Assembly (NCBI RefSeq): GCF_001050195.2
Contig: NZ_DF967965.1
Location: 1,403,278 to 1,441,211 of the forward strand
DNA length: 37,934 nucleotides
Source: Anaerolinea thermolimosa
GTDB lineage: Bacteria; Chloroflexota; Anaerolineae; Anaerolineales; Anaerolineaceae
Direction: 5' to 3'
Made by a program: the position numbers and the translations under genes
Notes under the pieces: generated by a model
Told to the model about the DNA's origin: nothing
The model's database searches: none
Seen by the model: the letters and a program-made list of their open reading frames with translations, nothing else
Shown: positions 1-37,934 of the stretch, piece by piece
Layout: every line of letters starts with the position of its first letter
Numbering within the stretch: position 1 is the first letter of the stretch

Positions 1-119
1 AATGAACGAGCCCGTTGGCGCTGCTTCTGCCCACTGGCCAGCAGTTGCTGGTTCCAAATGGGTAGAAATGCCTGGCAGAAATCATCGACATCGCAGAACA
101 AAACGAGTAAACTCTCCAT
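1..119 (-). CDS. IS982-family transposase, N-terminal part (cut by window edge)
   Basis: Reading leftwards from an ATG at 119, an open frame runs off the window. Its first 39 residues begin [15 protein letters not shown] and continue through a stretch rich in Gln and Arg. The LFCxVDDFCxxF opening is the characteristic start of IS982-family DDE transposases, which catalyse movement of their own element. The catalytic part lies outside the window, so integrity cannot be judged. The element sits inside the hemerythrin-like gene to its right. Family assignment rests on recognising the N-terminus only. Confidence 0.82.
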
Positions 120-206
120 TGAGGGTCTCCTTGGGTTTCGACTTCTGTTGTGGTGACAAAAGTTTACTCCCTTTGGAGATCCTCGTCTTATCCCGAATTC
201 ACGTTA
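1..206 (-). mobile_element. One end of an IS982-type insertion sequence
   Basis: The transposase start (119) is followed outward by about 85 bp of non-coding DNA, up to the point near 204-207 where hemerythrin coding sequence breaks off after LLRQHI. The stop codon ending that frame (TAA, 204-206) therefore probably comes from the element. The outermost bases read outward on the plus strand as GAATTCACGTTAA. The exact tip and the target duplication cannot be fixed because the other end is outside the window. Confidence 0.65.
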
Positions 207-588
207 AATATGCTGGCGGAGCAGGGCCACATAACCAAGGACATGCCTGGCTGTTTCTTCCCGCGCGGCAGGTTCTCCTTTTGCCCAGCGTTCCGCAAAA
301 CTCACTATGGCACGGATGGCCTCACGCCCTTGCTCATGCTCGCTCAACATTACCCCAATCGGCCCACCCTCCACGGGCATACCATACCTGGCCATTTCGG
401 TAAAGAGAATTTTTTCTTCTTTTTGATGATGACAACCATCAGCAAAGCCGCGTACGAACTGCGCTGCTTCCAGAAAATACTCTGGCTCTATCTCTCCCCC
501 TTCTTCCACTCTAAGGGCAGCCGCCTCCAGCGCATTCAGCACGCGTTGAATAACCTGACTCTTCGAGCAATATTTGTGTTGCTTCCAT
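204..588 (-). pseudogene. Hemerythrin-like (HHE) protein gene, frameshifted and interrupted by the IS
   Basis: Two frames join into one hemerythrin-like domain. An ATG at 588, preceded by a purine-rich AGGAAGG, starts MEATQILLEE. The reading then shifts, and the other frame continues VIQRVLNALEAAA through CHHQKEEK, SEHEQGR and ending LLRQHI. Two bases appear to be missing between 558 and 559, exactly in the codon of the expected ligand His after EE. The protein also stops at LRQHI, where the family normally continues with KED and the last ligands, because the IS sits there. A GTG at 542 could start a fragment, but it would lack the first helix. The intact product would bind a di-iron site; this copy is almost certainly dead. 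Confidence 0.8.
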
Positions 589-879
589 TCTACACCTTCC
601 TTGCTATACCCGTTTCTTTAACGATTTCGGCACCTGCGATCAACCGCAAAGCCATATTCCCATGGGATGGGAATTTTCTTCGCCCTCTATCTTAAACCAA
701 AAAGACCATCCCTTCTTTGATTTATGGCGATTAAGGTTAGAATTAGTATATTAAAAGGCCTGCTTTTCCCGCACTGAAGTACCTCAGGCTCAATGGAAAC
801 ATGCTCTCTACACTGCTTATCTCTAGCAAGCATCACAGGCCAATGGTTACCCGATAGTTATTTTTTTGCTCCTATCTCG
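589..879. other. Intergenic stretch, no gene seen
   Basis: About 290 bases between the hemerythrin remnant and the promoter of the HTH gene. Frames here are short and show no recognisable protein. Toward the right it is moderately AT-rich, with a T7 run at 861-867. No convincing terminator, tRNA or repeat was found. Confidence 0.5.
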
Positions 880-908
880 TTGACACAGAACTAATGTTCT
901 ATTACAAT
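880..908 (+). promoter_or_regulatory. Near-consensus sigma-70/sigma-A promoter giving a leaderless transcript
   Basis: TTGACA (880-885), a 17-bp spacer and TACAAT (903-908). The ATG at 915 begins 7 nt after the last base of the -10 hexamer, where transcription is expected to start, and no Shine-Dalgarno sequence lies in between. The layout decides the start of the HTH gene: the in-frame ATG at 894 lies inside the promoter spacer and would not be transcribed. Confidence 0.8.
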
Positions 909-914
909 GATTTT

Positions 915-1322
915 ATGAGTCTTTGGGAGCGATTACGCGCCTGGTGGAACGGCAGTGATCCGACCTCTGAGCGGCGGGAGTTTGCTCTCGATTCTCACCT
1001 CCTCAACACCCTTGATGCGCTCTCCCGCCAGACGGGTATCTCTGAAGAGGCTCTGGCTAACGACCTTCTCGCCACTGGCTTGCAGGCCCTTTCGCGGCGC
1101 GATGAACTCTGGCAATGCTGGCAAATGCTGACACCACGCGAGCAGCAGGTTGTTGCCCTGGCCTGTCTGGGACTCACCAACCGCCAGATTGCCTCCCGCA
1201 TGGGCATCTCACCCGACACCGTCAAAACGCACCTCCGCGCGGCTACAGCCAAGTTCGGTGTGCATACCAAAGCGGAGTTAAACCTGTTGTTGAGTGAGTG
1301 GGATTTCTCTGCCTGGGTCTGA
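915..1322 (+). CDS. Small LuxR-type HTH DNA-binding protein, first gene of the polymerase cassette
   Basis: 135 residues from the leaderless ATG at 915. The C-terminal half (about 76-130) is a LuxR/GerE helix-turn-helix: LTPREQQVVALACLGLTNRQ, followed by IASRMGISPDTVKTHL. The N-terminal half (about 22-60) has the LDSHLLNTLDALSRQTGISE pattern, which resembles a ribbon-helix-helix or other small dimerisation unit. There is no receiver domain, so it is probably not a phosphorylated response regulator. It is the first gene on a strand where three further genes follow closely, so it may regulate or autoregulate the cassette; that role is inference. The HTH assignment is firm, the function is unknown. 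Confidence 0.8.
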   Translation: MSLWERLRAWWNGSDPTSERREFALDSHLLNTLDALSRQTGISEEALANDLLATGLQALSRRDELWQCWQMLTPREQQVVALACLGLTNRQIASRMGISPDTVKTHLRAATAKFGVHTKAELNLLLSEWDFSAWV

Positions 1323-1414
1323 GTCGCTTCTCCCCCCTTGGGTTAATCCTTCAATCCCCCCCTTTTTCACCCCTGTGGGAATGGCTGAGTGCCTCCAGCC
1401 AGAGTACGATAGGG

Positions 1415-1948
1415 ATGATGAACCTGGCCCCTTATCTGGATACGAATACCCTGGTAGTGCTTTGTGGTGCACAGGCTGTGACCCACAAAGCTAACCGCCT
1501 GGTAGCATGGCTGGCTCTGCGCGGCCCCCTAGAGGTGATCGATGCTGGCAATCGCCTCCAGCCTTACTGCCTGGCTCATTTCCTGCGCGAGCATACCACC
1601 GAAACCGAAACATGCGCTCAGCATATTCACCTTCAACGCGCTTTCACAGCTCATCAGGTGGTAGCAGCTCTCGAAGCCGCTCCAGCTTTCTCGACCCCGT
1701 TGGTAGTGCTCGACCTGCTGGCCACCTTCTATGACGAAACGCTCCCCCTGCCCCAGGCCAGAGTCTTGCTCAGGCATAGCCTGGCCCATCTGGAGCGCCT
1801 GCGGCAGACTACCCCACTGTTTATCACCGTCAGACCGCCGCCCAGCCCCGCCCGCCGCGGTTTTTTTGAAGCTGTCTGCCATTCCGCCTCGGTAATTTTC
1901 CTCGATCCCGAACCGACTCCTGTTCTTTCTCAACCCCGATTATTATGA
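1415..1948 (+). CDS. RecA-superfamily-like protein with degenerate Walker A (ImuA-like in character)
   Basis: About 177 residues from the ATG at 1415 (MMNLAPYLDTNTLVVLCGAQ); the frame is open back to 1298, so a longer N-terminus is possible. The order of elements suggests a RecA/KaiC-like core. LVVLCGAQ leads to a loop where a P-loop would sit, but this reads GAQAVTHKA, not GxxxxGK[ST]. A central RAFTAHQVVAALE helix follows, then a hydrophobic strand ending in Asp (PLVVLDLLATFYDE) in the Walker B position, then LFITVRPP. If the fold is right, ATP hydrolysis is unlikely. It lies between the HTH gene and the polymerase genes and ends 10 bp before the next ATG. RecA-like non-ATPase partners of specialised polymerases (ImuA type) are the closest analogy. 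The fold call is moderate and the function is inference. Confidence 0.55.
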   Translation: MMNLAPYLDTNTLVVLCGAQAVTHKANRLVAWLALRGPLEVIDAGNRLQPYCLAHFLREHTTETETCAQHIHLQRAFTAHQVVAALEAAPAFSTPLVVLDLLATFYDETLPLPQARVLLRHSLAHLERLRQTTPLFITVRPPPSPARRGFFEAVCHSASVIFLDPEPTPVLSQPRLL

Positions 1949-1958
1949 GGTCAATCTT

Positions 1959-2243
1959 ATGGGACGCACTGTTGCCACCATTACCCAGCATCTTAATGAG
2001 ACCGAAGCCATGTTACAACGTTTTCGCCGCACGCTGCGCCGTCAAGATCAGGTTCTTTTCGATGGTCTCATGGCCTCGGCACACGCTCACATTGCGGCCA
2101 TTTCAGAAGCACAGGCACTCCTGCCTTTCGAAGTTGCTCTGCTGGCCATGCTCCTGGAACAACACCGCCAAATCGCTCACCTGAACCAGCGGGTAGCCGA
2201 CCTTGAACAATCTTTTGGTATGTTCCATCCTGATGCGCGCTGA
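1959..2243 (+). CDS. Small helical protein of the polymerase cassette, function unknown
   Basis: 94 residues from the ATG at 1959, with GAGG nine bases upstream. The sequence is almost entirely helix-forming (MGRTVATITQHLNETEAMLQ at the start, EQHRQIAHLNQRVADLEQSF near the end), and the C-terminal heptads suggest a short coiled coil. No known domain was recognised. It begins 10 bp after the RecA-like gene and its last 11 bases overlap the polymerase gene, so the two are probably translationally coupled. A plausible role is an adaptor between the RecA-like protein and the polymerase, which is inference. A different-frame ORF starting at 1945 covers the same DNA but lacks these signals. Confidence 0.65.
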   Translation: MGRTVATITQHLNETEAMLQRFRRTLRRQDQVLFDGLMASAHAHIAAISEAQALLPFEVALLAMLLEQHRQIAHLNQRVADLEQSFGMFHPDAR

Positions 2244-4386
2244 GATTCTGGGCTGGCTGTTGGATGTCTACACTCGCCCGAGCGGCGAGTTGGTCTGCTG
2301 GCTGCTTGGGAAAGACGGCCAGCGTTGGTTGCTTCCGATGGATTTCCCGGTAACTTTTTATGCCGGTGGTCGCCCTGAGCACCTGCGGCAAGCCTGGCGG
2401 GCAGTGACCGACTCCTCTGTTCAAAAAGCCCGCGCTGTCCGTGCCGATCTTTTCGGTCGCGAGCAGATACTCCTGTCGCTCACGGCGCCTACGCCGGGGC
2501 AGGCCGGAGCACTCTATCACCAGTTGAGCACCACCTTCCCTCACCTGGATTACTACGATGCCGATGTGCCTCTGGGGGTACGCTTCATGGCATACACCGG
2601 TGTTCCGCTTCTGGGGTACTGTCGCTTCCAAACCGACGGCCAATCTTTAATTTCCCTGGAACCACTCGAATCTCCCTGGGAACTGGTGCCCTCTCAACCA
2701 CCCCTGCGGGTCATGGAATTAACATGCAGTTCTGACCCTGCCCTCAAGCTTCCCTCAACCCTCATGCTGCATTGCGGCACGTGGGTTTACCATCTGGCAT
2801 TACAGCCACTACGTGCCTTTCTGGCAAACTTTCAGGCCATTCTCCAACGATACGACCCGGATGTAATTCTGACGGACTACGGTGATGCCTGGTTCTTCGC
2901 GTTTCTAAGAGAGTCAGCTCCGCACTTCAACCCCAACCGTGACCCCATCATGCCGGTAGCCTTTCAGCGCGAGCGCAGTCTGTTTGCATACGGCCAGGTG
3001 CTCTATCGCGCCCGGCAGGCTCACCTCTTCGGACGCTGGCATATAGACCGTTGCAACGCCGCCCTGTTTGGTGAGATCGGACTGGAGGGGGTGCTGGAAC
3101 TGGCGCGCGTGACTGGTCTGGGCGTGCAAGAAGCCGCCCGCAAGTCTCCGGGGGCGGGCATTACAGCCATGCAAATGCACACTGCTCTGCGTGACCGGGT
3201 ACTTATCCCGGTTGCCAAGGCTCAGGCCGAAACCCCCCGTACACTGAATGATCTTATCCAACATGACCGAGGTGGACTGATCTACCAGCCTTTAATCGGA
3301 GTGCACAAATACGTAGCCGAGATCGATTTCACCTCGATGTACCCTTACATCATGGTCAACCACAATATTTCTCCCGAAACTCTGGGGTACCATGACGCCA
3401 CTTCAGGGCTGGTTCCACGCACGTTACGCCCCCTGTTGGAAAAGCGCACTGCCCTTAAACGTTTTTTATGCACACTCGATCGTCGTGATTGCCGTGTACC
3501 CCTGCTTCAGGCGCGCCAGAAGGCTCTCAAGTGGCTGCTGGTAGTATGCTTTGGTTATCTGGGCTACAAGAATGCCCGCTTTGGACGAGTCGAGTCGCAT
3601 GAGGCGGTGACCGGTATCAGCCGTGAGCTCTTATTACAGTCCAAGGAGGTTGCTGAAGAGCTGGGTTTTACCGTCCTGCACATGTATGTAGATAGCCTCT
3701 TCGTTTGGCATGCAAAGAGCACCCGGGAAGAGGATTTCACCCCCCTGCTTCTTGCCATTGAACGCCAGACGGGCATTCCGGTAACTCTGGAAGGCGTCTA
3801 CCAATGGCTGGTCTTCCCGCCTGCCAGAAGGCATCCGAGTATTCCAGTTCCCAACCGCTATTTTGGAGCCTTCAACGATGGCCGGGTAAAAGTGCGCGGG
3901 CTGGCCTTACGCCGGCATGATACACCGCGCTTTGTGGCCGAAACACAGTGGCATCTCCTCAGCCTGCTCGCACAGTCCGAAAACCCCGAAGAACATGCAG
4001 AGGCGGCCCGGGCCTTTGCGAAGGCGCAGCTGAGCCGTCTGGCACGGCGAGACGTGCCTGCGGAAGATTTGAAGGTGGCGGTAAAACTACGTCAGCGACC
4101 AGAGATCTGCCTCAGGCCTGGACCGGCAGCACAGGCGGCCCGGCAGTTGCATGAGAGGGGAGTGACCATTCGGCCCGGGATGCGCTTATTTTTCTGGTTC
4201 ACACGTCAGGGGATAAGCGTGACCCAGCCGCCGCCAGAAGCGCTCGACCTGGAACGATATGCCCGCCTGGTTCAGCGTGCCGTAGATGAGGTGCTGGAGG
4301 TTTTCAAACCGCCGCCTCCTCTGTCTCTGCAATTGCGGCTGGATTCTTTCGCTTTCCCCGCCTGTACCTGCCCTCAACGCCCGTAG
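2233..4386 (+). CDS. Divergent family-B DNA polymerase, probably exonuclease-deficient
   Basis: 717 residues from the ATG at 2233, overlapping the upstream gene by 11 bp. Three polymerase motifs are visible. Motif A is EIDFTSMYP with Asp365. Motif B is QKALKWLLVVCFGYLGYKN with Lys433, where the usual NSxYG is VCFGY. Motif C is MYVDSLFV with Asp487, where families normally have YxDTDS, so the first Asp is replaced by Tyr. The main metal-binding Asp of motifs A and C and the motif B Lys remain, so polymerisation is possible. The exonuclease region is degenerate: the DxE of motif I is replaced by VMELT (160-164), and motif II survives only as DPDVILTDYGD (208-218). At 717 residues it is shorter than most replicative family-B enzymes. 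The altered motifs and cassette context recall archaeal PolB2/Dpo2-like enzymes and suggest damage bypass, which is inference. The 3' end overlaps the opposite-strand methyltransferase gene by 13 bp. Confidence 0.85.
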   Translation: MRAEILGWLLDVYTRPSGELVCWLLGKDGQRWLLPMDFPVTFYAGGRPEHLRQAWRAVTDSSVQKARAVRADLFGREQILLSLTAPTPGQAGALYHQLSTTFPHLDYYDADVPLGVRFMAYTGVPLLGYCRFQTDGQSLISLEPLESPWELVPSQPPLRVMELTCSSDPALKLPSTLMLHCGTWVYHLALQPLRAFLANFQAILQRYDPDVILTDYGDAWFFAFLRESAPHFNPNRDPIMPVAFQRERSLFAYGQVLYRARQAHLFGRWHIDRCNAALFGEIGLEGVLELARVTGLGVQEAARKSPGAGITAMQMHTALRDRVLIPVAKAQAETPRTLNDLIQHDRGGLIYQPLIGVHKYVAEIDFTSMYPYIMVNHNISPETLGYHDATSGLVPRTLRPLLEKRTALKRFLCTLDRRDCRVPLLQARQKALKWLLVVCFGYLGYKNARFGRVESHEAVTGISRELLLQSKEVAEELGFTVLHMYVDSLFVWHAKSTREEDFTPLLLAIERQTGIPVTLEGVYQWLVFPPARRHPSIPVPNRYFGAFNDGRVKVRGLALRRHDTPRFVAETQWHLLSLLAQSENPEEHAEAARAFAKAQLSRLARRDVPAEDLKVAVKLRQRPEICLRPGPAAQAARQLHERGVTIRPGMRLFFWFTRQGISVTQPPPEALDLERYARLVQRAVDEVLEVFKPPPPLSLQLRLDSFAFPACTCPQRP

Positions 4387-5108
4387 ACTGAAATGCAGTT
4401 TCGGCTATTGGCGGTGAAAGGCTCTCGTCTCCAGCTTGCCCAGCGTTCCTTCAGCCTCAAACCGGCAATGCGGGCCATCAGGTCAAGCTCAGAGGGCCAG
4501 ACCAGCCGTGTGACGATAGGATTCAGGCGCACCCCGGCTGGCCCAAACGTAATATGGCTTTCTTCCAGCAACTGAGTCACCGGGTCAAAGCGCGCTACAT
4601 CCAGCCGTACTCCATCCACTTCCACTGCTTCAGCATCCACGTACTGATAATTGCGCAGGCGGTAAAACTCGGCTGGCACTCCACCCTCCAGGACAAACAC
4701 CCCCTCATCCATGAGGTGTTTTGCCACATTCTCAAAACAGCGTACCTGTTCATCCTGTGTGAGCAAATTGAAGAAGGTATTGAATACCAGGTAAATTAGC
4801 CGGTATTTACCCTCTACGGGCACGTCTGCAAAGTTTCCCACTGTCACTTCAATATGCTCTCCCCCTGGTTTGTCATGCAGGCGTTGAAGCATAGGAAGTG
4901 AAAGGTCGATTCCCATCACCTTTACCCCTTCAGCCGCCAGCGGCAGAGCAATTCGTCCAGTACCAATGGCCAGTTCTAAAGCAGGTCCATCACCTGCCAG
5001 GTCTTTCAGAAAAGCCACTGTTTCGGCTTCATCTCCGCGTTGGGCGGTCTGGTCATAAATGGCGGCAGTTTCTTCATCAAAACTCATTATAGGTTGGTAA
5101 TTTTTCAT
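4374..5108 (-). CDS. Class I SAM-dependent methyltransferase
   Basis: 244 residues from the ATG at 5108 (MKNYQPIMSFDEETAAIYDQ). SAM-binding motif I is ALELAIGTGRIALPLA, followed by VMGIDLSLPML with the acidic residue that binds the ribose. A TVGNFADVPV segment follows and then a hydrophobic LIYLVFNTFFNLL strand at the position of motif IV. The layout (YDxxA at the N-terminus, methyltransferase fold, beta-rich C-terminus) is that of small-molecule methyltransferases of the Methyltransf_25 type; the substrate cannot be read. The frame is open to 5258, but that extension is low-complexity and runs through an 8-bp tandem repeat, so the shorter start is preferred. It lies downstream of the MFS gene on the same strand, 160 bp away. 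Confidence 0.8.
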   Translation of the reverse strand: MKNYQPIMSFDEETAAIYDQTAQRGDEAETVAFLKDLAGDGPALELAIGTGRIALPLAAEGVKVMGIDLSLPMLQRLHDKPGGEHIEVTVGNFADVPVEGKYRLIYLVFNTFFNLLTQDEQVRCFENVAKHLMDEGVFVLEGGVPAEFYRLRNYQYVDAEAVEVDGVRLDVARFDPVTQLLEESHITFGPAGVRLNPIVTRLVWPSELDLMARIAGLRLKERWASWRREPFTANSRNCISVYGR

Positions 5109-5137
5109 CTTTTCTCGTGAGCCGGGGAGGACTTGGG

Positions 5138-5169
5138 TTGCTTTGTTGCTTTGTTGCTTTGTTGCTTTG
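5138..5169. repeat. Tandem repeat of an 8-bp unit, four copies
   Basis: Four head-to-tail copies of TTGCTTTG lie just upstream of the methyltransferase start. The unit length is not a multiple of three, so copy-number change would shift any frame through it, and it sits where it could also alter promoter spacing. Confidence 0.85.
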
Positions 5170-5268
5170 CTTTTGGGTTTTTTGTGTGTTACGAAATGGC
5201 TATGCGCAATACAAGACCACATACTGAAAGATGCCACCGGGATGCAAACCGCGCCCAACAGTATACCC

Positions 5269-6489
5269 CTAAACTACTTTTGGCTTTGGAAGGAACCAGA
5301 GCGCTACAAATGCCAGAAAGGCCATCAGTGCCCCAAATGCAAACGGCGCTGCTGGAGACCAGTTCCATAAATACCCGGCAATAACACTGGCAGGCAGGGC
5401 CATCACTCCTACAGATGCATTAAACAATCCGTAAGCTGAGCCCCTGCTGGCCTCGGGTACCAGCTCAGCCACCATGGCCTTGGCTGAGCCTTCCGTGAAA
5501 GCATAATAGAGGCCGTAGAACGCATAGAACAACCACACCATCCAGGCCTGACTGGCCACTGCAAACCCCAGGTAGGCCGCCGCATAAATTCCCCAGCCAA
5601 TGGTGATCGCCCGCCGGCGTCCAATCCGGTCTGAAAGTCGCCCCGCAGGAATGGCTGTGAGGGCCGAAACCAGATTAAACAGCGCCACCACCAGTGGAAT
5701 ACTTGTAGCCGAGACCCCCACATCCTCAGCGCGTAAGATTAAAAATGCATCTGACGAATTGCCCAGGGTGAACAACAACATGATACCCAGAAAACCTGCA
5801 AACGGTCCTTTAAGCGCCGAGAGCGACAGGATTTGTTTACTGACGGGTTGTTTTCTTTCTTTCACCCATAACCCGATGATAATCAGCGGAATGAATGCCA
5901 GTGCGCCAGCCGTCAGGAAAACTTCTCTATACCGGTTGGGATGATTCACCCACAACCGAAGTAAACCATAAGTGATCAATGGCCCGGCCACCGAACCGAG
6001 AGTGTCGAGTGTACGTTGAATACCAAACGCCAGCCCCAGCTTGCGGTGTCCGGCTGAACCCGCTACCAATGCATCGCGTGGGGCATCTTTTAATCCTTTG
6101 CCCACTCCATCTGTCAACCGTAGACCAAAAGCGGCTGCTCCACTGGTTGCCAGCCCAAGACCAAAGCGAGCCACTGCCGAAAACGCATATCCCACAAACA
6201 CAATTGCTTTTCGTACACCCAGGGCATCTGAAAGATACCCCGCCCCAATCTTCATCAGGCTGACAATGGTGGTAAGCGAGCCTTCAATCAACCCGATGAA
6301 TTCCTTGCTCAGCCCCAACACCGAGGTGTAGAAAATGGGCAAAACAGGCTGAATCATATCCTGGGCCAGACCGCCAAAAAAGGCCACCCATCCCAGAGAA
6401 ACCACGTTCCGTTCCAGGAGTTTTTCATTATGGTTATTGCCCAGTTCCTGGCCCGATTGATGGGCCGTTTCGGTTACCTGTGAGTTCAT
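5269..6489 (-). CDS. Major facilitator superfamily transporter
   Basis: 406 residues from the ATG at 6489, preceded by AGGAGAGG at good spacing. There are about twelve hydrophobic segments, beginning VVSLGWVAFFGGLAQDMIQP. The loop between helices 2 and 3 carries GAGYLSDALGVRK, a variant of the MFS GxxxD(R/K)xGRR signature, and the matching loop in the second half is GRLSDRIGRRRA. The substrate is not predictable. Its neighbour upstream is DUF488 on the same strand. The frame could extend to 6606, but the strong ribosome-binding site favours 6489. Confidence 0.88.
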   Translation of the reverse strand: MNSQVTETAHQSGQELGNNHNEKLLERNVVSLGWVAFFGGLAQDMIQPVLPIFYTSVLGLSKEFIGLIEGSLTTIVSLMKIGAGYLSDALGVRKAIVFVGYAFSAVARFGLGLATSGAAAFGLRLTDGVGKGLKDAPRDALVAGSAGHRKLGLAFGIQRTLDTLGSVAGPLITYGLLRLWVNHPNRYREVFLTAGALAFIPLIIIGLWVKERKQPVSKQILSLSALKGPFAGFLGIMLLFTLGNSSDAFLILRAEDVGVSATSIPLVVALFNLVSALTAIPAGRLSDRIGRRRAITIGWGIYAAAYLGFAVASQAWMVWLFYAFYGLYYAFTEGSAKAMVAELVPEASRGSAYGLFNASVGVMALPASVIAGYLWNWSPAAPFAFGALMAFLAFVALWFLPKPKVV

Positions 6490-6583
6490 GTTGATCCTCT
6501 CCTTTTCCGGTGAGTTTGGCTGGCAAGGAGGAAGAAGCAAAACTCTCTTTTGCAACCTCCTGCTGCCGGGGCCTACTTCAAAA

Positions 6584-6961
6584 TCAATCCCCTCGGTTGC
6601 CAGCACGTATTTCCAGATTATGCATCAAAAAATCGCGAAGCACCAGAGCGCTATTATGTTCAATATCGCGGGCGCTGTAGAGCAGGGTCACATCACCTTT
6701 CTCAGCAGCCTCCAGAAGGAACTGCCAAGCCGAAGGACAGGCTTCCAGCTCTGCCCGGTAGCGTTGTGTGAACTCTTCCCAGCGGGCCAGATCATGAGCA
6801 TACCAGCGTCGCAGTTCGGTGCTTGGAGCTACTTCTTTAAGCCAGGCCTCTATCTTCGCCGCTTCTTTCTTGAACCCCCGCGGCCAGAGTCGTTCGACGA
6901 AGAATCGGCGCCCATCTCCAATCTCAGCAGGCTCATATATGCGTTTAATCTTCAGGGCCAT
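6584..6961 (-). CDS. DUF488 family protein (YeaO-like)
   Basis: 125 residues from the ATG at 6961, with GAGGG seven bases upstream. The family's landmarks are present: IKRIYEPAEIGDGRRFFVER near the start, LWPRGFKKE, then LRRWYAHDLARWEEF and a C-terminal TLLYSARDIEHNSALVL. Length matches the family (about 115-125). The biochemical role of DUF488 proteins is not settled. It probably shares a transcript with the MFS gene, 94 bp downstream. Confidence 0.9.
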   Translation of the reverse strand: MALKIKRIYEPAEIGDGRRFFVERLWPRGFKKEAAKIEAWLKEVAPSTELRRWYAHDLARWEEFTQRYRAELEACPSAWQFLLEAAEKGDVTLLYSARDIEHNSALVLRDFLMHNLEIRAGNRGD

Positions 6962-7059
6962 GCGGTAACCCTCATGTAAAGTTATGTTTTCTGTTTCCCA
7001 ACCCCACCATAATACACCAGGTAGATTAAAATGGGTATATCACAATCGGGAGAAAATCG

Positions 7060-7386
7060 ATGCTTATAGTTGAATTGCTATACATGGATGAGTGCCCAAC
7101 CTGGAAGGAGGCATTCGCCAATCTAGAGGCCGCACTCGAAGCAGAAGAGATAAACGGTTCAATCAACCTGGTGAAAATTGAAACCTCAGAACAGGCCCGG
7201 AAGGAACGCTTTTTGGGATCTCCATCTTTCCGCGCACACGGCGTGGACCTGTGGCCAGAGGAACGTGAAGACTATTCATTAAGCTGTCGGATTTATCATA
7301 CCCCTGCAAGGTTGAAAGGCTTTCCCACCATAGAGATGCTGCGTGAGCGCCTGAAACAAGTACTCTCAACCCGCCCGGCTCCTTGA
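7060..7386 (+). CDS. Thioredoxin-fold protein of the small 'DF family' type
   Basis: 108 residues from the ATG at 7060, with GGGAG nine bases upstream. It opens MLIVELLYMDECPTWKEAFA, a beta strand followed by a lone Cys-Pro at the thioredoxin active-site position, so there is no CxxC. FLGSPSFRAHGVDLWPEERE supplies the SP turn equivalent to the cis-proline region, and LSCRIYHTP has a second Cys near the C-terminus. Such proteins are often found near metal or mercury genes, but a function is not established. There is no obvious operon partner; the next frame downstream is the decayed membrane gene. Confidence 0.75.
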   Translation: MLIVELLYMDECPTWKEAFANLEAALEAEEINGSINLVKIETSEQARKERFLGSPSFRAHGVDLWPEEREDYSLSCRIYHTPARLKGFPTIEMLRERLKQVLSTRPAP

Positions 7387-7410
7387 CAAGGACAATTGCC
7401 TTCCACATCA

Positions 7411-7687
7411 ATGGTCGTGCGCTGGTACCTGAAAACTACCTTAATGTTCATCCTGGGAGTGCTCATTGGAATGATCCAGAGCCTGAATATCAGCCTCCCT
7501 TTCATCCTTCCCGGCCTGACGCCGGTTTACTTCCATCTGCTGATGGCCGGGTGGATCTCACCCAGTTCATTTTTACATAGCCATCTGGATGCTTCCTAAA
7601 TTCAATATAGAAAAGCCGCGCGGAAGCGATATGCTCTCATGGACGGTTTACTTCCTTCAGGCCTGGAGACGCATTCAGACCTCATAA
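7411..7687 (+). pseudogene. Decayed integral membrane protein gene (HLLMxGW family)
   Basis: From the ATG at 7411 a frame reads MVVRWYLKTTLMFILGVL and reaches TPVYFHLLMAGW, a motif of membrane proteins that normally continue VTQxIFGxAxWMxP. Here the continuation is broken: TQFIF appears in another frame, and from 7577 a third frame reads IAIWMLPKFNIEKPRGSDM and ends at a TAA at 7685. An apparent 2-nt insertion after the GW codons and a 1-nt loss near 7575 explain the pieces. The intact family has more membrane helices after this point, so the 3' end is also lost or scrambled. The family is one of unknown function, possibly related to heme-copper oxidase subunit I-like proteins. Confidence 0.65.
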
Positions 7688-7768
7688 AAGCGGGTAACAA
7701 TAAAAATATCTGGCCATCCCATGAGTGGATTTCACATAGAATGGCCAGGTTAATCAACACGAAGGTGT

Positions 7769-8029
7769 TTACTTCTCCGCCTGCCGGAGGGTCTCAAGGC
7801 GCTTTTCAACCCATTCAAGTCTGGCTTTTAAAGCATCCCTCCAGACCTCCAGGGAAGCTCGCTCCGGGGCCGGAATATCCCCCAAACATAGGCCCGGGCC
7901 TACCCCTCCTCCCCGCAGGAATCTTTTACCTCTTCCCCAAAAAGCAGGAACATTACTTCCACTACAGGGCCCAATGCCTCTACCCACAGGGCCATTTCCC
8001 AAAGGACCAGTTCGATCCATACCAGGCAT
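7769..8029 (-). CDS. DUF5320 family small protein
   Basis: 86 residues from the ATG at 8029, with AAAGGAGG six bases upstream; two in-frame TTG codons further up lie between the ribosome-binding site and this ATG and are rejected. It has the family's opening MPGMDRTGPLGNGPVGRG, followed by a Gly/Pro-rich segment with Cys (GPCSGSN, GLCLGD) and a C-terminal helix RLEWVEKRLETLRQ. Members are commonly encoded beside NifX/NifB-type metal-cluster proteins, and here a NifX-like domain lies 1.3 kb away. It follows the PadR gene by 57 bp and is probably co-transcribed from the promoter at 8506-8534. Confidence 0.82.
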   Translation of the reverse strand: MPGMDRTGPLGNGPVGRGIGPCSGSNVPAFWGRGKRFLRGGGVGPGLCLGDIPAPERASLEVWRDALKARLEWVEKRLETLRQAEK

Positions 8030-8085
8030 CAACAACCTCCTTTTTTATAAAACAAACCGAATAGAACAACAAACTCTTCCCTTTC

Positions 8086-8466
8086 TCAAGATTGAGAAAG
8101 CGCTAACAACCGTCCAATCAGCTCTTGCATCCTTTGCAATTCCTCCTGCCAGTTTCGCAATGCTTCCTCACCCTGTGTCGTCAGACGATAGACCCTGCGT
8201 GGAGGTCCCTGGGTCTGATCCGTATCCCAGCCCGACTGCACCCACTCCAGATCTTCCATCTCACGTAAGGCACGGTACACCACACTGGGATGGAGCAGGT
8301 TCAGACCCAGTGACGCCAGGTCTGAAAGCAAGGTATACCCGTGGCGGGGCTGCGCTTTCAGTAAAACCAGCAAAGCGGGTTCCAGGATCGAAGCCGTAAG
8401 CGGCGAATGACGTTCTTCGCAGTGGGAAGCCATTCCCATCACCCATCCTCTTCGATGTCTTGGCAC
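8086..8466 (-). CDS. PadR-family transcriptional regulator
   Basis: 126 residues from a GTG at 8466, chosen because AAGGAGGTGA lies just upstream. The PadR winged helix is clear: ILEPALLVLLKAQPRHGYTL, then LHPSVVYRALREMEDLEWVQ, a wing QGPPRRVYRLTTQGEEAL and a C-terminal dimerisation helix rich in Leu/Gln. PadR proteins are usually repressors of adjacent genes. The likely targets are its own operon with DUF5320, or the divergent XRE-cupin gene, with which it shares a 222-bp AT-rich intergenic region. Confidence 0.9.
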   Translation of the reverse strand: MPRHRRGWVMGMASHCEERHSPLTASILEPALLVLLKAQPRHGYTLLSDLASLGLNLLHPSVVYRALREMEDLEWVQSGWDTDQTQGPPRRVYRLTTQGEEALRNWQEELQRMQELIGRLLALSQS

Positions 8467-8505
8467 GCGAGATTCACCTCCTTACTTCGCACAAATTACA
8501 CCTAA

Positions 8506-8534
8506 ATAATAGCAATCTATTCTTGTTTTGTCAA
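8506..8534 (-). promoter_or_regulatory. Sigma-A promoter of the padR-DUF5320 operon
   Basis: On the minus strand TTGACA (8534-8529), a 17-bp spacer and TATTAT (8511-8506). The expected start near 8499 leaves a 33-nt leader carrying the strong AAGGAGGTGA site before the GTG at 8466. Confidence 0.75.
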
Positions 8535-8687
8535 TAGTATTTATGAGAATATTTTCGAGATATAAATATTATCGATTTGGAAATACCAATCTTTGTATTA
8601 TTTTAATGTTATAAAACAGTGCTTTAATTACGTTTTTGTACTATAATTTTAGTGTCTTTTTAGGATTTATCCAGTATCGGAAAGCAG

Positions 8688-9719
8688 ATGGCTTCTACCC
8701 TTTCAGTACCACCTACTATGGAAGAAACATTGGGACAAAAACTGCGCGAATTACGTACCCGTCGCGGCCTCTCTCTGCGCAAGCTGGCAGATCTCAGCAG
8801 GTTAAATGTAAACACACTCAGTCTCATCGAAAGTGGAAAGTCCTCCCCCTCTGTAAGCACTCTGCAACAACTCGCCCAGGCACTGAAAGTGCCCATCACA
8901 GACTTTTTCACCTCAGAACCAGCACAAAAACGAGTCGTTTTCACGCCCTCTTGGCAACGTCCCCAGATTGCTATAGGGAGCGCTCAGATGCAAAACCTGG
9001 GCAAAGACCTCACCTCTAATGCCATACAACCCTTAATCATCACCCTACCACCAGGCACAAATAGCGGTGATCATCAGATTGTCCACACCGGTTACGAGTT
9101 CGTTTATTGTCTTGAGGGCACCCTTCAATATCGAATCGAACAAGAAGATTATCTTCTCCAAACTGGAGATAGCCTGGCCTTCGAAGCCCATCTTCCTCAT
9201 TGCTGGGGAAATCCAGGAGAAAACCTCGCCCAATTCTTGCTCGTCCTCCATCCGTCCGACCTGCGGGACGAGCCCGTTGGCCGACATTTTCCATCCAATA
9301 TATTCAATAAGGAGTTAACCATGAAAATTGCCATCACCACTGAAGACGGCCAGACGATCAGTCGGCATTTTGGTCGTGCACCCTACTATCTGGTTCTGAA
9401 CATTGAAAAGGGAGAAATCACTGATCGAGAAATGCGGAACAAACCGGGCCATCATTCCCTGAGCGGCTCATTACACACCGAAGAGCATCATTCAACCAGT
9501 CACGGGCAGGATGAAGCCTCTCACCACAGACACGCCAGTATGGCCGAGGTCATTGCCGATTGCCAGGTATTGATCTGTGGCGGTATGGGCAGAGGCGCTT
9601 ATGACAGTCTGCGCCGCCTCAACATCCAGCCAATCGTGACCGATCTGACGGAAGTTGAAATTGCCATCCGGGCGTTCCTGGACGGAAAATTGATCGATCA
9701 CACCGAATTACTGCATTAA
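8688..9719 (+). CDS. XRE-cupin regulator fused in frame to a His-rich NifX-like domain
   Basis: 343 residues. Residues about 14-70 are an XRE helix-turn-helix (LGQKLRELRTRRGLSLRKLA, NVNTLSLIESGKSSPSVSTL). Residues about 115-190 are a cupin (GDHQIVHTGYEFVYCLEGTL, LQTGDSLAFEAHLPHCWGNP). From Met212 a dinitrogenase iron-molybdenum cofactor (NifX/NifB C-terminal) domain begins: MKIAITTEDGQTISRHFGRA, with CQVLICGGMGRGAYDSL later. A His-rich stretch (HTEEHHSTSHGQ, ASHHRH) lies inside it. HTH-cupin proteins and NifX-like proteins are normally separate. Here no stop codon intervenes, yet Met212 has its own ribosome-binding site, so a fusion and a free NifX-like protein may both be made. A TATAAT at 8642-8647 is a likely -10 box. 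The upstream ATG at 8688 or the one at 8718 may be the true start. Confidence 0.85.
   Translation: MASTLSVPPTMEETLGQKLRELRTRRGLSLRKLADLSRLNVNTLSLIESGKSSPSVSTLQQLAQALKVPITDFFTSEPAQKRVVFTPSWQRPQIAIGSAQMQNLGKDLTSNAIQPLIITLPPGTNSGDHQIVHTGYEFVYCLEGTLQYRIEQEDYLLQTGDSLAFEAHLPHCWGNPGENLAQFLLVLHPSDLRDEPVGRHFPSNIFNKELTMKIAITTEDGQTISRHFGRAPYYLVLNIEKGEITDREMRNKPGHHSLSGSLHTEEHHSTSHGQDEASHHRHASMAEVIADCQVLICGGMGRGAYDSLRRLNIQPIVTDLTEVEIAIRAFLDGKLIDHTELLH
9309..9323 (+). promoter_or_regulatory. Internal ribosome-binding site for a free NifX-like protein
   Basis: AAGGAG (9309-9314), six bases, then ATG (9321) at the exact beginning of the NifX-like domain inside the fused frame. The preceding residues (HFPSNIFNKELT) look like linker, as if a stop codon had been lost between two formerly adjacent genes. 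Confidence 0.7.
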
Positions 9720-9830
9720 AAACGCCCTCCCGGCCAGAAAACTATCCCCCTCTGCCCCAGAGCCTTCCCAGAAATAATAGGCTGCCCTGTTCTTTAATGA
9801 TCCATAGACCACTTCAACGATTCCTGAAAC

Positions 9831-10673
9831 ATGATCCCCTCCATCCATCCCACGCTCAACGTCTTGCTGATCAGCCTGGTGGCCAGCCTTGGAACTGGAC
9901 TGGGCGGGCTGATCGCCATGATCCACCAGCCGGGAAGGCGGTTTTACGGCTTGCTCATGGGTATCACGGCAGGGGTCATGATCTGCCTTTCTTTCCTGGA
10001 ACTGGTCAATCGGGCATGGGAACTTGCCGGCCCATGGGTAACCGCCTTCGGGTTTGGTACAGGTGCCACTTTTATGTTCCTCATCGATCACTTCTCTCCC
10101 CACATTCGATTCGGAGAGAAGGAAATCCCAGGTACTGAAGCCACATACCCGGGCCAACAAGAAACATTTCACTTCGGGAAACACCGATACGGGCGGCTTC
10201 GTCGCCGTTGCCAGAATTTTGACATCCAACTCGTCAATACTGGCCTCTTGTTGGCTGTGGGGATTACTATTCACAACCTTCCAGAAGGAATCTCCGTTGG
10301 CGCCGGTTATTTAAACAGCCCCAAATTTGGCCTGCTGGTTGCTTTGGCTATCCTGCTACACAACATTCCAGAAGGTATTGCCACAGCCCTTCCACTGTAT
10401 CGAGGTGGGATATCTCGCCGGGATGCCTTTAGAATAGCCTTCCTGTCAGGATTTGCAGAACCAGTGGGAGCGTTTCTGGCAAGCCTGTTCCTGGTTTCGT
10501 TCCAGGGTCTGGTACCCGGCGCCCTTGCCTTCGCCGCCGGCGTCATGGTTTTTATCACACTTGATGAACTAATTCCAGCCGCGCGTGAATATGGACATGA
10601 ACACTTTACTGCCATTGGCATGATTTTGGGATCGCTGTTCGTGTTCATACTGTCCGGATGGATCGGCATATAA
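9831..10673 (+). CDS. ZIP-family metal transporter
   Basis: 280 residues with eight predicted membrane segments. The two ZIP signature metal-binding helices are present: VGITIHNLPEGISVG (TM4) and LLHNIPEGIATALP (TM5), both HNxPEG, and the second half has SGFAEPVGAF. The first helix begins LNVLLISLVASLGTGLGGLI. The usual cytoplasmic His-rich loop is replaced by a charged segment around residues 90-130. ZIP proteins carry zinc or other divalent metals into the cytosol. The His-rich NifX-like fusion lies 111 bp upstream on the same strand, so the pair may serve metal handling. The start has no clear Shine-Dalgarno sequence. Confidence 0.9.
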   Translation: MIPSIHPTLNVLLISLVASLGTGLGGLIAMIHQPGRRFYGLLMGITAGVMICLSFLELVNRAWELAGPWVTAFGFGTGATFMFLIDHFSPHIRFGEKEIPGTEATYPGQQETFHFGKHRYGRLRRRCQNFDIQLVNTGLLLAVGITIHNLPEGISVGAGYLNSPKFGLLVALAILLHNIPEGIATALPLYRGGISRRDAFRIAFLSGFAEPVGAFLASLFLVSFQGLVPGALAFAAGVMVFITLDELIPAAREYGHEHFTAIGMILGSLFVFILSGWIGI

Positions 10674-10909
10674 AATGATTGTTCCCACTACGCCAGAGAG
10701 ATTTTTCACTCAAAACCTGACCAATGCCGGAAGCCACTCACATCTGCCCTTTACCATCGCCACTCCGAACACTGGACAGATTGGGATGTAACCTTCAGCG
10801 ATACTTTACCCAATACACACAGAATATACAAATTGCCCACGCAACCCCAACACCTCAGGTTGCGCTATCTCAACCATTTCAGCTGCATCGGGGCAGGCCT
10901 GATAAGCCA

Positions 10910-12193
10910 TTAATTTGCCAATAAAACATCGTTTTGGGAAAGAAAGCGAGGTTCCTTAACTGTCCAGTGTAATGCAACAAATCCCATGAAACCAATTACA
11001 GCTGACACTATAAAAATTACCGGATAGCTGGTCTCCAACGCAAGCCATCCCCCCAACAGAGGGGCAACACCTGCAGCAATACCGGGAATAGTATTTGCCA
11101 GTCCAATAAAAGTAGGACGTGTTTCTGGCCTGCTGAACTCCATAGCAATTGAAATACTACCCAGGTAATTGCCACTGGCGTTCACCCCACGCAGAAAAAA
11201 CACAGCAAAGAACCATGAGGGATTTGGTGCAACAAAAGCGACCAGTAACGCAGCAATCCCCAGTACAATACTGATTTCTAAAATTAGCTTATAGCCTCTG
11301 CGGTCTGCCAGCCATCCAAGCGCAGGATTGGCTACCGCCTGACCAACTGTATAGGCCACCATAAAAGAAGCAGAAAAAGCATCAGGTAATGACCAATGCT
11401 GAATTGCGTAAACAATCAGGAAGCCATTGGCCATTCCACTGAGTGCAATCACCACCTGACTGATAATATAACGAACGAAATTCGGGTTATCTCTCAACAA
11501 AGAGGGGATGTTACGATAATAATCCGACAATGAAATAGTTTCTTTATTAAATGGGTCTGGAGGTTCTCTGGTTAAACTCAGGAAAAACCAGGACAGCAGG
11601 TTGAATCCGGCTCCCAGAGCGAAAGCCCAGACAAATCCTATCGGGAAAGGGAAGGCTCCCAGCATCCAGGTTGCGATGCCTGCGCCCAGAATCCCCCCTC
11701 CCATGCCAAGGAAATTGGTCACGCCAAAGAAACGGCCTCGTACTCGGGTTGGAATGACTTTGGCTATCATCTCCTGCCAGCCCACCAGAATTCCCCCGGC
11801 ACCAATCGAATGCCACGCAAATAAGCAGATAGTCACGGTAGTTACTATCGCCGGATCAGAATTTGCAAACAACAATGTGGCGGGGACAAAAAGTGCCACT
11901 GGAAGGCGCTCCAGAAAAAAACCGAAATTGACCGGGATTCTTTTTTTGATTTTTTCCCGTTCAACCCAACGAGATGTAAATAATTGTGGAATTAAGTACC
12001 CTGCAGTTGAAAGAAAGGGAATAAGGCCCAGAACAACTGGGTTTGATGTAAAGTGAGTGATAAATACCGGCAAAATTACAGTTGGAGAGTAAAAACTATA
12101 TCCCCACCAGAAGGCAAAGCCATCTAAAGCGTTGACGATCAAGTTATGCTTAAGATTTTTTTCGATGTACTCCTGGATGCCAGCCGTGTTCAT
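10910..12193 (-). CDS. Major facilitator superfamily transporter
   Basis: 427 residues from the ATG at 12193 (MNTAGIQEYIEKNLKHNLIV). It has about twelve hydrophobic segments and the MFS loop motifs FTSRWVEREKIKKRIP between helices 2 and 3 and GWLADRRGYKLI in the second half. The substrate is unknown. A -10-like TATAAT (minus strand, 12206-12201) lies 7 nt before this ATG, with no Shine-Dalgarno sequence, so the message may be leaderless. A 14-bp perfect inverted repeat overlaps the region upstream of this -10 box. The radical SAM gene lies 85 bp upstream on the same strand and may also read through into it. Confidence 0.85.
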   Translation of the reverse strand: MNTAGIQEYIEKNLKHNLIVNALDGFAFWWGYSFYSPTVILPVFITHFTSNPVVLGLIPFLSTAGYLIPQLFTSRWVEREKIKKRIPVNFGFFLERLPVALFVPATLLFANSDPAIVTTVTICLFAWHSIGAGGILVGWQEMIAKVIPTRVRGRFFGVTNFLGMGGGILGAGIATWMLGAFPFPIGFVWAFALGAGFNLLSWFFLSLTREPPDPFNKETISLSDYYRNIPSLLRDNPNFVRYIISQVVIALSGMANGFLIVYAIQHWSLPDAFSASFMVAYTVGQAVANPALGWLADRRGYKLILEISIVLGIAALLVAFVAPNPSWFFAVFFLRGVNASGNYLGSISIAMEFSRPETRPTFIGLANTIPGIAAGVAPLLGGWLALETSYPVIFIVSAVIGFMGFVALHWTVKEPRFLSQNDVLLAN

Positions 12194-12200
12194 AAACACC

Positions 12201-12241
12201 ATTATATAAGGGATTTGCAAAATAATCTGCAAATCCCTTAT
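12201..12241 (-). promoter_or_regulatory. Perfect 14-bp inverted repeat next to a -10 box (operator candidate)
   Basis: Arms at 12206-12219 and 12228-12241 (ATAAGGGATTTGCA and its complement) flank an 8-nt spacer. Directly after it on the minus strand is TATAAT (12206-12201, sharing one base), 7 nt before the MFS ATG. No T-run follows, so an intrinsic terminator for the radical SAM gene is unlikely. The position, about -12 to -47 of the presumed start, suits a repressor operator. Confidence 0.55.
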
Positions 12242-12277
12242 CCAGCTATAAATGCCGAACCCGACCGGTAACTATCC

Positions 12278-13756
12278 TTAGGTACTTTGGGCTCGATTTA
12301 CCCTTCTGAAGTGGTACCCATAGATCGCAAAGGTTATTGCCAGAGCAAACTTTCGCGGATATTTAAGTAACGTCCAGAAAAATAATCGCCAGTATTCTTT
12401 TCTCTCTTTACCAACAATTCCCAGTCGCCATACAGAGGCAAAAAACGCATAAATTTCTTCCAGATGAAGTGTAACATTCACCCTGGGAGGGTTATATGTC
12501 TCCAGAAACACACGTACACGTTCGTAAAACCGCTTGGGGCTGTAAAGCTCATCCAAAAGTTGCTGATACCCTTGCCTGAGAGTTTCTAAACCCATGCGCG
12601 GAATAATATTTGTTGACCCATCGGTGTTATCACCTGTCATGTCCTGAATCAATCGGCCTTCTTCTTCCATGCGTTGATATAGTTTGGTACCATAAGGAGC
12701 TTGAAGCATGCCCACCATGGCGGTCACAATACCACTGGTCTGGATGAATTCTAGCTGACGTTGAAAAATGGAAGGACGATCACTATCAAAACCGACAATG
12801 AATCCTCCCATAACCTGAAGGCCCCATCGTTGCAGTGTATGCACACTTTCCACCAGATTCCGGCGGAGATTTTGTCCTTTATTACATTCTGCCAGGCTTT
12901 CTTCATCAGGAGTTTCAATTCCTACGAAAACTGAAGTAAACCCCGCTTCTACCATCATTTTCATCAGCTCAGGGTCGTCCGCCAGATTAATAGATGCTTC
13001 TGTAATGAAACTGCACCCGGTTTTACCTTTTCTCCATTCAATAAGGGCCGGTAGAATTTCTTCTTTAATCTGCTTTCGATTGCCAATGAAATTGTCATCA
13101 ACAAAGAAGATATTTCTACGCCAGCCCAGGTTGTACATTGTATCTAATTCGGCAATAATTTGACGAGCCGTCTTGGTGCGCGGGCGATGGCCAAGCATCG
13201 CAGTGACATTACAAAAATCACAATTAAAGGGGCAACCTCGAGAATACTGAATACTCAACGAATCATAATACCGCGTATCGATTAACTCCCATTGAGGAAT
13301 AGGTGACTGTGTGATATCAGCATATTCTGTCGTGGTATACACATGTTGAGGAGAACCTCTTTCAAGATCCCGAAGAAAAACGGGCAAGGTGAGTTCTCCC
13401 TCATTAAGTACAAAATGATCTACCTCTGGAAATTTTTCCCATTCTCCCAGAAATAGAGGCCCCCCAGCCACAATCTTTTTACCGGCCAACTTACAACGAT
13501 GGATCACTTCATAAGTGGATTTTCTTTGGACTACCATCGCTGATACGAAAACCAGATCAGCCCAGGCAATATCCGCATCTGACAGATGTCTCGTATTGAG
13601 GTCAATGATACGCTTATTCCAACCTTCAGGGAGAAGGGCAGCCACAGTTAGCAGACCAAGCGGTGGAGAAGATGCTTTCTTTCGAATAAACCGCAGAGCA
13701 TGTTTGAAGGACCAAAACGTATCAGGGAATTCCGGATAGATAAGCAAAGCGTTCAT
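12278..13756 (-). CDS. Cobalamin-binding-domain radical SAM protein with DUF4070-like C-terminus
   Basis: 492 residues from the ATG at 13756, with GAGGTG upstream. The N-terminal third is a B12-binding-like Rossmann domain (MNALLIYPEFPDTFW, IAWADLVFVSAMVV, KKIVAGGPLF). The radical SAM cluster motif is GCPFNCDFCNV with Cys175, Cys179 and Cys182 (CxxxCxxC). FVDDNFIGN, FVGIETPDEESL and GGFIVGFDSD are standard radical SAM barrel elements. The last ~150 residues fit DUF4070, found in hopanoid methylases (HpnP/HpnR-type) and other class B radical SAM enzymes. It probably catalyses a methylation or rearrangement on a lipid-like or pigment substrate, but the substrate cannot be read. A TGTGA-N6-TCACA palindrome lies about 30 bp upstream of its likely -10 box. 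Confidence 0.88.
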   Translation of the reverse strand: MNALLIYPEFPDTFWSFKHALRFIRKKASSPPLGLLTVAALLPEGWNKRIIDLNTRHLSDADIAWADLVFVSAMVVQRKSTYEVIHRCKLAGKKIVAGGPLFLGEWEKFPEVDHFVLNEGELTLPVFLRDLERGSPQHVYTTTEYADITQSPIPQWELIDTRYYDSLSIQYSRGCPFNCDFCNVTAMLGHRPRTKTARQIIAELDTMYNLGWRRNIFFVDDNFIGNRKQIKEEILPALIEWRKGKTGCSFITEASINLADDPELMKMMVEAGFTSVFVGIETPDEESLAECNKGQNLRRNLVESVHTLQRWGLQVMGGFIVGFDSDRPSIFQRQLEFIQTSGIVTAMVGMLQAPYGTKLYQRMEEEGRLIQDMTGDNTDGSTNIIPRMGLETLRQGYQQLLDELYSPKRFYERVRVFLETYNPPRVNVTLHLEEIYAFFASVWRLGIVGKERKEYWRLFFWTLLKYPRKFALAITFAIYGYHFRRVNRAQST

Positions 13757-13795
13757 TCCAACACCTCAGGAGTATGGAAGTATAGGATCAGGCTC

Positions 13796-13839
13796 AGTAT
13801 AAAATTTGTTCTCTCATAAAAGATGTGATTGGAGTCACA
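13796..13839 (-). promoter_or_regulatory. CRP/FNR-type palindrome and -10 box upstream of the radical SAM gene
   Basis: TGTGA-N6-TCACA at 13824-13839 is a perfect CRP-family dyad. On the minus strand TATACT (13801-13796) follows, its start 30.5 bp from the dyad centre, putting the centre at about -42 from the expected transcription start, the class II activator position. The spacer of the palindrome (TTGGAG) is close to that of the second copy at 17884-17899. The divergent ctaA gene could also be affected. Confidence 0.6.
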
Positions 13840-13931
13840 ATCTCAAGCGTGCTTGAAAGAACGAAGTCATATTACTTAATTTCGAGAGTTGTGAAGAGTT
13901 CGAGTAGAATACGGATATTAAGAAGCATGAG

Positions 13932-13946
13932 AGGAGATCGTCTCCT
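13932..13946 (+). promoter_or_regulatory. Mini-hairpin enclosing the ctaA ribosome-binding site
   Basis: AGGAGA (13932-13937), a 3-nt loop TCG, and TCTCCT (13941-13946) pair perfectly, and the ATG follows at 13950. The only Shine-Dalgarno sequence is therefore one strand of the stem, which could restrict translation until unfolded. Confidence 0.55.
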
Positions 13947-13949
13947 GTA

Positions 13950-14951
13950 ATGGAAAATACAATTTCAAACTCTCTCAAGAGATTCAGCTGGTTTGTATTG
14001 GTCTACAACCTTTTGGTGATTGTGTTTGGCGCTTATGTTCGAGCCACAAGATCAGGTGCAGGATGCGGGTCTCATTGGCCATTATGTAATGGCGTGGTGA
14101 TTCCTCAAAACCCCGCGACCGAAACTATTGTGGAATTTACCCACCGTGTCACCAGTGGGTTCACCGTTCTCTTAATCGTTATTCTTATTACATGGATTTG
14201 GCGCCGTTCTCAAAGAGGAAGTCCCATCAGGGTGAGCGCTGCCCTGGCAGGATTCTTTATTATTACTGAATCTTTAATTGGCGCTGGATTGGTGCTCTTC
14301 GAACTGGTAGCCCATAACGATTCAATGGCCCGGGCATTCTCCATGATGGCTCATCTGGTCAATACTTTCCTGCTAATTGCCAGTATTGGAATTACCTCCT
14401 GGTGGCTTTCGTTCGGTGCACCCCAAAAGGCTCCAAAAGACAGGCAAGCCCGCCTGCTAAGCCTTCTTGGGGCAGGTGGTATGCTATTCCTTGGCGCCAG
14501 TGGTGCGGTAACTGCTCTGGGGGATACTCTTTTTCCTGTCAGCTCTCTGGCGGAAGGGCTACAGCAGGATTTCGATACCACTGCCCATATTTTATTGAGA
14601 CTGCGAGTATTTCATCCTGTAATTGCCATTCTTGCGGGAGGATACTTGATTGGGTTTGGCATTTGGCTTCGAAGCCGATACCCATGGAAATTTGTAAAGC
14701 AGTTGGGTAATTGGATGATATTTCTGATCGTTTTGCAATGGGGGCTGGGATTACTGAACGTGGTTTTATTGGCACCTGTTTGGTTGCAACTGGTACATTT
14801 ATCGATCACGACTTTAATTTGGCTTTTGTTTGTGGGGTTGAGTATATTTGCCTGGATTCCGTTTGAGTTTTCGTCGGGCATCGGCCATAACCCAGTCCAT
14901 GATGCGGTAAATCAATCCTCCGCCCGTGAGAGCAGCCAGATGAAAATATAA
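13950..14951 (+). CDS. ctaA: Heme A synthase (CtaA/Cox15)
   Basis: 333 residues with eight membrane segments, the normal size. It converts heme O to heme A for aa3-type terminal oxidases, in the cytoplasmic membrane. Landmarks: YVRATRSGAGCGSHWPLCNG with the Cys39/Cys46 pair of the first extracytoplasmic loop, EFTHRVTSG with a heme-ligand His, MMAHLVNTFLL with the next His, then in the second half RVFHPVIAILAGG and LQLVHLSITTL carrying the paired ligands. No other oxidase genes are in the window. The C-terminal tail after residue ~305 is unusual: it overlaps the convergent SDR gene by 138 bp, and its sequence (FEFSSGIGHNPVHDAVNQSS) looks non-membrane and unconstrained, so the original stop may have been lost. 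Confidence 0.92.
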   Translation: MENTISNSLKRFSWFVLVYNLLVIVFGAYVRATRSGAGCGSHWPLCNGVVIPQNPATETIVEFTHRVTSGFTVLLIVILITWIWRRSQRGSPIRVSAALAGFFIITESLIGAGLVLFELVAHNDSMARAFSMMAHLVNTFLLIASIGITSWWLSFGAPQKAPKDRQARLLSLLGAGGMLFLGASGAVTALGDTLFPVSSLAEGLQQDFDTTAHILLRLRVFHPVIAILAGGYLIGFGIWLRSRYPWKFVKQLGNWMIFLIVLQWGLGLLNVVLLAPVWLQLVHLSITTLIWLLFVGLSIFAWIPFEFSSGIGHNPVHDAVNQSSARESSQMKI

Positions 14952-15698
14952 TGTGCTGTAAAAGCCCGGGGTAATGATGGTCTGCCTTCGCTGAATACCT
15001 TTAACAATGGCACGGGCAACCGCATCGGCTGATATAGAAGATGTACCCTCTTCTGAAGCTACCAGGAGAGGGGGTTTATACAGGCGTTCCTCCTCAAGCT
15101 GGGGGGTCTCAGTGTCAGGTGGAAAGACGATCGAAACGTTGATATGATAAGGTTGTAACTCGAGACGGAGAGAATCGCTGAACCCTTTTACCGCAAATTT
15201 ACTCGCCCCGTACGCAGTGTATCCGTATACACCAAGAAAACCAGCAATGGATGAGATATTTACAATGTGCCCTGATTTACGTTCCATCATCGAGGGTAAA
15301 AACGCCTTAATCACATTCACCGTGCCATGAAAGTTTATATCCATCATCCAGCGGTAAAGCTCAGGATCAAGATTAACACACTCACCAGGGCGAACCACCC
15401 CTGCAGAATTCACTAAAATGTCGGGAATGCGAACATCTCGAATTACCCGGGCAGCCAAATCAGACACTGCCTGATAGTCCGATACATCTGCCTGATACCT
15501 GAGAACCAACTGATCAGGCGCTATACAGTGGGCACGAATATCCTCGCTGGCAGAACCAAGCCTGGTTTCATTACGAGAAACGATCACCACATCAGCCCCC
15601 AGCGAGGCCATTCGTTTTGCCGTCGCCAGGCCAATACCACTGGAGCCACCGGTGATCAGGACAAGTTGATGTTTGAAAATGGGTTTTATCACTGGCAA
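14814..15698 (-). CDS. Short-chain dehydrogenase/reductase (3-ketodihydrosphingosine-reductase-like)
   Basis: 294 residues if the TTG at 15698 is used; a GTG at 15692 is equally possible, and neither has a good ribosome-binding site. It is a classical SDR: VLITGGSSGIGLATAK (dinucleotide-binding TGxxxGxG, 16-23), DILVNSAGVV, catalytic SSIAGFLGVYGYTAYGASK with Ser149/150, Tyr163 and Lys167. The long C-terminal part with FPPDTETPQLEEE matches 3-ketodihydrosphingosine reductase-type proteins, so a role in long-chain lipid reduction is plausible. It follows the FmdB gene by 9 bp, so they form an operon. Its conserved C-terminal helices (YRIMDWVMADARRK) are what the ctaA tail overlaps, which suggests that this is the constrained frame. 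Confidence 0.85.
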   Translation of the reverse strand: MPVIKPIFKHQLVLITGGSSGIGLATAKRMASLGADVVIVSRNETRLGSASEDIRAHCIAPDQLVLRYQADVSDYQAVSDLAARVIRDVRIPDILVNSAGVVRPGECVNLDPELYRWMMDINFHGTVNVIKAFLPSMMERKSGHIVNISSIAGFLGVYGYTAYGASKFAVKGFSDSLRLELQPYHINVSIVFPPDTETPQLEEERLYKPPLLVASEEGTSSISADAVARAIVKGIQRRQTIITPGFYSTLYFHLAALTGGGLIYRIMDWVMADARRKLKRNPGKYTQPHKQKPN

Positions 15699-15707
15699 GA
15701 AAAAAAA

Positions 15708-15938
15708 TTAATGATGCCCACCGCAAGAAGAACAAGATCCTCCGCCACAACCACTGCACCCACCCCCCGACGTGGCAATCGCTCTCCCGTCTGACGAAGC
15801 ATAAAAGACCGATATGGCTCGAATGGTTCTCTCGGAAAAACAGCTTTTACATCGGATAGGCTGGTCAGCTTCTTTAAAAGAACGAAGCGCGTCAAAATGC
15901 TCACCACAATCCTGACACACATACTCGTAAAGAGGCAT
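15708..15938 (-). CDS. FmdB-family zinc ribbon protein
   Basis: 76 residues from the ATG at 15938, with AGGAG ten bases upstream; the frame is open to 16019 but without signals. The FmdB ribbon is MPLYEYVCQDCGEHFDAL with a second pair CKSCFS. The C-terminus is a Cys/Gly-rich tail (GGGCSGCGGGSCSSCGG) ending His-His, typical of this family. It probably binds one zinc in the ribbon and perhaps more in the tail. Such proteins are proposed regulators or metal carriers, but a precise role is not known. First gene of an operon with the SDR. Confidence 0.9.
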   Translation of the reverse strand: MPLYEYVCQDCGEHFDALRSFKEADQPIRCKSCFSERTIRAISVFYASSDGRAIATSGGGCSGCGGGSCSSCGGHH

Positions 15939-16006
15939 AATCTCAATTCTCCTGTGAAAGGAAATTTTAATAATTATAATTCCAAAGTGAGGATTAAGGT
16001 TACGGC

Positions 16007-16022
16007 TGCTATAATTCAAAGA
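16007..16022 (+). promoter_or_regulatory. Extended -10 promoter of the histidine kinase, leaderless
   Basis: TGC followed by TATAAT (16010-16015) forms an extended -10 element, and the ATG (16023) follows after 7 nt with no Shine-Dalgarno sequence. No good -35 is seen at 17 bp. Confidence 0.6.
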
Positions 16023-17204
16023 ATGAATAGGCTGAACGTTTTTTACAAAAATGAAGGAATAGGAGACCTGGCTTTTGCGCTGGTCGTCCTTGCCGCCCTT
16101 TTTTCAACATTCAGCCATGTCAGCGAAATTTCAACCCTCTGGATGATTACGATTATCCTGCTTGGGATCGTTTATATCGGTATTGGTGTATACGGGTACG
16201 CATATATCTCCAATCGAAACAACCTCTGGGAGAAAATGGTGTATTTCATCCTGCAAATTGTGATTGGAAATGCCATTCTCTTCTGGGGCGGAGCCACAGG
16301 GTTTAACGCGATGATCCTGTTGCCACTGGTGGGGCAAAGCGCAGTCATTCTTGAAGAAAATTGGCGATTTTTTATTAATGGTCTTGTGGCTGTTTCCTAC
16401 ACTCTGGTGTTGCGAGGGTATTCAGGAAATTGGGATTCTGTTCTAACCAATCTTCCACTCTTCATTGCCGCCCAAATTTTTGTCTTGATTTTTGTTCGCA
16501 TGGCGGTTTCAGAAGACCAGGCCAAAAGAGAAATTCAACAACTGGCCGAACACCTCACCGAAGCTAATCAGCAGCTTCGTCAGTATGCCGCACAGGTAGA
16601 AGAGCTTGCCATTGAGCGCGAACGAAACCGTGTAGCAAGAGAGATCCATGATGGAATTGGGCATCATCTCACCGCATTAAACATGCAAATTAAAGCCGCT
16701 CAGGCGGTCTTGCCCACAGATTCACAGCGCTGCATGGAATTACTTCAGAACGCCGAAAAGATTACCCAGCGAGCATTACTGGATGTTCGCCAGTCCGTGG
16801 CTGCCATACGCGAAAATCCATCAGATACCCCGAGTGTGCTCAACCAGATTCCTAAAATTATAAAAGAAGCCCAAACAGCCGGTCTTATTACTCAATTTAA
16901 ACTGGTAGGTCACCCCCGAAATCTGCCTCCAGAGATGAATTTAACCCTTCTTCGGGTTGTTCAAGAAAGCATTAGTAACACCCTGAAGCATGCCCAGGCG
17001 ACAACATATACATTCCTGATAGATTTCACAAATGAGCACGAAATTCTTGTAAAAGCCTGGGATGACGGCATTGGAAGCGAAGATATCCGAGGTGGATTTG
17101 GATTAGTTGGGATGCGTGAACGGGTTAATCTTTTGGACGGGATGTTCCAGATTCATTCGGAAAGAGGAAAAGGGTTTGAAATAGAAATCAGGTTACCAGG
17201 ATAA
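16023..17204 (+). CDS. Membrane histidine kinase, HisKA_3 (LiaS/NarX type)
   Basis: 393 residues. The N-terminal ~170 residues hold about six membrane helices with short loops (LAFALVVLAALFSTF, LWMITIILLGIVYIGIGVYG and others), so the stimulus is probably sensed in the membrane. A coiled linker (QAKREIQQLAEHLTEANQQL) leads to the HisKA_3 phosphoacceptor helix RNRVAREIHDGIGHHLTALN with His209. The HATPase_c domain has the N-box RVVQESISNTLKHAQA, DDGIG and GFGLVGMRERV. It phosphorylates the response regulator that begins 1 nt after its stop. This topology and the LiaI-like gene downstream resemble cell-envelope-stress LiaRS systems; that link is inference. Confidence 0.92.
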   Translation: MNRLNVFYKNEGIGDLAFALVVLAALFSTFSHVSEISTLWMITIILLGIVYIGIGVYGYAYISNRNNLWEKMVYFILQIVIGNAILFWGGATGFNAMILLPLVGQSAVILEENWRFFINGLVAVSYTLVLRGYSGNWDSVLTNLPLFIAAQIFVLIFVRMAVSEDQAKREIQQLAEHLTEANQQLRQYAAQVEELAIERERNRVAREIHDGIGHHLTALNMQIKAAQAVLPTDSQRCMELLQNAEKITQRALLDVRQSVAAIRENPSDTPSVLNQIPKIIKEAQTAGLITQFKLVGHPRNLPPEMNLTLLRVVQESISNTLKHAQATTYTFLIDFTNEHEILVKAWDDGIGSEDIRGGFGLVGMRERVNLLDGMFQIHSERGKGFEIEIRLPG

Positions 17205-17205
17205 A

Positions 17206-17859
17206 ATGACGATAAAAATTCTTGTAGTCGATGACCAGGCGTTATTCCGGGAAGGTCTACGAACCTTACTCTCTGTTTATGAAGACTTTGAAGTCGTTGG
17301 TGAAGCCGCCAATGGAGAAGAAGCGTTGCGGTTAGCCGTTCAATTACACCCGGATGTGGTGTTAATGGATTTGCGAATGCCAGTTCTCGATGGAGTACGA
17401 ACCACAAGCCTGCTCAAAGAAAGTTTACCCTCCTGTAAGGTAATTGTGCTCACAACATTTGATGATGACGAACTGGTATTTGATGGATTACGCGCAGGAG
17501 CGATTGGATATCTCTTGAAAGATGTTTCTTCCAGCAAATTGGTTGAGGCTATCCGTGCCGCATCCAGGGGAGAATATTTTTTGCTTCCTGCGATCACGGC
17601 CAAAGTAATCGCTGAGTTCTCGAAAATCCCCCGCTCCACCTCCAATCGCACCCCCGAAATGATAGATGCTCTTTCCCCAAGAGAATTAGAGATCCTCTTA
17701 CTGGTTGCTTCTGGTGACAGTAATAAGGAAATCGCAGAAAAACTGGTCATTTCTGAGGGGACGGTTAAGAATCATCTGTCTAGTATCCTGTCTAAATTAA
17801 ACGCCAGAGATCGTCTCCAGGCGGTAATTCGGGCTCGCGAACTGGGTATAATCCCTTAA
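17206..17859 (+). CDS. NarL/FixJ-family response regulator
   Basis: 217 residues. Receiver domain: ILVVDDQALFREGL with acidic Asp9/Asp10, phosphoacceptor Asp55 in VVLMDLRMPVLDG, the Thr of VIVLTTFDDDE and the Lys of GYLLKDV. The C-terminal LuxR-type HTH is LSPRELEILLLVASGDSNKE, then VISEGTVKNHLSSILSKL. It starts 1 nt after the kinase gene, so the pair is co-translated. The dyad TGTGACTGAAGTCACA lies just 24 bp after its stop, before the LiaI-like gene, and could be its own binding site as well as a CRP-type site. Confidence 0.94.
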   Translation: MTIKILVVDDQALFREGLRTLLSVYEDFEVVGEAANGEEALRLAVQLHPDVVLMDLRMPVLDGVRTTSLLKESLPSCKVIVLTTFDDDELVFDGLRAGAIGYLLKDVSSSKLVEAIRAASRGEYFLLPAITAKVIAEFSKIPRSTSNRTPEMIDALSPRELEILLLVASGDSNKEIAEKLVISEGTVKNHLSSILSKLNARDRLQAVIRARELGIIP

Positions 17860-17883
17860 GACCGAAGGCAAATCTATTGAAAT

Positions 17884-17926
17884 TGTGACTGAAGTCACAT
17901 CTCAATTTCATCAAAAATGATATTCT
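17884..17926 (+). promoter_or_regulatory. CRP/FNR-type palindrome and -10 box before the LiaI-like gene
   Basis: TGTGA-N6-TCACA at 17884-17899 (full dyad TGTGACTGAAGTCACA), then TATTCT (17921-17926). The expected start near 17933 places the dyad centre at about -41.5, the class II activator position, and leaves only about 3 nt before the ATG at 17936. Confidence 0.6.
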
Positions 17927-17935
17927 TTAAGAACC

Positions 17936-18790
17936 ATGCATAAACGATGGGTTGTTGTAAAACAAACGTTTCAATCCTGGCAAAGTCTGGTGGGGTTGTC
18001 TTTGATTCTGGGCGGTGGGGTAGCCCTGTTCGGGCTGGCAATTCAATCTAACCTGGTAACAGTTTTTTCTTTTCTGGCTGCAGCTCTGGTATTAATCAGC
18101 GGGGGGCAATTTCTGAAAATGCCCGGGTTGTTAATCGCCGGCTGGTTAACAGCCGGTTTTTGGCTTGGGCTGTCCTATACGATTATTCCTGCGCCTGTGG
18201 AGTCTTTTTGGGGAATCGCCGCCAGGGTATGCACAGGCACAGGACTTGGCTTTTTGGGTATTTCCATCTCAATCCCTAAGATGACCCGTCGAGAAAGCTG
18301 GTGGGCACTTTTTCCGGCTGTAATATTATTAACCACAGGTGTGGGATTGATGACTCAACCCATTTCCTGGTGGCGCATCACCCTCCTCACCTCTGTTGGG
18401 TTGGGAGTCCTTTTTACTTTACTGGGTATAAAAAAGAAATGGCTCGGCTTTATTATCCCTGGAAGTTTATTAAGCTTCGCCGGGATTGGGGTTGCTATTC
18501 CATGGGGATGGAATCATCCAGGGAATGCGCTTACCAAAACAGGTACCATGCTTGTTTCCTTTGCCTTTGGTTGGTTACTCATCACCTTGTTTTCCAGATT
18601 AGTTTGGCGTAAAACAATCTGGTGGCCATTAATACCGGGAGGGGTGCTGGCTGTTGTGGGATGGGCTTTGTTTATCAGCGGCGACCCAAGCCGTGCCCTG
18701 GAATTCATCGGAAATACCAGTTCTGTAACGCTAATCATTTTGGGTATTTATCTCTTGCTCCTGCGGCGAAGTATTCAAAAAAAACAATGA
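17936..18790 (+). CDS. LiaI/DUF5668-like multi-spanning membrane protein
   Basis: 284 residues with about nine hydrophobic helices. Repeated units of the form WWALFPAVILLTTG and WWPLIPGGVLAVVG recur, a pattern shared with the protein at 31008, so internal duplication of a two- or three-helix unit is likely. No catalytic motif is visible. It directly follows the kinase-regulator pair but has its own promoter with a dyad. By analogy with LiaI-type proteins it may be a membrane-stress target of the two-component system, which is inference. There is no Shine-Dalgarno sequence before the ATG, consistent with a nearly leaderless message. Confidence 0.7.
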   Translation: MHKRWVVVKQTFQSWQSLVGLSLILGGGVALFGLAIQSNLVTVFSFLAAALVLISGGQFLKMPGLLIAGWLTAGFWLGLSYTIIPAPVESFWGIAARVCTGTGLGFLGISISIPKMTRRESWWALFPAVILLTTGVGLMTQPISWWRITLLTSVGLGVLFTLLGIKKKWLGFIIPGSLLSFAGIGVAIPWGWNHPGNALTKTGTMLVSFAFGWLLITLFSRLVWRKTIWWPLIPGGVLAVVGWALFISGDPSRALEFIGNTSSVTLIILGIYLLLLRRSIQKKQ

Positions 18791-18841
18791 ATTCAACCTT
18801 CCATTCGGATCGTTAATCTGTTATGATAAAGGAAACAACGG

Positions 18842-18867
18842 CGACCCCGGTAGTTTTTCCGGGGTCG
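18842..18867 (+). promoter_or_regulatory. Stable hairpin in the typA leader
   Basis: CGACCCCGG (18842-18850), an 8-nt loop TAGTTTTT and CCGGGGTCG (18859-18867) pair perfectly, with two possible G-T pairs outside. It ends 28 nt before the typA ATG. No T-run follows on the plus strand, so it reads as a leader structure, not a terminator. Confidence 0.6.
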
Positions 18868-18895
18868 TTCTCTGTGAGTAAGGTAAGGAAGACTT

Positions 18896-20755
18896 ATGCA
18901 GGTTGAACGTACGGATATTCGAAATATTGCCATTATTGCTCATGTAGACCATGGGAAGACAACTCTCGTAGATGCCATGTTGAGGCAAGCCCGTGTTTTC
19001 CGTGAGAACCAACTGGTCATGGAACGCGTAATGGATTCGAATGCTCTGGAAAGGGAGCGCGGGATTACCATTCTGGCTAAGAATACCGCTATAACCATTC
19101 CTGATCCGCAAACCGGTTTATTGGTGAAAATCAACATTGTGGATACACCCGGTCATGCTGACTTTGGTGGAGAAGTAGAACGGGTCATGAATATGGTAGA
19201 TGGGGTTTTGCTCCTGGTCGATGCCGCAGAAGGCCCCATGCCACAAACCCGCTTTGTATTAAAAAAGGCTCTCGAAATGGGGCATAAAGCGATCGTGGTC
19301 ATCAATAAAATGGATCGAAAAGATGCAGACCCTGACCGTACTCTTAACAATACCTTCGATCTCTTTGTAGAGCTGGGTGCAAGCGAGGAACAAGCCGACT
19401 TCCCTGTTATTTACACGCATGGGATTGCTGGTCAGGCTGGTACTACACCTGATCTTGGTCCAGACCTGAGGCCTCTTTTTGAATCCATTCTCCGGTATAT
19501 ACCCGGTCCCAAAGTTGATCTCGAAGCTCCTTTCCAAATGCTGGTAACCAACCTGGCTTATGATGAATATCGAGGAATGACAGCCATTGGCCGTATATCT
19601 GCCGGCAAGGTTCACGCCGGTCAACCGATCGCTCGAATTTTAACCGATGGGAAAATTCTACCCGAACGCGCCCGCTACCTTTTTATTCATCAGGGGCTGG
19701 AAAGAATTGAAGTGGAACGCGCAGAAGCCGGTGAAATTGTGGCAATCTCTGGCCTGGAAGGAATTGCCATTGGTGAAACCCTGAGCGATCCCGATAACCC
19801 GCATCAACTTCCGCCCATTCAGGTCGAAGAGCCCACAGTCAGAATGACTTTCAGCGTCAATACTTCACCTCTGGCAGGCCGGGAAGGAAAATGGAGTACC
19901 TCGCGCAAGCTACGCGAACGCCTCGAAAATGAGATACGCAATAACGTGGCTTTGCGCATGGAAGAGACCGATTCTTCGGATACTTTCATTATTTCAGGCA
20001 GGGGAGAATTACAACTTGCCATTCTCATCGAGACAATGCGTCGAGAAGGCTACGAATTCCAGGTATCGCGTCCAGAAGCGATTATGAAAGAGTCGGAATC
20101 CGGGCAAATCCTGGAGCCATTCGAAGAATTGCATATTGATACTCACCCTGACACTGTAGGTACCGTGGTTGAAATGCTTGGGGAACGCAGAGGAATCATG
20201 CTGGATATGTCAAACAATCCAGATAACACGGTACACCTCAAATACTTGATCCCGACAAGAGGATTGCTTGGTTTTCGGTATCAGTTCCTTACCGCTACAC
20301 GTGGGATGGGGGTAATGAATACTATTTTCCATGGCTACAAGCCCATGGCTGGAGCCATCGCTTCTCGGAACAGCCACTCCATTGTTGCCTGGGAAGCCGG
20401 GGTGACAACCAACTACGGTTTAAAAAATGCCGAAGAGCGTGGCATTCTTTTCCTTGGAGCTGGTATTGAAGTTTATGAAGGGATGGTGGTCGGAGAAACC
20501 CTTCGAGGATCCGATGTGGTAGTGAACGTATGCAAGAAGAAACACCTCACCAATATGCGATCTTCCAACAAAGATATTGAGGTGCGCTTAACCCCGCCCA
20601 GAGATTTGAGCCTTGATGAAGCCATCGAATACCTCGCCGAAGATGAACTCCTAGAGGTTACCCCTCTTCATTACCGCATTCGCAAGAAGATCCTGAACAC
20701 CGAAGAACGTGGAAAACAGGCAAAACGAGAGAAAGAGTTCTTTGCGGTTGAGTAA
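18896..20755 (+). CDS. typA: Translational GTPase TypA/BipA
   Basis: 619 residues, full length for the family, with AAGGAAG before the ATG at 18896. It is a ribosome-binding translational GTPase related to EF-G, involved in stress and low-temperature growth and in late 50S assembly. G-domain motifs: AHVDHGKT (G1, 15-22), RGIT (G2), [15 protein letters not shown] (G3), NKMDRKDAD (G4). The middle has the EF-G-like [13 protein letters not shown]. The C-terminal TypA-specific region includes [23 protein letters not shown] and [20 protein letters not shown]. No defect is visible. A TATGAT near 18820 may be its -10 box. Confidence 0.97.
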
Positions 20756-20781
20756 ATGCATGAAAACTTGACCGTTACCTA

Positions 20782-21000
20782 TTATTTCCTCGCAGGTCGT
20801 TTCTTCCTGAATCTTTCCAGAATATACTTCTTTATTTGTTGATAAATCATCATCATCAATAGCAAGATCAAAAATCCCGCAATGGTCCACCCCACTGGCG
20901 GGGTTTTCTCTGTTAATTCCCGCACCAGGGGATTATTCACAGTGGGTGTCGGATTCTTTAAAATAAAATCGATCGCTTGGCTGAAGAAGCTGTTAAACAT
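20782..21000 (-). CDS. Small single-pass membrane protein, unknown
   Basis: 72 residues from the ATG at 21000. The N-terminal ~38 residues are polar, then VGWTIAGFLILLLMMMIYQQ is one membrane helix, followed by a strongly basic tail (KKYILERFRKKRPARK). No family was recognised. TAAAAT lies 7 nt before the ATG (minus strand, 21013-21008) with no Shine-Dalgarno sequence, the same leaderless layout as other genes here. It lies convergent to typA with a 26-bp gap. It could be spurious, but composition, membrane segment and promoter position favour a gene. Confidence 0.5.
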   Translation of the reverse strand: MFNSFFSQAIDFILKNPTPTVNNPLVRELTEKTPPVGWTIAGFLILLLMMMIYQQIKKYILERFRKKRPARK

Positions 21001-21129
21001 GAGGTGTATTTTAGCCTGAATTCTAAATTACGTTTCAGTATACCAAAAAGTTTTCTGCCTCAACCTGTTGTACAATGAAGGATATCTGACAGATTTGAAA
21101 CCGATCGCTGATTGATTCTGGAGAATAGG

Positions 21130-22524
21130 ATGATTAGAAAGACCTCTGCAGTTCTTCTGCTCCAAAGAACAGACTGGTTTGAATCCACCAAGAACGAAGA
21201 GGCATTGATCGAGCTCAATGAAGATGCTGATCGGGTTGTATTACAGTTAACCTCCTTTCTCGACATTCTATGTGTCAGGTCTATATCAACTCCTCAAACA
21301 GCCGAAGCCGTTTCGGTCGAACTGCGTTCTTTGGATACAGATTTAATTATCCTGGTCTACCAGACCAGGATAGATCATACCTTCCTCGAAAAGGTCTTGC
21401 TTGGGGTTGGCAACCGACCTTTGATCGTCTGGTGTTATCTTCCCTGGAGAAAAGTTCCACGCCCGATAACCTATGAGATGCTGGTCAAAGGGGCTAGCTT
21501 TTCCAACATGGCGTTTTCTCTGGCCCATCTCCGTGAAATGGGGGTACCCCACTTTGCGGTGTTCGGGTCTGTAGACGACCCCCATGTGATTCAGGCAATA
21601 AAAACCTTCTCTCATGCTGCACAGATTTCCTGCGATATACATCGAATCAAGCTGGGAATCCTCACACCCGAAATAGCCCGGGATTATAACCTGGAAGATC
21701 AAACCGGTTTGATCCTTGGTATACAACCAATCTTCGTTCCTTTTTCTTTGCTTTCAGAAACACTCTTGAAGATTACAGAAGAACAGGTAAATCGTTATCT
21801 TGAGGACCTCCAAAAAATTTCGGTCGAATCGATGATTACAGTAGATACCTTGAGAAAGGCAGCCAGAATTCAAGTGGGATTGGCTTGTCTGGCTGATACA
21901 ATGAACTTGGATTTTCTGGCAATTCCCAGACACGACCCTGTATTCCGGCAACAATTCGGCATTTGCGCTGGCTTACCCCCAGCCAGATTCCTTCGACCTG
22001 AGCCTTTTTTAATCCCATCTACTGACCCTGATGCCATAGCCGCCAGTGTTATTCTCGACCTCATTGGCTGTGGCCAGCCCTGTTTTCTTATGGAGATGTG
22101 GTTTTATGATCAGGCTAAAAACATTGTCGTTGGGGGAAGTGGAGGAGCGCAATCACCGTTCGGCATATCTGACGAAGAGTTGCTCATTTTGGGAGACTAT
22201 GAATGTCAGCGGGGTGACCCTGATGGAGGAGCACAGATCGAATTTATCACTCGACCCGGAAGAGTAACCCTCCTTCAAATTCAAAAAGCCAGAGATAAAT
22301 TCCGTGCCATCGGCTTATCAGGGGTTTGCCTTGAAAGTGTGCCATGGGTAGAGGGAATCCCTCATGCCGTTGTACGTTTGGATTGCAACATAGATAAACT
22401 TCTCGATCGGATTTCAACGACCGGTGGAAGTCGTTTCTGGACCATGATTTATGGAAGTCATTTAACCGAAATTCGAGCATTGTTTGATCTTCTGGCTATT
22501 GAAATGGAGTTGCTTTCAGATTAA
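21130..22524 (+). CDS. L-fucose/L-arabinose isomerase-superfamily protein
   Basis: 464 residues from the ATG at 21130, with GGAG nine bases upstream. The fold is recognisable from the overall pattern of the FucI/AraA superfamily: an N-terminal Rossmann-like half (RSLDTDLIILVYQTR, GNRPLIVWCYLPWRK, MGVPHFAVFGSVDD) and a central half with DTLRKAARIQVGLACLADTM and DPDAIAASVILDLIGCGQPC. The terminal beta domain includes LLILGDYECQRGDPDGGAQI. I could not identify the metal-binding Glu/His set of classical isomerases with confidence, so catalysis is unproven. It precedes a LiaI-like gene and a GH20 hexosaminidase on the same strand, which suggests processing of a host- or biofilm-derived sugar. Confidence 0.65.
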   Translation: MIRKTSAVLLLQRTDWFESTKNEEALIELNEDADRVVLQLTSFLDILCVRSISTPQTAEAVSVELRSLDTDLIILVYQTRIDHTFLEKVLLGVGNRPLIVWCYLPWRKVPRPITYEMLVKGASFSNMAFSLAHLREMGVPHFAVFGSVDDPHVIQAIKTFSHAAQISCDIHRIKLGILTPEIARDYNLEDQTGLILGIQPIFVPFSLLSETLLKITEEQVNRYLEDLQKISVESMITVDTLRKAARIQVGLACLADTMNLDFLAIPRHDPVFRQQFGICAGLPPARFLRPEPFLIPSTDPDAIAASVILDLIGCGQPCFLMEMWFYDQAKNIVVGGSGGAQSPFGISDEELLILGDYECQRGDPDGGAQIEFITRPGRVTLLQIQKARDKFRAIGLSGVCLESVPWVEGIPHAVVRLDCNIDKLLDRISTTGGSRFWTMIYGSHLTEIRALFDLLAIEMELLSD

Positions 22525-22540
22525 AAATTTCGGAGGGGTA

Positions 22541-23059
22541 ATGAAAAGAAAACGCGGATCGATGGTCGTTGGTTTTCTACTGGTGCTTGCAGGAGTGGCA
22601 TGGATTGCCCATCAATACTTTCCTCAATATTTTCAATGGCTTCCCAGAGACTGGGTATGGCCCTACTATATCATCACAGTCGGGGGAATCTTCATTTTGG
22701 TGGCTCTCTTGGCAGGCACTGGAGGGTTGGCAGTACCGGGTTGTATCATCACAACAATTGGCGGAATTTTATATTACCAAACAACAACCGGTGACTGGGA
22801 ATCCTGGTCATTCATCTGGCTCTTGATCCCTGCCTCAGTGGGCATTGGTCTAATAGTGTCCGCATTGATAGACAAACACTGGAACGTCCTCAGAGTAGGT
22901 TTCTGGCTGGCTGTAGCGAATCTGATTGTGTTCTCGATTTTCTGGCTGGCTTTCCGCGGTAGCCAGGGAATTTTAGCCAAATACTGGCCGGTTTTATTAA
23001 TCCTGGCGGGGATCATCTTCCTGATCGAATCATGGAAGCCCCGCCGCCAAATTGGATAA
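22541..23059 (+). CDS. LiaI/DUF5668-like membrane protein
   Basis: 172 residues from the ATG at 22541, with GGAGG seven bases upstream. Two helical hairpins at the start (GSMVVGFLLVLAGVAWIA, YYIITVGGIFILVALLAGTG), more helices in the middle and a final YWPVLLILAGIIFLIESWKP, the WPhhhIhxGhhhL pattern of LiaI/PspC-associated membrane domains. It is the second of three such proteins in the window, sandwiched between the isomerase-like gene (16-bp gap) and the GH20 gene (9-bp gap), so co-transcribed with sugar genes. Its role is unknown. Confidence 0.75.
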   Translation: MKRKRGSMVVGFLLVLAGVAWIAHQYFPQYFQWLPRDWVWPYYIITVGGIFILVALLAGTGGLAVPGCIITTIGGILYYQTTTGDWESWSFIWLLIPASVGIGLIVSALIDKHWNVLRVGFWLAVANLIVFSIFWLAFRGSQGILAKYWPVLLILAGIIFLIESWKPRRQIG

Positions 23060-23068
23060 GGAGTGATT

Positions 23069-24772
23069 ATGGAAACCCTGCCGATTTTTCTACCGTTACC
23101 CAAGAAAGTAACTTATCGTAGCGGTAAATTTCACCTTCAGTCTAACGGATTGATCTGGCTTGATCACGATAAACCCGTTGAGATTAAAAAAGCAGCTCTC
23201 CTTTTCAAGGAGAAACTTTTGCAGCGAGAAAGTCTCCAGTGGGAAATCGTTGCTGGCCGAATTCCTGACCATCTCGCTTCGATCGTCTTACAGATAAACC
23301 CGCATTTAATTCCTTACCCTCAGGGGTACCAAATTGATATATCGCCGGAGAAGGTGTTGATCATTGGTCATGACCCTGCTGGGGTTTTCTATGCAATAAC
23401 CACCCTTCTTCAGCTACTTCAACAAGAAGGGGCTACCTGGCCCTGCCTTGAAATGGTCGACTGGCCCGATTATCCCGTTCGCGGAGTCATGCTGGATATT
23501 AGTCGGGATAAAGTTTATAAAATGGAGACTCTTTATGAGTTGGTTGACCGGTTGGCGACATGGAAAATAAATCAGCTCCAACTTTATACCGAGCATACCT
23601 TTGCTTACCGCAATCACCCTGAAGTATGGGAAAACGCCTCTCCAATGAAAGGGGAAGAAATCCTCCTTCTTGACCAGTATTGCCAGGAGCGCTTCATCGA
23701 GTTGGTAGCAAACCAGAACTCTTTCGGGCATATGGAACGATGGTTAAAACACCCTCGATATGCCCATCTTGCCGAGATTCACGGCGAATTTGAAGTGCCC
23801 TGGGGGGTCATGCAAGGGCCTTTCAGCCTTTCTCCTGTCGAGCCAGGCTCATTCGAGCTGATCCGTAGTCTGTACGATGAACTACTCCCCCATTTCACCA
23901 GCCCAATGGTCAATGTTGGGTGCGATGAAACCTTCGATCTGGGCGCCGGAAAAAGTAAACAAATTTGCCAGGAAAAAGGCGTAGGCCAGGTATACCTGGA
24001 TTACCTCCTGAAAATTTATAACGAGCTAAAAACTCGCGGGAAAATAATGCAATTCTGGGGAGATATCATCATTCAACATCCCGATCTGGTGAAGCAACTC
24101 CCTGAAGATGTAATTGCACTCGAATGGGGTTACGAAGCCGACCATCCTTTCGATGAACACGGAGAACTTTTTGCTGCTTCAGGAGTGCCTTTTTATGTAT
24201 GCCCGGGGACATCATCCTGGAACTCGATAGCTGGTCGAACTGATAACTGTCTCGCCAATCTCTCGAATGCTACACGAAACGGCTTGAAACATGGAGCAAA
24301 GGGGGTTCTTAATACCGACTGGGGAGACAACGGTCACTGGCAGGTTTTACCGGTTAGTTTTCTGGGTTTGGCAATGGGAGCAGCCAATTCATGGAACATC
24401 CATTCATCCGAATCCATTCCTGTTAAAGAGGCCATAAGTCTGTTTGCATTCGATGACTCCACAGGAACAATGGGATCCGTGATGTTCGAATTGGGGAATC
24501 TTTATCGCAAGGCTGGTTATGAGCCAGCCAATGCCAGTGCTCTGTTTGGATTAATGCAAATGCCTCTATCGGAAATTAAAAGTCATCCCGCACTTAATCC
24601 TCACCTGCTCTACCAATGTGTAGAAGAAATCCAAGCCATTATTGAGAGTTTGAAAAATGAAAAAATGGAAAGGAAGGATGCTCCTCTGATCCGTGAAGAA
24701 ATTCAACTCACAGCCAATAAATCAGCTCCAACTTTATACCGAGCATACCTTTGCTTACCGCAATCACCCTGA
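23069..24772 (+). CDS. GH20 beta-N-acetylhexosaminidase, C-terminus replaced by a duplication frameshift
   Basis: 567 residues from the ATG at 23069, with AAGGAG upstream (a GTG at 23063 is the alternative). N-terminal GH20b-like domain: PLPKKVTYRSGKFHLQSNGL. The catalytic barrel begins DWPDYPVRGVMLDISRDKVY and contains the catalytic Asp-Glu pair in MVNVGCDETFDLG. No signal peptide, so probably cytoplasmic, releasing N-acetylhexosamine from imported oligosaccharides. A 1150-bp tandem duplication (see repeats) joins residue ~550 to the wrong frame, adding SAPTLYRAYLCLPQSP and then a stop. Without it the protein would be 613 residues. About 63 native C-terminal residues are lost, so activity is uncertain. 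Confidence 0.85.
   Translation: METLPIFLPLPKKVTYRSGKFHLQSNGLIWLDHDKPVEIKKAALLFKEKLLQRESLQWEIVAGRIPDHLASIVLQINPHLIPYPQGYQIDISPEKVLIIGHDPAGVFYAITTLLQLLQQEGATWPCLEMVDWPDYPVRGVMLDISRDKVYKMETLYELVDRLATWKINQLQLYTEHTFAYRNHPEVWENASPMKGEEILLLDQYCQERFIELVANQNSFGHMERWLKHPRYAHLAEIHGEFEVPWGVMQGPFSLSPVEPGSFELIRSLYDELLPHFTSPMVNVGCDETFDLGAGKSKQICQEKGVGQVYLDYLLKIYNELKTRGKIMQFWGDIIIQHPDLVKQLPEDVIALEWGYEADHPFDEHGELFAASGVPFYVCPGTSSWNSIAGRTDNCLANLSNATRNGLKHGAKGVLNTDWGDNGHWQVLPVSFLGLAMGAANSWNIHSSESIPVKEAISLFAFDDSTGTMGSVMFELGNLYRKAGYEPANASALFGLMQMPLSEIKSHPALNPHLLYQCVEEIQAIIESLKNEKMERKDAPLIREEIQLTANKSAPTLYRAYLCLPQSP
23566..24719 (+). repeat. First copy of a 1150-bp-period exact tandem duplication
   Basis: Sequence from 23566 recurs with an offset of 1150 up to 24719. 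Both copies appear identical in the lines compared, and their translations are identical. The junction shares AATA (24716-24719), which also occurs at both ancestral breakpoints, pointing to microhomology-mediated tandem duplication, if it is not an assembly artefact. Confidence 0.95.
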
Positions 24773-26060
24773 AGTATGGGAAAACGCCTCTCCAATGAAA
24801 GGGGAAGAAATCCTCCTTCTTGACCAGTATTGCCAGGAGCGCTTCATCGAGTTGGTAGCAAACCAGAACTCTTTCGGGCATATGGAACGATGGTTAAAAC
24901 ACCCTCGATATGCCCATCTTGCCGAGATTCACGGCGAATTTGAAGTGCCCTGGGGGGTCATGCAAGGGCCTTTCAGCCTTTCTCCTGTCGAGCCAGGCTC
25001 ATTCGAGCTGATCCGTAGTCTGTACGATGAACTACTCCCCCATTTCACCAGCCCAATGGTCAATGTTGGGTGCGATGAAACCTTCGATCTGGGCGCCGGA
25101 AAAAGTAAACAAATTTGCCAGGAAAAAGGCGTAGGCCAGGTATACCTGGATTACCTCCTGAAAATTTATAACGAGCTAAAAACTCGCGGGAAAATAATGC
25201 AATTCTGGGGAGATATCATCATTCAACATCCCGATCTGGTGAAGCAACTCCCTGAAGATGTAATTGCACTCGAATGGGGTTACGAAGCCGACCATCCTTT
25301 CGATGAACACGGAGAACTTTTTGCTGCTTCAGGAGTGCCTTTTTATGTATGCCCGGGGACATCATCCTGGAACTCGATAGCTGGTCGAACTGATAACTGT
25401 CTCGCCAATCTCTCGAATGCTACACGAAACGGCTTGAAACATGGAGCAAAGGGGGTTCTTAATACCGACTGGGGAGACAACGGTCACTGGCAGGTTTTAC
25501 CGGTTAGTTTTCTGGGTTTGGCAATGGGAGCAGCCAATTCATGGAACATCCATTCATCCGAATCCATTCCTGTTAAAGAGGCCATAAGTCTGTTTGCATT
25601 CGATGACTCCACAGGAACAATGGGATCCGTGATGTTCGAATTGGGGAATCTTTATCGCAAGGCTGGTTATGAGCCAGCCAATGCCAGTGCTCTGTTTGGA
25701 TTAATGCAAATGCCTCTATCGGAAATTAAAAGTCATCCCGCACTTAATCCTCACCTGCTCTACCAATGTGTAGAAGAAATCCAAGCCATTATTGAGAGTT
25801 TGAAAAATGAAAAAATGGAAAGGAAGGATGCTCCTCTGATCCGTGAAGAAATTCAACTCACAGCCAATATGCTTCGGCATGCCTGCTGGCGCGGTCTTCA
25901 TGCAGCAGATCATCCTGATGCCCCATCAAAACAGGCTCTCGAAGCTCACCTTCAGGAAATTTTATCGCTTTATCGTTTTATTTGGCTGCAGCGTAACCGG
26001 CCAGGTGGCCTGACGGATAGTATCGGGAGGCTGGAAAAGCTCCGAAAAGAATATCTATAA
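24693..26060 (+). CDS. Second GH20 fragment: catalytic domain plus native C-terminus
   Basis: 455 residues if the GTG at 24693 is used, in the frame of the second copy. It repeats the catalytic region including VNVGCDETFDLG and then has the true C-terminus LRHACWRGLHAADH ending LEKLRKEYL. It lacks the N-terminal domain and the first barrel strand, so a separate active product is doubtful. No ribosome-binding site of note lies before 24693. It is best treated as the 3' part of one interrupted gene. Confidence 0.8.
   Translation: MKKFNSQPINQLQLYTEHTFAYRNHPEVWENASPMKGEEILLLDQYCQERFIELVANQNSFGHMERWLKHPRYAHLAEIHGEFEVPWGVMQGPFSLSPVEPGSFELIRSLYDELLPHFTSPMVNVGCDETFDLGAGKSKQICQEKGVGQVYLDYLLKIYNELKTRGKIMQFWGDIIIQHPDLVKQLPEDVIALEWGYEADHPFDEHGELFAASGVPFYVCPGTSSWNSIAGRTDNCLANLSNATRNGLKHGAKGVLNTDWGDNGHWQVLPVSFLGLAMGAANSWNIHSSESIPVKEAISLFAFDDSTGTMGSVMFELGNLYRKAGYEPANASALFGLMQMPLSEIKSHPALNPHLLYQCVEEIQAIIESLKNEKMERKDAPLIREEIQLTANMLRHACWRGLHAADHPDAPSKQALEAHLQEILSLYRFIWLQRNRPGGLTDSIGRLEKLRKEYL
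24716..25869 (+). repeat. Second copy of the exact tandem duplication
   Basis: Same sequence as 23566-24719, sharing the AATA at 24716-24719 with it. After 25869 the sequence goes on into the native GH20 C-terminus (MLRHACWRGLHAADHPD). The period 1150 leaves remainder 1 on division by 3, so the gene is thrown out of frame. Confidence 0.95.
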
Positions 26061-26066
26061 TCATTT

Positions 26067-26088
26067 GGGAGGGGGGCAACCCCCTCCC
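26067..26088. terminator. GC-rich GNRA-loop hairpin between convergent genes
   Basis: GGGAGGGGG (26067-26075), loop GCAA and CCCCCTCCC (26080-26088) form a perfect 9-bp stem in the 31-bp gap between the GH20 and aldolase stops. No T-run follows on either strand in the usual place, so it is at best an atypical terminator or a mRNA 3'-end stabiliser. Confidence 0.45.
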
Positions 26089-26091
26089 TTG

Positions 26092-26916
26092 CTAAAAAAT
26101 GGTTTGATTTATCCCGAGATTGATGCAAATCTGGCGAATCTCATCTTCAGTAAGCCCTTGAGCGGTAGAATGATTAACCAGGTCCATATATTCATAATGG
26201 GCGGCGGTCTCAGCATATTCAATTCGGTCAGTCGCGCGTTTCACGGATTGGTCAGAGCGAGACACAACCCCGTGTTTCGACCATACTACCAGCCTGTGGT
26301 GACGAAGCATTTCTTTAGTGTGAGTCATCAGATCGTTGGAACCCGGAACAAGAAAAGGAACCACGCCAATACCCTCTGGCAAATTAACGATGGCTTCCGG
26401 TTGCCAGCGGAGCAGGTGTCGATTCAGGTAGTAAAAATCCTGGTAGATTTTGATATGACTGAGATAGGTTAAATAAAGGGGTTGAGCATGAACAAAGGTA
26501 TTGAAGTTTGTGCCCGAATTTAGAAACTGGTCTTCATGGATGGCTAGATGTGAATTTAATTCGGAAGTAAGGCGGGTGAAAAGCCGACGTGGAGAAGTAT
26601 AAAGAATGGCCGTTTTCCCACCCGACTCGACTTTTAATACCCCCAGGTTAGCAATTGGGTCCATACGGATCTCGCGTAATCGTCGCCCAGACCCGGTAAC
26701 CAGAAGGGTACAACCAGCCAGGCCGGGCACCGGCTGAGGTAACTCGATCTGTTCTTCCAGAGGAAACTTACGCCGTACATCTAATGGCCATCCAAGGCAA
26801 ATTGAGATATTTCCAGCAGCGCCTTCCGTCGCCCCAATATCAGACAAACGGGCGCCGGCATCCCCGATAGCTGTTACCAGCTCGTCTAAATCAGGAAAAG
26901 GTGCCTCAAGAGCCAT
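26092..26916 (-). CDS. Class II aldolase, rhamnulose-1-phosphate aldolase-like
   Basis: 274 residues from the ATG at 26916, with GGAATAGGG upstream; a start at 26934 would overlap the previous gene. Class II aldolase landmarks: ATEGAAGNISICL at the N-terminus, LLVTGSGRRLREI, TSELNSHLAIHEDQF, and WSKHGVVSRSDQSV carrying the third metal-ligand His. The HxH metal motif of RhaD (HTH or HCH in well-known members) reads VHAQP, so the second His is Gln here; metal binding may differ. It would cleave a sugar-1-phosphate such as rhamnulose- or fuculose-1-phosphate to dihydroxyacetone phosphate and an aldehyde. It lies 4 bp after the DUF4432 gene, in the DeoR-led operon. Confidence 0.75.
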   Translation of the reverse strand: MALEAPFPDLDELVTAIGDAGARLSDIGATEGAAGNISICLGWPLDVRRKFPLEEQIELPQPVPGLAGCTLLVTGSGRRLREIRMDPIANLGVLKVESGGKTAILYTSPRRLFTRLTSELNSHLAIHEDQFLNSGTNFNTFVHAQPLYLTYLSHIKIYQDFYYLNRHLLRWQPEAIVNLPEGIGVVPFLVPGSNDLMTHTKEMLRHHRLVVWSKHGVVSRSDQSVKRATDRIEYAETAAHYEYMDLVNHSTAQGLTEDEIRQICINLGINQTIF

Positions 26917-26920
26917 TTCC

Positions 26921-28009
26921 CTATTCCTTTCCAATCACTTTCTGGATGTTTATCGCCATGGCATGGGCTTCTACCGGGCGCAACAGGCCGATTTCCAGAT
27001 CAAAATGGAACTTTTCTCCAGCTTCCAGAGTGCGCACATTCCCTTTCGCTTTTTCGGCTGTATACCCCTCAGGCTCTGCGGTAGCAGGAAGGTTTATCCC
27101 CAGTGCATCCTGGTCTGGCGTCCGGCAAATCCATCGAACTCCTTTGCTTAATTGGTCAGGGCGGTGCCGAATATAATCAGCCGTGCCATCGGGGTGCAAT
27201 TGCATACTGTGTGCCCAGCCAGTTTCATCGGCCAGATAATCGATGATAAAAACAACCTCAGGATCGAATAATAAACCCGGTTTCAATTCGTGATGAATCG
27301 TTGGATCCCTGGACAATTCCTCCAAAAATTCGCGGTATCCGGGTTTGGGCTTTATATGAGAAGGAATACTTTTTCTCACACGTACATGCTGTGGAGTGGC
27401 GACTGCAGTGTAGTATAGCTTTCCATAATCCACTGGACGAAAATTTACGTGCGCCAGATACATATATTCCATAGAAGTAGCTTTTAGGTTGGTAACAGTC
27501 ATTGATACATCCAACAAAGCTGATCCAGCATATAGCCGTACCTCCGGTTCAGCTTTATAGTTGGTATTAAATGCAACCGTATGGGTATATTCCCCTCTTA
27601 ATCCAATATATTCACCTTTTGAATGATTACCAATGATCAGACTGGCGGAATCATACGGTGCATTCGGCAACTCACCGTGCAATGGATGAGTGTCTTCTGC
27701 TGAGGGCACTCCCATGGCAGTGAAGCCACAATGAATGAAAAAGGCCCCGTAGGTTTCTAAATATACCCGGGTCGGTCGTGGCTGGGGAAACATAGAACGC
27801 ATGGTGAGGTTACGCCCGTCAAAAATTGCAGACCAGATTTGTTGTCCCTGGAAAGGCAAAAGAACAATTTCGCCCCGGCTATTTTGGATTTTCAAACCAG
27901 AGACTCCGGTCTGAAACTGAAAAGTTTTTACAGAAAATTCGCCCACCCGCAGTAGTAAGTGTTCCACAGGTTGAAACATCTCTTTGGTCAAATGAATCAC
28001 CGTTTCCAT
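26921..28009 (-). CDS. DUF4432 family protein (aldose-epimerase-like fold)
   Basis: 362 residues from the ATG at 28009, with GGAGGT nine bases upstream. DUF4432 proteins share the galactose-mutarotase-like beta fold; visible landmarks are LLPFQGQQIWSAIFDGRNL, THPLHGELPNAPYDSASLII and MEYMYLAHVNFRPVDYG, with His in the HGELPN and HVNF positions that resemble mutarotase catalytic sites. A plausible role is epimerisation or anomer conversion of a sugar or sugar phosphate. It sits between the DeoR regulator (20-bp gap) and the aldolase (4-bp gap), so the three form one operon for sugar catabolism. Confidence 0.82.
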   Translation of the reverse strand: METVIHLTKEMFQPVEHLLLRVGEFSVKTFQFQTGVSGLKIQNSRGEIVLLPFQGQQIWSAIFDGRNLTMRSMFPQPRPTRVYLETYGAFFIHCGFTAMGVPSAEDTHPLHGELPNAPYDSASLIIGNHSKGEYIGLRGEYTHTVAFNTNYKAEPEVRLYAGSALLDVSMTVTNLKATSMEYMYLAHVNFRPVDYGKLYYTAVATPQHVRVRKSIPSHIKPKPGYREFLEELSRDPTIHHELKPGLLFDPEVVFIIDYLADETGWAHSMQLHPDGTADYIRHRPDQLSKGVRWICRTPDQDALGINLPATAEPEGYTAEKAKGNVRTLEAGEKFHFDLEIGLLRPVEAHAMAINIQKVIGKE

Positions 28010-28028
28010 ATTCAGTTACCTCCTGCGT

Positions 28029-28805
28029 TCATGCAATGATGATCTGCAATCCAACTTGTTGAAATTGATCCTGAAATTCAGATGAGATTCTTGAGTCCGT
28101 AATCAGAAGGTGAATCGAATGAATGTCAGCGAATGGATAAAGCCCTGCCAAACCGATCTTGCTACTATCCATAACAGCTATTACCTGCTTGCTGTAACGA
28201 ATCAATTCACGCTTGACCATCCCCTCTTGTTCATTCAATTCGGCAAGTCCTTCATCCAGCGTTAATCCTCGAGCAGAGATAAATGCCTTGTTAATATGAA
28301 AACCTTCAAGCATCCTCCGGAACGGCAACCCCACAAAGGATAATGCTTCGCGCCGAAGGAAACCACCTGTTTGGATCACAGTCACCCCTGGCACCTCAAG
28401 GAAATGGTTAACAATAGCGAGGCCGTTGGTAATAACTGTCAAATCAGCCACATGGTGAAGATTACGGGCAATAGATAGGGCCGTTGTTGACGCATCCAGT
28501 GCTATGACATCCCCATCTTTTACCAAGCCTGCAGCTACCCGGCCAATACGTTCCTTTTCCGGCGAGTGTTGCCCGAGCCGAATATCAAAGCTTAAATCGG
28601 TATGATTCGAGGATAGGACAGGTATTGCCCCACCATGGGTTCGGGTTAACTGATTTTTAGACGCAAGATATTGCAGATCGTTTCGAATAGTAACCTGTGA
28701 AATTCCCAGAGATCGGCTAAGATCTTCAACCGAAATTCTTCCCTCTCGTTCTAATGCAGCAAGAATAATTCGATGACGTTCCTCGGGATAAAGCCTCGTT
28801 TTCAT
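28029..28805 (-). CDS. DeoR/GlpR-family transcriptional regulator
   Basis: 258 residues from the ATG at 28805; a TTG at 28814 is possible but lies inside the promoter. N-terminal DeoR winged helix: PEERHRIILAALEREGRISV, SRSLGISQVTIRNDLQYLAS with THGGAIP after it. The sugar-phosphate sensing domain has ALDASTTALSIARNL, LTVITNGLAIVN, TVIQTGGFLRREALSFVG and AVMDSSKIGLAGL. Such proteins repress sugar operons and release on binding a phosphorylated sugar. Here it heads the operon with DUF4432 and the aldolase. It lies 26 bp after modB on the same strand. Confidence 0.93.
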   Translation of the reverse strand: MKTRLYPEERHRIILAALEREGRISVEDLSRSLGISQVTIRNDLQYLASKNQLTRTHGGAIPVLSSNHTDLSFDIRLGQHSPEKERIGRVAAGLVKDGDVIALDASTTALSIARNLHHVADLTVITNGLAIVNHFLEVPGVTVIQTGGFLRREALSFVGLPFRRMLEGFHINKAFISARGLTLDEGLAELNEQEGMVKRELIRYSKQVIAVMDSSKIGLAGLYPFADIHSIHLLITDSRISSEFQDQFQQVGLQIIIA

Positions 28806-28818
28806 ATAACTCAATATA
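28806..28818 (-). promoter_or_regulatory. -10-like box for a leaderless deoR transcript
   Basis: TATATT (minus strand, 28818-28813) lies 7 nt before the ATG at 28805 with no Shine-Dalgarno sequence. The preceding TAAATCATGATAATA contains the palindrome ATCATGAT, a possible autoregulatory half. No good -35 was found. Confidence 0.45.
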
Positions 28819-28831
28819 TTATCATGATTTA

Positions 28832-29491
28832 CTACCGCGTCCTGTAAATTGACCGAGACAGGACGATCGCAACAAATAAAACCCCAAAAGCGATGGCAGA
28901 TAATATCAAAACCAACTCATTGGCTCTGGCTGTGTCATTGGACTGAACTGCATCGTACAACGCCATGGAAAGGGTCTGGGTACGACCGGGGATATTCCCG
29001 GCTACCATCAGGGTGGTACCGAAATCTCCTATCGCGCGGAGAAACCCGAGCATCCCGCCAGCCACAACACCTCTCCAGGCAATTCCCAGATCGATATACC
29101 AGAACAATTGGGATCGAGAACATCCATCAACTCGTCCGGCATCTTCAATTTCCTGGCTAACTTCTGCAAAGCTGGTGCGAACAAGTTGCACAACCAGTGG
29201 AATAGCAGCGATTGTCGCAGCAAGAACGGCTCCCGGAAGAGCAAAAACAATTCGCAGGCCAATACGTTCTAAATATAGACCCAACCCCTGACGTCCGAAT
29301 AAAAGCAAAAGATAATACCCAAGGACTGTGGGAGGGAAGACCAGGGCCAGAAGGGTTACACCTTCTATCAGCCATTTGAGTCGAAATTTACTTTTCTCAA
29401 GCAACCAGGCAATAGCGACCCCGATAACCAGTGCAATCCCGCTGGCATACGCAGAAACTTGAAGTGAAATCATCAACGGTGTTGAGTTCAT
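28832..29491 (-). CDS. modB: Molybdate ABC transporter permease ModB
   Basis: 219 residues, the usual ModB size. Five to six membrane helices; LLALVFPPTVLGYYLLLLFG and the EAA-loop region FAEVSQEIEDAGRVDGCSRS, then RGVVAGGMLGFLRAIGDFGT, all characteristic of ModB/CysT-type permeases. It forms the membrane channel of a molybdate/tungstate importer with ModA. Its ATG overlaps the modA stop as ATGA. No ATP-binding subunit gene (modC) follows; the next gene is deoR. Confidence 0.93.
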   Translation of the reverse strand: MNSTPLMISLQVSAYASGIALVIGVAIAWLLEKSKFRLKWLIEGVTLLALVFPPTVLGYYLLLLFGRQGLGLYLERIGLRIVFALPGAVLAATIAAIPLVVQLVRTSFAEVSQEIEDAGRVDGCSRSQLFWYIDLGIAWRGVVAGGMLGFLRAIGDFGTTLMVAGNIPGRTQTLSMALYDAVQSNDTARANELVLILSAIAFGVLFVAIVLSRSIYRTR

Positions 29492-30312
29492 GGTTCAACA
29501 GTTGGTTGACTTCCCGATACAAGTTGAATCTCATCCGGGAGAAGGAAACCATATTTACGCATAACAGGGCGTCCATCCACTCCATTGATAAAAGCGATAA
29601 AATTATTCGCCAGTTGCGGATTTTTGCAGTTAATCAGAACCGCAAGTGCCTGATCAAGCGGCGTATGAAGCGAATCATCAATCAGGGTCCAGGTTATTTC
29701 CGGAACATTCGCCACCGAAAGCGAGACGATCCCCACCTCAGCATCTCCGGTTTGCACATACTGGAGCGCCTGGCGTACATTTTCAGCGTAAACCAGTTTC
29801 GGCTGAAGCGACTCCCAAAGGCCAAGGGTCTGCAGGGCTTGCATTGCCGCAGTCCCGTAAGGAGCATGTTCTGGATTCGCGATCGTTATATGATGGATTT
29901 GAGGAGAAAGGAGGTCTTGCAGGGTGGTTGCATTAACACCAGACTCACGGTTGACCGCGAGTACGAGACGCCCTCGTGCATAGAGAGCTTGACTTTCAGG
30001 AATCACCAATCCGGATCTATTTAATCGATCAATATAAGAGGTATTTGCGGCGGCGATTAAATCAAAAGGGGCGCCATTTTCAATTTGCTGCACCAGTTGC
30101 CCCGTGGATCCGAACACCAGTGTCACTTTTACGCCGGTATTTTCTTCGTATAAATGCGCTATTTCTGTAAAGGCAAATTGCAAATCTGCCGCCGCCGCAA
30201 CAGTAATCACCTCATCCTTCACCTGAGGAGTGGCTTTTTGGGGGTTAACCTGGCAACCCACAATAAAAATCGACAGGATAATCGCTAGCCGTATCACACG
30301 AGTGAAAATCAC
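29488..30312 (-). CDS. modA: Molybdate-binding lipoprotein ModA
   Basis: 274 residues from a GTG at 30312 that overlaps the padR stop as GTGA. The N-terminus has a lipoprotein signal (VIRLAIILSIFIVGC) with Cys20 as the lipidation site. The mature protein is a ModA-type binding protein: VAAAADLQFAFTEIAHLYEE, FGSTGQLVQQIENGAPFDLI, AAANTSYIDRL, APYGTAAMQALQTLG, TGDAEVGIVSLSV. It captures molybdate or tungstate outside the membrane and delivers it to ModB. It is the second gene of the padR-modA-modB unit. Confidence 0.93.
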   Translation of the reverse strand: MIFTRVIRLAIILSIFIVGCQVNPQKATPQVKDEVITVAAAADLQFAFTEIAHLYEENTGVKVTLVFGSTGQLVQQIENGAPFDLIAAANTSYIDRLNRSGLVIPESQALYARGRLVLAVNRESGVNATTLQDLLSPQIHHITIANPEHAPYGTAAMQALQTLGLWESLQPKLVYAENVRQALQYVQTGDAEVGIVSLSVANVPEITWTLIDDSLHTPLDQALAVLINCKNPQLANNFIAFINGVDGRPVMRKYGFLLPDEIQLVSGSQPTVEP

Positions 30313-30869
30313 ATGCTCTCCAATTCCAGTACAGAAGGCCAAATATGTTCAATCCAATCCAGTACACCATTGAGTTGACGTATTCTCAATTCCAGACCCA
30401 TTTGGTTAAAAAGCTGGGTTGGAGGTATCCTTTGATACCTGGATTTCAACTCGGTGATCGCTGCTCTGATACACCCGACTTGCTCCTTGATTAATTGATC
30501 ACACAATTCTCCACTTAACTGGCTCGCAAAATACATTCGGCTGATGAATTCAACCCGTATTGACCGCACACTTACCGGTGTAGGCTGGTAAAGCCAGGTA
30601 ATAAATTCGCTTCTTCCCTGATCCGTTAAAGAATAAAGATCTCGGCCTCGTTTTTTCCCCTCATTCAGATGGGTTGAAATAATCAAACCATATCGGTTTA
30701 AGTTTTTCAATACGCTATACACCTGGCTCTGGCTTACATGCCAGACTTCATGCAGATCAGAAGAAAGACATTTATGAAGGTCATACCCATGCATCGGGTG
30801 AAAGTAAAGGAAGCCCATGATTACATATCTGGGAGATAAGCCGCCGATAGATGGGGAAAAAGATTGCAT
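30309..30869 (-). CDS. PadR-family regulator in operon with modAB
   Basis: 186 residues from the ATG at 30869; the frame is open to 30905 but only through a TTG inside the operator-like dyad. PadR winged helix: SPRYVIMGFLYFHPMHGYDL, WHVSQSQVYSVLKNLNRYGL, wing EGKKRGRDLYSLTDQGRSEF, and a long C-terminal coiled segment of the PadR-s2/AphA-like type. The stop overlaps the modA GTG by 4 bp, so expression is tightly coupled. It is probably the local repressor and perhaps the molybdate or stress sensor, in place of ModE; that is inference. Confidence 0.9.
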   Translation of the reverse strand: MQSFSPSIGGLSPRYVIMGFLYFHPMHGYDLHKCLSSDLHEVWHVSQSQVYSVLKNLNRYGLIISTHLNEGKKRGRDLYSLTDQGRSEFITWLYQPTPVSVRSIRVEFISRMYFASQLSGELCDQLIKEQVGCIRAAITELKSRYQRIPPTQLFNQMGLELRIRQLNGVLDWIEHIWPSVLELESM

Positions 30870-30893
30870 AATAATGCTGTACTCACTGGATGA

Positions 30894-30911
30894 GTATACA
30901 TACAAGTATAC
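30894..30911 (-). promoter_or_regulatory. GTATAC-N6-GTATAC dyad with -10 box before padR
   Basis: GTATAC at 30894-30899 and 30906-30911. On the minus strand the distal hexamer overlaps TATACT (30898-30893), a good -10 box, 24 nt upstream of the ATG at 30869. A PadR operator is a natural reading. Confidence 0.45.
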
Positions 30912-31007
30912 CCCTCATTTAGAAACTTCACACGTTTTATAAAGCATTTCGATCAGCATTCGAGATACAATGAATAAAACGAATCGGTTGATGAAAGGAA
31001 GGAAAAA

Positions 31008-31661
31008 ATGGATCACAGACAACGGTCAGGAAGAATAATAATTGCTCTTCTATTGATTCTAATGGGAGCAGTCGCCCTGTTTGCCAATTTAGGTATATTA
31101 ACCCTACCCCTGGTGATTTCAGGCCCTAATTTAATCTGGATGATGTTGTTTGGATTGGGCGGAATCGCTTTCCTGGTATTATTCTTTACCGATCGGGCAA
31201 ACTGGTGGGCAATTATACCTGGCCTGACTTTAGTAGCGTTAGCTATTCTCATAGGGGGATTGCTTCCTCGGCCACTGGAACAGTGGGCCGGAGCTATTTT
31301 CATCGGTCTCCTGTCTTTGAGTTTCTGGGGGGTATTTCTCAGCCGTAGAGAAAACTGGTGGGCAGTGATTCCAGCGGGAGTTCTCCTCTCGGTGGCAGCT
31401 TTAATTTCAGCTGCTGTATCTGGGCTGCAAAGTGAATTATCCGTCGCCATACTCTTCTTCGGGATGGGATTAACTTTCCTGTTGCTGAACTGGCTTCCAT
31501 CCCCCGTACAGGGAAGCCGTTGGCCATTGATCCCGGCCGCAGTTTTGGCAATTTTAGGATTGTTTTTCTTGATCGGTGCCGGTCAATCTATCAATTGGCT
31601 TGTCGGGGTAATTCTCATCATCGCCGGAGCATGGATTTTCTATCGATCTTTCCGCGGGTAG
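31008..31661 (+). CDS. LiaI/DUF5668-like membrane protein
   Basis: 217 residues from the ATG at 31008, with AAAGGAAGG upstream. Eight or so hydrophobic helices in repeated units headed by a Trp motif: ANWWAIIPGLTLVALAILIG, ENWWAVIPAGVLLSVAALIS, SRWPLIPAAVLAILGLFFLI. The first unit (GRIIIALLLILMGAVALFAN) matches the LiaI N-terminal helix pair. It is the closest relative in the window of the protein at 17936. It is divergent from padR (138-bp gap) and precedes tatA/B. A structural or stress-related membrane role is likely, but the function is not known. Confidence 0.8.
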   Translation: MDHRQRSGRIIIALLLILMGAVALFANLGILTLPLVISGPNLIWMMLFGLGGIAFLVLFFTDRANWWAIIPGLTLVALAILIGGLLPRPLEQWAGAIFIGLLSLSFWGVFLSRRENWWAVIPAGVLLSVAALISAAVSGLQSELSVAILFFGMGLTFLLLNWLPSPVQGSRWPLIPAAVLAILGLFFLIGAGQSINWLVGVILIIAGAWIFYRSFRG

Positions 31662-31772
31662 AGAGGCTAGTCTCATCTTTTTCTCAAATTCATCGGGTAT
31701 AATGCAAACGTGTTAATGAACGTATGATTAACCCGAACGATAACCTTTACCCCAAAGGACCTGTATCGTTTT

Positions 31773-32315
31773 ATGCAAATCTTCAATATCGGCCCCGTAG
31801 AACTGATACTCATTCTTCTGATTATGTTCATCCTTCTCGGTCCAGAAGGAATGTTACGAACCGCACGCCAGATTGGTTCATGGATTCGAGCCCTCGTACG
31901 CTCCCCGGTATGGAGAGATATCATGGGATATTCCAAAGAAATCCGTGAACTCCCCACCAAGATTGTACGAGAAACGGGCCTGGACGAAGACCTGGAAGAA
32001 ATCCGCAAGACTACCGCAGGGGTGGCAAAGGACCTCGAGACTACTGTAGATGAAGCTAACAAGGAAATCGAAAAATCGATTAAGGAAGCCAATCAACAGA
32101 TTGAACAGTCCCTTAAGGAAACCGGGAAAGTAGAAGTAAGAATTGATCCCCGCCCGCCTTCAGAATCTCACCCCATTACCAGTCCGGTTTCCTCCGTAAC
32201 ATCGGCGTCTTCAAATAATGGAGGAGAACCAGCTACAATAAGCTCTCCACCCATCCCGCCAGCCCAAACCTACCATAAGTATTCATCGGCGGACGACGAA
32301 GAGGAAGAAGAGTAG
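31773..32315 (+). CDS. Twin-arginine translocation protein TatA/TatB
   Basis: 180 residues. The N-terminal helix MQIFNIGPVELILILLIMFI with the polar residue after GP, the hinge LLGPEGMLRTAR and the amphipathic helix RTARQIGSWIRALVRS are diagnostic of TatA/TatB. The long central coiled-coil-like acidic/basic region (EEIRKTTAGVAKDLETTVDE) and Pro/Ser-rich tail ending in a run of Glu are closer to TatB than TatA. It works with TatC to export folded twin-arginine proteins. The FG of canonical TatA is LG here. It lies convergent to tatC, an unusual order for a Tat operon. Confidence 0.9.
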   Translation: MQIFNIGPVELILILLIMFILLGPEGMLRTARQIGSWIRALVRSPVWRDIMGYSKEIRELPTKIVRETGLDEDLEEIRKTTAGVAKDLETTVDEANKEIEKSIKEANQQIEQSLKETGKVEVRIDPRPPSESHPITSPVSSVTSASSNNGGEPATISSPPIPPAQTYHKYSSADDEEEEE

Positions 32316-32337
32316 GCTATAGGTATATAAGTAAACG

Positions 32338-32369
32338 AAAAGGTCCGGTCAGTAATTTCCGGACCTTTT
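32338..32369. terminator. Bidirectional intrinsic terminator between tatA/B and tatC
   Basis: AAAAGGTCCGG (32338-32348), 10-nt loop and CCGGACCTTTT (32359-32369) make an 11-bp perfect stem, followed by T-rich sequence on the plus strand and preceded by A-rich sequence that becomes T-rich on the minus strand, so it can stop both convergent genes. Confidence 0.9.
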
Positions 32370-32375
32370 ATTTAT

Positions 32376-33113
32376 TTATTGATCAGGATTTTCTTGATTA
32401 CGCCGGTTTTGTTTGGGATTAGCAACATAGGCAAACAAACAGCTCAGTAAATACAGTAAGAAGAGGGGAACCATCAGAATGGACATGTTCACGGGATCAG
32501 GAGTAGGGGTCACTACTGCAGCAACAATAGCAATGATGACAATTGCGAACCGCCACTGTTTTAACAGGCTATGGGCTGTGACCAGATTCAACTTTGCAAG
32601 CAAAAAAACAACCAGCGGAGTCTCGAAGCTTACTCCAATCCAAAACATTAAATTGGTTACAAAATTAATGTAATTGGATAATCGAGGAAGTGTCTGCACA
32701 CCCAGAACACTCACCAGAAATGGAATTGCAGCTGGAAGCATCACAAAATAAGAAAAGGCCACACCACTGACAAATAACAGAGTCGCTATTGGAATAAAGA
32801 AATAGAGCATCCTTTTTTCGTGCGGATACAGTCCTGGAGCAACAAACCAAAGAATTTGAAGCAAGATAAAAGGTAAAGCGAGAATAAAACCACTTAAAAG
32901 GGAAACCCGGAAAAAAACTCCAACATTTTCAGTAACTTCAATTGAAACAATATTTTTCAGTCCCCCAATTGGGCGGGCCAGGATCTCAATGGCATTTTGA
33001 GCAAACATAAAGCTAATCAGGGTTGTAACTACAAGAGATATTAATGCCCAGAAAAGCCGTGTTCGCAATTCGGAGACATGCTCCCAAATATCCATTTCCT
33101 TTGAGTTTGCCAT
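32376..33113 (-). CDS. tatC: Sec-independent translocase subunit TatC
   Basis: 245 residues, six membrane helices. TatC landmarks: IWEHVSELRTRLFWALISLV at the N-terminus with the signal-peptide-binding HxxELRxR, then FVAPGLYPHEKRMLYFFIPI (ApGLyxhEr), SNYINFVTNLMFWIGVSFET, and AVVTPTPDPVNMSILMVPLF (TPTPDpxs) near the C-terminus. TatC recognises twin-arginine signal peptides. It begins 87 bp after the phosphatase gene stop. Its ribosome-binding site is weak. Confidence 0.96.
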   Translation of the reverse strand: MANSKEMDIWEHVSELRTRLFWALISLVVTTLISFMFAQNAIEILARPIGGLKNIVSIEVTENVGVFFRVSLLSGFILALPFILLQILWFVAPGLYPHEKRMLYFFIPIATLLFVSGVAFSYFVMLPAAIPFLVSVLGVQTLPRLSNYINFVTNLMFWIGVSFETPLVVFLLAKLNLVTAHSLLKQWRFAIVIIAIVAAVVTPTPDPVNMSILMVPLFLLYLLSCLFAYVANPKQNRRNQENPDQ

Positions 33114-33200
33114 GGATAATTTCCCTTAAAACGAGCTCAAAAAGGTTTAGCGAGAACCAATTGTAATCCAATCGTTCATGGATTGGGAAGAATAAGAAGA

Positions 33201-33770
33201 TTATAAGTTGCCACACCCACGGAGGTAATATTGCTCGAATCGGATAAGGGTGTCCATTTGTGGAGGGGTAATATAAATAAAGGGACGGACTTTTTTAATT
33301 AGAGCCAGAGCATCCACTAAACTTAATCCTGTAGATATCAAATAAGCTGCGGCCATAGTTGGGGCACGCCCCACACCAGCTCCACAGTGAATATATACTT
33401 TTCCGCCATCGTCAATAATTCTTTGAATGAACTCAACCCCTGAAAACAATTGTTCCATCGAAGGGGCCTGATCATCAATGGTTGGGAGGTAACAGTAATA
33501 TTGAGGAGCCAAACCCAACCTGGCATCATCTTTTTCAATCCTCAGGTTTACCACCGCATGGATTCCCTGTTTTTGGAGATATTTCAATCCATTATGTCGG
33601 TATTGTGGCCCAACAAAAATGCTCGAAGTTACCTGACTGAATTGGAGTAGGGGTATCCCGGTCAACAGGGGCACACCGCGCGCATAAAGCCAGAGTAAAG
33701 ATGTACGAATTCCTTGATCCCTGATCCGGCGGCAAAGAATGTTCCAACCCTTCTTTATGGCATCTATCAT
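33201..33770 (-). CDS. Dual-specificity protein phosphatase
   Basis: 189 residues from the ATG at 33770, with GGGAGGT upstream. The P-loop is VYIHCGAGVGRAPTMAAAYL with catalytic Cys129 and Arg135 (CX5R); Asp99/100 in LPTIDDQAP is the likely general acid. The N-terminal segment KKGWNILCRRIRDQGIRTSL is an extension typical of bacterial DSP-like proteins, and QVTSSIFVGPQYR starts the fold. It removes phosphate from Ser/Thr/Tyr or another phospho-ester; the target is unknown. It lies between tatC and an MFS gene on the same strand. Confidence 0.9.
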   Translation of the reverse strand: MIDAIKKGWNILCRRIRDQGIRTSLLWLYARGVPLLTGIPLLQFSQVTSSIFVGPQYRHNGLKYLQKQGIHAVVNLRIEKDDARLGLAPQYYCYLPTIDDQAPSMEQLFSGVEFIQRIIDDGGKVYIHCGAGVGRAPTMAAAYLISTGLSLVDALALIKKVRPFIYITPPQMDTLIRFEQYYLRGCGNL

Positions 33771-33807
33771 CGAGCACTTACCTCCCTACACTCATAAAAG
33801 GATTGTT

Positions 33808-35016
33808 TTAACCCGGTTGATTCAAACTACGGGAGGAAGTTTTTCGATTGTTGCGGAGGACAAGAATAAAGATTACCGTTGAAACCAGCAAACTGATGAG
33901 AATGGCCAGCATCGTAATTCGAGGCCCAACAGGAATAAATAGCTGCCCTATGATCCATGGAAGAAACATTCCTCCCGAACTGGCCCCGACAAAGAACCAG
34001 CTTGTTATTTTGCCGGTAATTTGCATTTTTTGCTGGGCAAGATTAATCAAAGTGGGGAAAATGGAGGCCATGAAAATCCCGGTTCCTATCGTTCCAATAA
34101 TTAATGCAGTTGGAGAATACGAAAACAGGTTAATGATTCCGAGGCTAAGTAAACATCCAGCAAGGTCAATACCCAGCATGACTCCTGGACGAAGGCGAGA
34201 GGCAATAGGAATGGCTAGAAGTCGGCCAATGGTAAGGGCTCCCCAGAATAATGAGGTGAGGTATGCAGCGGAGGTTTCTGTGCCAAGGCCCATGTTAATC
34301 GTATATGTATAAACCCAACCACCAAAGGATGACTCAGCACCCACATATAAGAAGAAGAACATCACCAAAAGTGCCAATAGATAAGTATTTGTACGACTCT
34401 CCAACGGACGAGACTCGTCTTTTTGAAATTGAGGGCTGGGAACTCGAACAATCCATGCGGCAATAGGAAGCATTATTAATCCCAATACCCAGTAAGCCCA
34501 TCGATAACTCCCTGAAAGTGAGATAGCCTGGGCAACAATAACCGGAGAGAGAAGAGCCCCAATCCCAAAAGTAAAATGCAACCCATTCATATAAGGGCCG
34601 ACTCGATCCTGATGCAACCAGACAAGTAAGGTGTTTCCCCCGACATCCACCGTTCCTTCCGTAAAACCAACGAGAAGGATCACAATTGCCAAAAGCCATA
34701 GGTAAGGGATCAAAGGGACAGCCATCAGGAGAGCACCGGCCAGGAACAAAGCCAGGCCCATCACCGGGTTTCCAGGCTTTTTATCATACAGACGTCCAGC
34801 GTTGATCGAACCAAGCAAGTAACCGAGAGACCGCATAACGAATAAAAAACTGATCCGAGAAATATCAGTTCGGGTAGTTTCAGCAAGTCCCGGGAGCGTT
34901 GGCCCTAAAGAGGCTGTGGTTAAACCAAGTGCAATAAAGGCTGCATAATAAATCAATGTTTTTATAATCATAAAGCCAGAGCGAGTTTCAAGGGCTTTCG
35001 GTTTGAGTTCATTCAT
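33808..35016 (-). CDS. MFS transporter, FucP/MFSD4-like
   Basis: 402 residues with twelve membrane helices (TLIYYAAFIALGLTTASLGP, LLAIVILLVGFTEGTVDVGG). The sequence GNTLLVWLHQDRVGPYMNGLHFTFG matches the FucP-like branch of the MFS, in which fucose and glucose-type sugars are carried, and the loop GRLYDKKPGNP stands in the GxxxDRxGRR place. The sugar cluster is 6 kb away, so a link is possible but weak. It could also carry another solute. It probably shares a transcript with the phosphatase, 37 bp downstream. Confidence 0.82.
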   Translation of the reverse strand: MNELKPKALETRSGFMIIKTLIYYAAFIALGLTTASLGPTLPGLAETTRTDISRISFLFVMRSLGYLLGSINAGRLYDKKPGNPVMGLALFLAGALLMAVPLIPYLWLLAIVILLVGFTEGTVDVGGNTLLVWLHQDRVGPYMNGLHFTFGIGALLSPVIVAQAISLSGSYRWAYWVLGLIMLPIAAWIVRVPSPQFQKDESRPLESRTNTYLLALLVMFFFLYVGAESSFGGWVYTYTINMGLGTETSAAYLTSLFWGALTIGRLLAIPIASRLRPGVMLGIDLAGCLLSLGIINLFSYSPTALIIGTIGTGIFMASIFPTLINLAQQKMQITGKITSWFFVGASSGGMFLPWIIGQLFIPVGPRITMLAILISLLVSTVIFILVLRNNRKTSSRSLNQPG

Positions 35017-35175
35017 GGAATCAGTCCTGGAATTTGAAAAGTTACAAAATTATACCCTGAGATATGTCTTGAATATCTCGATACTCTTGATAAACACTAT
35101 GTTATGGTTTTCTTAATGAGGAAATTCCATCCCTATTCTGAGGGTTATTACCTGTATAATCAAACTCAACAGATA

Positions 35176-35188
35176 AGGATTTTATCCT
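35176..35188 (+). promoter_or_regulatory. Mini-hairpin enclosing the ribosome-binding site of the ParB/USP gene
   Basis: AGGAT (35176-35180), loop TTT and ATCCT (35184-35188), directly abutting the ATG at 35189. The Shine-Dalgarno sequence is one strand of the stem, the same design as at ctaA. TATAAT at 35155-35160 is the likely -10 box. Confidence 0.5.
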
Positions 35189-36937
35189 ATGGTTTCACCA
35201 TCTTCCTTCAGACATAATGATGCATTAAGTGACTTTTACGATGCTCGAAGGAAAGCTACTTTTGAAGCCGTTTTAGCACGGATTCGCGGAAAATCCCCGA
35301 CCTTGCTCCCCTATGACGAGATTCGATCAAAGCTTGGTGGTATTGAACAGGCACATCGAGAATTACAGGAGATTCCTCTGGATGCCATTATTGGTACCGT
35401 CAGCCGATATAATGACTTTACGCGTTCGCTTCTTCCCATGAACCCTTCAGATGGCAATCGCTGGGCGAATGTACGGGTTGCAGCCGAAACCCTGGAGGGT
35501 TTACCCCCCATTGAAGTCTATCAGGTCGGAGATGCCTATTTTATTTTAGATGGTCATCATCGCGCTTCAGTTGCACGCGAGTTGGGGGCTACCCATATTC
35601 AAGCCTACGTTCGTAAGGTGCAAACTCGGGTACCCCTTACTCCCGAGGACCAAATTGAGGATATTATCCTGAAAGCTGAATATACAGAATTCCTCAAACA
35701 AACCAGGCTTGATGAGTTACGCCCGGGAGCCAATCTTGTAGTAACTGCACCTGGGGTATACGAAAAACTCTTGGAACACATTTCCGTTCATCGGTATTTT
35801 CAAGGGATTGACGAAAACCGACCTGTTCCGTACGAAGAGGCAGTGGTTCACTGGTACGACACCGTCTATCAGCCAGTAGTAAAAATCATCCGGAGTCTAA
35901 ATATCCTTCGGTATTTTCCTGGTAGAACCGAGACAGACCTTTACTTATGGATAACAGAACATCGAGCTTATCTGGAGAGCGAGCTGGGTTGGAAAATCAA
36001 TTTAATAACCGCTGCCCAGGATTTATCGGATCGATTCAGCCCCAAGATGAAGCGTCTGATTCGCCGAATCGTTCGTCATCTGGTTGATTTATTAACTCCA
36101 GATGAACTGGAGCCAAGTATTCCGCCTGGTGAATGGCGGAAGCAGAGGGTTACCGATCCGAAGAATCCATCGTTATTTAACACGATTCTGATTGCTTTAC
36201 CCGGGGATGAAGCCTCATGGAGAGCCATGGAAATGGCATTATTCGTGGCCTCGCTTGAAAAATCTTTTTTGGGAGGTCTCCATGTAGTCTCCGTCAGGCA
36301 ATCGCCTCCTCACGATCAAATCCATAAATTAAAGGAAAAATTTCAACAGCTATGTGAAGAGAAAAATATCGAGGGAAATCTAACCATCGAGACCGGCGAA
36401 GTCTCACGTGTAATACTCGATCGTGCTCACTGGGCCGATTTACTGGTTCTACGCCTACTCTTTCCACCTCCTCTCAAGGTGTTCTCAAGGCTACGCTCAG
36501 GAATTCGGCAATTAATTCGGCTTAGCCCGGTCCCTTTATTAGTTTTTCCAGCAGGAGGAATTCCGGAATTCTCGGAAATTGTGCTGGCTTATGGTGGTGG
36601 ACCTAGAGCTGACGAAGCCCTTTTCCTGGCTACTTATTTTTCCTCAAAACATCAGATTCCTTTACAGGTAATTACTGTGGATCGGGGCCGGCCGGGAGAC
36701 AATACCCTTGAAGCAAAAGCCCGGGGTTATCTTGAGTCTCACAATATTCCTTCTGCCAGGTTTGTTCACCAGAGAGGAAACCCAGCCAGGGTCATTCTGG
36801 ACTTTACACGGTATAAGTCGAATGCTTTAATCGTGATGGGAGGATATGAAGGAAATTTAATACGCGAGTTACTTTTTGGCAGTACCGTAGACCGGGTTTT
36901 ATGGTCAACCAAGCATCCGGTTTTAATTTGCCACTAG
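35189..36937 (+). CDS. ParB/sulfiredoxin-like domain fused to two universal stress protein domains
   Basis: 582 residues. N-terminal ParB/Srx-like nucleotide-binding domain: EIPLDAIIGTVSRYNDFTRS and YFILDGHHRASVARELGATH with GHHR at 122-125. A helical middle region (about 150-320) has HWYDTVYQPVVKIIRSLNIL. Two USP domains follow: the first from about 331 (NTILIALPGDEASWRAMEMA), the second from about 468 (EIVLAYGGGPRADEALFLAT) to VLICH. The ATP-binding pattern GX2GX9G[ST] is clear in the second, GGYEGNLIRELLFGST; it is not evident in the first. The combination suggests a nucleotide-responsive stress protein. The specific activity is unknown, and DNA binding or cleavage is not shown. It overlaps the last 4 bp of the convergent gene. 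Confidence 0.8.
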   Translation: MVSPSSFRHNDALSDFYDARRKATFEAVLARIRGKSPTLLPYDEIRSKLGGIEQAHRELQEIPLDAIIGTVSRYNDFTRSLLPMNPSDGNRWANVRVAAETLEGLPPIEVYQVGDAYFILDGHHRASVARELGATHIQAYVRKVQTRVPLTPEDQIEDIILKAEYTEFLKQTRLDELRPGANLVVTAPGVYEKLLEHISVHRYFQGIDENRPVPYEEAVVHWYDTVYQPVVKIIRSLNILRYFPGRTETDLYLWITEHRAYLESELGWKINLITAAQDLSDRFSPKMKRLIRRIVRHLVDLLTPDELEPSIPPGEWRKQRVTDPKNPSLFNTILIALPGDEASWRAMEMALFVASLEKSFLGGLHVVSVRQSPPHDQIHKLKEKFQQLCEEKNIEGNLTIETGEVSRVILDRAHWADLLVLRLLFPPPLKVFSRLRSGIRQLIRLSPVPLLVFPAGGIPEFSEIVLAYGGGPRADEALFLATYFSSKHQIPLQVITVDRGRPGDNTLEAKARGYLESHNIPSARFVHQRGNPARVILDFTRYKSNALIVMGGYEGNLIRELLFGSTVDRVLWSTKHPVLICH

Positions 36938-37674
36938 CTTAACAAATCATCAGGCGATCCATATCCTTTACTATTCAAGACTAATCGCACTAATGCCTTT
37001 AACAGGAAGGCCTGATTGACAAACAAACGGGCAACATCCGAGCCGTCTTCCGGACTTCCTTCCCAGATATACATTCCCGCAGGTGTCAGAATTGTCAACC
37101 GCACCTCACCATCTGAAACTGGTTCTTCTGAATGAAATTGCTCCAGTTGCCCCATAGGTCGAGCCATTTGAATCCCCTCAAAAATCATGGGAGTGATCGT
37201 ATCATCATAAGTATCCCAGAGAATCGTTCCTCCTTGATGGTTAATGTAACGAGCAGTTCCATCGGCATAGGTGGCAAATAAATCTGAGGTTTGATTTTCA
37301 ATTGGAACCTCAATGATAATTCCTAATACTTTGTTAGCAATAGATGGGGGTGGAGTCTTCCCTAATCGTCGAAGATTGTGCCATGCCCAAAGTTCAATAA
37401 GAGACTCACGTGCAATCAAGGTAATTGCGCGCAGATACTTGGCAGCTTCTTGTAAGTTTCCACGATTCCATTCCAGATGAGCGGCTAAAATCAAAGTCCA
37501 CGGAATCCGACTGATCTCATCTTCAACCAGTGTATCAGCTTCCTCCATGTTGCCCTGCTGGATCAGATCTACCGCATGAGCAAAATCATCGTCACGATCA
37601 CTCGAAAGATTCATGACGATAGCCTCAAGATCCCAGTCCGGATAAATTAAAGAGCGATTTTGAAATGACACCAC
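36934..37674 (-). CDS. Uncharacterised protein with an N-terminal TPR-like part
   Basis: 246 residues from a GTG at 37674, preceded by AAAGGAAG; an ATG at 37614 would remove 20 residues. Residues about 30-100 look like TPR-type helices (DDFAHAVDLIQQGNMEEADT, LILAAHLEWNRGNLQEAAKY). The C-terminal part is beta-rich with YADGTARYINHQGGTILWDT and LTILTPAGMYIWEGSPEDGS, a repetitive look but no named domain. Gene order convergent with the USP gene, 4-bp overlap. Function not known. Confidence 0.7.
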   Translation of the reverse strand: MVSFQNRSLIYPDWDLEAIVMNLSSDRDDDFAHAVDLIQQGNMEEADTLVEDEISRIPWTLILAAHLEWNRGNLQEAAKYLRAITLIARESLIELWAWHNLRRLGKTPPPSIANKVLGIIIEVPIENQTSDLFATYADGTARYINHQGGTILWDTYDDTITPMIFEGIQMARPMGQLEQFHSEEPVSDGEVRLTILTPAGMYIWEGSPEDGSDVARLFVNQAFLLKALVRLVLNSKGYGSPDDLLS

Positions 37675-37934
37675 ATACTTCCTTTCAAACTTGAGTATAT
37701 CGAGACATTCTACTTTCTGTCAACTGTTATAAAAAGTAACCCTTAATTGCCCCTCCCTTCACAGGCACTGGTCGTTTCGAGTCTTGCTCAAAACTCGATA
37801 ACACGACAAAAATAAAAAAACAGTGATCGTTCCAGTATTGGTAAAACATTGGTGAAGGAACAGGAATGAGGGCTACCCCCTGGCGAATTACCAGGGTTAC
37901 GCCATCAAGTCAGCCAGGTGCAAACCACGGGCCA
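37675..37934. other. Non-coding region with several hairpins, runs off the window
   Basis: No ORF. Visible structures: a two-part stem with GTCGT/ACGAC and CGAGT/ACTCG around 37766-37805; CCCTGG/CCAGGG near 37880-37900; and GGT-GCAA-ACC near 37918-37927, a GNRA-type loop. The density of short stems toward the edge suggests a leader or structured RNA belonging to the next gene, but no known riboswitch or RNA family was recognised. The function remains open. Confidence 0.35.

Follow-up and report, generated by a model that had tools for sequence, protein, structure and literature searches.

The closest described relatives of the locus studied here are the PolB2 mutasomes. In the accessible part of the 2014 paper by Makarova, the three-gene operon is already noted (PMC4104785), and a G2 group of PolB2 polymerases has been described (PMC7544198). 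According to the accessible text of Timinskas 2025, the archaeal and bacterial PolB2 mutasome was predicted and modelled as a heteropentameric assembly of iRadA, PPB2, and PolB2, and some family members carry a beta-clamp motif, either in iRadA or in PolB2 (PMC11791011).

The window analysed here, a stretch of 37,934 nucleotides from Anaerolinea thermolimosa, carries four forward-strand genes, each with an ATG start: an HTH regulator gene (915..1322), the iRadA gene (1415..1948), the gene of PPB2, the partner of PolB2 (1959..2243), and the PolB2 (G2) DNA polymerase gene (2233..4386; 717 aa), the last two ORFs overlapping by 11 nt. A sequence-only reading of this DNA had described four same-strand genes with close or overlapping ends, and all four ORFs are indeed present. 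Genes 2-4 almost certainly encode a bacterial PolB2 (G2) mutasome of the published kind, made of iRadA, PPB2, and an exonuclease-dead PolB2. What they share with the mutasome in the accessible text of PMC11791011 is the one-strand order iRadA-PPB2-PolB2, the MGRT N-terminus of PPB2, a RadA/Rad51 homologue without an ATPase site, a polymerase that has lost its exonuclease site and the first Asp of DxD, and a link to DNA damage. The core three-gene mutasome is thus already known, and the word "undescribed" in the sequence-only reading was wrong for it, going by what is accessible of both papers.

The polymerase, rightly read before as a 717-residue family-B enzyme, matches Pfam DNA_pol_B (8.5e-21) and NCBIfam NF004416 (2.4e-106, which is yet under the cut-off of that model). 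An HDRGG motif precedes motif A, whose Asp is retained at residue 365, while motif C reads YVD with the first Asp of DxD gone (D-x-D is absent from all 42 alignment rows), and the exonuclease I position reads MEL, without the acidic pair. A replicative or phage polymerase is ruled out by the loss of exonuclease and DxD and by the conservation of the operon in related genomes; matches to PHROG polymerases were partial only. Family profile searches gave no Y-family (ImuB) or C-family (DnaE2) match among the four proteins, and membership in the ImuA-ImuB-DnaE2 mutasomes was rejected on the grounds that the polymerase is B-family. The RecA-like protein has no Pfam match, but its family profile matches RadA in PDB (1.1e-7) and its AlphaFold model (pLDDT 88) resembles, by Foldseek, chains of Dmc1, Rad51, and RadA (best hit 3.6e-7). 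The family alignment shows no P-loop, in keeping with the earlier description of a RecA-like protein without a Walker A. Its C-terminus is QPRLL in the window and QxxLF in many relatives, a candidate clamp-like motif as read from the alignment.

Profile searches placed iRadA in 43/44 and PPB2 in 42/44 related loci (the window counted among the 44), on the same strand as polB and upstream of it, directly so in most loci. Because of this conservation, the arrangement is not due to chance. With core neighbours that do not vary randomly, a Rad51/RadA fold, PolB2/G2 traits and a polymerase outside the replicative clade, the bacterial PolB-based translesion or mutagenesis module proposed earlier has held up, and a translesion role of genes 2-4 is well supported by sequence traits and structure models. 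While iRadA, PPB2, and polB co-occur across relatives, the HTH gene is not universal: it was found in 24/38 PolB2 genomes and 0/23 genomes without PolB2 among 61 relatives (Fisher 2.4e-7, uncorrected for kinship). The other 14/38 PolB2 genomes gave no HTH match in a single-sequence search, which weakens the case for the HTH being a fourth component throughout, though divergent copies later appeared in loci called negative. Operon counts leave out one locus cut by its contig end (L085), and the tree leaves out L085 and L088.

The first gene had been called LuxR-type, and its C-terminal domain does match Pfam GerE (1.5e-15), with StyR (1.1e-4) and FixJ (8.8e-4) as the best fold matches and a weakly RHH-like N-terminal segment (Pfam RHH_3, 0.0033, under the cut-off). 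The HTH protein is likelier to be a regulator than a mutasome subunit. Where HTH genes lie on other contigs, no adjoining repair genes were seen in the ORF lists by eye.

The operon is headed by an outer promoter, TTGACA-17-TACAAT (880..908, forward strand), with 11/12 positions matching. It was the sole promoter-like site in a consensus scan of 600-4700, while shuffled versions of this region gave 1.8 such sites on average at a looser threshold. Within its spacer lies a LexA-type (SOS) box, AGAACTAATGTTCT (887..900, no strand assigned), and this genome's own lexA promoter is laid out identically, with a LexA-type box before lexA. Genome-wide, the box pattern occurs at 52 sites, against 24 for the reversed pattern. 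Operon heads carry it exactly in 17/43 loci and with at most one mismatch in 30/43, compared with 0/43 for the reversed pattern and means of 0.0 (exact) and 0.2 (at most one mismatch) in first-order simulated regions. For recA, the 2.5 kb examined held no LexA box when up to one mismatch was allowed. Judging from these patterns, the head of the operon is a LexA-type promoter that is very probably under LexA control.

In most HTH-positive loci, iRadA has a candidate promoter of its own, consisting of a phased C-rich element, a G-run near -35, and a -10-like hexamer. The sequence-only reading mentioned neither this inner promoter nor the LexA-type box. In the window, the putative operator (1341..1384, forward strand) shows C-runs at ~11-bp steps followed by a G-run, and the hexamer TACGAT (1405..1410, forward strand) lies 7 nt before an ATG at 1418; counted to the ATG at 1415, the gap is 4 nt. 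In 23/26 loci, an in-frame start codon follows a -10-like hexamer at a distance of 6-7 nt, compared with 165/1680 in the control.

The element was first noticed by eye, and a matrix was then learned on 18 loci with an adjacent HTH gene. Of seven loci whose HTH gene is not adjacent, five scored 7.7-39.9, whereas none of 14 HTH-negative loci exceeded 1.5. On leave-one-out, 4/18 training loci scored below 5 bits, and 3/18 failed to exceed the best of 50 of their own shuffles. Independent contrasts on the tree are too few to be informative (p 0.25). At two loci in HTH-positive genomes (L075 and L081, the latter with a weak HTH match) the element is missing and the iRadA promoter is of the LexA type, and three loci of Bellilinea relatives (L002, L004, L005) have the element with no close HTH found in genomes of 1.7-2.3 Mb. 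The element model matches in 13 genomes of the class, 4/13 of them without a close HTH. One site (G049:C22) is followed by an apparent truncated iRadA start and a recombinase-like ORF, judged by eye; the extra sites, two each in G030 and G024 and one each in G023 and G006, seemed to be chance matches.

Predictions for 22 new loci were written before the sequences were fetched, with no fixed score cut-off. All 9/9 evaluable HTH-positive loci scored 6.6-25.8 bits, six of them at least 18, although L108 and L109 (6.6 and 7.8) are within reach of C-rich shuffles. Several new loci are closely related to training loci: L104, L105, and L107 share most of the element of L055, and L103 belongs to the genus of L062. 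The literal string GGGGAT, which was part of the prediction, occurred in 1/9. The predicted negatives turned out differently: the five evaluable ones (L114-L117, L119) all carry divergent HTHs, and the LexA box predicted to precede iRadA is present in L119 alone. The undecided loci L121-L123 carry divergent HTHs too, and 6/8 divergent-HTH loci scored at most 7.3, mostly without a recognisable element. No iRadA was found in L112, the tenth predicted positive, or in two predicted negatives, L118 and L120. L113 duplicates the L007 locus, and L124 was looked at only.

These patterns are consistent with a circuit in which LexA normally blocks the outer promoter and DNA damage, by removing LexA, would allow the HTH protein to be made. 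The protein would then bind upstream of iRadA, at the phased C-rich element whose end lies near -35, and recruit RNA polymerase to the weak inner -10, where a nearly leaderless iRadA-PPB2-PolB2 message would start. Its products would form one translesion polymerase complex, as in the published models, and mutasome induction would be a second, later SOS step. That LexA controls the HTH and the HTH controls the mutasome, leaving the sign of HTH action aside, is reasonably likely; that the HTH acts on the inner promoter is a little likelier still. An activating role is slightly favoured over repression, and the weak inner -35 and -10 fit a need for activation.

A simpler reading, in which the operon is an ordinary LexA regulon member whose four genes are read as a single transcript from the outer promoter, the HTH being a passenger or acting on other targets, is unlikely. 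A LexA-type promoter alone does appear to control the 14 HTH-negative operons, in which iRadA is preceded by a LexA box (at most one mismatch), and adjacent genes could be transcribed by read-through. Yet HTH genes on other contigs are restricted to PolB2 genomes within the 61-genome set and keep their LexA boxes (at most one mismatch in 10/10 unlinked or second copies checked), four operons (L003, L058, L069, L079) with no LexA box found still carry the element, and the spacing from -10 to start is fixed in the 23/26 loci. Somewhat less probable again is a second lock, whereby the HTH represses the inner promoter and shuts off or delays mutagenesis: the element overlaps the -35 region, compatible with occlusion, but the inner promoters are weak (mean 3.5/6 at -35 and 4.0/6 at -10, against 4.75 and 5.0 at LexA-type iRadA promoters). 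An RNA role for the element, as a hairpin or attenuator in the HTH-iRadA leader instead of a DNA operator, is highly improbable, for although its C-run and G-run could pair and read-through RNA in adjacent operons would include it, it lies upstream of the inner -10, from where the message would begin almost at the start codon, and it is kept in the same four operons, where no HTH gene stands upstream.

The activator circuit would thus amount to a two-step SOS cascade from LexA to a dedicated LuxR-type activator, whose only strong detected site in the genome would drive the PolB2 mutasome. I consider this full cascade marginally more probable than its negation. With a dedicated activator in between, mutagenesis would branch off from the damage response with a delay and a threshold. 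Operon promoters would have gone over repeatedly from one form of control to the other, direct LexA control or the regulator, and the regulator-operator pair would be portable: G334, a genome without PolB2, has an HTH gene that carries a LexA box and, after it, the element and a TIR-domain gene. A specific promoter ties a poorly studied bacterial B-family mutasome to the LexA system; if the cascade is true, the extra layer of control is predicted to delay or sharpen induced mutagenesis, and the promoter switch among relatives is a natural experiment in the rewiring of SOS circuits. Bellilinea caldifistulae strain GOMI-1 carries its HTH gene unlinked from the operon, and the trans step is therefore testable there.

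A literature search that missed most subscription journals found no published SOS work in Chloroflexota and no PolB2 regulator, and the LexA-type box at the operon head and the inner promoter before iRadA, neither of them found in the searched literature, look new. Compared with the mutasome in the accessible text of PMC11791011, whose main text, as far as accessible, does not mention HTH or LuxR, the operon here starts with a LuxR-type HTH gene, carries a LexA-type box within its outer promoter and has a distinct inner promoter as well. The HTH protein shares its C-terminal DNA-binding domain with NarL/FixJ/GerE-type regulators and differs from them in its short N-terminal segment, which stands in place of a receiver or ligand domain, neither of which was found. 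Pol V (UmuD'2C-RecA) and ImuA-ImuB-DnaE2 are, in the accessible parts of PMC11791011 and PMC12926913, likewise SOS-linked multi-subunit translesion polymerases with a RecA-family partner, but they rely on Y-family or C-family enzymes whose partner is RecA or ImuA, whereas here a B-family polymerase is paired with an inactive RadA. From what is accessible of PMC12288472, DdiA of Myxococcus xanthus is an XRE-family, LexA-independent regulator serving another polymerase family. Like the HTH activator proposed here, it is dedicated to switching on the gene of an error-prone polymerase, in its case dnaE2, in response to DNA damage.

The four same-strand genes of the sequence-only reading are present in the window: a LuxR-type HTH regulator gene (HTH, 915-1322), iRadA (an inactive, RecA-like RadA, 1415-1948), PPB2 (the small PolB2 partner, 1959-2243) and PolB2 (2233-4386). 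Ahead of them lies the single promoter-like site of the region (880-908, TTGACA-17-TACAAT), which contains AGAACTAATGTTCT. The pattern GAACN4GTTC occurs once in the window and at least once in 42 of 100 shuffles, and because a single site is thus not significant, the case for a LexA-type (SOS) box rests on the lexA promoter, the genome count and related operon heads. The host's single LexA-domain gene has TTGACACAGAACGGATGTTCAAATATAAT upstream in the same layout as the outer promoter, and the host genome holds 52 sites versus 24 for the reversed pattern. In stretches of ~255 nt at the operon heads of 43 related loci, AGAACN4GTTCT was exact in 17 and within one mismatch in 30 (reversed pattern, 0/43), against means of 0.0 and 0.2 in first-order simulated stretches and 0.03 and 0.13 at random places in the same loci. 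GAAC-N4-GTTC is the reported Gram-positive LexA motif (PMC3323433); no paper defining one for Chloroflexota was found in the literature searched.

Among 61 relatives, PolB2 was matched in 38 (a count that includes fragments, e.g. in genome G009) while the HTH (E<=1e-12) was detected in 24 of these 38 and in no other relative (Fisher 2.4e-7, uncorrected for kinship). A search of 298 genomes of the class found PPB2 in 24; the close HTH family (>=90 bits) was detected in 14, of which 13 also had PPB2. The HTH lies immediately 5' of iRadA in 18 of 43 loci; in other loci it sits on a different contig, where no repair genes were recognised by eye beside it. All ten unlinked or second HTH copies checked (leaving out L101, cut at a contig end) were preceded by a LexA box of no more than one mismatch, while the HTH of locus L072, which another ORF separates from iRadA, had only a two-mismatch box.

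Upstream of iRadA, HTH-positive loci carry a C-rich putative operator (the element, 1341-1384 in the window) that consists of GGTTAACCCC, two further C-runs at ~11-bp steps and a final G-run. In 20/26 loci, a [TC]ANNNT hexamer is located 24-28 nt past the G-run. A hexamer of this type stands 6-7 nt ahead of an in-frame start codon in 23/26, compared with 165/1680 control starts, which suggests that messages from this putative inner promoter are nearly leaderless. There was no good -35 hexamer (mean 3.5/6, n=26, versus 4.75 in 16 LexA-type iRadA promoters). A 44-bp matrix trained on 18 loci with the HTH adjoining iRadA scored these at 18.4-39.1; upon leave-one-out, 14/18 exceeded 5 bits and 15/18 beat the best of 50 own shuffles. 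Where the HTH was non-adjacent, five of seven loci scored 7.7-39.9, and L075 and L081 were negative. None of the 14 HTH-negative loci scored above 1.5; in place of the element, iRadA was preceded in every one of them by a LexA box with no more than one mismatch. Three Bellilinea relatives (L002, L004, L005) scored 34-37, and no close HTH was found in their genomes (1.7, 1.7 and 2.3 Mb, completeness not given); Bellilinea caldifistulae (genome G007, 3.7 Mb, locus L003) has a close HTH on another contig, with a one-mismatch LexA box. In a PolB tree with 42 rows, promoter type requires six changes, at least four of them on starred branches, and of four independent pairs on such branches ~3 followed HTH presence, none went against it and ~1 showed no difference, which is too few for a test.

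Predictions were written down before new loci were fetched, with no score cut-off fixed in advance. Nine of ten predicted positives were evaluable (L112 had no iRadA in the fetched stretch) and scored 6.6-25.8. Several of the nine are related to training loci, and the scores of L108 and L109 lie within reach of C-rich shuffles. The HTHs of the nine had an exact LexA box in seven cases, one mismatch in one and two in another; the predicted literal string GGGGAT appeared in 1/9. The predicted negatives did not bear out the prediction: of the seven, five had a divergent HTH adjoining iRadA, with an exact LexA box ahead of it in four and a two-mismatch box in one, and the other two had no iRadA. 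Matrix scores of those five were -5.8 to 1.5, and only L119 among them had the predicted LexA box ahead of iRadA. Three undecided loci (L121-L123) had divergent HTHs with exact LexA boxes and scored -7.5, 7.3 and 12.1.

A second element model (R1, 26 rows) found 22 sites at E<=1e-3 in 20/61 relatives, all 20 HTH-positive (E<=1e-12 search), 20 of the 22 being its own training sites. The operon site was the sole match below E 0.3 in the host genome. In the class, 13/298 genomes matched, nine with and four without the close HTH; the threshold missed six matrix-positive HTH genomes. Two of the four belong to a single genus and have an element-like promoter site (L152 1208-1270; L153, G092:C3:18472-18533, reverse strand) ahead of an ORF that reads, by eye, as an RND-like transporter. 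Other regulators of the LuxR type may therefore use similar operators, and these sites may represent an operator general to that type. The strongest evidence that HTH and element belong together as a unit comes from genome G334 (L124 3261-4220), in which an HTH with a one-mismatch LexA box is followed directly by the element and a TIR-domain gene (TIR_2 1.7e-22), and which had no polymerase or PPB2 match. The element remains with iRadA in two interrupted operons, L070 and L072. In L070 an opposite-strand ORF that looks like an IS110-type transposase (2546-3712) splits iRadA from PPB2, and in L072 an extra ORF (1586-3031) splits HTH from iRadA. At L143 (1848-2134, genome G049), a second element copy precedes an apparent truncated iRadA start with a recombinase-like ORF nearby, an arrangement that resembles the remains of a duplicated operon head.

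In the most likely mode of action, loss of LexA would open the outer promoter; sequence comparison supports the steps as far as the LexA-type box. The HTH protein would then build up, occupy the phased element near -35 and start transcription of iRadA-PPB2-PolB2, and the mutasome complex would perform error-prone extension past lesions; the HTH's action on the inner promoter, and its sign, I infer.

The core genes agree with a published module. PolB2, inactive RadA and arCOG07300 were linked by Makarova 2014 (PMC4104785), the predicted operon of some bacteria including lexA as well, and Timinskas 2025 (PMC11791011) gave the names PPB2 and iRadA, the bacterial order iRadA-PPB2-PolB2 and a heteropentameric mutasome model; G2/PolB2 is also counted among bacterial polymerases (PMC12926913). 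The window core is therefore another member of a known module, and the proposed translesion or mutagenesis role was correct in outline, while calling the core undescribed was wrong. A second regulatory tier over the mutasome is likely, and was absent from the literature searched.

The host genome (4.17 Mb, 6 contigs) has one match to the window polymerase, which matched B-family models in a profile search. In alignment, motif A retains its Asp, motif C is YVD with the first catalytic Asp gone, MEL occupies the exonuclease I position and HDRGG precedes motif A; reported B2/G2 traits are loss of ExoI/ExoIII, an altered motif C and a D(K/R) motif (PMC7544198). An open frame convergent with polB (4374-5258, reverse strand) shares 13 nt with the 3' end of polB and resembles, by eye, a SAM-dependent methyltransferase. 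The small protein starts with MGRT, described as a conserved arm of PPB2 (PMC11791011); across 42 aligned members its M and G never vary, and its R and T are each kept in at least 90%. The RecA-like protein had no Pfam match; its family profile matched RadA (1.1e-7), and its predicted model (pLDDT 88, built with 8 sequences) matched Dmc1/Rad51/RadA in a structure search (best 3.6e-7). Its D.GN and RAFTC.Q blocks align with RadA, and no P-loop was seen in the alignment. In genome G261, one contig has HTH-iRadA-PolB2 without a recognisable PPB2 and another has PPB2 without a recognisable iRadA (L007 and L112). A single open frame in L079 (G041) is matched by both iRadA and PPB2 profiles and is a possible fusion, as reported in some bacteria (PMC11791011). 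At the C-terminus of iRadA, many relatives end in QxxLF, which resembles the clamp motifs reported in iRadA, and the window version is QPRLL.
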